This document shows, one piece after another, positions 1-40,069 of a DNA stretch of 40,069 nt (position 1 is its first letter; each line of letters begins with the position of its first letter). Origin of the DNA: a candidate division WWE3 bacterium (GTDB lineage: Bacteria > Patescibacteriota > WWE3 > UBA101185 > UBA10185); assembly GCA_012798115.1 (NCBI GenBank), contig JAAZNV010000009.1, positions 74,156 to 114,224 of the forward strand, given 5' to 3'. The translations under genes and the position numbers were made by a program. The notes beneath the pieces are model-generated. The model ran no database searches, was not told the DNA's origin, and was given only the letters and a program-made list of their open reading frames with translations.

Positions 1-1
1 T

Positions 2-292
2 TACAATGACATATTGAGACAAGAATTGACTCAAACACTTGATTTATTTAGAGTTGATAATGCCCTTGAAATCATATGGAAGAGATTGTCTAATTTAGAT
101 AAGCATATAAATGAAAACGAACCTTGGTCCATAAAGGATGAATCTAAGTTGAAAGGAGTTTTGGGATATGAAGTAGGAGAACTTTTGGAAGTTTCCATTC
201 TTCTTTCTCCTTTTATTCCAGATATATCTCAGAATATATTGGATATGTTTAGTAAAAAGGTAAGTGCTTATCCTTTATTTCCAAGAATTTAA
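2..292 (+). CDS. metG: Methionyl-tRNA synthetase, C-terminal fragment (5' truncated by window edge)
   Basis: This is the C-terminal anticodon-binding part of MetRS, which charges tRNA-Met in the cytoplasm. The frame is open to the window edge (Y-N-D-I before the track's TTG), so the gene begins outside the window and the TTG at 14 is not a real start. The visible part matches the family's end: an Ala-Leu-Glu-x-Ile-Trp helix, NENEPWSIKD like the PWxLxK motif, LLSPFIPDISQNIL like the LxPFMPxTAxxI helix, and a final LFPRI. No C-terminal tRNA-binding (EMAP-like) domain follows, so the protein ends at the core, as in short MetRS forms. Its TAA is followed directly by the ATG of the next gene, which implies coupled translation. 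Confidence 0.85.
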   Translation, partial: YNDILRQELTQTLDLFRVDNALEIIWKRLSNLDKHINENEPWSIKDESKLKGVLGYEVGELLEVSILLSPFIPDISQNILDMFSKKVSAYPLFPRI

Positions 293-749
293 ATGTCAAA
301 AACTCCTCAAAATTTCAAGAATGTAATTAAGTTATTGTCAGATAAACTTAGTGGGTATAAGTATGCTATTAGGGGGACTTCAAGTTTGGTAATGCAAGGG
401 GTAGATATGAACGTAGATGATATAGATATCGTCTGTGATGAGAAATGTTCTAAAGTAGTAAATGATATTCTTAAGGAATACCTTGTTAATGAAGTAAAAT
501 ATAGTGAATCCCCAAAGTTTAAATCTTACTTTGGTAAGTTTGTTATAGATGGTATAAGCGATGAAATAATGGGAAATTGGCAGATTCTCGATACAAAAGG
601 GGATTGGGGTTTATGATGGATCTGGAAGGATTGAAGTAGAATATGAAGGTAAGAAGGTGTATGTTACTCCAATAGATCTAGAACTGGAGTTTTTTGCTAA
701 GATGGGAAGGTGGAACGCCTTTCAGAAGATTAAAAAACAAATAAAACCT
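293..749 (+). pseudogene. Small nucleotidyltransferase-fold protein, interrupted by a frameshift
   Basis: The first frame (293-616, 107 aa) shows the core of a minimal nucleotidyltransferase fold: AIRGTSSLVMQG followed by DDIDIV, which fits the hG[GS]...DhD pattern of metal-binding Asp residues. Translation stops at TGA 614-616, but the next frame carries a natural continuation from about 600 (IGVYDGSGRIEVEYEGKKVYVTP, then LELEFFAKMGRWNAFQKI). Dropping one G from the GGGG at 599-602 joins the two frames exactly. The joined frame then has no stop before the downstream exonuclease and would be fused to it. The cause could be a sequencing indel, a real pseudogene or +1 frameshifting; I cannot tell which. 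The substrate is unknown; relatives are antitoxin-like or sugar/RNA nucleotidyltransferases. Confidence 0.6.
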
Positions 750-1667
750 ATGAAAAAAATGCTAATAATTGACACTTACAATTTTCTCCATCGTGCTTAT
801 CATGCTATTCCTAGCACGTTTAGAAGTGCAGATGGTCAGCCAACAAACGCTATTTATGGGTTTACTTCCATGGTTATAAATGTTCTTGATCAAATTAAAC
901 CTGACTATATGGTAGCTGCTTTAGATGGAAGAGAACCAACATTTAGATCTGTAGATTTTACTGCTTATAAAGCACATAGAAAGCCAATGGAAGCTAATCT
1001 TGAATCTCAAATCCCTGCTGTATTTGAAATAATTGACTCTTTTGGGATAAGGAAGATTTTAGTTGAAGGATATGAGGCTGATGATGTGATTGGTACTGTA
1101 GCAACAAAATTCAAAGGTAAGGTTGACATCATTATTGTTTCAAATGATAGGGATTTATGGCAGTTAACTGGAAATGGAGTAATAATTATGGTTCCTGGTA
1201 AAAAAGGGTCTATTGAATGGATGGGCGAAAAGGAAGTAGATGCAAAACTTGGATTTGAAGCTGAAAAGATTGCCGATTATAAGGGTTTAAGAGGAGATCC
1301 AAGTGATAATATTCCCGGTGTATACGGGATTGGGGAAGTTACAGCAACTAACTTGATCAAGAAATTTGGATCAATTGAAAATATATACAAAAATATTAAC
1401 GAGGTTAAACCAGATTCTTTAAAAGAGAAGCTTTTAGATAATTATGAGCAGGCTTTAACATGTAAAAAGTTAGCTAAGATTATTCTTGACGTTCCATTTG
1501 AATTGAGCTTAGAAGATTGTAGATTTAATGCTTTTAACAAAGGTAATGTTGGTGAAGTGCTAAAGAAATACAACTTTAAATCATTGATTAGAAGGCTTGG
1601 ACTGGAAGATGGTTCTGGAAATAATAGAGAAAGTAGTATACCAGACAATCAACTTACTTTATTGTAA
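750..1667 (+). CDS. 5'-3' exonuclease, PolA N-terminal / FEN-like family
   Basis: A stand-alone flap/5'-3' exonuclease of the family that forms the N-terminus of bacterial DNA polymerase I. It removes RNA primers and 5' flaps during replication and repair. Metal-binding acidic residues are seen in order: MLIIDTYNFLHRAYH at the start, ALDGREPTFR, EGYEADDVIG and VSNDRDLWQL. These are followed by the helix-hairpin-helix region GLRGDPSDNIPGVYGIG...LIKKFGSIENIY. At about 305 aa it has the usual size of the stand-alone form and no polymerase domain follows. I prefer ATG 750 (or 759) to the track's GTG 657, because residues encoded by 657-749 match the tail of the preceding nucleotidyltransferase, not an exonuclease. 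No Shine-Dalgarno sequence precedes either ATG. Confidence 0.88.
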   Translation: MKKMLIIDTYNFLHRAYHAIPSTFRSADGQPTNAIYGFTSMVINVLDQIKPDYMVAALDGREPTFRSVDFTAYKAHRKPMEANLESQIPAVFEIIDSFGIRKILVEGYEADDVIGTVATKFKGKVDIIIVSNDRDLWQLTGNGVIIMVPGKKGSIEWMGEKEVDAKLGFEAEKIADYKGLRGDPSDNIPGVYGIGEVTATNLIKKFGSIENIYKNINEVKPDSLKEKLLDNYEQALTCKKLAKIILDVPFELSLEDCRFNAFNKGNVGEVLKKYNFKSLIRRLGLEDGSGNNRESSIPDNQLTLL

Positions 1668-1686
1668 GAAGTGCAAGAGAGGTTAG

Positions 1687-2343
1687 ATGATAATGGATAA
1701 TATAAACACTGATGTTAGAACTAAAGCTAAAAAGATTGCCGTTATCCTTAGAAAGGGTAATCCTAATCCTAAAACTGAGCTTATTTATAAGAATGAGTAT
1801 GAATTAGCAGTTTCTGTAATATTATCTGCTCAAACAACAGACAAAAAAGTTAATCAAGTAACTCCTAAATTGTTTAAGAGATACCCAACTTGGGAGAAAC
1901 TGTCTAAAGCTGATATTTTAGATGTTCAACAGCTGATAGGGCAGGTGAACTTTTATAAAGGAAAGTCTGAAAGATTGGTGAAAGCGGGGCAGTTGGTAGT
2001 TTCCAAATTTAAAGGCACCCTCCCTAGATCTTTTGGTGGTCTTATGGAAATACCTGGAGTAGCAAGAAAAAGCGCTAATGTAATAATGCAAGAAGCATGG
2101 GGAGTTGCCGAGGGAATAGTTGTAGATACACATATAGCAAGGGTGTCCAATAGGCTGGGTTTAACTAGTAAGAAAACCCCTGAAAAAATAGAAGAAGATT
2201 TGATGAATGTTATTCCTAAAAAATATTGGAGGAACTTTTCTGGTAGTGCTGTCTTTCATGGAAGATATACGTGTACGGCTAGAAATCCTAAGTGTGGGGA
2301 ATGTACCTTGAATGAGATTTGTCCAAGTGCTTTTAAATTTTAG
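1687..2343 (+). CDS. nth: Endonuclease III (DNA glycosylase/AP lyase)
   Basis: A base-excision repair enzyme that removes oxidised pyrimidines and cuts the abasic site. The helix-hairpin-helix LMEIPGVARKSANVIM holds the catalytic Lys. VVDTHIARVSNRLGL holds the catalytic Asp. The C-terminal CTARNPKCGECTLNEIC gives the Cys-x6-Cys-x2-Cys-x5-Cys iron-sulphur cluster of the full family. The length of 218 aa is typical. A GAGAGG sequence lies 4 nt before ATG 1687 and 10 nt before the in-frame ATG 1693, so either may be the start. It follows the exonuclease by 19 nt, forming a small repair unit. Its stop overlaps by 4 nt the stop of the convergent gene on the other strand. Confidence 0.93.
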   Translation: MIMDNINTDVRTKAKKIAVILRKGNPNPKTELIYKNEYELAVSVILSAQTTDKKVNQVTPKLFKRYPTWEKLSKADILDVQQLIGQVNFYKGKSERLVKAGQLVVSKFKGTLPRSFGGLMEIPGVARKSANVIMQEAWGVAEGIVVDTHIARVSNRLGLTSKKTPEKIEEDLMNVIPKKYWRNFSGSAVFHGRYTCTARNPKCGECTLNEICPSAFKF

Positions 2344-2891
2344 TTCACCACCTTATAGACATTAATAGTTCCAAAATGCTTTGAGAGATCTTCTTCATAG
2401 TGCCACGTCCCATATTGAGTAAGTCTATAGCTAAAGCTTTGCTCAGGATCTATTTTTATTGATTCTTTTAATTCTTCGTATGTGGAAGTTTTTTGTTTTA
2501 AGAAAATAGCCTTATCTGTTTTATTTGTCCATCTTACAGCTTGGCCTTGAACTGCTCTTGTAGTTTTAGGGGTAAAACCGTTTGAAGTGAACTCAATCTC
2601 TAAAATGCCAACTTCTTCATCTATACTTTGTGTAACTGATTTAAATGGTTCATTTTCTGCTGCTTGATCAGTACTAAAACTTGTGTTGCTTGAATCTTCC
2701 AGTCCGTTTTCTTCTTCTGAAGTTACGTTGAAACTACTTTCGTTTCCAATTCTTGTTAAACTTGTTTCTTTATGTGGCTTTACTCTATAAAAAATTATTA
2801 TTCCAATAAATAAGATTAAAGTAGCTAAACCTATGGTAAATATTGGTTTGTTTCTCTCAGCTAGGTTTTTAATAAATGCCTTAATTGACAT
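2340..2891 (-). CDS. Membrane-anchored cupredoxin-like protein lacking copper ligands
   Basis: One N-terminal membrane helix (about residues 16-36, PIFTIGLATLILFIGIIIFY) anchors the protein. It is followed by a polar linker rich in Ser/Glu/Asn (about 45-85) and a C-terminal beta-domain of about 90 residues. That domain resembles EfeO/plastocyanin-like cupredoxins: FTSNGFTPKTTRAVQGQAVRWTNKT, then YRLTQYGTWHYEEDLSKHFGTINV. A blue-copper site needs two His, a Cys and usually a Met. There is no Cys in the domain and the Gly-Thr-Trp-His-Tyr segment lacks the Cys-x-His pattern, so I infer a structural or binding domain without copper. It is the last gene of the minus-strand cluster. No Shine-Dalgarno sequence is visible before the ATG. 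Confidence 0.6.
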   Translation of the reverse strand: MSIKAFIKNLAERNKPIFTIGLATLILFIGIIIFYRVKPHKETSLTRIGNESSFNVTSEEENGLEDSSNTSFSTDQAAENEPFKSVTQSIDEEVGILEIEFTSNGFTPKTTRAVQGQAVRWTNKTDKAIFLKQKTSTYEELKESIKIDPEQSFSYRLTQYGTWHYEEDLSKHFGTINVYKVVN

Positions 2892-2933
2892 GTTGTTTAC
2901 GATTCGCTGCTTGTTTGGTAATCAGACAACTTG

Positions 2934-3929
2934 CTACACTATTGAGCTAACTATATCTTTTATCAGCTCCTTGTTTACTATATATCTTGGTGGTTTTTTA
3001 TCAACCAGAACGTCTATTACATTTTCTACAGCCATTCTAGCCATTTGAATTCGTGCTTCCCATGTTGCACTAGCAATATGTGGAGTAAGAACAACATTTT
3101 TAAGTTTTAGCAAATCTGGGTGTATATGTGGTTCATTTTCAAACACATCCAAAGCAGCACCTGCTATAATTCCTTCCTTGAGTGCTGTGACTAATGCATT
3201 TTCATCAATAATCGGACCTCTTGATGTGTTTATGAGGATTGAAAGGGGCTTCATAAGCTTGAGTTGATCATGATCAATCATATGTTTTGTTTCTTCAGTT
3301 AGATTTACATGGATCGAGACTACATCACTATTAGTTAGGAGGTAGTCAAGGCTAACTTTTTCTGCATCCAATAAGTTCTCTCCTTCTGGATGAGATATCA
3401 CATCAGTATACAAAATCCTCATATTGAGTCCATTTTTGGCCATTCTAGCAAAGAATTGTCCTATCCTACCAAATCCAATAATACCTAGTGTTTTATTCAT
3501 AAATTTAGGACCAATAAATGCCATTGGGTCCCAATACTCATACCTTTTTGCCCTGCAAAACCTGTCTGCTTCTGCAACTCTTCTACCTAAGGACATCATA
3601 AGAGCAAAAGAATGCTCAGCAACAGCTTCTGTTAAATCTCCAGGAGTATTTCCTACATAAATGTTCTTTCTTGTAGCTGCATCTAAGTCAATATGATCGT
3701 ATCCCACTGAATACGCAGCAATAACCTTTAGATTATCTGCATGTTCTATTATCTCTTTGCTTATTTGATCTGGAATAACTGGAATAATTGCATCTACATC
3801 TTTTACTGCTCTCTTTAATTCCTCTCTTGATAGGGGAGGGCCTTTTCTATAATCTATCTCAATTTCCTTGTGTTCTTTTAATAAGTTTATTCCAACTTGT
3901 GGTATTTCTCTTGTTATTAATACTTTCAT
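2934..3929 (-). CDS. D-2-hydroxyacid dehydrogenase (glyoxylate/hydroxypyruvate reductase-like)
   Basis: An NAD(P)-dependent oxidoreductase that interconverts 2-hydroxy and 2-oxo acids. All family marks are present: the Rossmann motif TLGIIGFGRIGQ (about residues 147-158), the catalytic Arg in INTSRGPIID, the Glu in DVFENEP and the His in LTPHIAS. Its 331 aa match the glyoxylate reductase / short phosphoglycerate dehydrogenase size, with no regulatory ACT domain. The exact substrate cannot be read from sequence. It follows the PfkB kinase gene after 32 nt, at the end of the sugar-phosphate cluster. Its ATG is preceded by GTTAAACTGCCT and not by a Shine-Dalgarno sequence; nearly the same string precedes the transketolase C-subunit ATG. 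Confidence 0.9.
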   Translation of the reverse strand: MKVLITREIPQVGINLLKEHKEIEIDYRKGPPLSREELKRAVKDVDAIIPVIPDQISKEIIEHADNLKVIAAYSVGYDHIDLDAATRKNIYVGNTPGDLTEAVAEHSFALMMSLGRRVAEADRFCRAKRYEYWDPMAFIGPKFMNKTLGIIGFGRIGQFFARMAKNGLNMRILYTDVISHPEGENLLDAEKVSLDYLLTNSDVVSIHVNLTEETKHMIDHDQLKLMKPLSILINTSRGPIIDENALVTALKEGIIAGAALDVFENEPHIHPDLLKLKNVVLTPHIASATWEARIQMARMAVENVIDVLVDKKPPRYIVNKELIKDIVSSIV

Positions 3930-3961
3930 AGGCAGTTTAACTATTTGTTTCTAATCTTAAC

Positions 3962-4921
3962 TTAAATTAGTTTAGAAACAACTTCTTCCATCTTTTCCTT
4001 TGTGTAAAGACCTGTTCCTACACTTTCTTTTGTTATCTCCCCACTGGCATTGACAACACCCCATGCTAAAGCCTCCTTTAAAGCTTTTTTATGGAAAATT
4101 GCAGATACAAAACCAGATGAAAAAGCATCTCCAGCACCAGTTTTGTCAACAACTTGGTTTCCATCAGTGTAAGAATTAACGCTAACTAAATTTTCTCCAT
4201 CAAACGCACTAACTCCTTTATCCCCATCTGTTATCACTGACATTTTTACACCCATTTTGTGTAAGTTAATGTGCATTTGAGCTAATGGTTTTTCGCCCGT
4301 TATTTTTAAGGTTTCTTCCATGTTTAAAATAAGTATATCTGTTACTTCTAGAAATTGCTTTAGAGTCTCAATCCCGGATTTCATTTGATATGTTCCAGGA
4401 TTAAATACAACCCCAATTCCAATATTAGATTTTATATATTTAATTAACTCTTTCTGAAATGGTTCAAAACCTTTTCCAATAGATGTGTAGTAGAGAAGTT
4501 TAGGTTTAGGCCAGTTTCTTATTTGATATATTCTTTTTCCATGGTAAGAAAATATAGTTCTTTCTCCGTTGTATACGATTATAGAGTGAACATCTGTTGG
4601 AGTCCCAGGATTTCTTACGCAATAACTTGTATCTATGTTTTGTATATTTAACTCGTTGATTATTCTTTGAGAATTAGGATCGTCCCCAATTTCAGAATAC
4701 ATTGATGCTTGCAAGCCTAGATAGTTACACCCTACAGCAACGTTTAAAGCATTTCCTGCTATTGAAGTTTCAAATTGCTCTACTGGGATTTTACTTCCAT
4801 GAATGAAGCATATCTCAGGTTTTTCTGTGTCACTAATCTTTACCTCATCAGCTTTTGATATATACATTGTTAAATCTATTCCACAGTCTCCAATTGTTAA
4901 TATATCTATACTTTTTATCAT
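3962..4921 (-). CDS. PfkB-family (ribokinase-like) carbohydrate kinase
   Basis: An ATP-dependent sugar or nucleoside kinase. Two PfkB signatures are visible: the Gly-rich IAGNALNVAVGCNYLG (about residues 55-70) and DKTGAGDAFSSGF near residue 263, with the catalytic Asp in GAGDAF. Length of 319 aa is normal. Its ATG overlaps the stop of the transketolase C-subunit gene (ATGA) and it has a clear GGAG upstream, so the two are translated together. Within a cluster holding transketolase, epimerase and isomerase, a phosphosugar or sugar substrate of the pentose-phosphate network is likely. The family is too broad to name the substrate. Confidence 0.88.
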   Translation of the reverse strand: MIKSIDILTIGDCGIDLTMYISKADEVKISDTEKPEICFIHGSKIPVEQFETSIAGNALNVAVGCNYLGLQASMYSEIGDDPNSQRIINELNIQNIDTSYCVRNPGTPTDVHSIIVYNGERTIFSYHGKRIYQIRNWPKPKLLYYTSIGKGFEPFQKELIKYIKSNIGIGVVFNPGTYQMKSGIETLKQFLEVTDILILNMEETLKITGEKPLAQMHINLHKMGVKMSVITDGDKGVSAFDGENLVSVNSYTDGNQVVDKTGAGDAFSSGFVSAIFHKKALKEALAWGVVNASGEITKESVGTGLYTKEKMEEVVSKLI

Positions 4922-5910
4922 TTTTTGTTCTCCTTAAGTGATCTCAAAACCTGTTCTTCTATATGATGAGAACTTATTCCATATTTGTCTTTTAGCTCCT
5001 CATAGCCTCCAGACTCTCCAAATGTATCATTAACTCCAATTCTTAATACTTTAGTGGGTAGACTCTCACTTAAAAGTTCTGATACTGCTCCTCCCAACCC
5101 TCCTATTACTTGATGCTCTTCTACAGTTACGATAAGTCTTGTTTTTTTGGCTGATTTTAATATTGTATTTGCATCTAATGGTTTTATCGTGGGTGAAGAA
5201 ATAACTTCTGCTTCTATATTATATTTCGCTCTTAAATTTCTTGCTGCTATCAAAGTGTCATAAACCATTGAGCCACATGAAATTATTGAAACATCCTTTC
5301 CTTCTATAAGAACTTCTGCCCTCCCAATTTTAAAAGGGGTATCTTTAGTTGTTATTATTGGAGTCTCAGCCTTTGAAAACCTTAAGTAAACTGGACCTTT
5401 ATGCTGTGTTATCTCTTTTACAGCTTTTTTAGTTTGTTCATAATCTATTGTGTTTATTACTGTTATGTTTGGAAGAACTCTTGTAATTGCAATGTCCTCA
5501 AGAGATTCTGCAGATAATCCATCAGGGCCATTAGAAAATCCTGCATGTGATCCTATTATCTTTACATTTGAATTTGTAGAACAAATTGATAGTTTGATTT
5601 GATCCCATGCTCTTGATGTTAAAAACACTGCATGGGAGACGATAAATGGTATTTTTCCGTTTATAGACAATCCAAAAGCAATGGAACACATATTTTGTTC
5701 TGCAATTCCTACTTGAATAAATCTTTGCGGATACTTCTTAGCAAACTCACTCAATTTTACAGAATTTGCTAGATCAGCTGCTAAGACAACAACATTTTCG
5801 TTTGACTGTGCTATCTCAACTATTCCTTCCCCAAAACCTTCTCTAGGAGATTTAACATCCACATTCTTTGAAAAAAGGTTTTGGTTTAACTTAAGCTTTG
5901 GGTTGAGCAT
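4918..5910 (-). CDS. Transketolase, C-terminal subunit
   Basis: The pyrimidine-binding half plus C-terminal domain of a split transketolase, which moves two-carbon units between sugar phosphates using thiamine diphosphate. VGIAEQNMCSIAFGL contains the catalytic Glu that activates the cofactor, and HAGFSNGPDGLSAESLEDIAI is the phosphosugar-binding region. The end, TVEEHQVIGGLGGAVSELL, is typical of the third domain. I prefer ATG 5910 to the track's TTG 5925; the TTG follows the previous stop after 1 nt. There is no Shine-Dalgarno sequence; GTTAAAACTGCCC stands directly before the ATG. The N-subunit gene lies upstream, but an unrelated membrane-protein gene separates them. Confidence 0.92.
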   Translation of the reverse strand: MLNPKLKLNQNLFSKNVDVKSPREGFGEGIVEIAQSNENVVVLAADLANSVKLSEFAKKYPQRFIQVGIAEQNMCSIAFGLSINGKIPFIVSHAVFLTSRAWDQIKLSICSTNSNVKIIGSHAGFSNGPDGLSAESLEDIAITRVLPNITVINTIDYEQTKKAVKEITQHKGPVYLRFSKAETPIITTKDTPFKIGRAEVLIEGKDVSIISCGSMVYDTLIAARNLRAKYNIEAEVISSPTIKPLDANTILKSAKKTRLIVTVEEHQVIGGLGGAVSELLSESLPTKVLRIGVNDTFGESGGYEELKDKYGISSHHIEEQVLRSLKENKK

Positions 5911-5926
5911 GGGCAGTTTTAACAAA

Positions 5927-6463
5927 TTATTCGCTACATTCTTCGTTTTTTATTATCTTATCAAATTTAATTTGCCAGTCGGTTCTAGATATCGAAACCA
6001 TATCAACAGCAACGTTTTTTAATGGCTCTTTACTGCATGAATCTCCTTGCTCTGTTTCTTCAACTTGTACAACTATCTTTTTAGATTTGCTGTCTCCGTA
6101 GACCTTTCTAATTTTTATCTTATGACCAGTTTCTTCATTAGTTCCAGAAGACACTGCTAAAATAAATTCTTTTTCAAAGTTTACTTTATCTTTTAGTTCA
6201 AGAAGACCACTACTATCCACTAAATTTAAGAATTGACTAAGCTCTTCTTCACTCTTTATTACCCACCTTTGTTTTTCTAATATTTTATCTGTGTCTACGA
6301 CTGTTGGAAATCCTCCTAACCTTCTTATAGTAGGTCCTTTATTAAACTTAGGTAGTTTTATTTCTCCTTGAAGTAGGAAATATCCTGCTCCAAGTATCAA
6401 GCCAACTATTATTACAAGCGGTATTAAACTTACCTTTAACTCTGCTCTTTGTTTGTCTTGCAT
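5927..6463 (-). CDS. Membrane-anchored PrcB-like domain protein
   Basis: One N-terminal membrane segment (about residues 11-31, SLIPLVIIVGLILGAGYFLL) is followed by a soluble domain outside the membrane. Residues about 65-170 (IKSEEELSQFLN, then FEKEFILAVSSGTNEETGHKIKIRKV, then KKIVVQVEETEQGDSC) resemble the PrcB C-terminal domain, a small beta fold found in lipoproteins and protease partners. This is a by-eye match. Start ATG 6463 has a strong GAGGAGG sequence 11 nt upstream. The gene sits between the two transketolase subunit genes, 16 nt after the first and 1 nt before the track's start for the second. That is an odd place for an envelope protein. Confidence 0.6.
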   Translation of the reverse strand: MQDKQRAELKVSLIPLVIIVGLILGAGYFLLQGEIKLPKFNKGPTIRRLGGFPTVVDTDKILEKQRWVIKSEEELSQFLNLVDSSGLLELKDKVNFEKEFILAVSSGTNEETGHKIKIRKVYGDSKSKKIVVQVEETEQGDSCSKEPLKNVAVDMVSISRTDWQIKFDKIIKNEECSE

Positions 6464-6479
6464 ATTTATATTTCCTCCT

Positions 6480-7328
6480 CTAAATAATTGAACTTAACTC
6501 TTCCTTTGCTTGCCTTGCCTGAGACCTTGTTGGAATCTTACCATGCCATTCGTATTTGTTCTCCATAAATTTTACACCCTCTCCAGGTATTGTATGTGCA
6601 ATTATAGCAGTTGGGCGTTGATTTACACTTTTTGCCATCCTACAGGCACTGATTATCTCTTGTATATTATGACCATCTATTTCTATTACAAACCAGTTAA
6701 AACTTTCTAACTTATCTTTTAAGTCTTCTAGTGGCATTACATCTTCTGTATTTCCATCGCTTTGAATATTGTTTCTGTCAATTATCCATGTGATGTTATT
6801 TAGTTTTTTACTGGGGGCAAACATTGCTGCCTCCCAAATTTGCCCTTCGTTTAGCTCTCCATCTCCGGTCATACAATAAATTCTGTATCCTTTCTTATCC
6901 ATTTTTTCTGATATAGCAATTCCTATTGCTTGAGATAATCCTTGCCCTAGCGATCCACTAGAGTTTTCTATTCCAGGTAAGGATTTATACTTTGGATGTC
7001 CTTGGAGTCTAGAATTCATCTTTCTTAATGTCCAGAGCTCTTTTGATGGAAAAAAACCTCTTTCGGATAAAGTTGCATACCAAATAGGGCATATATGACC
7101 ATTGGATAGTATAAATCTATCTCTGTCTTTCTTTTCTGGATGCTTTGGGTCTAAGTTTAAAACATTGAAATACAAAGCTGTAAAAATTTCTGCTGTTCCT
7201 AAAGATCCTGCTGTATGTCCGGATTTGGCTTCTACAAGCATATCTATTACTGTTTGTTTTAGATTTTTGGATATTTTGTATAAGTCTTCTATGCTTAAAT
7301 TACGTATGTTTTTCTTTAATTTGGGCAT
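6480..7328 (-). CDS. Transketolase, N-terminal subunit
   Basis: The thiamine-diphosphate-binding half of a split transketolase. The cofactor motif is clear: GDGELNEGQIWEAAMFA through TWIIDRNN (GDG...N). SGHTAGSLGTAEIFTALYF and LSNGHICPIWYA give the conserved His and Gly residues of the family N-terminus, and ENSSGSLGQGLSQAIGIA follows. The length of 282 aa is right for the N-subunit alone. A TATACT box ends 7 nt before the ATG, with TTGTAA 17 nt further up and no Shine-Dalgarno sequence between, so the mRNA should be leaderless. It starts the distal part of the cluster. Confidence 0.93.
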   Translation of the reverse strand: MPKLKKNIRNLSIEDLYKISKNLKQTVIDMLVEAKSGHTAGSLGTAEIFTALYFNVLNLDPKHPEKKDRDRFILSNGHICPIWYATLSERGFFPSKELWTLRKMNSRLQGHPKYKSLPGIENSSGSLGQGLSQAIGIAISEKMDKKGYRIYCMTGDGELNEGQIWEAAMFAPSKKLNNITWIIDRNNIQSDGNTEDVMPLEDLKDKLESFNWFVIEIDGHNIQEIISACRMAKSVNQRPTAIIAHTIPGEGVKFMENKYEWHGKIPTRSQARQAKEELSSII

Positions 7329-7335
7329 TAGGATG

Positions 7336-7364
7336 AGTATAAAAGTTTTAGATTTTAATTACAA
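7336..7364 (-). promoter_or_regulatory. Promoter of transketolase N-subunit, leaderless
   Basis: Minus strand: TTGTAA (7364-7359), 17 nt, TATACT (7341-7336), 7 nt, ATG. Transcription should begin at or next to the start codon. Confidence 0.7.
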
Positions 7365-7446
7365 GATAAGTTGGGGGATTTGACTAATTATCTTTTTTAC
7401 TGTAGCGTATCCTATGCGAAATGCAGACCAACTTAAGTCTGGTGGA

Positions 7447-7597
7447 GGAGAGAGACTCTCCCTCTCTTGTCTCTTTATTGGTAATAGGTAAAGTAAATTA
7501 GTGTTGGTGCAGGCTTGAGGTTGGAGCGTTTCGGAGGGTGATGGGGGGAGATTCACAGCAAACTTTACATGTAGACCTTGTACTGTGAGTCTCTCCC
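7447..7597 (-). repeat. Hairpin-rich stretch in the 298-nt gap between the LOG and transketolase genes
   Basis: The gap 7329-7626 has no convincing gene (a 65-aa ORF is low-complexity). It holds a 52-nt near-palindrome (7546-7597): GGGAGAGACTCACAG...CTGTGAATCTCCC with TCTACATGTA at the centre. It also holds a perfect short hairpin GGAGAG-AGA-CTCTCC (7447-7461). Both share the string GGGAGAG. The larger one may end the upstream transcript or be an RNA element; no T-run follows it. Confidence 0.5.
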
Positions 7598-7626
7598 TAA
7601 GTTTTGTTTATTCCTTTAAGCTTTAC

Positions 7627-8223
7627 CTATTTTCTGCCTTGTTCTATCTCCTTTACGATTTTTAGAACTTCTTGAGGTGTGTTGCATATACTTAAGAGTT
7701 CTCTTTCTCCAAGTTTTAATATCATATTTCTTTCTATGGTGTCTAAAATATCGTTCCAAAAGCTGCCAAATAATATTATTGGTTTGTTATTTGGCTCATG
7801 TATCCAAGAACTTATCCAAGTCATCCCAAACTCACTTAGCGTTCCAATACTTCCTTTAAATATAATATGAACGTCTGTAGTTTGGAGCATTACTTTTGTT
7901 CTATCAAAGTAATCTAATGTTTTGACCTCTAAATCGTAATTATTTTCCTTATCAGCACCTTCATAATGCCTTTTTGGTTTATTGGGGTAGTAAGTTACAG
8001 CTAATACTTTCCCCCCTCCTGCATGAGCTCCTTTTGTGGATGCTCTCATAACGCCAGGACCTCCACCATTTACTACAGTATAGCCATTTTCAGCAAGAAT
8101 TTTGGCTGTTTCAAAAGCTTGAATATATGGTTCTTCATTCTCAATCCATGCAGAACCACCAAGAAAACATATGGTTAAGGGTTTTTTATTTTTTATATCG
8201 CTAATTGTTAATAGTTGATCCAT
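7627..8223 (-). CDS. LOG-family Rossmann-fold protein (lysine-decarboxylase-like annotation)
   Basis: A nucleotide-binding Rossmann protein of the LOG/TIGR00730 type; many members are nucleoside-5'-monophosphate phosphoribohydrolases. VVNGGGPGVMRASTKGAHAGGG is the conserved GGGxGxM region. FKGSIGTLSEFGMTW takes the place of the PGGxGTxxE motif, with the catalytic Glu kept but Pro-Gly-Gly changed to Lys-Gly-Ser. The true substrate is unknown; phosphoribohydrolase activity would release ribose 5-phosphate, which would suit the neighbouring rpe and rpiB. The gene begins inside the end of rpe (23 nt overlap). CTGCCC precedes the ATG directly. Confidence 0.8.
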   Translation of the reverse strand: MDQLLTISDIKNKKPLTICFLGGSAWIENEEPYIQAFETAKILAENGYTVVNGGGPGVMRASTKGAHAGGGKVLAVTYYPNKPKRHYEGADKENNYDLEVKTLDYFDRTKVMLQTTDVHIIFKGSIGTLSEFGMTWISSWIHEPNNKPIILFGSFWNDILDTIERNMILKLGERELLSICNTPQEVLKIVKEIEQGRK

Positions 8224-8875
8224 GGGCAGCTTTTATGAACTCAAGAACTTTATTTCTTGGATTTTCTGAATTAAATATTGCAGAACCAATAATAACATTA
8301 TCAACCCCTGTCTTTAAAACTTGAGTAAGATTAGTGGTATTTACACCCCCATCTATTTGAGTTTTTATTGTAGGGTAGGTGAGCTTGAATCTTTTAATCT
8401 TCTCCAAAACTTCTGGTATAAAGTCATTTCCTTGTTTGCCAGGAACCACACTCATGAATTGAACCAAATCAATTTTGTTTATTAAGGGACCGATTATATT
8501 AGGTTCCTGATTGTAGTTTAATGAAACTCCAACTTTATACCCAATATTTTTTGCAGTTTTTATAAAACACTTTAGTTGTCTTATGCTTACTACTTGAGTA
8601 ATTACTGTGTTCACATTAGGTATTATTCTCGTGACAAAGGGACTAAGCATTAAAGAAGATATCAGGTATTTTGAGGGGTTTTTAACCATAAAGTGTAAAC
8701 TAAGTGTAGACTTTGTGTTTAATGATTTAAGTTTTTCTATATTTAAAAATGTTTTTCCTTCTACTAGTTTTCCATCAGCAATATCAATTTGTATTTCTGA
8801 AGAAGCACCGTCTACACTTACTATCCTTTCTACGGCTTTTTCAAATTTTTCTTCTAGAATTCCTGGAATTATCAT
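8201..8875 (-). CDS. rpe: Ribulose-phosphate 3-epimerase, divergent
   Basis: A TIM-barrel enzyme interconverting ribulose 5-phosphate and xylulose 5-phosphate. The family pattern is recognisable: IQIDIADGKLVEGKTF for the usual HVDVMDGxFVPNxxxG, LHFMVKNPSKYL for HLMVxxP, QFMSVVPGKQGNDF for MTVxPGFGGQxF, and TQIDGGVN for DGGI. Two catalytic Asp and one metal-binding His are kept. The first metal-binding His (HVD) is Gln here and the Met of DVMD is Ala, so activity or substrate may differ. It is translated directly after rpiB (TAA then ATG). At 224 aa it is of normal length. Confidence 0.78.
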   Translation of the reverse strand: MIIPGILEEKFEKAVERIVSVDGASSEIQIDIADGKLVEGKTFLNIEKLKSLNTKSTLSLHFMVKNPSKYLISSLMLSPFVTRIIPNVNTVITQVVSIRQLKCFIKTAKNIGYKVGVSLNYNQEPNIIGPLINKIDLVQFMSVVPGKQGNDFIPEVLEKIKRFKLTYPTIKTQIDGGVNTTNLTQVLKTGVDNVIIGSAIFNSENPRNKVLEFIKAAHGSTINN

Positions 8876-9322
8876 TTACGCATTACTTTCTATGTCTTTT
8901 ATCTTTTGTAATCTTCTTAAATGTCTTTCCTCGCTGCTAAATGGGGTATTCAACCATGTTATTGTTGCTTTTAGCGCTTGTTTCTTACTTATATAATCAG
9001 AAGGTAGGGCTAGTATGTTTGAGTTATCATCGTTTCTTGAAGATTTTGCATGATTTGCAGTCCAAGATAATGTTGTTCTTATACCTTTAAATTTGTTGGT
9101 TGTTATGCTTACTCCCACACCATTTCCACATATTATTATTCCCTTGTTTTGGTCATTTTCCTGAACTTTTTCGGCTATAATATGAGCAAAATCAGGGTAA
9201 TCATCATTTAAATTCAGCTCTTTTGGCCCTAAGTCTTTTACCTCATAACCTTTCTTAGTCAAATTGTTTAGAATGTATTTTTTTAAATTAAAACCCCTGT
9301 GGTCTGAAGATATATATATCAT
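8876..9322 (-). CDS. rpiB: Ribose-5-phosphate isomerase B
   Basis: An RpiB/LacA-family sugar-phosphate isomerase linking ribose 5-phosphate and ribulose 5-phosphate. MIYISSDHRGFNLKKYI is the N-terminal substrate loop (usual DHAGxxLK). YPDFAHIIAEKV follows. IIICGNGVGVSITTNKFKGIR holds the catalytic Cys and the anion-binding Gly/Asn residues. The tail WLNTPFSSEERHLRRLQKI matches the FEGGRHxRRxxxI ending. Length of 148 aa is typical. AAGGAG lies 11 nt before the ATG. Its neighbours (rpe, split transketolase) complete the non-oxidative pentose-phosphate branch except transaldolase, which is not in this window. Confidence 0.92.
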   Translation of the reverse strand: MIYISSDHRGFNLKKYILNNLTKKGYEVKDLGPKELNLNDDYPDFAHIIAEKVQENDQNKGIIICGNGVGVSITTNKFKGIRTTLSWTANHAKSSRNDDNSNILALPSDYISKKQALKATITWLNTPFSSEERHLRRLQKIKDIESNA

Positions 9323-10089
9323 TTTGTATTTTCTCCTTCTTGCTTAATTTTCGTTGATAAGTGTTTGGTAAATATAATACTAAGTGATAAAACAAGTATA
9401 GATACACATTGAGAAACGTTCAAGGAGTCAATCTTCCACGAGTAAACTCTCAGATACTCCAAGAAGAATCTGATTGTTGAGTAACACCCAAGGTATATGA
9501 AAAGAAATACTCCTAAAGGGATGATGTGCCTGTATTTTCTATAGAGTGTATAAAGCAGAAAAAACAAAATTATGCTGAGTATTGATTCATATAAAAATAG
9601 GGGATGAAATTTGGTGAAAGAAGCGTATTCTCTTGGTCTGTTGTAAATAGGTACATACAGTCCCCAAGGTAATGTAGTAGGAGTACCAAGTATCTCACTA
9701 TTAAAGTAGTTTCCCCACCTTCCAATAGCTTGTCCTAAAGGAAAGACCACGCTCATTAAATCTAGCCAATACAATGTACTTTCCTTGTTTTTTCTTAGGT
9801 AGACGACAGCACTTATGATTCCTCCAGCTATTGCTCCCCAAATTCCTAGACCTCCATGCCATATGGCCAGCACTTGTATAGGGTTTTGTGTGTAGTATGG
9901 AAGCATACTCAAAACATGATATACCCTTGCACCCGCTACGCCTCCGATTATTGTCCAAAATGATAATCCCCATAAAGTATCTTCATTTCCTTTGTATTTA
10001 GCTGAAGTTTCATTCTTTAGAAGGGTTTTGGCAATTGAAATACATAAGAGGATGGAAAATGATATTAATATTCCATAGGGTTTAATCAC
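9319..10089 (-). CDS. lgt: Prolipoprotein diacylglyceryl transferase
   Basis: An integral membrane enzyme that moves diacylglycerol from phosphatidylglycerol to the lipobox Cys of prolipoproteins. The signature GRWGNYFNSEILG matches the Lgt motif GRxGNFxNxExxG, and WHGGLGIWGAIAGG contains the conserved His-Gly-Gly loop. About seven hydrophobic helices are spread over 256 aa. The start is a GTG at 10089 that shares one base with the stop of the upstream membrane-protein gene, and the gene's stop overlaps the rpiB start. Its place with sugar-phosphate genes looks like packing, not pathway logic. It implies that lipoproteins exist in this organism. Confidence 0.93.
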   Translation of the reverse strand: MIKPYGILISFSILLCISIAKTLLKNETSAKYKGNEDTLWGLSFWTIIGGVAGARVYHVLSMLPYYTQNPIQVLAIWHGGLGIWGAIAGGIISAVVYLRKNKESTLYWLDLMSVVFPLGQAIGRWGNYFNSEILGTPTTLPWGLYVPIYNRPREYASFTKFHPLFLYESILSIILFFLLYTLYRKYRHIIPLGVFLFIYLGCYSTIRFFLEYLRVYSWKIDSLNVSQCVSILVLSLSIIFTKHLSTKIKQEGENTK

Positions 10090-10634
10090 TATAAAATGCT
10101 TAAGTAAAGAATGAGTATAAGAACTAATACTACGATATATACAATTACTCCTTCTTTTTTAGGCCTACTTTTCATAGCCCAAAACCATTCATCAGTTTTA
10201 CCTTCAAAGTAGCACTCAATTAGCTTGTATATTGAACTAGCTAATATTGATAGTACAAAGGATTTAATAAAGAATGATGTGGAGGCGTAAATTGCAAATA
10301 TTGCTACAGCAACCATTATTATTTGGAATAAGGCACTATTTAAGGCTTTATCTTTTACTTCGTCTTTGTGTTGATTTATAAATTCCAAAAGATTTTTGTA
10401 ATCTTTGTATTTGATATATCCAAATACTGTTTTAGCAAACTCACTTTTTGGTTCGAGAATATATGCGTACATTAAATATTCACTATCAAGAATAAACGTC
10501 CCAAGAAGGCACCCTACTACAACTTCTATTATGTTAAAAGGCTGCCTGACCACTGCTGAAGCTAATATAGTTATTGCTAGAGTTGCTGATATTAAAAGAG
10601 GAATTTTGTAGTAAGTAAATGATTTCTTTATCAT
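10089..10634 (-). CDS. Multi-pass membrane protein of unknown function
   Basis: I do not recognise this protein. About four membrane segments can be seen: LLISATLAITILASAVV (about 13-30), VVGCLLGTFILDSEYLMYAY (about 38-57), FQIIMVAVAIFAIYAS...FVLSILASSIYKLI (about 103-140) and VIVYIVVLVLILILYL at the C-terminus. A charged cytoplasmic loop (residues about 60-95) separates two pairs. It is the first gene of the minus-strand cluster. Its promoter is clear: TTGGAA, 17 nt, TATTAT, then 7 nt to the ATG, so the mRNA is probably leaderless. The stop overlaps the GTG of lgt by one base. Confidence 0.65.
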   Translation of the reverse strand: MIKKSFTYYKIPLLISATLAITILASAVVRQPFNIIEVVVGCLLGTFILDSEYLMYAYILEPKSEFAKTVFGYIKYKDYKNLLEFINQHKDEVKDKALNSALFQIIMVAVAIFAIYASTSFFIKSFVLSILASSIYKLIECYFEGKTDEWFWAMKSRPKKEGVIVYIVVLVLILILYLSIL

Positions 10635-10641
10635 TAGTTAA

Positions 10642-10670
10642 ATAATACTATTCCAAAGAAAAAGTTCCAA
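10642..10670 (-). promoter_or_regulatory. Promoter of the lgt-rpiB-rpe cluster, leaderless
   Basis: Minus strand: TTGGAA (10670-10665), 17 nt, TATTAT (10647-10642), 7 nt, ATG of the membrane-protein gene. No Shine-Dalgarno sequence. Confidence 0.7.
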
Positions 10671-10700
10671 CATATTTACAGATTAATTTAAATGTTTAAT

Positions 10701-10988
10701 TTATCTAGATGGTTTCCTTGACTTTTCTCTTCGTTCTTTCTTAATTTGTCCTATTTTCCACATGAAGAGTCTTCCTTTCGTTTTGGCATTTCTAGACTCA
10801 AGAACTGATGCTCTGGCTTCCTCTAATATGCTCCTATCCTCATTTTTTGCTAATTTAATGTACAAGGATCTGTGCTTCTTATCACCAAGTTCTTCTGCAA
10901 GTCTATTCCCATAGGCTTGAAACTCATGAGAACATCTGTAGTCTCTGCTTAGCTTTTTTGATCTCAATATGTTTCCAATGTTTTCCAT
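10701..10988 (-). CDS. Small basic protein of unknown function
   Basis: A 95-aa Lys/Arg-rich protein of unknown function. The C-terminal 25 residues (IGQIKKERREKSRKPSR) are strongly basic, and the middle is predicted helical (LAEELGDKKHRSLYIKLAKNEDRSILEEARASVLES). It could bind nucleic acid, but no family motif is visible. It lies 21 nt after the DNA ligase gene on the same strand, so co-transcription with the ligase is likely; a helper role in DNA repair is only an inference from position. Codon use is like its neighbours. No Shine-Dalgarno sequence is seen before the ATG. Confidence 0.65.
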   Translation of the reverse strand: MENIGNILRSKKLSRDYRCSHEFQAYGNRLAEELGDKKHRSLYIKLAKNEDRSILEEARASVLESRNAKTKGRLFMWKIGQIKKERREKSRKPSR

Positions 10989-11009
10989 GTTAGTTAATTA
11001 TTTAACAAA

Positions 11010-12806
11010 TTACTTTTTTCTATCTACATACATCTTTTCTACTTCTTTTAATGTTGTAGCCTGAGTTGCCTTTTTATCTTCTCTAAATTTTAAAAGCCTT
11101 GGAAATCTTAGTGCGTATCCTGCTGTATGAGTAGGGGATATACTTATTTCATCTGCTCCTATCTCAACTACAAGAGATGGTTTGACAAACACGTTAGGTT
11201 TAAATGCTTTGTTCATTTCAACATTTGAAGGTTTATCTTTTATTTTTATGTTATCGCACATATTTTTCATCTTCACCCAATCTTCTTCTGTTAGTCCTGT
11301 TCCTATCTTTGATATTGTTTTAAAGGTTTCTTTCTTGTCATCGTAAATGCCAACTAAGAACCCTCCTATTCCAAATTTTGATCTAGCACCTTTGCCGTTG
11401 TAGTAACCAAGAACAACGCAATCTATGGAATCAGAAAGGAGATTTCTGTCAGCGGTTTTATACTTTACCCACGAATATGATCTAGCCCCAGCTTCGTAAG
11501 CTTTTTCTGCTGACTTTACAACAATGCCTTCAAGACCTAGTGATTTTGCCTTTTGGAAATATTCTTCCAACTCCTCAAATGTTTCTGTTTCAAGGTATTC
11601 ATCCACCTTTATCACTTCTCCAGGCAGAATGATTTTTGTTAATATTTGTCTTCTTTCTTTTAATGGTTTCTCAACTAAGGATTTTCCATTTAAGTAAAGT
11701 ATGTCAAAAACAAAGTATTTGAATGGTATATTTTTAGCTGCTTCAGCAATGTTGTACTTCCTCTTTCTTTGTATGGTTTCTTGAAAGGGAAGAAAGTTTC
11801 CTGTTTCTTTATTGTATCCAATTCCTTCTCCGTCAAGTATGACTGATCTTGCATTTATTTGCTTCTTAGCTGCTGCTATTATTTCAGGATATTGATGTGT
11901 GGTTTCCTCCAAGTTTCTTGTGTAACTTCTAATGAGGAAATCTTCCTTATTTCCTTTTTCTAGTTCAAAAAGATTTGATTGAGAGTCTTTGTTTTTTATC
12001 TTTTTATCTTTATCGAAATGAAGCTGTATCCTAGTTCCATCAAACTTAAACTCTGCCCACATATGTTTTATTCTTTCTGGTATTTCTTCCATTCCAGAGA
12101 CTCTTTGGCATTTCTGTGATAGTACTGGAACTCCAGTTTCCATGCTAATGTCTCTTATTCCTTCTATCCCTTTCCCCTTTATTTTCTTTGCTATGAAGCC
12201 AATATCTGGATGAATGTTGTACTTAGCCTCTATATTCTTTGCTAGTGATTTGTTTTTTAAGTAATTAGCAAGAGCTGCTATTATTGTTAATTCCGTGAAT
12301 CCCAGTCGCATTGTTCCAAGTATTATTCTAGTTACATGTTTTGCAGAAAGAGGTTCCATATCATTGAGTAGAGAAGATACTTTACTAGTTTTTAAGTCTT
12401 GAGATCCTGTTCCTTCTATTTGTGTGATTTCTAATAGTTTTGAATATACTTCCGATATAGTTAAGTCTTTTGCCTTTTTATTATTTCCTTTTAATTCATA
12501 AACTACAGTTCCTAAATCTCCTGATTTTTTATATAAAGTTTGTATCTTATTTTTTAGATTATTTTGTTTTATATTCTCTGGAGTAGAGAAGGTTTGCTCT
12601 AGTATTTTTATCATTAGTTTATCTGCTGTGTTGAATTTTATTCCTTCAAATGAAGCTTCTAAGTATCCAGATGCTAGATATATTGCTTTGTCTGTTTCTT
12701 CTGTAGATAAGTTAGATATCAAGTCAGTGAGGATATTAGTCATTTCTAATCTTTTGGTGGTTTCTTCTAATTTTTGAAGGTATTTGGCGAATAAAGAGAA
12801 CTTCAT
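11010..12806 (-). CDS. ATP-dependent DNA ligase, archaeal/eukaryal type
   Basis: A nick-sealing ligase of the archaeal Lig1-like family, not the NAD-dependent LigA of most bacteria. The order is the N-terminal DNA-binding domain (about 1-220), the nucleotidyltransferase core and an OB-fold. Motif I is AEFKFDGTRIQLH, with the AMP-accepting Lys at residue 254. VILDGEGIGY (motif III), FDILYLNGKSL, EGIVVKSAEKAYEAG (motif IV) and SWVKYKTA (motif V) follow. The ending VVEIGADEISISPTHTAGYALRFPRLLKFREDK is characteristic of the archaeal group. At 598 aa it is full length. A TATAAT box ends 8 nt before the ATG, so there is little or no leader. Such ligases occur in several CPR lineages. Confidence 0.93.
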   Translation of the reverse strand: MKFSLFAKYLQKLEETTKRLEMTNILTDLISNLSTEETDKAIYLASGYLEASFEGIKFNTADKLMIKILEQTFSTPENIKQNNLKNKIQTLYKKSGDLGTVVYELKGNNKKAKDLTISEVYSKLLEITQIEGTGSQDLKTSKVSSLLNDMEPLSAKHVTRIILGTMRLGFTELTIIAALANYLKNKSLAKNIEAKYNIHPDIGFIAKKIKGKGIEGIRDISMETGVPVLSQKCQRVSGMEEIPERIKHMWAEFKFDGTRIQLHFDKDKKIKNKDSQSNLFELEKGNKEDFLIRSYTRNLEETTHQYPEIIAAAKKQINARSVILDGEGIGYNKETGNFLPFQETIQRKRKYNIAEAAKNIPFKYFVFDILYLNGKSLVEKPLKERRQILTKIILPGEVIKVDEYLETETFEELEEYFQKAKSLGLEGIVVKSAEKAYEAGARSYSWVKYKTADRNLLSDSIDCVVLGYYNGKGARSKFGIGGFLVGIYDDKKETFKTISKIGTGLTEEDWVKMKNMCDNIKIKDKPSNVEMNKAFKPNVFVKPSLVVEIGADEISISPTHTAGYALRFPRLLKFREDKKATQATTLKEVEKMYVDRKK

Positions 12807-12814
12807 ATATTTGT

Positions 12815-12820
12815 ATTATA
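12815..12820 (-). promoter_or_regulatory. -10 box of the DNA ligase gene
   Basis: TATAAT on the minus strand, 8 nt before the ATG; a weak -35. The mRNA should have no more than a base or two of leader. Confidence 0.6.
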
Positions 12821-12855
12821 GCTTATTTTAAAGGCGTTTTAAGTGTTTCTATAGG

Positions 12856-12884
12856 TTGGGCTAACATTTATATTCTGTTATAAT
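12856..12884 (+). promoter_or_regulatory. Promoter of the 12913 orphan gene
   Basis: TTGGGC, 17 nt, extended -10 TGTTATAAT. Leader of about 22 nt with AAGGAGG. Confidence 0.75.
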
Positions 12885-12912
12885 ATCTCCAAATCCAGAG
12901 AAGGAGGAAGTA

Positions 12913-13266
12913 ATGTCCGAAAATGTTTTTGTTTATACACTTGTCTGTCCAACCGATCTTAAAGGTGGAAATCGTTGCCACAAGGTGGAGAGTTTTCCAG
13001 TTCCGCTTGAGCTGGGTCATGAAGTAAGCTTGGAAGTGGACTCGTCCTGTACCGGAAAGACGACCCTCTGTGTAGCTGATTATGTTGTTAAACGAATCGT
13101 ACATAGAGATAAGAATCTGGGGGTACCTTCTGATGAAGCTTCAGAAACGCTTGTGTTTATGAAAATGAAGAAAGATATGGTCAAAAAGCTTATAGCCACT
13201 GGTGCTAAAGATGACGCTAGAGTAACCCCCAAAGGATTTAAATTCAACATAGAGCCAAATGGCTAA
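12913..13266 (+). CDS. Small orphan protein with strong expression signals
   Basis: I do not recognise this 117-aa protein. It has four Cys (VCPTDLKGGNRCHK and SSCTGKTTLC), which could bind zinc or form disulphides, and no membrane segment. Expression signals are unusually good for this window: TTGGGC, 17 nt, the extended -10 TGTTATAAT, a leader, and AAGGAGG 5 nt before the ATG. Base composition is richer in G+C than its neighbours (for example CTCGTCCTGTACCGGAAAG), which suggests recent transfer or strong expression. A bidirectional hairpin terminator separates it from the convergent Fic-like gene. Confidence 0.7.
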   Translation: MSENVFVYTLVCPTDLKGGNRCHKVESFPVPLELGHEVSLEVDSSCTGKTTLCVADYVVKRIVHRDKNLGVPSDEASETLVFMKMKKDMVKKLIATGAKDDARVTPKGFKFNIEPNG

Positions 13267-13291
13267 GGTACTGAACGAAAGTTAAAAGAAT

Positions 13292-13325
13292 TAGGTTCTT
13301 GGTTAGATTATTGATCAGGAACCTA
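13292..13325. terminator. Bidirectional hairpin terminator between convergent genes
   Basis: TAGGTTCTTG pairs with CAGGAACCTA (10 bp with one G-U pair) around a 14-nt loop. A T-rich stretch (TTCATTTCATTT) follows on the plus strand. It lies between the stops of the 12913 gene (+) and the Fic-like gene (-), so it can serve both. Confidence 0.65.
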
Positions 13326-13326
13326 T

Positions 13327-14334
13327 TCATTTCATTTGATATCTAGAGGATTTAGTACTCCCTGTCTTTTGAATTATATCCATATCAAGGAGTGTCTTAA
13401 GATCCCTTAAAACTGTATCTTCGGATATGTCTGGGAACAACCTTGGAAAGTCTTTGTTCTGCATTATTCCATAGTCCTGAAGATACTCTACTATTCTTTC
13501 TTGTCTTGGAGTTAGTCTTATTCTTCCAGTAGCCTTTGCAATTTTTGTATCTTTTGCTAGTAGCTTTACATTGTGTGATGTTGTAGATACTTCTGATGCT
13601 AGTCCTTCAGAGAAATATTCTATAAATCTAGTAAAATCTAGTTCCTCTAAATCTAAGTGATTTATTTGTTCTTCATATTCTGCTTTTGTATTTTTAAAGT
13701 AGCCCTCTAAAGATATAAAATTTTTAAATCCATAACCTGATGTTTTTAAAACTATGTATGTGAGTAGATTAGAGGATATGTCGTTTAGTTCTTCAAATGG
13801 TTTAACTACTTCAAGATAACCTTTTATTATTGCTGATGTAACAATAGGATGAGTATCCTTTGCATCTAGGCTGTTATTCCAATCAAAAAGCTGTACTACA
13901 TGAGCTAATATTTCTTCTGGATTTGTTTTTCCAAGCATCTTGTTTATTCTGTATGATCCTTGCTTTATCCTTGGAATTATTCCTTCCGTTAGAGTTTTAT
14001 GAATATATTTTAGATCTACTTCTTCTATCTCATTATTCTTCGATATTTCATCTATTAAGAATACTGCTTTAGTAGTGTTAGATATCTCTTGATTCACTGG
14101 TTTAGTTATATTTTCTACTGATTCTTTAATCTTTTGCGTTTCAATATTTATTCCCATTATTTGAAGTGAACCATGAATTCTTCTTATTGAAGCTTCTTTC
14201 TTAAGTTGTGATTCCCAAGAGGGAAGTATTGTCGTATTTTCAATTATTGCTTTTCCATACTCTATAATTGCTATGTTTTTAAGTGTTTTTGATGTAATTG
14301 AGTACTCCGGTAAGAACATGATTAATTCTTGCAT
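13327..14334 (-). CDS. Degenerate Fic-fold protein with C-terminal winged helix
   Basis: The layout is that of a Fic-family protein with a DNA-binding tail. Residues 50-66 resemble the inhibitory-helix region of Fic-2-type proteins (IRRIHGSLQIMGINIE for the usual SSxIEG...). Residues 105-132 match the segment ending GxYR (KQGSYRI). THPIVTSAIIKGYLEVVKPF (161-180) is the start of the Fic core. The catalytic motif HPFxDGNGRxxR is replaced by KPFEELNDISSNL: the catalytic His is Lys and the ATP-binding Gly-Asn-Gly-Arg is gone. Residues about 272-335 (LTPRQERIVEYLQ...SEDTVLRDLKTLLDMDIIQKTG) form a DeoR/winged-helix domain. I infer a transcription regulator that has lost AMP transfer. Confidence 0.7.
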   Translation of the reverse strand: MQELIMFLPEYSITSKTLKNIAIIEYGKAIIENTTILPSWESQLKKEASIRRIHGSLQIMGINIETQKIKESVENITKPVNQEISNTTKAVFLIDEISKNNEIEEVDLKYIHKTLTEGIIPRIKQGSYRINKMLGKTNPEEILAHVVQLFDWNNSLDAKDTHPIVTSAIIKGYLEVVKPFEELNDISSNLLTYIVLKTSGYGFKNFISLEGYFKNTKAEYEEQINHLDLEELDFTRFIEYFSEGLASEVSTTSHNVKLLAKDTKIAKATGRIRLTPRQERIVEYLQDYGIMQNKDFPRLFPDISEDTVLRDLKTLLDMDIIQKTGSTKSSRYQMK

Positions 14335-14369
14335 ATTTACCGCAGAAAAGTAAATAAGAAACTTAGATT

Positions 14370-14378
14370 TGTTATAAT
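14370..14378 (+). promoter_or_regulatory. Extended -10 promoter of the 14410 gene
   Basis: TGTTATAAT, identical to the -10 of the 12913 and 25545 genes. No -35 is evident. Leader of about 25 nt with a GGAG Shine-Dalgarno sequence. Confidence 0.65.
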
Positions 14379-14409
14379 GCTTTAAAATTAAGTAAAAGGA
14401 GAGTAAATA

Positions 14410-14718
14410 ATGTCTACTAGTAATGGATTTGTTTTACATGGTTTTCGGAATAAGGGAAGCAGTCTTGTGATATGGCTTGTCGATTTTTCTGAGAGGGCAT
14501 TGAAGAACGCAAAAGTTCAATTAGTGTGTCATGGTAGAGTTTTAGAAACAAAGTCTGTAACTGTAAACTATGCTGAAGTAGGAGAACTTTATGAGCCTCC
14601 AGAAGTCTTTAATATTGGATCTGTGAAATTTCTCCTTTCTAAGGAAATAAAAGATAATCCTGATGCTAGTATAGTTGTCCTAATTGGAGAAAAGAAACTA
14701 GATCCAGTAAAAATCTAA
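14410..14718 (+). CDS. Small protein of unknown function
   Basis: I do not recognise this 102-aa soluble protein. It has no membrane segment and looks like an all-beta domain (VIWLVDFSER, VQLVCHGRVLETKSVTV, ASIVVLIGEKKL). It lies head to head with the Fic-winged-helix gene, 75 nt apart, so the regulator may control it. Signals: the extended -10 TGTTATAAT and a GGAG Shine-Dalgarno sequence in AAAAGGAGAG, 7-10 nt before the ATG. A strong hairpin terminator follows. The orphan gene at 12913, on the other side of the Fic-like gene, has the same promoter type. Confidence 0.65.
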   Translation: MSTSNGFVLHGFRNKGSSLVIWLVDFSERALKNAKVQLVCHGRVLETKSVTVNYAEVGELYEPPEVFNIGSVKFLLSKEIKDNPDASIVVLIGEKKLDPVKI

Positions 14719-14731
14719 GTCTGTGCTTTTA

Positions 14732-14767
14732 AATAACCTTTGAATTACTATCCGTTCAAAGGTTATT
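14732..14767. terminator. Bidirectional terminator hairpin
   Basis: A perfect 13-bp stem, AATAACCTTTGAA / TTCAAAGGTTATT, encloses a 10-nt loop and is followed by TTATTT-like sequence on the plus strand. It stands exactly between the stops of the 14410 gene (+) and recF (-). Confidence 0.8.
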
Positions 14768-15838
14768 TTATTTCCCTATGGGTAGAAGAATAACCCTTAA
14801 TGCTTTATCCTTAATAAATTCCGGACTAGCTGTACTTGTAATTGTAGTTTGTTGATCTTCTATAGTGCTCATTACTGCTTCCTGATGTTTGGCGTCCAGC
14901 TCCGAAAATATATCATCTAGTAAAAGAACAGGTCTTTCTTTTTTTATCTTTTCTATATATTCAATCTCAGAAAGTTTAAGAGCTAAAACACATGTTCTTT
15001 GTTCTCCTCTTGATCCAAATTCCGAAACATTATGATCGTTAAAATAAATATCAAAGTCATCTCTATGAGGGCCTACTAATGTTGTCATAGCAGCAACTTC
15101 TTGCTTTTTGTATTCTTCTAACCTTTCTTCGCTTACCTCATTTTTCTTATATATTACTTCGGTTTTTGTACCTTCGTTGCTTAATCTTTTACCATTTTCA
15201 CTAATGTGTGGCTTTATACTTTTAAACATTTTCTCTCTTTTCTCTTGAATGGTAATTCCATTAACTAAAATCTGCTTCGTGTAAAAATCTATTTGATCGT
15301 ATCCCCCTTGACCGGAGTTAATAAGTTCTAATATTTTATTTCTTTGCTTAACAGCTCTTGTGTAATTTGTTAAAGCTCTTTCATATTCAATATCAACTTG
15401 TGAAATAACATCGTCCATATATTTTCTTCTTTCAGATGGAGATCCAGTAATAAGTTGAATGTCTTCTGGAGAAAAGAGAACTGAATTAAATATCCCTGTA
15501 AAGTATTGAATACTCTTTGCAACTTTATTTATTTTTACCTTTTTTGTAGATATGTTCTCAAACTTTTCATTTCTTATTACTTGTAGTTCCATGTCAAACT
15601 TTTCTTCTTTGGTTTCTATTTTGGCATTAATAATACAGAATAGCTTGTTATATTGTATTAGATCCTTGTCATACCTTGACCTATCTGATCTACCTGTTGA
15701 AAGTATGTGAATTGCTTCCAATATGTTTGATTTACCCGATCCATTAGGCCCAGATATTAAAGTTAGTTTTTCATCAAAATCTATTTCTATATTTGAATGA
15801 TTTCTATAGTTTGTAAGCTTAAGATTATTTATTTTCAT
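14768..15838 (-). CDS. recF: DNA replication and repair protein RecF
   Basis: An SMC-like ATPase that helps RecOR load RecA at single-strand gaps. The Walker A motif is LISGPNGSGKSNILEAIHILSTGRS at residues about 28-52. The ABC signature is FGSRGEQRTCVLALKLSE, and Walker B is RPVLLLDDIFSELDAKH. The length of 356 aa is normal. The end meets a perfect terminator hairpin. It lies 72 nt downstream of mutM on the same strand, with no clear Shine-Dalgarno sequence, and may share the transcript that starts at the glycosyltransferase gene. Confidence 0.93.
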   Translation of the reverse strand: MKINNLKLTNYRNHSNIEIDFDEKLTLISGPNGSGKSNILEAIHILSTGRSDRSRYDKDLIQYNKLFCIINAKIETKEEKFDMELQVIRNEKFENISTKKVKINKVAKSIQYFTGIFNSVLFSPEDIQLITGSPSERRKYMDDVISQVDIEYERALTNYTRAVKQRNKILELINSGQGGYDQIDFYTKQILVNGITIQEKREKMFKSIKPHISENGKRLSNEGTKTEVIYKKNEVSEERLEEYKKQEVAAMTTLVGPHRDDFDIYFNDHNVSEFGSRGEQRTCVLALKLSEIEYIEKIKKERPVLLLDDIFSELDAKHQEAVMSTIEDQQTTITSTASPEFIKDKALRVILLPIGK

Positions 15839-15910
15839 TCTTATTTTTGTTAGTTTTACTTAATTGACTTTCTAGTACTTAAAATTAATTCAAGATTCTA
15901 ATTAACTAGG

Positions 15911-16798
15911 TTAAAATAATTTCTTTTGATTTTTATTTTCTTCCTTAGTTAATTTTTTGTCTTTAAAGTTTTTATATAATTGGCAAGTAGGGCAGTAATA
16001 TGTTCCTCTTCCATTTATTTTTATAAATTCAACCTTGGAATTACACATAGGACATTTCTGCTTGAGATAAATTTTAAAATGATTTTGTTGATGACCTTCT
16101 TTCCCAAAGATATCTACATACATTTTATCCGGGAGAGTAGATCCTCTATTTTTAATTCCTTCTCTTAAAACTTGTCTAATAGATTTAAGAAGTTTGGTTG
16201 CATATTCCAGTGTTATGTCTTGAGTGGAAGTTTTTGGATGTATTCTTGAAAGGAATAGGGAATCAGTTGCGTAAATATTTCCAACTCCAGATATAATTTT
16301 TTGATCCAGAAGAACATTTTTAATATTTGTTTTCTTGGATTTGATTTGCTCTAAGAATTTTTCTGGGGTTATTTTTTCTTCCAATGGATCTAACCCATAT
16401 TTATTAGCTAAAGTAGATACCCCTTGCTTGTTTAGCACTAATACTTTTCCAAATTGTCTCATATCTGCAAATTTTAAGTGTAAGATTTTATCGTTTCTTT
16501 CCAGTTCAAGTACAATTTTTACCCAGTTATCGTCTTTATGGCTTGATTCCCGTAGGAGAATTCTTCCTGTCATTGCTAAATGAAATACAATATATGTATC
16601 TTTTGAGAGTTTTATTACTATGTTTTTAGCAATATTTTCTACATCTAATATTTTTAATCCTATGGTATTCTTAAGTTTTGTGTTTATTGGAGATGGAAGC
16701 TTGTAGTACTTGAATACTTGGATATTTTTTATCTTATATCCTATGATATTTTTCTTTAAGTCTTGTGAAATTGTATATACTTCAGGAAACTCAGGCAT
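15911..16798 (-). CDS. mutM: Formamidopyrimidine-DNA glycosylase
   Basis: A base-excision enzyme that removes oxidised purines such as 8-oxoguanine. The N-terminus MPEFPEV supplies the catalytic Pro (Schiff base) and Glu. DQKIISGVGNIYATDSLFLSRIHP is the helix-two-turn-helix DNA-binding element. The C-terminal zinc finger CPMCNSKVEFIKINGRGTYYCPTCQ has all four Cys. At 295 aa, a Lys-rich tail of about 20 residues extends past the finger. The ATG lies 8 nt inside the end of the glycosyltransferase gene, so the two are translationally coupled. Confidence 0.94.
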   Translation of the reverse strand: MPEFPEVYTISQDLKKNIIGYKIKNIQVFKYYKLPSPINTKLKNTIGLKILDVENIAKNIVIKLSKDTYIVFHLAMTGRILLRESSHKDDNWVKIVLELERNDKILHLKFADMRQFGKVLVLNKQGVSTLANKYGLDPLEEKITPEKFLEQIKSKKTNIKNVLLDQKIISGVGNIYATDSLFLSRIHPKTSTQDITLEYATKLLKSIRQVLREGIKNRGSTLPDKMYVDIFGKEGHQQNHFKIYLKQKCPMCNSKVEFIKINGRGTYYCPTCQLYKNFKDKKLTKEENKNQKKLF

Positions 16799-17915
16799 TC
16801 TTTTGATGTTCTTCCCATTTTTCTCTTACAAAATTTTCAAATTCATTTGAGAATCTTTCTCTGGAAAATCTTTGAGCATGTTCTTTTATTTTTTCATGAT
16901 TAAATTGCCTGTTTTTTATAGCCTTATCAAACTCTATTAGTTTTTGAGATAAGCATTCCACTGTTTCTTCTTCAAAGAACATCCCATCCTCACCTTCAAC
17001 TATTGTTTCTAAATGGCCCCCGGATCTATGAGCAAGCACTGGTTTTCCATGAGCCATTGCTTCTACTGGTACTATTCCAAAATCTTCTTCCACAACTGGG
17101 TTTATTAATCCTACCGAGTTCTCAAGTATCTGATGCTTTTCTTCATCGGATGCTCTACCTTTAAATATGATATTTTCTTTTGCCTTTGCTTTTAACTTGG
17201 ATTCTTCTTTTCCAGTACCTACAATAACGAGAGGAAACCTTATCTCATTGAATGTGTCTATTAGCAAATCAAAATTTTTGTATCTTGATAATCTTCCTAC
17301 AGCCACAAAGTATGGTGTTACAGCTTTTTTAAGATCACTTCCGCTTTTAACATTAACATCTACTGGAGGGTAGATTATCTTTGAGTCTCTTCCGTAGAAC
17401 TTTTTTATTCTTTTCCTTGTGTTTTCTGAATTAGTTAAAATATAGTCTGGCCTTTGAGCTGCTACGTAATCCCAAATTCTTAGAGCGTTTGACAAGTAGC
17501 TATACATTGGTTTAAGAGTAGGCTTCTCCCATTTTGTAGTTTCTTGAGAATATTTATATAAAAATCGGGGCGGAGTATGAATATATGTAATGTGAAGTTG
17601 TTCTGGTTTTGTGATTATTCCTTTGTTCCATGTATTACCATCTGATACTACTATGTCATACTTTCTATAATCAAAACTTTCAAATATTGTTGGCATTTTG
17701 AATAAGAAAAACAGTTTAGACGATAAACCATTAAACAGCCCTTTTGGATAGATTATTTCTCTTGATTTTATGAACTCTGTCATGTACTTGGGGTTATATT
17801 TAGCTGTATAAACAGGGGAATTAGGAAATATTTTTGCTATTTCCTCAAATGTCTTTTCTGCTCCTCCATATTGTTCTAAAAACTCATGTGCAAGAGCTAC
17901 TTTTGGTTGTTTCAT
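16791..17915 (-). CDS. GT4-type glycosyltransferase
   Basis: A retaining GT-B glycosyltransferase of family 4. The N-domain begins VALAHEFLEQYGGAEKTFEEIAKIFP, with the Gly-Gly-Ala-Glu donor-side motif. The C-domain has FVAVGRLSRYKNFDLLIDTF and ends with the nucleotide-sugar site VVEEDFGIVPVEAMAHGKPVLAHRSGGHLETI (the EDFG...E motif). It probably builds a surface polysaccharide or glycolipid at the membrane; donor and acceptor are unknown. A TATAAT box ends 6 nt before the ATG, without a Shine-Dalgarno sequence, so the message should be leaderless. It leads an operon with mutM and possibly recF. Confidence 0.88.
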   Translation of the reverse strand: MKQPKVALAHEFLEQYGGAEKTFEEIAKIFPNSPVYTAKYNPKYMTEFIKSREIIYPKGLFNGLSSKLFFLFKMPTIFESFDYRKYDIVVSDGNTWNKGIITKPEQLHITYIHTPPRFLYKYSQETTKWEKPTLKPMYSYLSNALRIWDYVAAQRPDYILTNSENTRKRIKKFYGRDSKIIYPPVDVNVKSGSDLKKAVTPYFVAVGRLSRYKNFDLLIDTFNEIRFPLVIVGTGKEESKLKAKAKENIIFKGRASDEEKHQILENSVGLINPVVEEDFGIVPVEAMAHGKPVLAHRSGGHLETIVEGEDGMFFEEETVECLSQKLIEFDKAIKNRQFNHEKIKEHAQRFSRERFSNEFENFVREKWEEHQKNA

Positions 17916-17921
17916 AAATGT

Positions 17922-17927
17922 ATTATA
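17922..17927 (-). promoter_or_regulatory. -10 box of the glycosyltransferase gene, leaderless
   Basis: TATAAT on the minus strand, then ACATTT and the ATG. Spacing of 6 nt puts the RNA start at the start codon. Confidence 0.7.
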
Positions 17928-18033
17928 CCGTATCTACAAGCACTTTTTCTTCTCTTTAGCATCTTCCTATTACCTTCGGTATATTTATATGTAAACCATT
18001 GACACGTAAACCAAATTATGAGTTCATTTACGT

Positions 18034-18543
18034 ATGAGGAAGAGTTCTTTTCTACCTTTAGCTTTAATAGTTTGCACCTTTTTAATGCTTCCTGTAGCAT
18101 TTTGGTTTTTTAATTCTAAAACTAATGAGGGTATTGTTAGAGGAGTTGAAACTAAGTCCAATTTAAATGGTGTGGTAGTAAAGATAAGTTCTAGGTATGG
18201 AACTTGGGAAATGTCTAAATACCTGTGTAAGTCAAAAGAAGAGTGTTTATTTTCTGTTTCATCTGGGAAAAGTTTGGATAAAGTTGGTGGCGGGGTAGTG
18301 GAAAACCAAGATATAGAAATTTCATATGATCAAGCTTGGAAAGATTATTCATTTTTGAAGGTGTTTGTTAAGCCTGCATGGGGATCTCAAGCAGGACAAT
18401 TTAATGCTTCTATAATTAAAAACTCTTCTCAAATGAGTATTGAAAGTGTTTCTGTTGATAATTATGAGTACAATATTGTAATTATTCCTTTGGAAGATTT
18501 AAAGAATCATCTTGAAGGTGTAATTAGATTTTCTAGTTTTTAA
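18034..18543 (+). CDS. Exported or membrane-anchored protein of unknown function
   Basis: A positively charged start and a hydrophobic segment (RKSSFLPLALIVCTFLMLPVAFWFF, residues 2-26) act as signal peptide or anchor. The remaining 140 residues look beta-rich and I do not recognise them; there is one Cys pair (YLCKSKEECLF). A TTGACA stands 29 nt before the ATG, with TTCATT at the -10 position after an 18-nt spacer, ending 5 nt before the ATG. The gene is divergent from the glycosyltransferase gene and shares its intergenic region. Confidence 0.6.
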   Translation: MRKSSFLPLALIVCTFLMLPVAFWFFNSKTNEGIVRGVETKSNLNGVVVKISSRYGTWEMSKYLCKSKEECLFSVSSGKSLDKVGGGVVENQDIEISYDQAWKDYSFLKVFVKPAWGSQAGQFNASIIKNSSQMSIESVSVDNYEYNIVIIPLEDLKNHLEGVIRFSSF

Positions 18544-18578
18544 TTTTCCTTCCTCTTTTATTTTTTCCTTCAGTGATC

Positions 18579-18584
18579 TAGTAT
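18579..18584 (+). promoter_or_regulatory. -10 box of the HEPN gene, leaderless
   Basis: TAGTAT, then TTGCAT and ATG 18591. The 6-nt spacing decides the start codon against the TTG at 18585. Confidence 0.6.
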
Positions 18585-18590
18585 TTGCAT

Positions 18591-19073
18591 ATGCAGGTTA
18601 TTGCTAGAGATTCTAGATTATGGAACTATATCACACCTGAGATAAGGGATCTTATTGAAGATGGAGAAATAATTCTTAATTTTGTGCACGACAATAAACA
18701 CAGAGCAGAGATTTCTGATTTTTCTTTTATTGTGTTTCCCTTTGCAAAGGCTTATGAAGGATTTTTGAAAAGATTCTTTTTAGACTCTGGACTAATCACT
18801 GAAGATGAATACTTTGGGGATGAAATACGAATAGGGAGGTTATTAAATCCCAACTATGAAGATAACTCTAGTGTATATAAAAGGATTTGTAATAAACCAG
18901 GTGCAGGTAGAAATGTACCAGAAAGGTTATGGGGTGCATGGAAAAAAGGGAGAAACTTAGTGTTTCACTACTTTCCTAACAACTTTAGAAAGTTAAGTTA
19001 CGATGAGTCTTTAGATATCATAAATGATCTTATTAACGCTATGGCAGAAGTAGTGTCTGGTTGTATAAGTTAA
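18591..19073 (+). CDS. Lone HEPN-domain protein (putative ribonuclease)
   Basis: The C-terminal part shows a HEPN-type active site: WKKGRNLVFHYFPN contains R-x4-H (RNLVFH), the catalytic pair of HEPN RNases such as RNase LS (RnlA/LsoA) toxins. The region before it (ISDFSFIVFPFAKAYEGFLKRFFLDSGLI) is the helical hairpin seen in this group. The track's TTG 18585 is less likely than ATG 18591, because a TAGTAT box ends exactly 6 nt before the ATG. No antitoxin-like gene is next to it. The 3' end overlaps the stop of the convergent secreted protein by 4 nt. Function as a toxin or defence RNase is inference. Confidence 0.62.
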   Translation: MQVIARDSRLWNYITPEIRDLIEDGEIILNFVHDNKHRAEISDFSFIVFPFAKAYEGFLKRFFLDSGLITEDEYFGDEIRIGRLLNPNYEDNSSVYKRICNKPGAGRNVPERLWGAWKKGRNLVFHYFPNNFRKLSYDESLDIINDLINAMAEVVSGCIS

Positions 19074-21436
19074 TTTATGTTTGATACTTCAAATATAGAA
19101 TTAATTATGCGTCTTTTTAAAATACTTTTTTCTAGTGTATTGACTTTGATTGCATAACTTTGAGTATCTTCTATGTTGCCATTTACGTCCTGGGACTTGA
19201 AAAGTAAGTTAGTTACTCCTTCTTTTTGTACTAAAAATGGTTGTGAGTAAGTATCCCATGTTACTCCATTGTTTGTTGAATAAAATATATTCTCAATTTG
19301 GCTATTTTCTGCATCTGTAGAGGATAAATTTATAGTAGGGAATTCAATAAACCATCCATTATTGTTACTTCCTAACATATAAATTTCAGTTTTTGGAGGT
19401 TTGTTATCTATCATCTCTCCAAATACTGCAAACCAGCTTAAGTGATTAACCGTTGAAGTTAATACGTTTGTTTCTGCGTTAAATGAAGAAGGAATAATTT
19501 CCCAAACTTTTTGAAATTCATTCCAAAAGTAAAGTTGAATAGTATCTAAAAATAAATTTGAAAGTTGATCTTGACTAATTGAAATTTCCACTTGAATGAC
19601 ATCATTTAATAATTCTTGTTTATAACCTAACTGATCAAAAACTTCTAATAAAAAGGATGTTAGTTCTACATACTTGAATAAGTTTCGGGAAGAATAAATA
19701 GGAGAGATAGTTGGTCTAATATAGGGAGTGATTATTGCTGTTATATTTTCACTTGCATTTGCAAAGGTAATCTTTTTGTTTTTTGTGTTTAATTTACTTT
19801 CATCATTCGTTATAAATTTTGAAACATTTTCGTTTTCATTTTTCCATAAGTATATACTTTCAGTCCCTTGATGACTTCCAAGTAAATCATTCCATAAATA
19901 ATTTTTCCATGGATCCGCAATTTTATTATTTTGCCATCCAAATGGATCCACTCTTCCATCTGGATAATCATTAAGAAAATTGTCGTCTGTATTTACATCC
20001 TTCAAAACTTCAAAGTGAAGATGAGGGCCAGTCGTATTTCCTGTTATACCAACCTTTCCTATTATGTCATTATTATTCACCCAGATTTGACTGCTTTTTG
20101 TTATCAATCCTTCATTTTGAAGATGCATGTAGGTTGTTTGATAACCATTTAAATGATTAATTTTTATAGTATTTCCACAAGAATTGCAATAATAGTAACT
20201 AGCATAGCCAGATAGCGGTGCTCTTATTTCTGTTCCATATTTAAGTGCAAAATCTATTCCGCTGTGTGAACTGTAATAAACATATGGTTCTGTATTTCTT
20301 ATTCCAAGGAAATTTAATGTAGTTTCTTTTTCATTTTCAGATTCTGTGTGATACGTGTATCCTAAGAGTGGGTAGCTGTGATCAAAATATGAGGTAATGT
20401 TATCTAATAATTCGTCTGTGCTTTCATAATCCCACGGTATGTCAAAAATTGGTAGCTTTGAAAAACCTTCTTTTGGAATTTTATACTTGTAAATCCCATT
20501 GAGGTATACAGCAGAAAATATATAAAAAGAATCTGAGTATAACCATGTTAACTCATACGTTTTATCCATTTGCGGTGTGTCCAAATGTGTGTCTATCCAT
20601 GTATTTCCAAGGTCTGATGTGTAGTACACGGAATAATTTTGTTCTAAAGGATTTTCTCTTCCAACATAGTACTTGTTATTAAGATATGTGATGTTACCTA
20701 CAGCATAGTTTCCAAGGCTTTGTGATTTTTCCCATGTTTCTCCTTTATCCTTTGATATATAAAGACCATCAATCCCAGAAGACCCTGCAAAAATCACACT
20801 TCCGTTTATACAAAAAAACATTATTCCTTTGTTACTTAACTCTGTTACTTCTTCCCAAGTGTTTCCCTTATCTATACTCTTAAACACCTTATTTGAAGTA
20901 GAGGTGAATACAATATCTTCTGAACCTTCAATAGAATATATTTTTGTTCCGTCAATTCCATTCCCAATCTTTTGAATCCATGTTTGACCTTCATCCTGAG
21001 ATATATAAAGGCCAGCGTTTTCCTTTCCAAGGTATATTGTTTGTGAATCTCTTGTTACTTTAGTTGATGTTCCAAGAGGGCCTATTTGTTCCCATGTTTC
21101 TCCTTTATCGTTTGATACAAAAAGACCAGATTTATGATTTACTGAGTAGTATGTTGCTGCATATATTTTCCCTTGATAATATTTAATATCCTTCACACCC
21201 ATACCTGTTAAACCAAGCAAGACCCATGTGTTACCTAGATCTTTTGATAAGTAAATGCCGTTTGATTGTGTGGAACTAGAAAATTCTCCAGCTAATATTC
21301 CCCAAGGTGTTTGCTCTATGGATATCATCATTGGTGTTGGCGTGAAAGTTCTTGTCCATAATGATTCAGCATGTATTCTATTTATAGCTATTATAGATAA
21401 AAGTATAAATACAAAAAACTTTCCAATTTTCTTCAC
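19070..21436 (-). CDS. Large secreted Asp-box repeat protein with M23 peptidase domain
   Basis: A signal peptide (KKIGKFFVFILLSIIAINRIHA) is followed by six Asp-box repeats of the BNR/sialidase-like beta-propeller type (SKDLGNTW, SNDKGETW, SQDEGQTW, SIDKGNTW, SKDKGETW, TSDLGNTW; residues about 40-300). Then comes an M23 metallopeptidase domain with HSGIDF and HLHFEV as zinc ligands (about 380-490). A beta domain follows, and the C-terminus has an OmpL47-like repeat (YSTNNGVTWDTY...SQDVNGN). M23 enzymes cut peptidoglycan cross-links. The propeller probably binds a surface glycan or protein. The start is a GTG; the ATG two bases upstream is out of frame. No catalytic Arg triad of sialidases is evident. 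Confidence 0.78.
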   Translation of the reverse strand: MKKIGKFFVFILLSIIAINRIHAESLWTRTFTPTPMMISIEQTPWGILAGEFSSSTQSNGIYLSKDLGNTWVLLGLTGMGVKDIKYYQGKIYAATYYSVNHKSGLFVSNDKGETWEQIGPLGTSTKVTRDSQTIYLGKENAGLYISQDEGQTWIQKIGNGIDGTKIYSIEGSEDIVFTSTSNKVFKSIDKGNTWEEVTELSNKGIMFFCINGSVIFAGSSGIDGLYISKDKGETWEKSQSLGNYAVGNITYLNNKYYVGRENPLEQNYSVYYTSDLGNTWIDTHLDTPQMDKTYELTWLYSDSFYIFSAVYLNGIYKYKIPKEGFSKLPIFDIPWDYESTDELLDNITSYFDHSYPLLGYTYHTESENEKETTLNFLGIRNTEPYVYYSSHSGIDFALKYGTEIRAPLSGYASYYYCNSCGNTIKINHLNGYQTTYMHLQNEGLITKSSQIWVNNNDIIGKVGITGNTTGPHLHFEVLKDVNTDDNFLNDYPDGRVDPFGWQNNKIADPWKNYLWNDLLGSHQGTESIYLWKNENENVSKFITNDESKLNTKNKKITFANASENITAIITPYIRPTISPIYSSRNLFKYVELTSFLLEVFDQLGYKQELLNDVIQVEISISQDQLSNLFLDTIQLYFWNEFQKVWEIIPSSFNAETNVLTSTVNHLSWFAVFGEMIDNKPPKTEIYMLGSNNNGWFIEFPTINLSSTDAENSQIENIFYSTNNGVTWDTYSQPFLVQKEGVTNLLFKSQDVNGNIEDTQSYAIKVNTLEKSILKRRIINSIFEVSNIN

Positions 21437-21502
21437 ATTTATTTACTAATCTATAGATATTAAAGGATCAATGTACAAACCTCTTGTTTTAATAGAATGT
21501 AG

Positions 21503-21508
21503 TAGAAT
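21503..21508 (+). promoter_or_regulatory. -10 box of the BpsA-SpeD gene, leaderless GTG start
   Basis: TAGAAT, then ACGTTT and GTG 21515. No Shine-Dalgarno sequence is present. Confidence 0.6.
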
Positions 21509-21514
21509 ACGTTT

Positions 21515-22864
21515 GTGGATAATTTGATTAATAGAATTAAAAATAAAAATCCTGATCTTAGAAAAGCAGAGATAGAAGGACTGTTGTTTTTATTGAAAAA
21601 TAAATGCTCATTTACTAATCAAGATTTTATATCCTTAACTGGAATTCCTAAAGAAACTTTGAAGCAATTTAAAAAATCTATCTCCAGTTTACTAGAGGAA
21701 CCTAATGATAATTTAGTTTCATTAAGTATGGAGGGCAAAGAAGAATTAAGAAATGTTAAACTTAAACCATATAAGTGGTCTCTTTTATCAGTGAAATCCG
21801 GTCATAGTAAGTCACTAGAAAAGATATGTGAAATAAGGGACAAGTATGACATAAGACCTAGGAGGGAATATGATCAGTTTTTAGCTACTCCAGAGACCTC
21901 TTATGCAAAAGCACAAATACTTTTTGATAAAGGAGTAATAGATGGGAAGTCTATTGCATTTATTGGAGATGATGATTTGAACTCCTTAATGTTAGCTGCT
22001 TTATCTTTGGAAAGTGAAAACAGTGGTGATTATAAAAATATTACTGTGTTTGATATTGATCCTCAGGTATTAAATTCCATTGAAAGATCTTCAAAGGAGC
22101 TAGGACTAAAAAATATTGAAACAGTTCTTTATGATGTGAGAAATAAACTTGATAAAAAGTATTTAGGAAGGTTTGATGTTGTAGTTTTTGATCCTCCGTA
22201 TACAAGGAGTGGAGTGGTTTTGTTTCTTCAAAGGTCCATAGAACTTTTAGGAAATAGGTTAGAAAGCAATGGTAACTTTGAAGGCAAATATATTTTTATG
22301 TACTATGGAAATAGTTTCAAATCTCCAGAGAAGGTACTGAAGATTCAAGAAGTACTAAATAGATTTAATTTAGTGATAGAAGATAAGATTGAAAAGTTTG
22401 CAAGATATTCAGGAGCAGAATCCATTGGAAATGCTAGTTCTCTTTATGTGTTAAGGACCAATAGGTTTACTCACCTGGCAGATTTTAGCTCAATTAAAAT
22501 TTATACATATGAGGAACAGAAAGAAGAAAGGTTTCCTTTCGTGGATCATTTAGTTTTTAAGGTTTTTGGGGTTAAAAATGATCTATTAAAGTCAAAGGGT
22601 AAGATTTTAGGTGTGCTGGGAGAGCTTTGTATGATGCATAATCTTAAGGTTATGGATAAGAAAATTACTAGTTTTAAAGGTGGTGGCCTAACAATTACAT
22701 TTGTCTTAGCAAATTCTAATCTTGTTGTTCACACTTGGCCTGAATTTGGATCTGTTCATATTGATCTTATTACATGCTCTCCTATTTATAAAAAAGATCT
22801 TTTACCATCTACTATTGGAAGCTTGTTTGGAACAAGCAAGATAGAAACTACTTGTGTAGAATAG
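21515..22864 (+). CDS. BpsA-SpeD fusion: branched polyamine synthase plus SAM-decarboxylase-like domain
   Basis: Two polyamine enzymes lie in one 449-aa chain. Residues about 1-80 form a winged-helix-like cap. Residues about 115-320 match BpsA, N4-bis(aminopropyl)spermidine synthase: RPRREYDQFLATPETS, the catalytic acidic cluster FIGDDD (152-154), DIDPQVL and FDPPYTRSG. Residues about 345-449 match SpeD, a pyruvoyl-dependent decarboxylase: LANSNLVVHTWPEFG, then IDLITC. Counting from Ser401 as E. coli-type Ser63, the processing His68 (H406) and proton-donor Cys83 (C421) fall at exact spacing. The usual Glu-Ser-His is Asn-Ser-Asn, so the substrate may not be S-adenosylmethionine. A TAGAAT box ends 6 nt before the GTG start, so the mRNA is leaderless. 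Decarboxylated SAM made by one half could feed the other. Confidence 0.85.
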   Translation: MDNLINRIKNKNPDLRKAEIEGLLFLLKNKCSFTNQDFISLTGIPKETLKQFKKSISSLLEEPNDNLVSLSMEGKEELRNVKLKPYKWSLLSVKSGHSKSLEKICEIRDKYDIRPRREYDQFLATPETSYAKAQILFDKGVIDGKSIAFIGDDDLNSLMLAALSLESENSGDYKNITVFDIDPQVLNSIERSSKELGLKNIETVLYDVRNKLDKKYLGRFDVVVFDPPYTRSGVVLFLQRSIELLGNRLESNGNFEGKYIFMYYGNSFKSPEKVLKIQEVLNRFNLVIEDKIEKFARYSGAESIGNASSLYVLRTNRFTHLADFSSIKIYTYEEQKEERFPFVDHLVFKVFGVKNDLLKSKGKILGVLGELCMMHNLKVMDKKITSFKGGGLTITFVLANSNLVVHTWPEFGSVHIDLITCSPIYKKDLLPSTIGSLFGTSKIETTCVE

Positions 22865-22874
22865 GATCTTGTTG

Positions 22875-22903
22875 TTGACATTGCAGAAAGTTGTTGCTAT
22901 TTA
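22875..22903 (+). promoter_or_regulatory. Promoter of the 16S rRNA gene
   Basis: TTGACA, a 17-nt spacer, then TATTTA. It lies about 155 nt upstream of the mature 16S start and just after the polyamine gene. It is the best -35 box in the window. Confidence 0.7.
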
Positions 22904-22944
22904 TTTAACACTGAAGTAATATTCAGATCTTGAACTTTGAAAAT

Positions 22945-22955
22945 ATCCTTTGAAG
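22945..22955 (+). promoter_or_regulatory. boxA-like antitermination element, 16S leader
   Basis: ATCCTTTGAAG in the 16S leader resembles the boxA core (TGTTCTTTGAAA). Similar strings stand before 23S and 5S. boxA elements bind NusB/NusE during rRNA transcription; that role is assumed from position. Confidence 0.4.
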
Positions 22956-23054
22956 TTTTGTTTATTCAAGATTTATAAGGCGAAAAGAACGGGTGCTTTT
23001 GATGGACGTTCACTAACGCATTTGTGAATGTCTCTCATTAGCTTTGCTAGCTTA

Positions 23055-24480
<1,426 letters not shown>

Positions 24481-24585
24481 TAGGGAGAAACTTCGTTTCT
24501 TACCTTGCGATTAAGTTTAAAATGCTTGCATTTTGAAGGAAATCGAGGGGGAGGACAGTAACTTGAATGAAAGAATTTTACCGTG

Positions 24586-24629
24586 TTAAACGGAAAGTCT
24601 TTCAAGATAAAGTTACACTTTCTGTTTAA
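24586..24629 (+). other. Hairpin in the 16S trailer
   Basis: TTAAACGGAAAGT pairs with ACTTTCTGTTTAA (13 bp with one G-U pair). It lies about 105 nt after 16S. The string GAAAGTCTTTCA inside it also occurs in the 23S leader (29333 on), which hints that both come from an old common spacer or processing site. Confidence 0.45.
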
Positions 24630-24760
24630 TAACTCTATAAAGCAGAAGGTTAATATAGATACTAATTCTCACGAAAGTATCTAGAGTAGGTTAGAAGATG
24701 AGCCTAAATCTTCAAATGAAGCTGGACGTTCTTTTTGCCTTATAGATCTTGATAAAAAAA

Positions 24761-24785
24761 GCTCGCATGTTATTGCGAGCTTTTT
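24761..24785 (+). terminator. Rho-independent terminator of the 16S transcript
   Basis: GCTCGCA-TGTTAT-TGCGAGC followed by TTTTTGTGTTT, with A7 before the stem. A textbook intrinsic terminator 280 nt after 16S; it ends the 16S unit before any other rRNA gene. Confidence 0.9.
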
Positions 24786-24861
24786 GTGTTTGTGTGCTAG
24801 AATAAGCCTTAGAAAACTCGTTTTATTTTCTATGGTACTGTAGTACACCACATATACAAGT

Positions 24862-25287
24862 ATGAAAGAAGACAAGAAAAAGATATCACAAGAAATAGTT
24901 CTTGGAGTAATCAAAACTAAGATTGGAAAGGTTGTTATTATAAATCGTTTATGGCCTGAAAAAAGCATCGATGGGTCAGTAAAACTTACTTATGCTTTCC
25001 CTGGTGGAAACATTGATGAAGGTGAGACTCCTGAAGAGGCTTTGGTTAGAGAGGTTAGATGTGAGACTGGTTTAAAAATTAAAGTACTTAAAAAAATATC
25101 CGAAAGAACCCATCCTCAATTCCCAGTGAAAGTAAATTATTACGAGTGTGAATTTGTTCCCAGGAGCATAAAGCCAATTCTTGATGTGCATGAAGTAGCG
25201 ACTGTAAAGTGGGTAAGTCCTTCTGAGTTGAGGAATTACTTTACAACAGACTTAGATCCAGAAGTTGCGAAGTTTTTAGGAATTTAA
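24862..25287 (+). CDS. NUDIX hydrolase
   Basis: A small pyrophosphohydrolase acting on nucleoside diphosphates linked to another group. The Nudix box GGNIDEGETPEEALVREVRCETGL fits G-x5-E-x7-RE-U-x-E-E-x-G-U except that the first Glu of the EE pair is Cys; the second Glu, a main metal ligand, stays. At 141 aa it is a single-domain protein. The substrate cannot be read. It lies alone between the 16S terminator and a convergent gene. There is no Shine-Dalgarno sequence; CATATACAAGT stands just before the ATG and may be part of a leaderless promoter. Confidence 0.85.
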   Translation: MKEDKKKISQEIVLGVIKTKIGKVVIINRLWPEKSIDGSVKLTYAFPGGNIDEGETPEEALVREVRCETGLKIKVLKKISERTHPQFPVKVNYYECEFVPRSIKPILDVHEVATVKWVSPSELRNYFTTDLDPEVAKFLGI

Positions 25288-25296
25288 AAAAGAATC

Positions 25297-25545
25297 TTAA
25301 AGAAGAAAAACTTCATCTCCTTCTCTTACTTCTTCATTTACTTTTATTCCAACTTCTTGTCCTTTTTTAGCTTCTTCAATCTTTTCATGTTCTATTTGCA
25401 TTTCTGTTATTTCTTGTTCAAAGTTTGTTTTTGACCCTTGAAATTTTACTTTATCTCCAATTTTTAATACACCATCTAACTTGATGATTCCAACACTTAT
25501 TTTATCGAAGAAGTGAGTTATAGTTCCCATTTTCTTTTCTGACAT
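25297..25545 (-). CDS. Stand-alone EF-Tu domain II-like protein
   Basis: An 82-aa beta-barrel like domain 2 of translational GTPases without any G domain. MGTITHFFDKISVGIIKLDGVLKIGDKVKF and QIEHEKIEEAKKGQEVGIKVNEEVREGDEVFLL align with the 'translation elongation factor-like protein' family. The role is unknown; an RNA or ribosome contact is plausible from the fold. A strong promoter (TGTTATAAT), a leader of about 40 nt and AAGGAGG 12 nt before the ATG suggest high expression with Shine-Dalgarno-driven initiation, unlike most neighbours. Confidence 0.82.
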   Translation of the reverse strand: MSEKKMGTITHFFDKISVGIIKLDGVLKIGDKVKFQGSKTNFEQEITEMQIEHEKIEEAKKGQEVGIKVNEEVREGDEVFLL

Positions 25546-25590
25546 TTTACTTATTCACCTCCTTAAGAAGGTTAATGTATTACTGAAAAC

Positions 25591-25599
25591 ATTATAACA
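25591..25599 (-). promoter_or_regulatory. Extended -10 promoter of the EF-Tu domain II-like gene
   Basis: Minus strand TGTTATAAT, followed by a leader of about 40 nt containing AAGGAGG. Same form as at 12876 and 14370. Confidence 0.65.
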
Positions 25600-25666
25600 G
25601 GAAATTCTAGTTAGATGGTTTTCCATACAGAATTTTATACAAAGTGTGGTAGTGGTGTTGGGGGAA

Positions 25667-25705
25667 TAAAAAAGAGGACCTGTGTCTCTATCGAACAAGT
25701 CCTCT
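25667..25705 (-). terminator. Intrinsic terminator overlapping the hydrolase stop
   Basis: Read on the minus strand, AGAGGAC...GTCCTCT forms a 7-bp stem followed by TTTTTT. The hydrolase stop codon (25688) falls inside the loop, so the last codons are part of the terminator. Confidence 0.7.
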
Positions 25706-26470
25706 ATTGTTTGCCAAGAATTTATCTACTAGATAATTGAATTCTTCAGCTGATTCTTGATGTGCGTTATGTCCTCCCTTAATCTGTTTTAGTATTGAGC
25801 CCTTTATTTTATGGTTGAGCTCTTTTCCTACTTTTAAAGGTAGAATCACATCATTTGTTCCCCATACTATCAAAGTAGGGACAGGTATTTTTTCTGCAGC
25901 TTCTGTTAAGTTAGTGTTTGTTACTAGCTTTTTAACTTCCCATTTATAGTTATTAGAATCTCGGTTCACCCCAATAACCTTGTAGAAATGCTCACGTAGC
26001 AATTCAAAGTTTTTGAAACCGAGTAGAGATAGGGGGAGTTTGCCGATTTTTGCTAGTGCTACCTTAATTTTGTCTAACAAACTTCTTCTCTCTAGGCCTG
26101 CGGCGGCAACCAAGATCAAATGAGTTAGGGTTTCAGACCATTTGCTAGCGTACAAAATTCCAATTCTTCCCCCAAAACTTTTTCCTACCAAAACGAACCT
26201 ATTGAGATTTAAGGATACTGCAAAGTCTTTTATGAACTTCGAATATTCTTCAACCCCCCATATTTCATCCGGTTGCGCACTTACACTGAACCCAGGCATG
26301 TCAATGGCTATACAGTCATAGTTTTGTTTCAACTCGGAGATGTTGGGTTTCCACGATTGACTTGAGCCTCCCCAACCATGCAAAAAAACTAAAGTCCCTT
26401 TTGGGGTTTTGGAACTACAGGTTCTAGAATAACTGACCTTGACACCCTTAATATCCACTATCATATCCAT
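25688..26470 (-). CDS. Alpha/beta hydrolase
   Basis: A serine hydrolase with the alpha/beta fold. FLHGWGGSSQSW is the oxyanion loop, LVGKSFGGRIGI holds the nucleophile Ser (G-x-S-x-G), WGTNDVILPL the acidic residue and KGGHNAHQESAEEF the catalytic His. At 260 aa with a helical cap (about 130-190) it resembles esterases and C-C bond hydrolases; the substrate is open. No signal peptide, so cytoplasmic. The ATG at 26470 is preceded by GGAGAA 8 nt upstream. It follows the Mur-ligase-like gene by 39 nt and probably shares its transcript. Confidence 0.87.
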   Translation of the reverse strand: MDMIVDIKGVKVSYSRTCSSKTPKGTLVFLHGWGGSSQSWKPNISELKQNYDCIAIDMPGFSVSAQPDEIWGVEEYSKFIKDFAVSLNLNRFVLVGKSFGGRIGILYASKWSETLTHLILVAAAGLERRSLLDKIKVALAKIGKLPLSLLGFKNFELLREHFYKVIGVNRDSNNYKWEVKKLVTNTNLTEAAEKIPVPTLIVWGTNDVILPLKVGKELNHKIKGSILKQIKGGHNAHQESAEEFNYLVDKFLANNRGLVR

Positions 26471-26509
26471 TTTCTCCTTTATAATATTTTGCTATAGATC
26501 TGATGTATT

Positions 26510-27799
26510 TTACCATACTTTGTTTAAATATTCTTCAGGATTAAAGTCTGGTTGTCGAGTAGCTAAAGCCTTGTGAAAAACAATATACCCATTAGCTTTA
26601 TCACGTAGAGTTTGTCCAAACTCTTCCTTGTATACAAATTGAGCTTTTACAGGTAGCTTTTCTCTGTTGATAGGGGTATCTAGAACAAAGGTTTTGTCAG
26701 AACTAAATATTTTTTCTAATAAATTACTAAAGCCATGCGGATCTTCATCTGCAAAATTGATTTCCTCAACCAGTAGCCATGGAAGGTCACCATTTAAAGT
26801 TTCAAACCAACTCCACAACCTACTACCTCCAGAAGTCTCACCGTGAAAAAATACACTCTTTCCATGGCAATTACACTTAACTATTCTATTCTCAACTGGT
26901 TTAAAAGTTTCAAAAGCCTGTCGTAATACTTGAGGGGTTAGATTTAGTTCTTTTGCCAGCAACTTTCCAACTGTGTACATTTCGGCGGTTCTTAAGGTAG
27001 GGGGTAATAATTCATTTGAAAGTTCCTTTGGTGTTTCTACGTTAAAACCTTTCCAATCTTTCGGCATTTGTAATCCTAACTCTTTTAGAACACGATTATT
27101 TACGTAACCTTCACTTTCCTTAGGTTTAATTCTGACTTTTGACTCAAAAATTTCTTGTTTATTTTTAAACATACCTGGATTTATATGTGTATCGTAAATG
27201 TTAGTTAAAAATGAGATGTTAGGTGGAAGCAATTCTGATAATTGTGCGACGTGGTCTTTTAGATAGGTACTATATTCCATAACAATAAAAGGAGTTTCCT
27301 TTTCAACTCTGTTAATATAGTGACACATAACTGAAAGCGGAGTTAGCCTTTTTGAGTAAAATCTTGTAACATCATATCCAGAAGTTCTAATTAAGTGTTC
27401 AAGAAATGCTACGGTGGTAGTTTTACCTACAGAACCTGTTACACCAACAATATATGGATTACTTTCATTTCTAGCATGTTCATAAAGTTTTTCAGCTAGT
27501 GTATCTAGGTTTCTAACCATTAGATACTCACTTTCTCCAGTTTCAGTACCTTTCTCAATTCCTAAATGCCAACCTTTATCATAAGCTACTTTTGCAGCAG
27601 TTGGTCGCCTGTCAAAGCCGCTGTCCCAACCACCTTCTCCTTGAGAATGTGTTGCTAGGTATAAATTGGATTTAAGATCGTCAGGTCTCTCTGAAATCTT
27701 TACAATATCCACCCATTCATATTTTGGGTTATCTTTTACGTTATCTTTTTCTATTTCATTTCCTGCAATTTGTGTAATTTCTTCTTTGGAGAAGTCCAT
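26510..27799 (-). CDS. Mur ligase-like protein (MurF-related, divergent)
   Basis: An ATP-dependent ligase of the Mur superfamily. The P-loop is VGVTGSVGKTTTVAFLEHLI. VMEYSTYLKDHV and SFLTNIYDTHIN follow as in the central ATPase domain, and IFESKVRIKP holds the Lys that is carbamylated in MurD/E/F. The N-terminal UDP-binding domain is atypical (THSQGEGGWDSGFDRRPTAA for the usual DGHxF region). The C-domain has VEEINFADED instead of the MurF DDxYNANP motif, so the amino-acid or acceptor substrate may differ. I start it at ATG 27799 (429 aa), not at 27853: TATAAT ends 7 nt before this ATG and the upstream 18 residues are unlike the family. tRNA-Ile precedes it. Confidence 0.72.
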   Translation of the reverse strand: MDFSKEEITQIAGNEIEKDNVKDNPKYEWVDIVKISERPDDLKSNLYLATHSQGEGGWDSGFDRRPTAAKVAYDKGWHLGIEKGTETGESEYLMVRNLDTLAEKLYEHARNESNPYIVGVTGSVGKTTTVAFLEHLIRTSGYDVTRFYSKRLTPLSVMCHYINRVEKETPFIVMEYSTYLKDHVAQLSELLPPNISFLTNIYDTHINPGMFKNKQEIFESKVRIKPKESEGYVNNRVLKELGLQMPKDWKGFNVETPKELSNELLPPTLRTAEMYTVGKLLAKELNLTPQVLRQAFETFKPVENRIVKCNCHGKSVFFHGETSGGSRLWSWFETLNGDLPWLLVEEINFADEDPHGFSNLLEKIFSSDKTFVLDTPINREKLPVKAQFVYKEEFGQTLRDKANGYIVFHKALATRQPDFNPEEYLNKVW

Positions 27800-27806
27800 T
27801 AGAAAA

Positions 27807-27812
27807 ATTATA
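27807..27812 (-). promoter_or_regulatory. -10 box of the Mur-ligase-like gene, leaderless
   Basis: TATAAT on the minus strand, 7 nt (TTTTCTA), ATG 27799. This supports the shorter protein start. Confidence 0.65.
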
Positions 27813-27896
27813 TAGTAATAACAAGTTAATGTCTTAAAAGGGAAATTCCACAAGTACTACAGGGTGTCAACCCTCACATTGGACTTGAATCTACCT

Positions 27897-27973
<77 letters not shown>

Positions 27974-28028
27974 ATGAAGATGAGCAAATTCTATCATGAT
28001 GTGAAATTTGAGTCTATCAAGTTTGAGA

Positions 28029-28034
28029 TATAAT
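28029..28034 (+). promoter_or_regulatory. -10 box of yvcK, leaderless
   Basis: TATAAT, CAGAAC, ATG 28041. A weak TTGAGT lies 15 nt upstream of the box. Confidence 0.7.
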
Positions 28035-28040
28035 CAGAAC

Positions 28041-29030
28041 ATGAAAAGCAAACCCAATATAGTTACCATTGGTGGAGGAACAGGAAGCTTTGTTGTGCTT
28101 TCAGGCCTTAAAAGTTATCCAATAGATATAAGTGCAATAGTAACAATGATGGACTCTGGAGGATCAACGGGTAAATTACGTGATCAACTTGGTGTGCTTC
28201 CTCCTGGAGATTTAAGACAAGCATTAGTTGCACTATCAGAAGCTCCAGATATTTGGAGAGAATTGTTCACATATAGATTTGAAAATGGGGATTTAAAAGG
28301 TCATAGCTTTGGCAACATATTTTTATCTGCCATTGAAAAGATAACAAATTCTAATCAAGAAGCTGTAGATAGAGCATCTGATATTCTTCAAACAAGTGGA
28401 AGAGTAATTCCAATAACATTTGATAAGTCTTGTCTTTGTGCTAAATATGAAGATGGGTCTGTTGTTGAGGGTGAATCTAATATTGAAAAGATAGTTAAAA
28501 GAAAAACAAGAATAACTAAAGTTTATTTAAAACCAAGTGCTTTAATGAACTTAGAAGCAAAGAGATGTTTAGAAAGAGCTAACTATATAATCTTTGGACC
28601 AGGAGATTTATACACAAGTATAATTCCAAATCTACTGGTTGAGGGTATAAGAGAAACAATGAAATATTTAAAGGTGAAAAAGATTTTCATTACTAATTTG
28701 GTAACAAAACCAGGGCAAACGGAAGGTTTTAAAGTTAGTACTTTCGTAGATGAATTAGAAAAATACTTAGGAGAAGGTTCCTTGGACTATATAATCGTTA
28801 ATTCTTCAAAACCTAAAGAAGAATTAATTTCTTTGTATAGGAAGATAGATAGAGCTACACCTGTAGAAGATGATATAGGGCATAGATATAGAAATGCCAA
28901 GGTTATCAAAGCAAATGTACTTAGTAATGTTAGATATGTTAAATCTTCATCTGATAAACTAAAGAGAAGTTTAATAAGGCATGATTCTGATAAATTAGCT
29001 AGAGTTCTTTATGAAATTATTAGGCCTTGA
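28041..29030 (+). CDS. yvcK: YvcK/GlmR family UDP-GlcNAc-binding protein
   Basis: A CofD-like protein that binds UDP-N-acetylglucosamine and steers carbon into cell-wall precursors. NIVTIGGGTGSFVVLSGLKSYPIDISAIVTMMDSGGSTGKLR is the family N-terminus, then LPPGDLRQALVALS, FGPGDLYTSIIPNLLV and ITNLVTKPGQTEGFKVSTF. The track's start at 28008 adds 11 residues with no family match; I use ATG 28041 because TATAAT ends exactly 6 nt before it. That makes the mRNA leaderless, with no Shine-Dalgarno sequence. The length becomes 329 aa. It is transcribed away from tRNA-Ile, and its TGA overlaps a TTGACT box that may serve tRNA-Ala-23S-5S. Confidence 0.92.
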   Translation: MKSKPNIVTIGGGTGSFVVLSGLKSYPIDISAIVTMMDSGGSTGKLRDQLGVLPPGDLRQALVALSEAPDIWRELFTYRFENGDLKGHSFGNIFLSAIEKITNSNQEAVDRASDILQTSGRVIPITFDKSCLCAKYEDGSVVEGESNIEKIVKRKTRITKVYLKPSALMNLEAKRCLERANYIIFGPGDLYTSIIPNLLVEGIRETMKYLKVKKIFITNLVTKPGQTEGFKVSTFVDELEKYLGEGSLDYIIVNSSKPKEELISLYRKIDRATPVEDDIGHRYRNAKVIKANVLSNVRYVKSSSDKLKRSLIRHDSDKLARVLYEIIRP

Positions 29031-29056
29031 CTTGTTTTTATAATATGTAGTAGTAT
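29027..29056 (+). promoter_or_regulatory. Candidate promoter for tRNA-Ala-23S-5S
   Basis: TTGACT, 18 nt, TAGTAT. It begins in the yvcK stop codon and stands about 118 nt before tRNA-Ala. It is the only good -35/-10 pair I find between yvcK and the tRNA. Confidence 0.45.
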
Positions 29057-29173
29057 CTTCCATACGGAATGGAAATGCTATCTTACCCCTCGAGGAAGCT
29101 CTAGATTTCAATATAAAAGGTTAATAGAATTTATTAAACATGAGTGTGATGTTGTGGTGGGATTGAACATTAG

Positions 29174-29249
29174 GGGCCGTTGGCTCAGTTGGTAGAGCGC
29201 TACATTTGCAATGTAGAGGTCACCAGTTCGATTCTGGTACGGTCCACCA
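29174..29249 (+). tRNA. tRNA-Ala (TGC)
   Basis: GGGCCGT-TGGCTCAGTTGGTAGAGC, anticodon stem-loop CTACATTTGCAATGTAG with anticodon TGC, T-arm CCAGTTCGATTCTGG, acceptor ACGGTCC-A-CCA with encoded CCA. It lies 145 nt before 23S in the same direction, as in a classic rRNA spacer. Confidence 0.96.
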
Positions 29250-29312
29250 GATTTGGTTTAAGACCCTGCCTGGTAAAGTTTGCCAGTCAAAGTTTTAAAC
29301 AAAAGTTTAAAA

Positions 29313-29325
29313 GGTTCTTTGAAAT
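29313..29325 (+). promoter_or_regulatory. boxA antitermination element, 23S leader
   Basis: GGTTCTTTGAAAT matches the boxA form TGTTCTTTGAAA closely. It lies between tRNA-Ala and 23S. Function is inferred from similarity and place. Confidence 0.6.
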
Positions 29326-29330
29326 CTGAA

Positions 29331-29386
29331 CAGAAAGTCTTTCATCCATCGTTTATATGAGCGATGGAGACAATTTAGTTCAATTT
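29331..29386 (+). other. Pre-23S processing stem, 5' strand
   Basis: CAGAAAGTCT (29331-29340) and ATTTAGTTCAATTT (29373-29386) pair with the contiguous 3' strand at 34240-34263. The 32 nt between the two parts contain a hairpin, CCATCG...CGATGG. Such a stem is the usual RNase III substrate around 23S. Confidence 0.7.
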
Positions 29387-29975
29387 CTCGGATGAATTAA
29401 AGTTATTAATGCATGTGGTGGATGCCTTGGGTATTCGTGACGATGAAGGAGGTGCAAGACTGCCTTAAGCTTCGAGGAGCTGTCAAGAAGCGTTATTACT
29501 CGGAGATTTCCGAATGGGGTAACCTGGTCTATCGCAAGATAAGATCACTTGTCACTAAAGCTTTTGCTTTGCAGAAGGATAGGTGACATAGAGCAAACTC
29601 AGCGAACTGAAACAACTTAGTAGCTGAAGGAAAAAAGACAATTTGTTATTCCCTTAGTAGCGGCGAGCGAAAGGGGAGGAGCCCAAACCCAGATTGTTTA
29701 TTGATGTGACGGTTTGATTTATCAGACTGTCTAATCTTTAAGCAAATAAATGGGGGTATGGAAAATCCATGTCTGCCTTGAGCAGAGAAGAGTTACAAAT
29801 TACTTTTGTAGAAGAAGACGCCTGGAAAGGCGCGTCATAGAGAGTAACAACCTCGTATTCAAAACAAAAGTAACTCTTTGGGTTTATCCTGAGTAGCACG
29901 GGACACGCGAAACCCTGTGTGAATGAGCGACGCCCACGTCGTAAGGCTAAATACACGAATACACCGATAGCGCAT

Positions 29976-30006
<31 letters not shown>

Positions 30007-31122
30007 TGTTAGGGGAGTGAAATAGATTCTGAAACCGCATGCAGACAAGCTTGTAAAGCTCGACTTGTTCGAGTGATACAGTGCTTATTGAAGAATGATC
30101 CAGCGAGTTAATACTGTAGGCAAGCTTAATCTGTGAAAGCAGAGGAGGCGTAGGGAAACCAAGTCTTAAAAGGGCGAATAGTTTACAGTATTAGACCCGA
30201 AGCCAAGTGAGCTAACCATGACCAGGGTGAAGTCTATCGAAAGATAGATGGAGGCCCGAACCGGTGTACGAGGAAAAGTGCTCGGATGAGTTGTGGTTAG
30301 TGGTGAAACGCCTATCAAACTTGGCGATAGCTGGTTCTCCCCGAAACATATCTAGGTATGACCTTTACGTTAAAGTCATTGAGGTAGAGATACTGGAAGG
30401 GGATGGGGGGCGCAAGCCTACCCACTCCTACCAAACTCCGAATGCGATGATGGTGCGTATGGAGTCAGTGTCATGGGGAAATCTCGTGGCACAAAAGGGT
30501 GACAACCCAGACCATCGGTTAAGGTCCCTAATTTTTGCTAAGTGGGCAAGGAAGTGAAATCGTTAAGACAGCTAGGAGGTTGGCTCAGAAGCAGCAATCC
30601 TTTAAAGAAAGCGTAACAGCTCACTAGTTAAACGATTTTGCGCCGACGATTTAACGGGGCTCAAGCAAAAAACCGACACCATGGCTTTGCACTTTGTGCA
30701 AGGGGTAGGGGAGCTTTGATGCAGCTGTGAAGGTTCACTGTGAGGTGGGCTGGAGCAACATCAAGTGAGTATGCTGGAATGAGTAACGAGATTCGCGTGA
30801 AAACCGCGAACGCCGTATGTCTAAGGTTTCCTCCGCCATGCCAGTCAGCGGAGGGTTAGTCGATCCTAAGGAAAGGCCGAAGGGCGTATCTGATGGATAG
30901 CAGGTTAATATTCCTGCACTATTGTATGATCGTTTTACCAATGGGGGGACGAAGTGTGACTGATCAAGCCTGATAAGGATTTAGGTTCCAAAAACAAGTT
31001 AGTTTGTGTAGGAAAATCCGCACAAGCGTTTTAACATGAGTTTAGGAAAAGTTCATCGCAAGGTGAACAATTTGGTTGGTTTATGTTTCCAGGAAAATCC
31101 TCTAGGGAGATTGTGCAATATT

Positions 31123-31153
<31 letters not shown>

Positions 31154-31427
31154 AAGTATACCTAGGCGTGCGAGAGAATGGTGGTTGAGGAACTAAGCAA
31201 ATTACATCCGTAACTTAGGGAAAAGGATGCCCTGTGAGCGCGAGCTTGCAGGGGGCACAGAAATGGCTCGGGCGGCTGTTTAACAAAAACACAGGTCTCT
31301 GCTAAACCAGTAATGGGAGGTATAGGGGCCGACGCGTGCCCAGTGTCCGTAGGTCAAGATCGGGGGTGACTAACCGCAAGGTTAGAGGCTTCTGATTCAA
31401 GCCCGGATGAACGGCAGCAGTAACTAT

Positions 31428-32151
31428 GAAACAAGTCGTAGTTCTAAAACTTGGCTATATGCTGGAAACTCTGGTCAGAATTTGTAGCTAGTTATTGAAA
31501 TATCACAATGTAAATTGTAGATTAATTTTAATGACTGAAAATGCTAACAATGCAGACAATCAGCAGGAAAGACTTTCGCAATTAGGTAATTACATAGCTG
31601 GTTTTGTAGATGGAGAAGGGAGCTTTAATGTTTCCTTGAGGAAGAAATCTGACTACAAAATAGGTTGGCAGGTAGTATTAAGTTTTAATGTTTCACAAAA
31701 AGATCCTACAGTTCTATATATAATAAAAGATCTTTTTAAGTGTGGAATTATTAAACAAAGGAAATGTGATAATCTTTTCTCCTACGATGTAACAAAACCA
31801 AGCGATATTATTACTAATATTTTACCTTTCTTTGATGAGTTTTCTTTTCTTTCTGAATCGAAGAAGAAAAATTATTTACTATTTAAAGAGATAGTGGGTA
31901 TTTCTTCTTTAAGACCTTTATGTCATTCAAACTTTCTAAAGATTTTAGATCTAAGAGAGAGAATAAATGAGGGGAAGGGAAGAAAGAGAAAATATACAAA
32001 GGAAAATATTATTGCGAAAGAATCCTCAGAGACTATACGCCAGGCTTCAATTAAAAATTGAAGATGATATAGTCCGACCTATGCAGCGATGCATAGAATC
32101 CGATAGAAATATTCGGATCAGCTTATTTATTTAAGCTTAGCAACAAATGTG
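31428..32151 (+). other. Group I intron at L1917 with LAGLIDADG ORF
   Basis: The exon AACTAT pairs with intron GTAGTT to form P1, with the expected U-G pair at the splice site after U1917. The core is visible: GCAGACAATCAGCAGG (P/Q), CCTCAGAGACTATACG (R) and GAAGATGATATAGTCC (S), with P7 formed by GACTAT/ATAGTC. The last base is G (AAATGTG), followed by exon AACTGTTC. The endonuclease ORF begins within the core and ends at its 3' side, so it sits in the P6-side loop. Length 724 nt. Confidence 0.88.
31531..32061 (+). CDS. LAGLIDADG homing endonuclease, single motif, in the L1917 intron
   Basis: The LAGLIDADG_1-type motif is YIAGFVDGEGSFNVSL, with the catalytic Asp/Glu at its end. IGWQVVLSFNVSQKDPTVLYIIKDLFKCG is the usual beta-strand region that touches DNA. 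One motif in about 176 aa means the enzyme works as a homodimer on a near-symmetric site. I choose ATG 31531 over TTG 31495. The first codons (TENANNADNQQER) are read from the conserved P/Q core of the intron and the last (ETIRQASIKN) from the R/P7 segment, so coding and ribozyme sequence overlap at both ends. No Shine-Dalgarno sequence is visible. Confidence 0.85.
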   Translation: MTENANNADNQQERLSQLGNYIAGFVDGEGSFNVSLRKKSDYKIGWQVVLSFNVSQKDPTVLYIIKDLFKCGIIKQRKCDNLFSYDVTKPSDIITNILPFFDEFSFLSESKKKNYLLFKEIVGISSLRPLCHSNFLKILDLRERINEGKGRKRKYTKENIIAKESSETIRQASIKN

Positions 32152-32165
32152 AACTGTTCTATGGT

Positions 32166-32435
32166 AATTCGCGCCGCCATAGTAAAATTCGACTATATGC
32201 TGGGATCTCTGTAGTATCTGTAGCTAGTTATTTATATAACTGAAAATGCTTACAGTGCAGACAATCAGCAGGAAAGACCAATAATTTATTATTGGAATCC
32301 TCACTGACTATACGTCGAACATCTTAAAATTGTATTTAAGATGAAGAGATAGTCGCGTCTGCATGGCGACATGCAGGGAAAAGGTTATTAAAGGGAAATC
32401 TTTTTCAGAACCTTTATTAAAAGGCGAAGATAGCA
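32166..32435 (+). other. ORF-less group I intron at L1931
   Basis: The micro-exon CTATGGT pairs with intron GCCATAG as P1 with a U-G pair after U1931. The core repeats that of the L1917 intron: CTATATGCTGG, TGTAGCTAGTTATT, GCAGACAATCAGCAGGAAAGACC, CTGACTATACG and GAAGAGATAGTC. The loop that holds the ORF in the first intron is here a short hairpin (CCAATAATTTATTATTGG). The 3' border is uncertain by a few nt: exon homology starts at AGCGTAATCC (32436), but the base before it is A, not the expected G. Confidence 0.8.
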
Positions 32436-32920
32436 AGCGTAATCCCTTGCCGGGTAAGTTCCGGCCCGCACGAAACGCGTAACGATCTGAGCGCTCTCTT
32501 AACCACTAACTCGGTGAAATTGAACTACCGGTGAAGATGCCGGTTACTCATTGTTGGACAGAGAGACCCCGTGGAGCTTTACTGTAGCTTGGTATTGATG
32601 ATCGGTTTTAGTTGTGTAGTGTAGGAGGGAGTTTTGGACCCAACGGTTTGAAACGTCGATGAAACACCTCTCTGCTAATATCGAGAGTCTCACCATTTCG
32701 CATAACCTGCGAAAGGGACAATGCCTGGCGGGCAGTTTATCTGGGGCGGATTCCTGCTAAAAGGTAACGCAGGAGCTCAAAGGTTCCCTTAATGCCGATG
32801 GAAATGGCATTATAAGCGTAAAGGTATATGGGAGCTTGACTGCAAGACTTACAAGTCGAGCAGACACGAAAGTGGGACTTAGTGATCTTCCGAGTGCTTA
32901 GTGGTAGGCCCGGAACTTAT

Positions 32921-32951
<31 letters not shown>

Positions 32952-32994
32952 TATCTTACCCGAGCGTCCATAGCGGCGGTAAGGTTTGGCACCT

Positions 32995-33829
32995 TAGACA
33001 TAAATTAGGGGTGCTACGAAAGTAATTTCGTACCAAAAATTCGGCTAATAACGGTGAACTCCCTATTGATTTCGTATAATCTTCGGGTTACTATGAATTC
33101 AAGGAGAATACCGTGGGAAGCCTCACTGAAGAACAAAAATCTATACTAATAGGTAGTCTATTAGGTGATGGTACTCTTAGAAAAAAGAAGAACACACTTC
33201 TTGAGATAAACCACTCTTCTAAACAAAGAGAATATGTTTTTTGGCTCTGTTCTAAGTTTAGAGAATACGTTAGTACTCCTCCAAAGCTTAGAATAAATGG
33301 TTTGGGAAGAACTTCTTATAGATTCACAACTCAAAGTATATCTCATTTAAATGAATTCTATGAAAGTTTTTACCTTCTAAACGGCCAGAAAAAGTTACCA
33401 AATACTTTAGAGCTTGATAATCTAAGTTTAGCTGTTTGGTTTATGGATGATGGTTCAAGATCTCGAAACTCTGTGTACTTTAATACACAACAGTTTAACA
33501 AAAAAGATCAAGAAGTTCTTATTCAATTATTAAGAGAGATATTTAATCTAAAAGCTACTTTAAATAGAGATAAATGTTATTACAGGATACGTATCGCATG
33601 TGATTCAATGGATCATTTTAGTGATTTGGTATCACCATTTATTATAAAAAGTATGAGATACAAACTTCCGTGATGGCCCCGTATCGACTGATCCTGAGAG
33701 CGTAACTTACGCTCAATAACGGTGAGATAGAATTCTTCTATCAAACGCCGACTCCTACTCTTTAAATAAAGTGTTAAAGACAAGAGGAAGAAGATATAGT
33801 CAGTGCAACTAGAAATAGTTGGTTGTACG
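32995..33829 (+). other. Group I intron at L2500 with LAGLIDADG ORF
   Basis: The exon GGCACCT pairs with intron GGGTGCT (P1 with U-G at the splice site), placing the insertion after U2500 in the peptidyl-transferase centre. The intron ends in G (TTGTACG) and exon CGATGTCG resumes at C2501. Core pieces include AATAACGGTGA, CGCCGACTCC (R) and GAAGATATAGTC (S). The core differs from the two L19xx introns, so it is a separate lineage. Confidence 0.85.
33113..33673 (+). CDS. LAGLIDADG homing endonuclease, two motifs, in the L2500 intron
   Basis: A monomeric-type LAGLIDADG_2-like endonuclease of 186 aa. Motif one is ILIGSLLGDGTLRKK and motif two LSLAVWFMDDGSRSR, each ending in the catalytic Asp. 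INHSSKQREYVFWLCSKF and YRFTTQSISHLNEFYESFY are typical of this group. Start is GTG 33113 with AAGGAG 7 nt upstream, so translation is Shine-Dalgarno driven. It should cut intron-less 23S alleles at the L2500 site and so spread the intron. Confidence 0.9.
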   Translation: MGSLTEEQKSILIGSLLGDGTLRKKKNTLLEINHSSKQREYVFWLCSKFREYVSTPPKLRINGLGRTSYRFTTQSISHLNEFYESFYLLNGQKKLPNTLELDNLSLAVWFMDDGSRSRNSVYFNTQQFNKKDQEVLIQLLREIFNLKATLNRDKCYYRIRIACDSMDHFSDLVSPFIIKSMRYKLP

Positions 33830-34239
33830 CGATGTCGTCTCGTCATATCCTGGAGCTGGAGCAGGTTCCAAGGGTCCGGCTGTTCGCCGGTTAAAATGGC
33901 GCGTTAGATGGGTTCAGAACGTCGCAAGACAGTTCGGTCCATTTCCACAATGAGTGTAGAACTCTGATAGGGCTCATTCCTAGTACGAGAGGACCGGAAT
34001 GACATAACCTCTGGTGTGCCAGTTGTTTCGCCAGAAGCATCGCTGGGTAGCTATGTTGTGATTTGATAAGTGCTGAAAGCATATAAGCACGAAGCATACC
34101 TAAAAATTAGGGTTCATCCAATTTAATTGGACGCGACTCCTGGGAGAATACCAGGTCGATAGGCTGCGAGTGTAAGCACAGTAATGTGTTCAGCTGAGCA
34201 GTACTAATGTTAAGCGCACTTTAATTTATCTATATGGGT

Positions 34240-34263
34240 AAATTGAACTAGATAGACTTTCTG
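34240..34263 (+). other. Pre-23S processing stem, 3' strand
   Basis: AAATTGAACTAGAT-AGACTTTCTG, complementary to the two parts at 29373-29386 and 29331-29340. Confidence 0.7.
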
Positions 34264-34281
34264 GTCAGGTTTTAGAGAATC

Positions 34282-34295
34282 ACTTCTTTGAAAAT
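34282..34295 (+). promoter_or_regulatory. boxA-like element before 5S
   Basis: ACTTCTTTGAAAAT between 23S and 5S is close to the 23S-leader boxA. Third copy in the rRNA units. Confidence 0.4.
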
Positions 34296-34309
34296 TTATT
34301 GTGAGTAAC

Positions 34310-34427
34310 ATCCCGGTGATGATGGCAGTGGGGTAACACCTCTTTCCATTCCGAACAGAGAAGTTAAGACCACTTACGCCGAAAATACTTAGAGAAATTC
34401 TTGGGAAGATAGGGCGTCGCCGGGGTT
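34310..34427 (+). rRNA. rrf: 5S ribosomal RNA
   Basis: CCCGGTGATGATGGCAGTGG, then CATTCCGAACAGAGAAGTTAAG, the 5S core, and the end GGGCGTCGCCGGGG, whose 3' part pairs with the start (CCCGG/CCGGG). About 117 nt, 84 nt after 23S, same direction. Exact ends are uncertain by a few nt. Confidence 0.93.
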
Positions 34428-34529
34428 TTGCTCATAATATTTATTATTCCATAATCAAAAGTTTACGTGGATTTGAACAAGGCGCATTTCTACGATTTAG
34501 AGATATTAACAAGCTGAATTAGTCTCAAT

Positions 34530-34558
34530 GGGATTGATAAATTTAAAAGATCAATCCC
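34530..34558 (+). terminator. Hairpin after 5S, possible rRNA terminator
   Basis: GGGATTGAT / ATCAATCCC, a perfect 9-bp stem with an 11-nt A/T loop, about 105 nt after 5S. No T-run follows, so termination is only likely from position. Confidence 0.45.
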
Positions 34559-34599
34559 TGATGTTTCTAACCTCTAGCTTAGGTATAATATTTTGTACA

Positions 34600-34631
34600 A
34601 AATAAAAGCGACACTTTTTAGTATCGCTTTA
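34600..34631 (-). terminator. Intrinsic terminator on the minus strand
   Basis: Minus-strand reading: AAAGCGATACT-AAAA-AGTGTCGCTTT followed by TTATTTTG. An 11-bp stem with one mismatch and a T-rich tail. It would end transcription of the orphan gene at 34783-35274. The A-rich strand before it may also let it work for 5S. Confidence 0.65.
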
Positions 34632-34782
34632 AGCTAGTCTTGATAACATTTTAAATAAAACGTCTGTACGGTCTCATTCACAAAAGTTATCGTTAACTCT
34701 TTATTCTCTCTCCCGTTGCTTTTTCTGTCTTGGCATCTCTACGACTCCCGAAACAGTTTAATACTCTCCTGCGATTTATTTT

Positions 34783-35274
34783 CTATAGAGAGCAGAACAT
34801 GATTCTCACTAGTTTAAGCACTAGTTGTTTCTCTTCGTCTGTTACCCCCTCCGTCTTCCCGGTGATTAATGCATTTACAGCTTTGATGGCAGATCTAATG
34901 TCTTCCTTTGGATGGTGCTCTTTGTTGATTCTGCTCTTTAGAAATAAATCATAGGCTTCTGTTGCTTCGGAGTCGAATATAAGTTTTCCTTTGCTAAAAA
35001 GTAAGTCGGTTATACATTTTCCCCTTAAAGCCATTTTCAGAAGCTTTAATATATCTTTGCAGACGTTCACGCCCATGTTGTGTGCATCCTCCAGAGCGGG
35101 TTCACCAAATGCCCACGACGCATTAAATTGTAGTGCCTCATCGGGTATTTTCCATTTATCACTTTTTTCGATGGATTCAAACATGACACGCATATTAACT
35201 GTAGGTATTCTGCGCAATGTACTACTGTAGTTATTTGGTAGTTCAATGGGGGTGATGCATTGATGAGCAAACAT
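34783..35274 (-). CDS. Orphan protein of unknown function
   Basis: I do not recognise this 163-aa soluble protein. The C-terminal half is predicted helical (EATEAYDLFLKSRINKEHHPKEDIRSAIKAVNALI) and the N-terminal part holds four Cys overall without a paired motif. Expression signals are good: TTGACT, 16 nt, TATAAT, then a leader and AAGGAG before the ATG. An overlapping 92-aa ORF in another frame (35067-35345) is less convincing. Base composition is a little richer in G+C than its neighbours (TTACCCCCTCCGTCTTCCCGG on the plus strand). A terminator lies about 150 nt downstream. It is isolated between 5S and the radical SAM gene. Confidence 0.6.
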   Translation of the reverse strand: MFAHQCITPIELPNNYSSTLRRIPTVNMRVMFESIEKSDKWKIPDEALQFNASWAFGEPALEDAHNMGVNVCKDILKLLKMALRGKCITDLLFSKGKLIFDSEATEAYDLFLKSRINKEHHPKEDIRSAIKAVNALITGKTEGVTDEEKQLVLKLVRIMFCSL

Positions 35275-35301
35275 TTCATTCTCCTTTCCTTCTTTTTGAT
35301 A

Positions 35302-35329
35302 ATTATAGGAGATTTCAGAATGTAGTCAA
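35302..35329 (-). promoter_or_regulatory. Promoter of the 34783-35274 orphan gene
   Basis: Minus strand: TTGACT (35329-35324), 16 nt, TATAAT (35307-35302). The leader is about 25 nt with AAGGAG ahead of the ATG. Confidence 0.7.
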
Positions 35330-35392
35330 ATGTATATAAATACACGTTATTCCTTGTTTTGTACTTTACTTCAGATTCAAGATTATAAACTT

Positions 35393-36286
35393 TTATCGTG
35401 CATCAATTTTCTGCTTTTCACCTTTGAACTTTCCCGCGTGACCAACTCCAAAATATATGGTTATTGGTATCTCGTATTTCTTTGATGCTTTCCTTAATCT
35501 AGCCTCCGCCTTGGTGTAGAAGTCATAAAATAAATCTCTGTCAAAAAAAGTTTCTTTCATCCCATTTAATTTATCTGGATAATATTTCTTTAATACCTCT
35601 TCCACTCCTAAAAAGTTAGATCCTGTTGTATTAAAACTTTCAGAAAACACATAGCTTACTTCTGCTTTTTTTAACTCTTTAAATATCTTGTCAGGATCAG
35701 TAAAAAATGGCCAGTAAGGTCCAATCATTGCTATTACTTTTACACCTTCGCTAGATAATTTCTTCATTGCATTTAATCGTTCTTCTACAGTGGAAGAATT
35801 TGGTTCAACGTGTTTTCTAAAATTTTCATTCAAAGTATTGAATGTAAAATTAACATCTATATTTTTAAATTTTTTAATTAAATCTAAGTCTCTAAGTACC
35901 AAGTCTGACTTAGTCAGAATGCTTATCTTGGTGGAATAGTCAATTAACTTTTCTAATATTTTTCTAGTTAATTTGTATTTTTCTTCTGATTGTTGATAAG
36001 GATCTGTAACCGTTCCTATGTATATGTTCGAGTTCTTGTACTTATTTGATTTAAGTTCTTTTTCTAAAACTTCAGCAATGTTTACTCTAATATCTACAAA
36101 TTCTCCCCAGGGTTCTTCATGATTAGTAAATCTTTTCATAAATCTTGCATAGCAATACTCACAAGCATGTTCACATCCGACGTATGGATTTATTGACCAG
36201 CCTCCGCCAGGAAAGCCACAGTTTCCTATAGATGTTTTACATTGTATTTCTCTTATTGTCATATAAGAATTAAATTTCTTATGCAT
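35393..36286 (-). CDS. Radical SAM protein (SPL / Rv2578c-like)
   Basis: The iron-sulphur motif CEHACEYCYARF (C-x3-C-x2-C) binds the [4Fe-4S] cluster that cleaves S-adenosylmethionine. NPYVGCEHACEYC and IYIGTVTDPYQQSEEKYKLTRKILE match the spore-photoproduct-lyase-related group often labelled Rv2578c. The true substrate of that group is not settled; a DNA repair link is often proposed. At 297 aa it has a full partial-barrel. The ATG is preceded by AGGA about 4 nt upstream and TACAAT 8 nt upstream. It is divergent from the S1 gene. Confidence 0.85.
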   Translation of the reverse strand: MHKKFNSYMTIREIQCKTSIGNCGFPGGGWSINPYVGCEHACEYCYARFMKRFTNHEEPWGEFVDIRVNIAEVLEKELKSNKYKNSNIYIGTVTDPYQQSEEKYKLTRKILEKLIDYSTKISILTKSDLVLRDLDLIKKFKNIDVNFTFNTLNENFRKHVEPNSSTVEERLNAMKKLSSEGVKVIAMIGPYWPFFTDPDKIFKELKKAEVSYVFSESFNTTGSNFLGVEEVLKKYYPDKLNGMKETFFDRDLFYDFYTKAEARLRKASKKYEIPITIYFGVGHAGKFKGEKQKIDAR

Positions 36287-36312
36287 TCATTCCTATTGTA
36301 GCAACTTTTCTA

Positions 36313-36341
36313 TTGTTTTTACATCGTTGTTTATATATAAT
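36313..36341 (+). promoter_or_regulatory. Promoter of the S1 gene
   Basis: TTGTTT, 17 nt, TATAAT. It predicts a leader of about 87 nt before the S1 ATG. The leader's start overlaps an inverted repeat (CCTTTGAAGG, wider CCCTTT/AAAGGG). Confidence 0.6.
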
Positions 36342-36434
36342 CCCTTTGTCCTTTGAAGGGCAGAAAGGGGGTTTAAGGTTGCTTAAGGAATAACAGTTTA
36401 TCTGTCTCATTTTTTCGAGTAGCCTGAACCTAAA

Positions 36435-37547
36435 ATGACGAAAGCAAAAAAAGTTAGTAATAAAGAATCTGCAATGTCCAAATATTTGTCTGATAAAGAT
36501 TTGCAGATGAAATCTCTCCATTCTGGAGACATGATAGAAGGAGTAGTGGTAAGTGCAAACCACAGAGAGGTGTTAGTAGATGTTGGAGCAAAATCGGAAG
36601 GAATAATTACTGGATCAGAATTGTCTGATGCAGATAAGTCCTATAAAACATTGAAACCAGGTGATGTGATTATGGCTAAAGTTGTCCAAGCTGAGAATGC
36701 ACAAGGGTATGTTGTTTTATCTCTTAAAAAAGCAGAAAAGGATAAAAAGTGGAAAGACGCTGAAGAAGCATTTGAAACAGGATCTGTTCTTGATGCAGTG
36801 GTTATTGAATACAATAAAGGAGGCCTTTTATGTGATTGCCTAGGTTTGAGGGGCTTTATTCCACTTTCTCATTTAGATAGGGTTCACTTTGCTAACGATG
36901 TTGCAAAGTTTGCAGCTGGGAGCGAAACAGAACTTAAGGAGTCATTGAAAGTATTATCTGGAAAAACTTTAAGGGTGAAAGTTATTGAACTAGATAAAGA
37001 CAAAAATAGATTTGTTTTATCTGAAAAAGATGCTTTAACCTCGTATAGTGAAGAATCAAGAAAAAAAAGATTATCAGAGATTGCAATTGGAAGTACTATT
37101 GAAGGAATTGTTACAGGAATTATGCCCTTTGGAGTGTTTGTGGATTTAGATGGAGTAGAAGGTTTGGTTCATATTAGTGAAATTGCATGGGAAAAGGTGA
37201 ATCATCCTTCTCATTACTTTAAAGTTGGTCAAAAAATTCAAGTAATGGTACTTGGTGTGGATGAAGTGTCAAATAAACTTGCACTTAGTGTTAAAAGACT
37301 AACACCAAATCCATGGGAGACAGTGGAAGAAAAGTATCCAGTTGGGACAAAGGTTAAAGGGATTGTTAATAAAATAGTTCCTTTTGGTGCCTTTGTAACA
37401 ATAGAAAAAGGACTTGATGGCTTAATTCATGTATCGGAAGCCGAGTCTCCATTAAAAGAAGGAGATAAAGTTGAAGCTATTGTTATTCAAGTCGATGGTG
37501 AAAATCAAAAGCTTGCTTTAAGTACAAGAGGAAAAAAGGAAGAATAA
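36435..37547 (+). CDS. rpsA: Ribosomal protein S1 (four S1 domains)
   Basis: An RNA-binding protein of the small subunit that helps mRNA docking. Four S1 (OB-fold) repeats can be seen: residues about 30-102 (GDMIEGVVVSANHREVLVDVGAKSEG), 115-195 (GSVLDAVVIEYNKGGLLCDCLGLRGFIP), 213-285 (GSTIEGIVTGIMPFGVFVDLDGVEGLVHISE) and 299-366 (GTKVKGIVNKIVPFGAFVTIEKGLDGLIHVSE). At 370 aa it is the short bacterial form, unlike the six-domain E. coli protein. No Shine-Dalgarno sequence precedes the ATG (CCTAAAATG), although a long leader is predicted. radA follows after 39 nt. Confidence 0.9.
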   Translation: MTKAKKVSNKESAMSKYLSDKDLQMKSLHSGDMIEGVVVSANHREVLVDVGAKSEGIITGSELSDADKSYKTLKPGDVIMAKVVQAENAQGYVVLSLKKAEKDKKWKDAEEAFETGSVLDAVVIEYNKGGLLCDCLGLRGFIPLSHLDRVHFANDVAKFAAGSETELKESLKVLSGKTLRVKVIELDKDKNRFVLSEKDALTSYSEESRKKRLSEIAIGSTIEGIVTGIMPFGVFVDLDGVEGLVHISEIAWEKVNHPSHYFKVGQKIQVMVLGVDEVSNKLALSVKRLTPNPWETVEEKYPVGTKVKGIVNKIVPFGAFVTIEKGLDGLIHVSEAESPLKEGDKVEAIVIQVDGENQKLALSTRGKKEE

Positions 37548-37574
37548 TTTAATCTGCTCTTAAGGTTCTTTTGG

Positions 37575-37580
37575 TAGGAT
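37575..37580 (+). promoter_or_regulatory. -10 box of radA, leaderless
   Basis: TAGGAT, TTGCTT, ATG 37587; 6-nt spacing as for yvcK and the HEPN gene. Confidence 0.5.
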
Positions 37581-37586
37581 TTGCTT

Positions 37587-38906
37587 ATGTCTAAATTTAA
37601 GACGGTTTATACCTGTAAAAACTGTGGGTATACATCTTATCAGTGGGTTGGCCAGTGTCCAGGTTGTAATGAATGGAATTCTTTTGTTGAAGATGTTATA
37701 AGTGCAAAAGAATCTAAACCTGGAACAACACCTTTAAAATCTCCATGTAAACTGGTTAAGCTCTCTGAGGTATCTTCTGACCCTTTAAGGAGAATTTCAT
37801 CTGGAATTGAAGAATTTGATAGAGTTTTAGGTGGTGGTTTTGTACCTGGACAAGTGGTTCTTCTAGCTGGAGAGCCAGGTATTGGCAAGAGTACTATTCT
37901 CACTGAAATATCAAAGAATTTGAAATGTCTTAATATCCTATATGTGTGTGGAGAAGAGAGTATTGACCAAGTAAAAGTTAGAGCTGTTAGGATGAATTAT
38001 GCAGCTGAAAACATGTTGATGCTCTCAGAAACAAACGTTGATGCTATTGTCTTGGCCATTGAGCAGAATAAGAATATTGGTTTAGTAATTATTGATTCTG
38101 TGCAAACATTAAGCTCAGATGAGTTGCTTGGTTCTCCTGGTTCTTTGGTTCAAGTTAGAGGCTGTACTCAAATGTTAACAAATGTTGCAAAAGAGAATGG
38201 AATTCCAATGGTTCTTGTTGGTCATGTTACTAAGGAAGGAGTTGTAGCTGGTCCTAAAGTTCTTGAACATATTGTTGACACAGTTTTGTATTTAGAAGGA
38301 GATTCCCAACATTTATTTAGAATTTTAAGAACGAACAAAAATAGATTTGGACCAGTTTCTGAAGTTGGGATATTTGAAATGGAAGAAGGTGGCATTAAAG
38401 AAGTTAAGAACCCTTCTGATATGTTTTTAAAGCAACGAATGGCTAATTCTGCAGGTTCTTGCGTTACTGTTGTTATGGAAGGTTATAGACCCCTTCTTTT
38501 TGAGATTCAAGCATTAACGGTTAAAACATCTTTTGGCTATCCAAGAAGAACTGCCAGTGGTTTCAGCAACACTCGACTTCAAGTGTTAGTAGCTATTTTA
38601 GAGAGAAGAGCAGGTTTAAATTTAGGTAGTCTTGATGTTTATTTGAGTGTAGCTGGTGGGTTTAAAATTAATGAGTATGCTGCAGATCTTGCTGTTTGTC
38701 TGGCTATAACATCTTCTGTGAAAGATTGCCCAGTTAAGGAAGGAGTTGCTGCTTTTGGGGAATGTGGCTTAAATGGAGAAATAAGAAGAGTAACTCAACA
38801 AGATAAAAGATCAAAGGAAGCTGTAAAACTTGGGTATGGGGAGGTTATTAGCTCGGATAATACAAAAAATATACTTGAAGCAGTTTCCAAATCTATTTCT
38901 AGATAA
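37587..38906 (+). CDS. radA: DNA repair protein RadA
   Basis: A RecA-like branch-migration helicase acting in recombination. The N-terminal zinc finger is CKNCGYTSYQWVGQCPGC, the Walker A motif LAGEPGIGKSTILTEI, the RadA-specific KNRFG motif occurs in RTNKNRFGPVSEVG, and the C-terminal Lon-like domain ends with GEIRRVTQQDKRSKEA. At about 439 aa it is full length. The track's TTG 37581 is replaced by ATG 37587: a TAGGAT box ends exactly 6 nt before it, so a separate leaderless mRNA may start here in addition to read-through from S1. Confidence 0.95.
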   Translation: MSKFKTVYTCKNCGYTSYQWVGQCPGCNEWNSFVEDVISAKESKPGTTPLKSPCKLVKLSEVSSDPLRRISSGIEEFDRVLGGGFVPGQVVLLAGEPGIGKSTILTEISKNLKCLNILYVCGEESIDQVKVRAVRMNYAAENMLMLSETNVDAIVLAIEQNKNIGLVIIDSVQTLSSDELLGSPGSLVQVRGCTQMLTNVAKENGIPMVLVGHVTKEGVVAGPKVLEHIVDTVLYLEGDSQHLFRILRTNKNRFGPVSEVGIFEMEEGGIKEVKNPSDMFLKQRMANSAGSCVTVVMEGYRPLLFEIQALTVKTSFGYPRRTASGFSNTRLQVLVAILERRAGLNLGSLDVYLSVAGGFKINEYAADLAVCLAITSSVKDCPVKEGVAAFGECGLNGEIRRVTQQDKRSKEAVKLGYGEVISSDNTKNILEAVSKSISR

Positions 38907-38994
38907 TTTAAGTAATTAGTATTAATAAAATTATTGCTTGGATTCATCTCTATCCTTGTTATTGCTACCTGTAGTTTTTTGCTTTGGCGTGGTC

Positions 38995-39000
38995 TAAAAT
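38995..39000 (+). promoter_or_regulatory. -10 box of the PIN-TRAM gene, leaderless
   Basis: TAAAAT, then 7 nt (TAAGTAA), then ATG 39008; no Shine-Dalgarno sequence. Confidence 0.5.
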
Positions 39001-39007
39001 TAAGTAA

Positions 39008-40012
39008 ATGGTAAAGAAAGGTATAAATTCAGTTGAACAAAAGAAGCCATCTGCAGGTGAATTTGGAATTATATCTAGAGTAGTATATACAGTTGTATTT
39101 TTGGTCTTGGGATTTAGTATCTGTAGAAGCTTGTTTTTTATAGATCTTCCATTTCTTGGTTATCACTTAATTATTGAGATTATAGTTGCTTTAATAATGG
39201 GTACGTTTGGTTTCTTCTTGTTTCCTCTTCTTCTTAGTAAGTTAAAATACTGGGTAGAAGGACTTGTTATCACTGCTGTATCTAAGGTAGTTTCTGATTT
39301 TTGGGACCAACAGTCTAAAAGGATTCAACAAGCAAGAAGAGAAAAACAAAGAATGAAAGCTGAAGAAAAGAGTATAAAAGAGAAACAAGAAATAGAAAAC
39401 GCTATTTTGCTTGATACGTCAGTGCTAATAGATGGGAGGATCTTAGATGTTGTTAAGATTGGTTTTATTGATAGACCTTTGATTATTACTCAGAATGTTA
39501 TTAACGAACTTCAGAAGTTGTCTGATAACAAGAGTAATATAAAGAGGAATAGAGGGAGAATGGGGCTTGATGTAGTAAAAGAGTTGAAGAAGAGAACTAG
39601 TGTAATTATTCCTGATATTAAAACCAAAGAAAAAGATGTTGATAAGATTCTTGTTGATTACGCTAAAGAAAAGAAAATTAAACTTATGACTTTAGATTTC
39701 AACTTGAATAAAGTAGCTAAAGTATCTGGGATCAAAGTTTTAAATATTAATGATTTGATTAATTCTTTAAAAACGCTTCTTCTACCTGGTGAAGATTTTA
39801 GTGTGAAGATACTTCAGCAAGGGAAGGAAAAGAAGCAAGGTATTGGTTATTTGCCGGATGGAACTATGGTTATTGTTGAGGATAGTGTTGATAAAGTTGG
39901 TCAAGATGTTCATGTTAAAGTATTGAAAGTTATTCAATCGTCTGCTGGAAAGATAATATTTGGTGGTATAAATGGTAATGGTAAAAGTAGCAGTGATGAG
40001 AAAAAGGACTGA
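39008..40012 (+). CDS. Membrane-anchored PIN-TRAM protein (YacL-like)
   Basis: Two hydrophobic helices (about residues 25-47 and 51-75) are followed by a charged coiled segment (QQSKRIQQARREKQRMKAEEKSIKEK), a PIN nuclease-like domain (LLDTSVLIDGRILDVVKIGF...KEKDVDKILVDYAKEKKIKLMTLDFNLNKVA) and a C-terminal TRAM domain (KILQQGKEKKQGIGYLPDGTMVIVE). The acidic PIN residues Asp (LLDTS), Glu (VINELQ), Asp (EKDVD) and Asp (TLDFN) are all present, so RNase activity is plausible. Well-known YacL proteins usually have four helices; here there are two. TAAAAT ends 7 nt before the ATG, suggesting a leaderless message. Confidence 0.88.
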   Translation: MVKKGINSVEQKKPSAGEFGIISRVVYTVVFLVLGFSICRSLFFIDLPFLGYHLIIEIIVALIMGTFGFFLFPLLLSKLKYWVEGLVITAVSKVVSDFWDQQSKRIQQARREKQRMKAEEKSIKEKQEIENAILLDTSVLIDGRILDVVKIGFIDRPLIITQNVINELQKLSDNKSNIKRNRGRMGLDVVKELKKRTSVIIPDIKTKEKDVDKILVDYAKEKKIKLMTLDFNLNKVAKVSGIKVLNINDLINSLKTLLLPGEDFSVKILQQGKEKKQGIGYLPDGTMVIVEDSVDKVGQDVHVKVLKVIQSSAGKIIFGGINGNGKSSSDEKKD

Positions 40013-40069
40013 TAATACCTTAGGTTTTTCCTCTAGATACAATTAAAAAAACATTCCACAAGAAGCGAC

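Follow-up and report, generated by a model that had tools for sequence, protein, structure and literature searches.

The window analyzed here is a stretch of 40,069 nucleotides of DNA from a Patescibacteria genome of about 0.76 Mb. Its open reading frame at 13327–14334 on the minus strand codes for a protein, P0001, which matches its description in an initial annotation as a Fic-like protein with a lost active site and a retained DNA-binding domain. The gene start given there, 14334, had to be corrected. The fic gene almost certainly begins at ATG 14319, which is codon 6 of the ORF (MFLPEY...), because homologues start at this position and codons 1–5 of the ORF fall within a conserved putative operator. 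The features of the locus are listed below.

11010–12806, minus strand: ATP-dependent DNA ligase, 3' of fic in nearly all relatives; in the window, ORF 12913–13266 intervenes
12913–13266, plus strand: small ORF of 117 aa, no family, between fic and the ligase gene
13327–14319, minus strand: predicted Fic-fold pseudoenzyme P0001, 330 aa long when counted from the corrected start, with a winged helix at the C-terminus
13330–13521, minus strand: winged helix domain of P0001, with recognition-helix signature SEDTVLRDLK and wing GSTKSSRY
13768–13803, minus strand: degenerate FIC motif KPFEELNDISSN, from the alignment with intact HPFxDGNGRxxR relatives
14149–14169, minus strand: degenerate inhibitory-helix motif SLQIMGI, aligned with SxxxEGN in relatives
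14323–14344, minus strand: putative operator TGCGGTAAATA TGCAAGAATTA, a direct repeat of two tandem 11-bp units, with 3 nt between its end and ATG 14319
14410–14718, plus strand: small divergent ORF of 102 aa, no family, between recF and fic
14768–15838, minus strand: recF, upstream of fic in nearly all relatives

The gene order recF-fic-ATP-dependent DNA ligase is found in the family members whose FIC motif is lost (dead orthologues) and in two genomes with an intact orthologue (G050 and G072), and its recF side also in G030 and G037. Often, fpg lies upstream. The order common to dead and intact members indicates that these genes are vertical orthologues. In the window, two small plus-strand ORFs (12913–13266 and 14410–14718) are inserted into the recF-fic-ligase block, and no homologue of either was found in related loci. 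The ORF at 14410 had been taken for an orphan gene with a strong promoter. It is indeed an orphan: none of the small ORFs from 26 related loci is homologous to it. It is therefore a private insertion whose relevance is probably incidental; it is unlikely to be the main target of a regulator encoded by fic. The strong promoter was not recovered, as a scan gave one weak match against 2.5 expected, and an extended -10-like element, TGTTATAAT, can be read at 14370–14378 before this gene. Downstream of the ligase, at 10701–10988, lies the gene for a conserved 95-aa protein without a Pfam match, which is found there in nearly all genomes of the family.

Fold and active site of P0001

A sequence search of the Protein Data Bank with P0001 matched Fic proteins (4rgl, E 5.6e-5; FICD, E 4e-4). 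In Pfam, the Fic family was matched with an E value of 0.0028–0.0029, just under the cut-off, and HTH_DeoR with an E value of 3.4e-4 (20.7 bits versus a cut-off of 21). Among the relatives of P0001, Pfam Fic is present in 44 of the 49 aligned, and HTH_DeoR is found at E ≤ 0.01 in 20 of 49. The AlphaFold2 model, for which 49 window- and locus-derived sequences were used as input, has a pLDDT of 90 and a pTM of 0.77. Comparison of the model with solved Fic proteins by Foldseek gave matches to 7xux, 4rgl, 8cil, and 3zcn with E values of 1e-11 to 6e-8 over about 340 aligned columns. These matches include CbFic2 and SoFic, which both carry a winged helix-turn-helix (wHTH), and the alignments are nearly full length. 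After the Fic core, the model contains a winged helix consisting of helices 271–283, 288–294, and 300–312 and two strands. The predicted fold is that of Fic/Doc (Fido) proteins with the Fic helical core, rather than an unrelated one, and P0001 has the Fic-wHTH architecture of SoFic, CbFic2, and CccR. The preservation of the flanking Fic fold and the C-terminal winged helix, which had been read from the sequence, is thus borne out by the model.

Residues 178–190 of P0001 read KPFEELNDISSNL and lie opposite HPFxDGNGRTARA of the intact relatives in the alignment. The catalytic His is replaced by Lys, and Gly, Gly, Arg, and Arg of GNGRxxR are gone, although Pro, Phe, and Asn are retained. P0001 is without the motif HxFx[DE]GNGRxxR of Fic AMP transferases, in agreement with the earlier claim that the catalytic His and Gly-Asn-Gly-Arg are missing. 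The sequence of the class II inhibitory helix, [ST]xxxE[GN], is likewise absent; P0001 has SLQIMG, with Met in place of the inhibitory Glu. This helix has decayed unevenly and is degraded in most of the dead orthologues, although G013 and G016 keep SxxxEG and several others keep the Glu alone. The intact orthologues retain SxxxEGN. In the alignment of the dead members the former active-site loop varies freely, and no consistent replacement of the lost catalytic residues was found. AMP transfer activity of P0001 is expected to be absent, and its motifs place the protein among Fic-fold pseudoenzymes rather than Fic AMP transferases.

Descent and selection of the fic gene

The closest named relatives found were a Patescibacteria group bacterium with 74% identity and two "candidate division WWE3" genomes with 45–46% identity. 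In a search of 96 relatives, orthologues of P0001 were present in nearly all genomes of the family to which the window belongs (code f1, WWE3-type Patescibacteria). All 25 orthologues of this family are without the FIC motif. The remaining 32 Fic rows of the tree all contain the motif or a one-letter variant of it, and they include the Fic paralogue encoded in the genome of the window itself (L002) as well as the closest orthologues from other families. In the tree, which was built without both motif regions, the dead rows form one clade with a support of 100/100. Because these 25 rows are one clade and the nearest orthologues from other families are intact, the alignment and tree argue that catalysis was lost once, at the base of the family, and the shared gene order that the descent was vertical. 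Repeated independent losses of the motif are rejected on the same grounds.

The initial annotation had asked for homologues with an intact motif, and these do exist in other families, several of them in the same recF-fic-ligase order. Among the 25 close orthologues there are none, so that the missing motif does not come from a sequence error. A pseudogene is rejected along with it, as all 25 lack the motif with the reading frame kept. In the closest pairs, the dN/dS ratio of fic is about 0.03–0.04 with dS near saturation, and the linker and wHTH together give 0.015–0.04 where measurable. The low ratios indicate that the gene is not decaying, and P0001 is, by this measure, under purifying selection. 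The mean identity of the motif region is 33% among the dead orthologues versus 61% among the intact ones, whereas for the wHTH the mean pairwise identity is 65% versus 50%, and the wHTH is the best conserved part of the protein within the dead clade. This comparison suggests that constraint has shifted away from the active site and onto the DNA-binding domain. In G002, fic is truncated and recF was not found in the assembly, which makes this genome uninformative on the loss of fic. G005, in whose assembly fic, recF, and the ligase gene were not found, is equally uninformative, as either an assembly gap or a deletion may be the cause.

Tandem repeats upstream of fic and comEA

A 22-bp tandem direct repeat, TGCGGKAAATATGCRAGAATTA, consisting of two 11-bp units, is situated just 5' of the fic start in 25 of 25 dead orthologues. 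The site reads TGCGGKAAATRTGCRAGAATTA or a near copy of it and usually ends 3–7 nt before the start codon. A binding site had been proposed within 14335–14409, which was nearly right, as the putative operator is close by, but the operator at 14323–14344 overlaps the mis-called first codons. With up to three mismatches allowed, the pattern was found in 25 of the 27 family genomes, usually once, and reversed-pattern controls gave 0 or 1. Related repeats scoring 21–31 bits precede half of the intact orthologues (7 of 14: G072, G030, G037, G041, G042, G027, and G050), and no paralogous Fic gene has the operator in the upstream regions scanned. The recognition helix S[ED]DTxLR[DE]L is present in both dead and intact orthologues, and that of the paralogues differs, in line with the distribution of the operator. 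A palindrome recognized by eye near 14335 (ATTTAC-N9-GTAAAT) was dropped, since the direct repeat is what the relatives conserve.

Position 16 of the repeat is an A in 24 of the 25 fic sites and a G or T in all sites upstream of the com genes described below. This fits a second repeat of the fic site with an additional function as an extended -10 element (TGCGAGAAT), and such a dual role would explain the difference. Because there is no Shine-Dalgarno sequence in the short gap between the operator and the ATG, the fic transcript is likely to be leaderless. Arrays of TGCGG-type repeats are located just 3' of recF in G077 (L194, about 500–700) and G094 (L193, about 681), where fic is on another contig, and perhaps represent a remnant of the fic promoter. 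A triple operator-like repeat is seen at position 3943 of L189 in G048 and at position 3702 of L190 in G071, both genomes with an intact Fic orthologue. The genes that follow, named by eye, encode small, anti-sigma-like, and, in G071 only, glutaredoxin-like proteins.

The regulon in the genome of the window was sought by pattern and profile search. Only two model matches with E ≤ 5 were obtained, one at fic and one at comEA, whose upstream region lies on contig C6 at 18480–18700. The latter site is 95 bp before comEA, beside dprA, with a weaker copy 64 bp further upstream, and the com sites of this genome are weaker (19.9 bits) than those in most relatives. In the family as a whole, the matches at three mismatches other than those at fic are nearly all located before comEA and comEC, behind comM, dprA, or a small ArsR-like gene. 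A matrix trained on the fic sites alone was then applied to the 250 bp preceding comEA. A site was recovered in each of the 23 family genomes in which this region was readable, with scores of 11.7–33.4 bits, and 22 of these reached at least 17 bits; shuffled sequences averaged about -3 bits. The com sites are mostly non-coding and are often paired at a distance of 50–101 bp. No com site is present in G016 and G021, the family genomes without comEC. In G021, an operator-like repeat pair is observed between rplA and rplJ (L179, about 2339–2413).

In the 17 outgroup genomes with comEA at E ≤ 1e-7, the same matrix scored no higher than 3.0 bits before comEA in any of them. The scores are low too in the outgroup genomes G031, G042, and G044, where the weak ComEA match leaves the identity of the gene uncertain; in G035 the stretch upstream of comEA is shortened by a contig end. 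Apparent com-site matches in the outgroups G027, G030, and G037 were discounted because they lie inside coding sequence, as do the operator-like matches, also discounted, in leuS (G027, G030, G035, and G037), comEC (G030 and G037), and ligA (G041 and G042). Matches at C72 and C136 of G010 and at C11 of G018, together with several others at E > 0.05, fall in or close to unrelated genes and were taken as noise. As the com-like matches of the outgroups are all coding, the link to the com genes was observed solely in the family with the dead Fic. From the sequences, com control cannot be shown to be the ancestral state.

A probable regulatory role for P0001 and its alternatives

That P0001 is a Fic pseudoenzyme acting as a sequence-specific, autoregulated regulator of the competence genes and of its own fic-ligase operon is, in our estimate, probable (about 0.7). 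The initial annotation had suggested a Fic enzyme turned transcription regulator, and this fits all the evidence obtained. The fold, the single loss of the active site, the purifying selection, the operator at both promoters, and its clade-specific association were computed; direct binding, repression, and a signal are what we infer. The winged helix would bind the tandem 11-bp direct repeats, with the consensus TGCGKKAAATA-TGCGRGAATTA. At the site overlapping the promoter and start of fic, binding would result in autorepression of fic and of the downstream ATP-dependent DNA ligase, which would belong to the same transcription unit in most relatives. Through the one or two further sites upstream of comEA-comEC, the DNA uptake operon, P0001 would control DNA uptake, most likely by repression that is relieved by a signal. 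The dead Fic core probably mediates dimerization and may also act as a sensor of a ligand or partner. We give somewhat better than even odds to the evolutionary scenario in which Fic lost catalysis once at the base of WWE3 and was rewired to a dedicated regulator of natural competence (comEA-comEC) and the DNA-ligase operon, with com sites only in the lineage of the dead enzyme.

The repeats could instead be the binding sites of the small ArsR-like winged-helix protein whose gene lies immediately 5' of comEA, in which case the Fic-derived protein would be unrelated or an indirectly regulated target. The ArsR-like gene is conserved beside comEA throughout the family with 57–93% identity, and G005 contains this gene together with com sites, with fic not detected. 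However, the fic operator is also found in intact-Fic outgroups that have no close ArsR-like orthologue (G072, G041, G042, G030, and G027) and in the family members G016 and G021, where the ArsR-like gene was not found. In G018, moreover, the ArsR-like gene is about 2.6 kb from the comEA site, and the conserved site at the start of fic itself is what would be expected of an autoregulator. This explanation is considered unlikely.

It is quite improbable that P0001 is purely an autoregulator of the fic-ligase operon, with the com sites recognized by a different factor of similar motif or forming a promoter class. The strongest and most constant site is indeed the one at fic, only the fic site is seen in the intact-Fic outgroups, and the two kinds of site differ at position 16. 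Yet the matrix trained on fic sites matches the com sites of every family genome with a readable region, often as pairs, and a fic site that also serves as an extended -10 element would account for the difference at position 16. A cryptic enzyme, in which the altered Fic pocket performs another chemistry or serves as a nucleotide-binding sensor with DNA binding as an accessory function, would agree with the retention of the Fic core under purifying selection and with the clade-specific conserved residues around ORF residues 137–163. The freely variable active-site loop and the lack of a consistent substitute catalytic residue argue against it, and we regard it as highly improbable.

The closest precedent for an autoregulated Fic pseudoenzyme of this kind is CccR from Yersinia pseudotuberculosis, a class II Fic protein with a C-terminal HTH through which it represses its own promoter, the regulatory part being separable from catalysis (PMC9755527). 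CccR and P0001 have in common a Fic core and a C-terminal HTH in one chain, and CccR, an active Fic-HTH autorepressor, demonstrates that the principle is possible. For P0001, autoregulation is suggested by the site in its own promoter, as in CccR-like autoregulators, in all 25 dead orthologues. Unlike P0001, CccR retains an intact FIC motif and is secreted as a toxin that acts on FtsZ, with no link to competence. The operators differ as well, a widely spaced palindrome for CccR and a tandem direct repeat for P0001. By analogy, P0001 would function as an autoregulator of the CccR type, but with its own kind of operator and, apparently, a regulon of competence genes.

CbFic2 from Coxiella burnetii (8cil) and SoFic from Shewanella (3zcn), the structural neighbors of P0001, are class II Fic proteins with the same domain order but, unlike P0001, are catalytically active. 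CbFic2 dimerizes and uses a DeoR-type wHTH to bind DNA (PMC10628234). In contrast to P0001 with its putative operator, CbFic2 is not known to have a specific operator. The intact Fic-wHTH orthologues of sister families (for example, those of G072, G050, G030, G037, and G041) are the same gene, several with the same recF-ligase neighborhood. They share the recognition-helix signature and about half have the operator, but their HPFxDGNGR and SxxxEGN motifs are intact and no site was found before comEA. ComK, Sxy/CRP, and similar regulators of competence control DNA-uptake genes, a role that P0001 would share, but they are unrelated proteins.

ComEC has been detected in 86% of the genomes of the candidate phyla radiation (CPR) and the com machinery in most of them (PMC6744442), and natural transformation is the route to CPR genetics (PMC10633639). 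In our literature search, we found no regulator of com genes reported for CPR bacteria. The present analysis names a candidate for one, together with its operator and target promoters across one family. If the assignment is true, DNA uptake in the CPR would have a candidate regulator in a Fic-derived pseudoenzyme transcription factor. It would also provide a clean case of an enzyme turned transcription factor, in which the point of loss, the intact sisters, and the shift in constraint can be read from sequence.

Elsewhere in the window, the 23S rRNA gene (29396–34227) is interrupted by a group I intron (32122–32376) and contains two ORFs for LAGLIDADG homing endonucleases (31495–32061 and 33113–33673). 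A single ORF at 21515–22864 encodes both a branched-chain polyamine synthase (BpsA_C) and an S-adenosylmethionine decarboxylase domain, and its product would combine two steps of polyamine synthesis.
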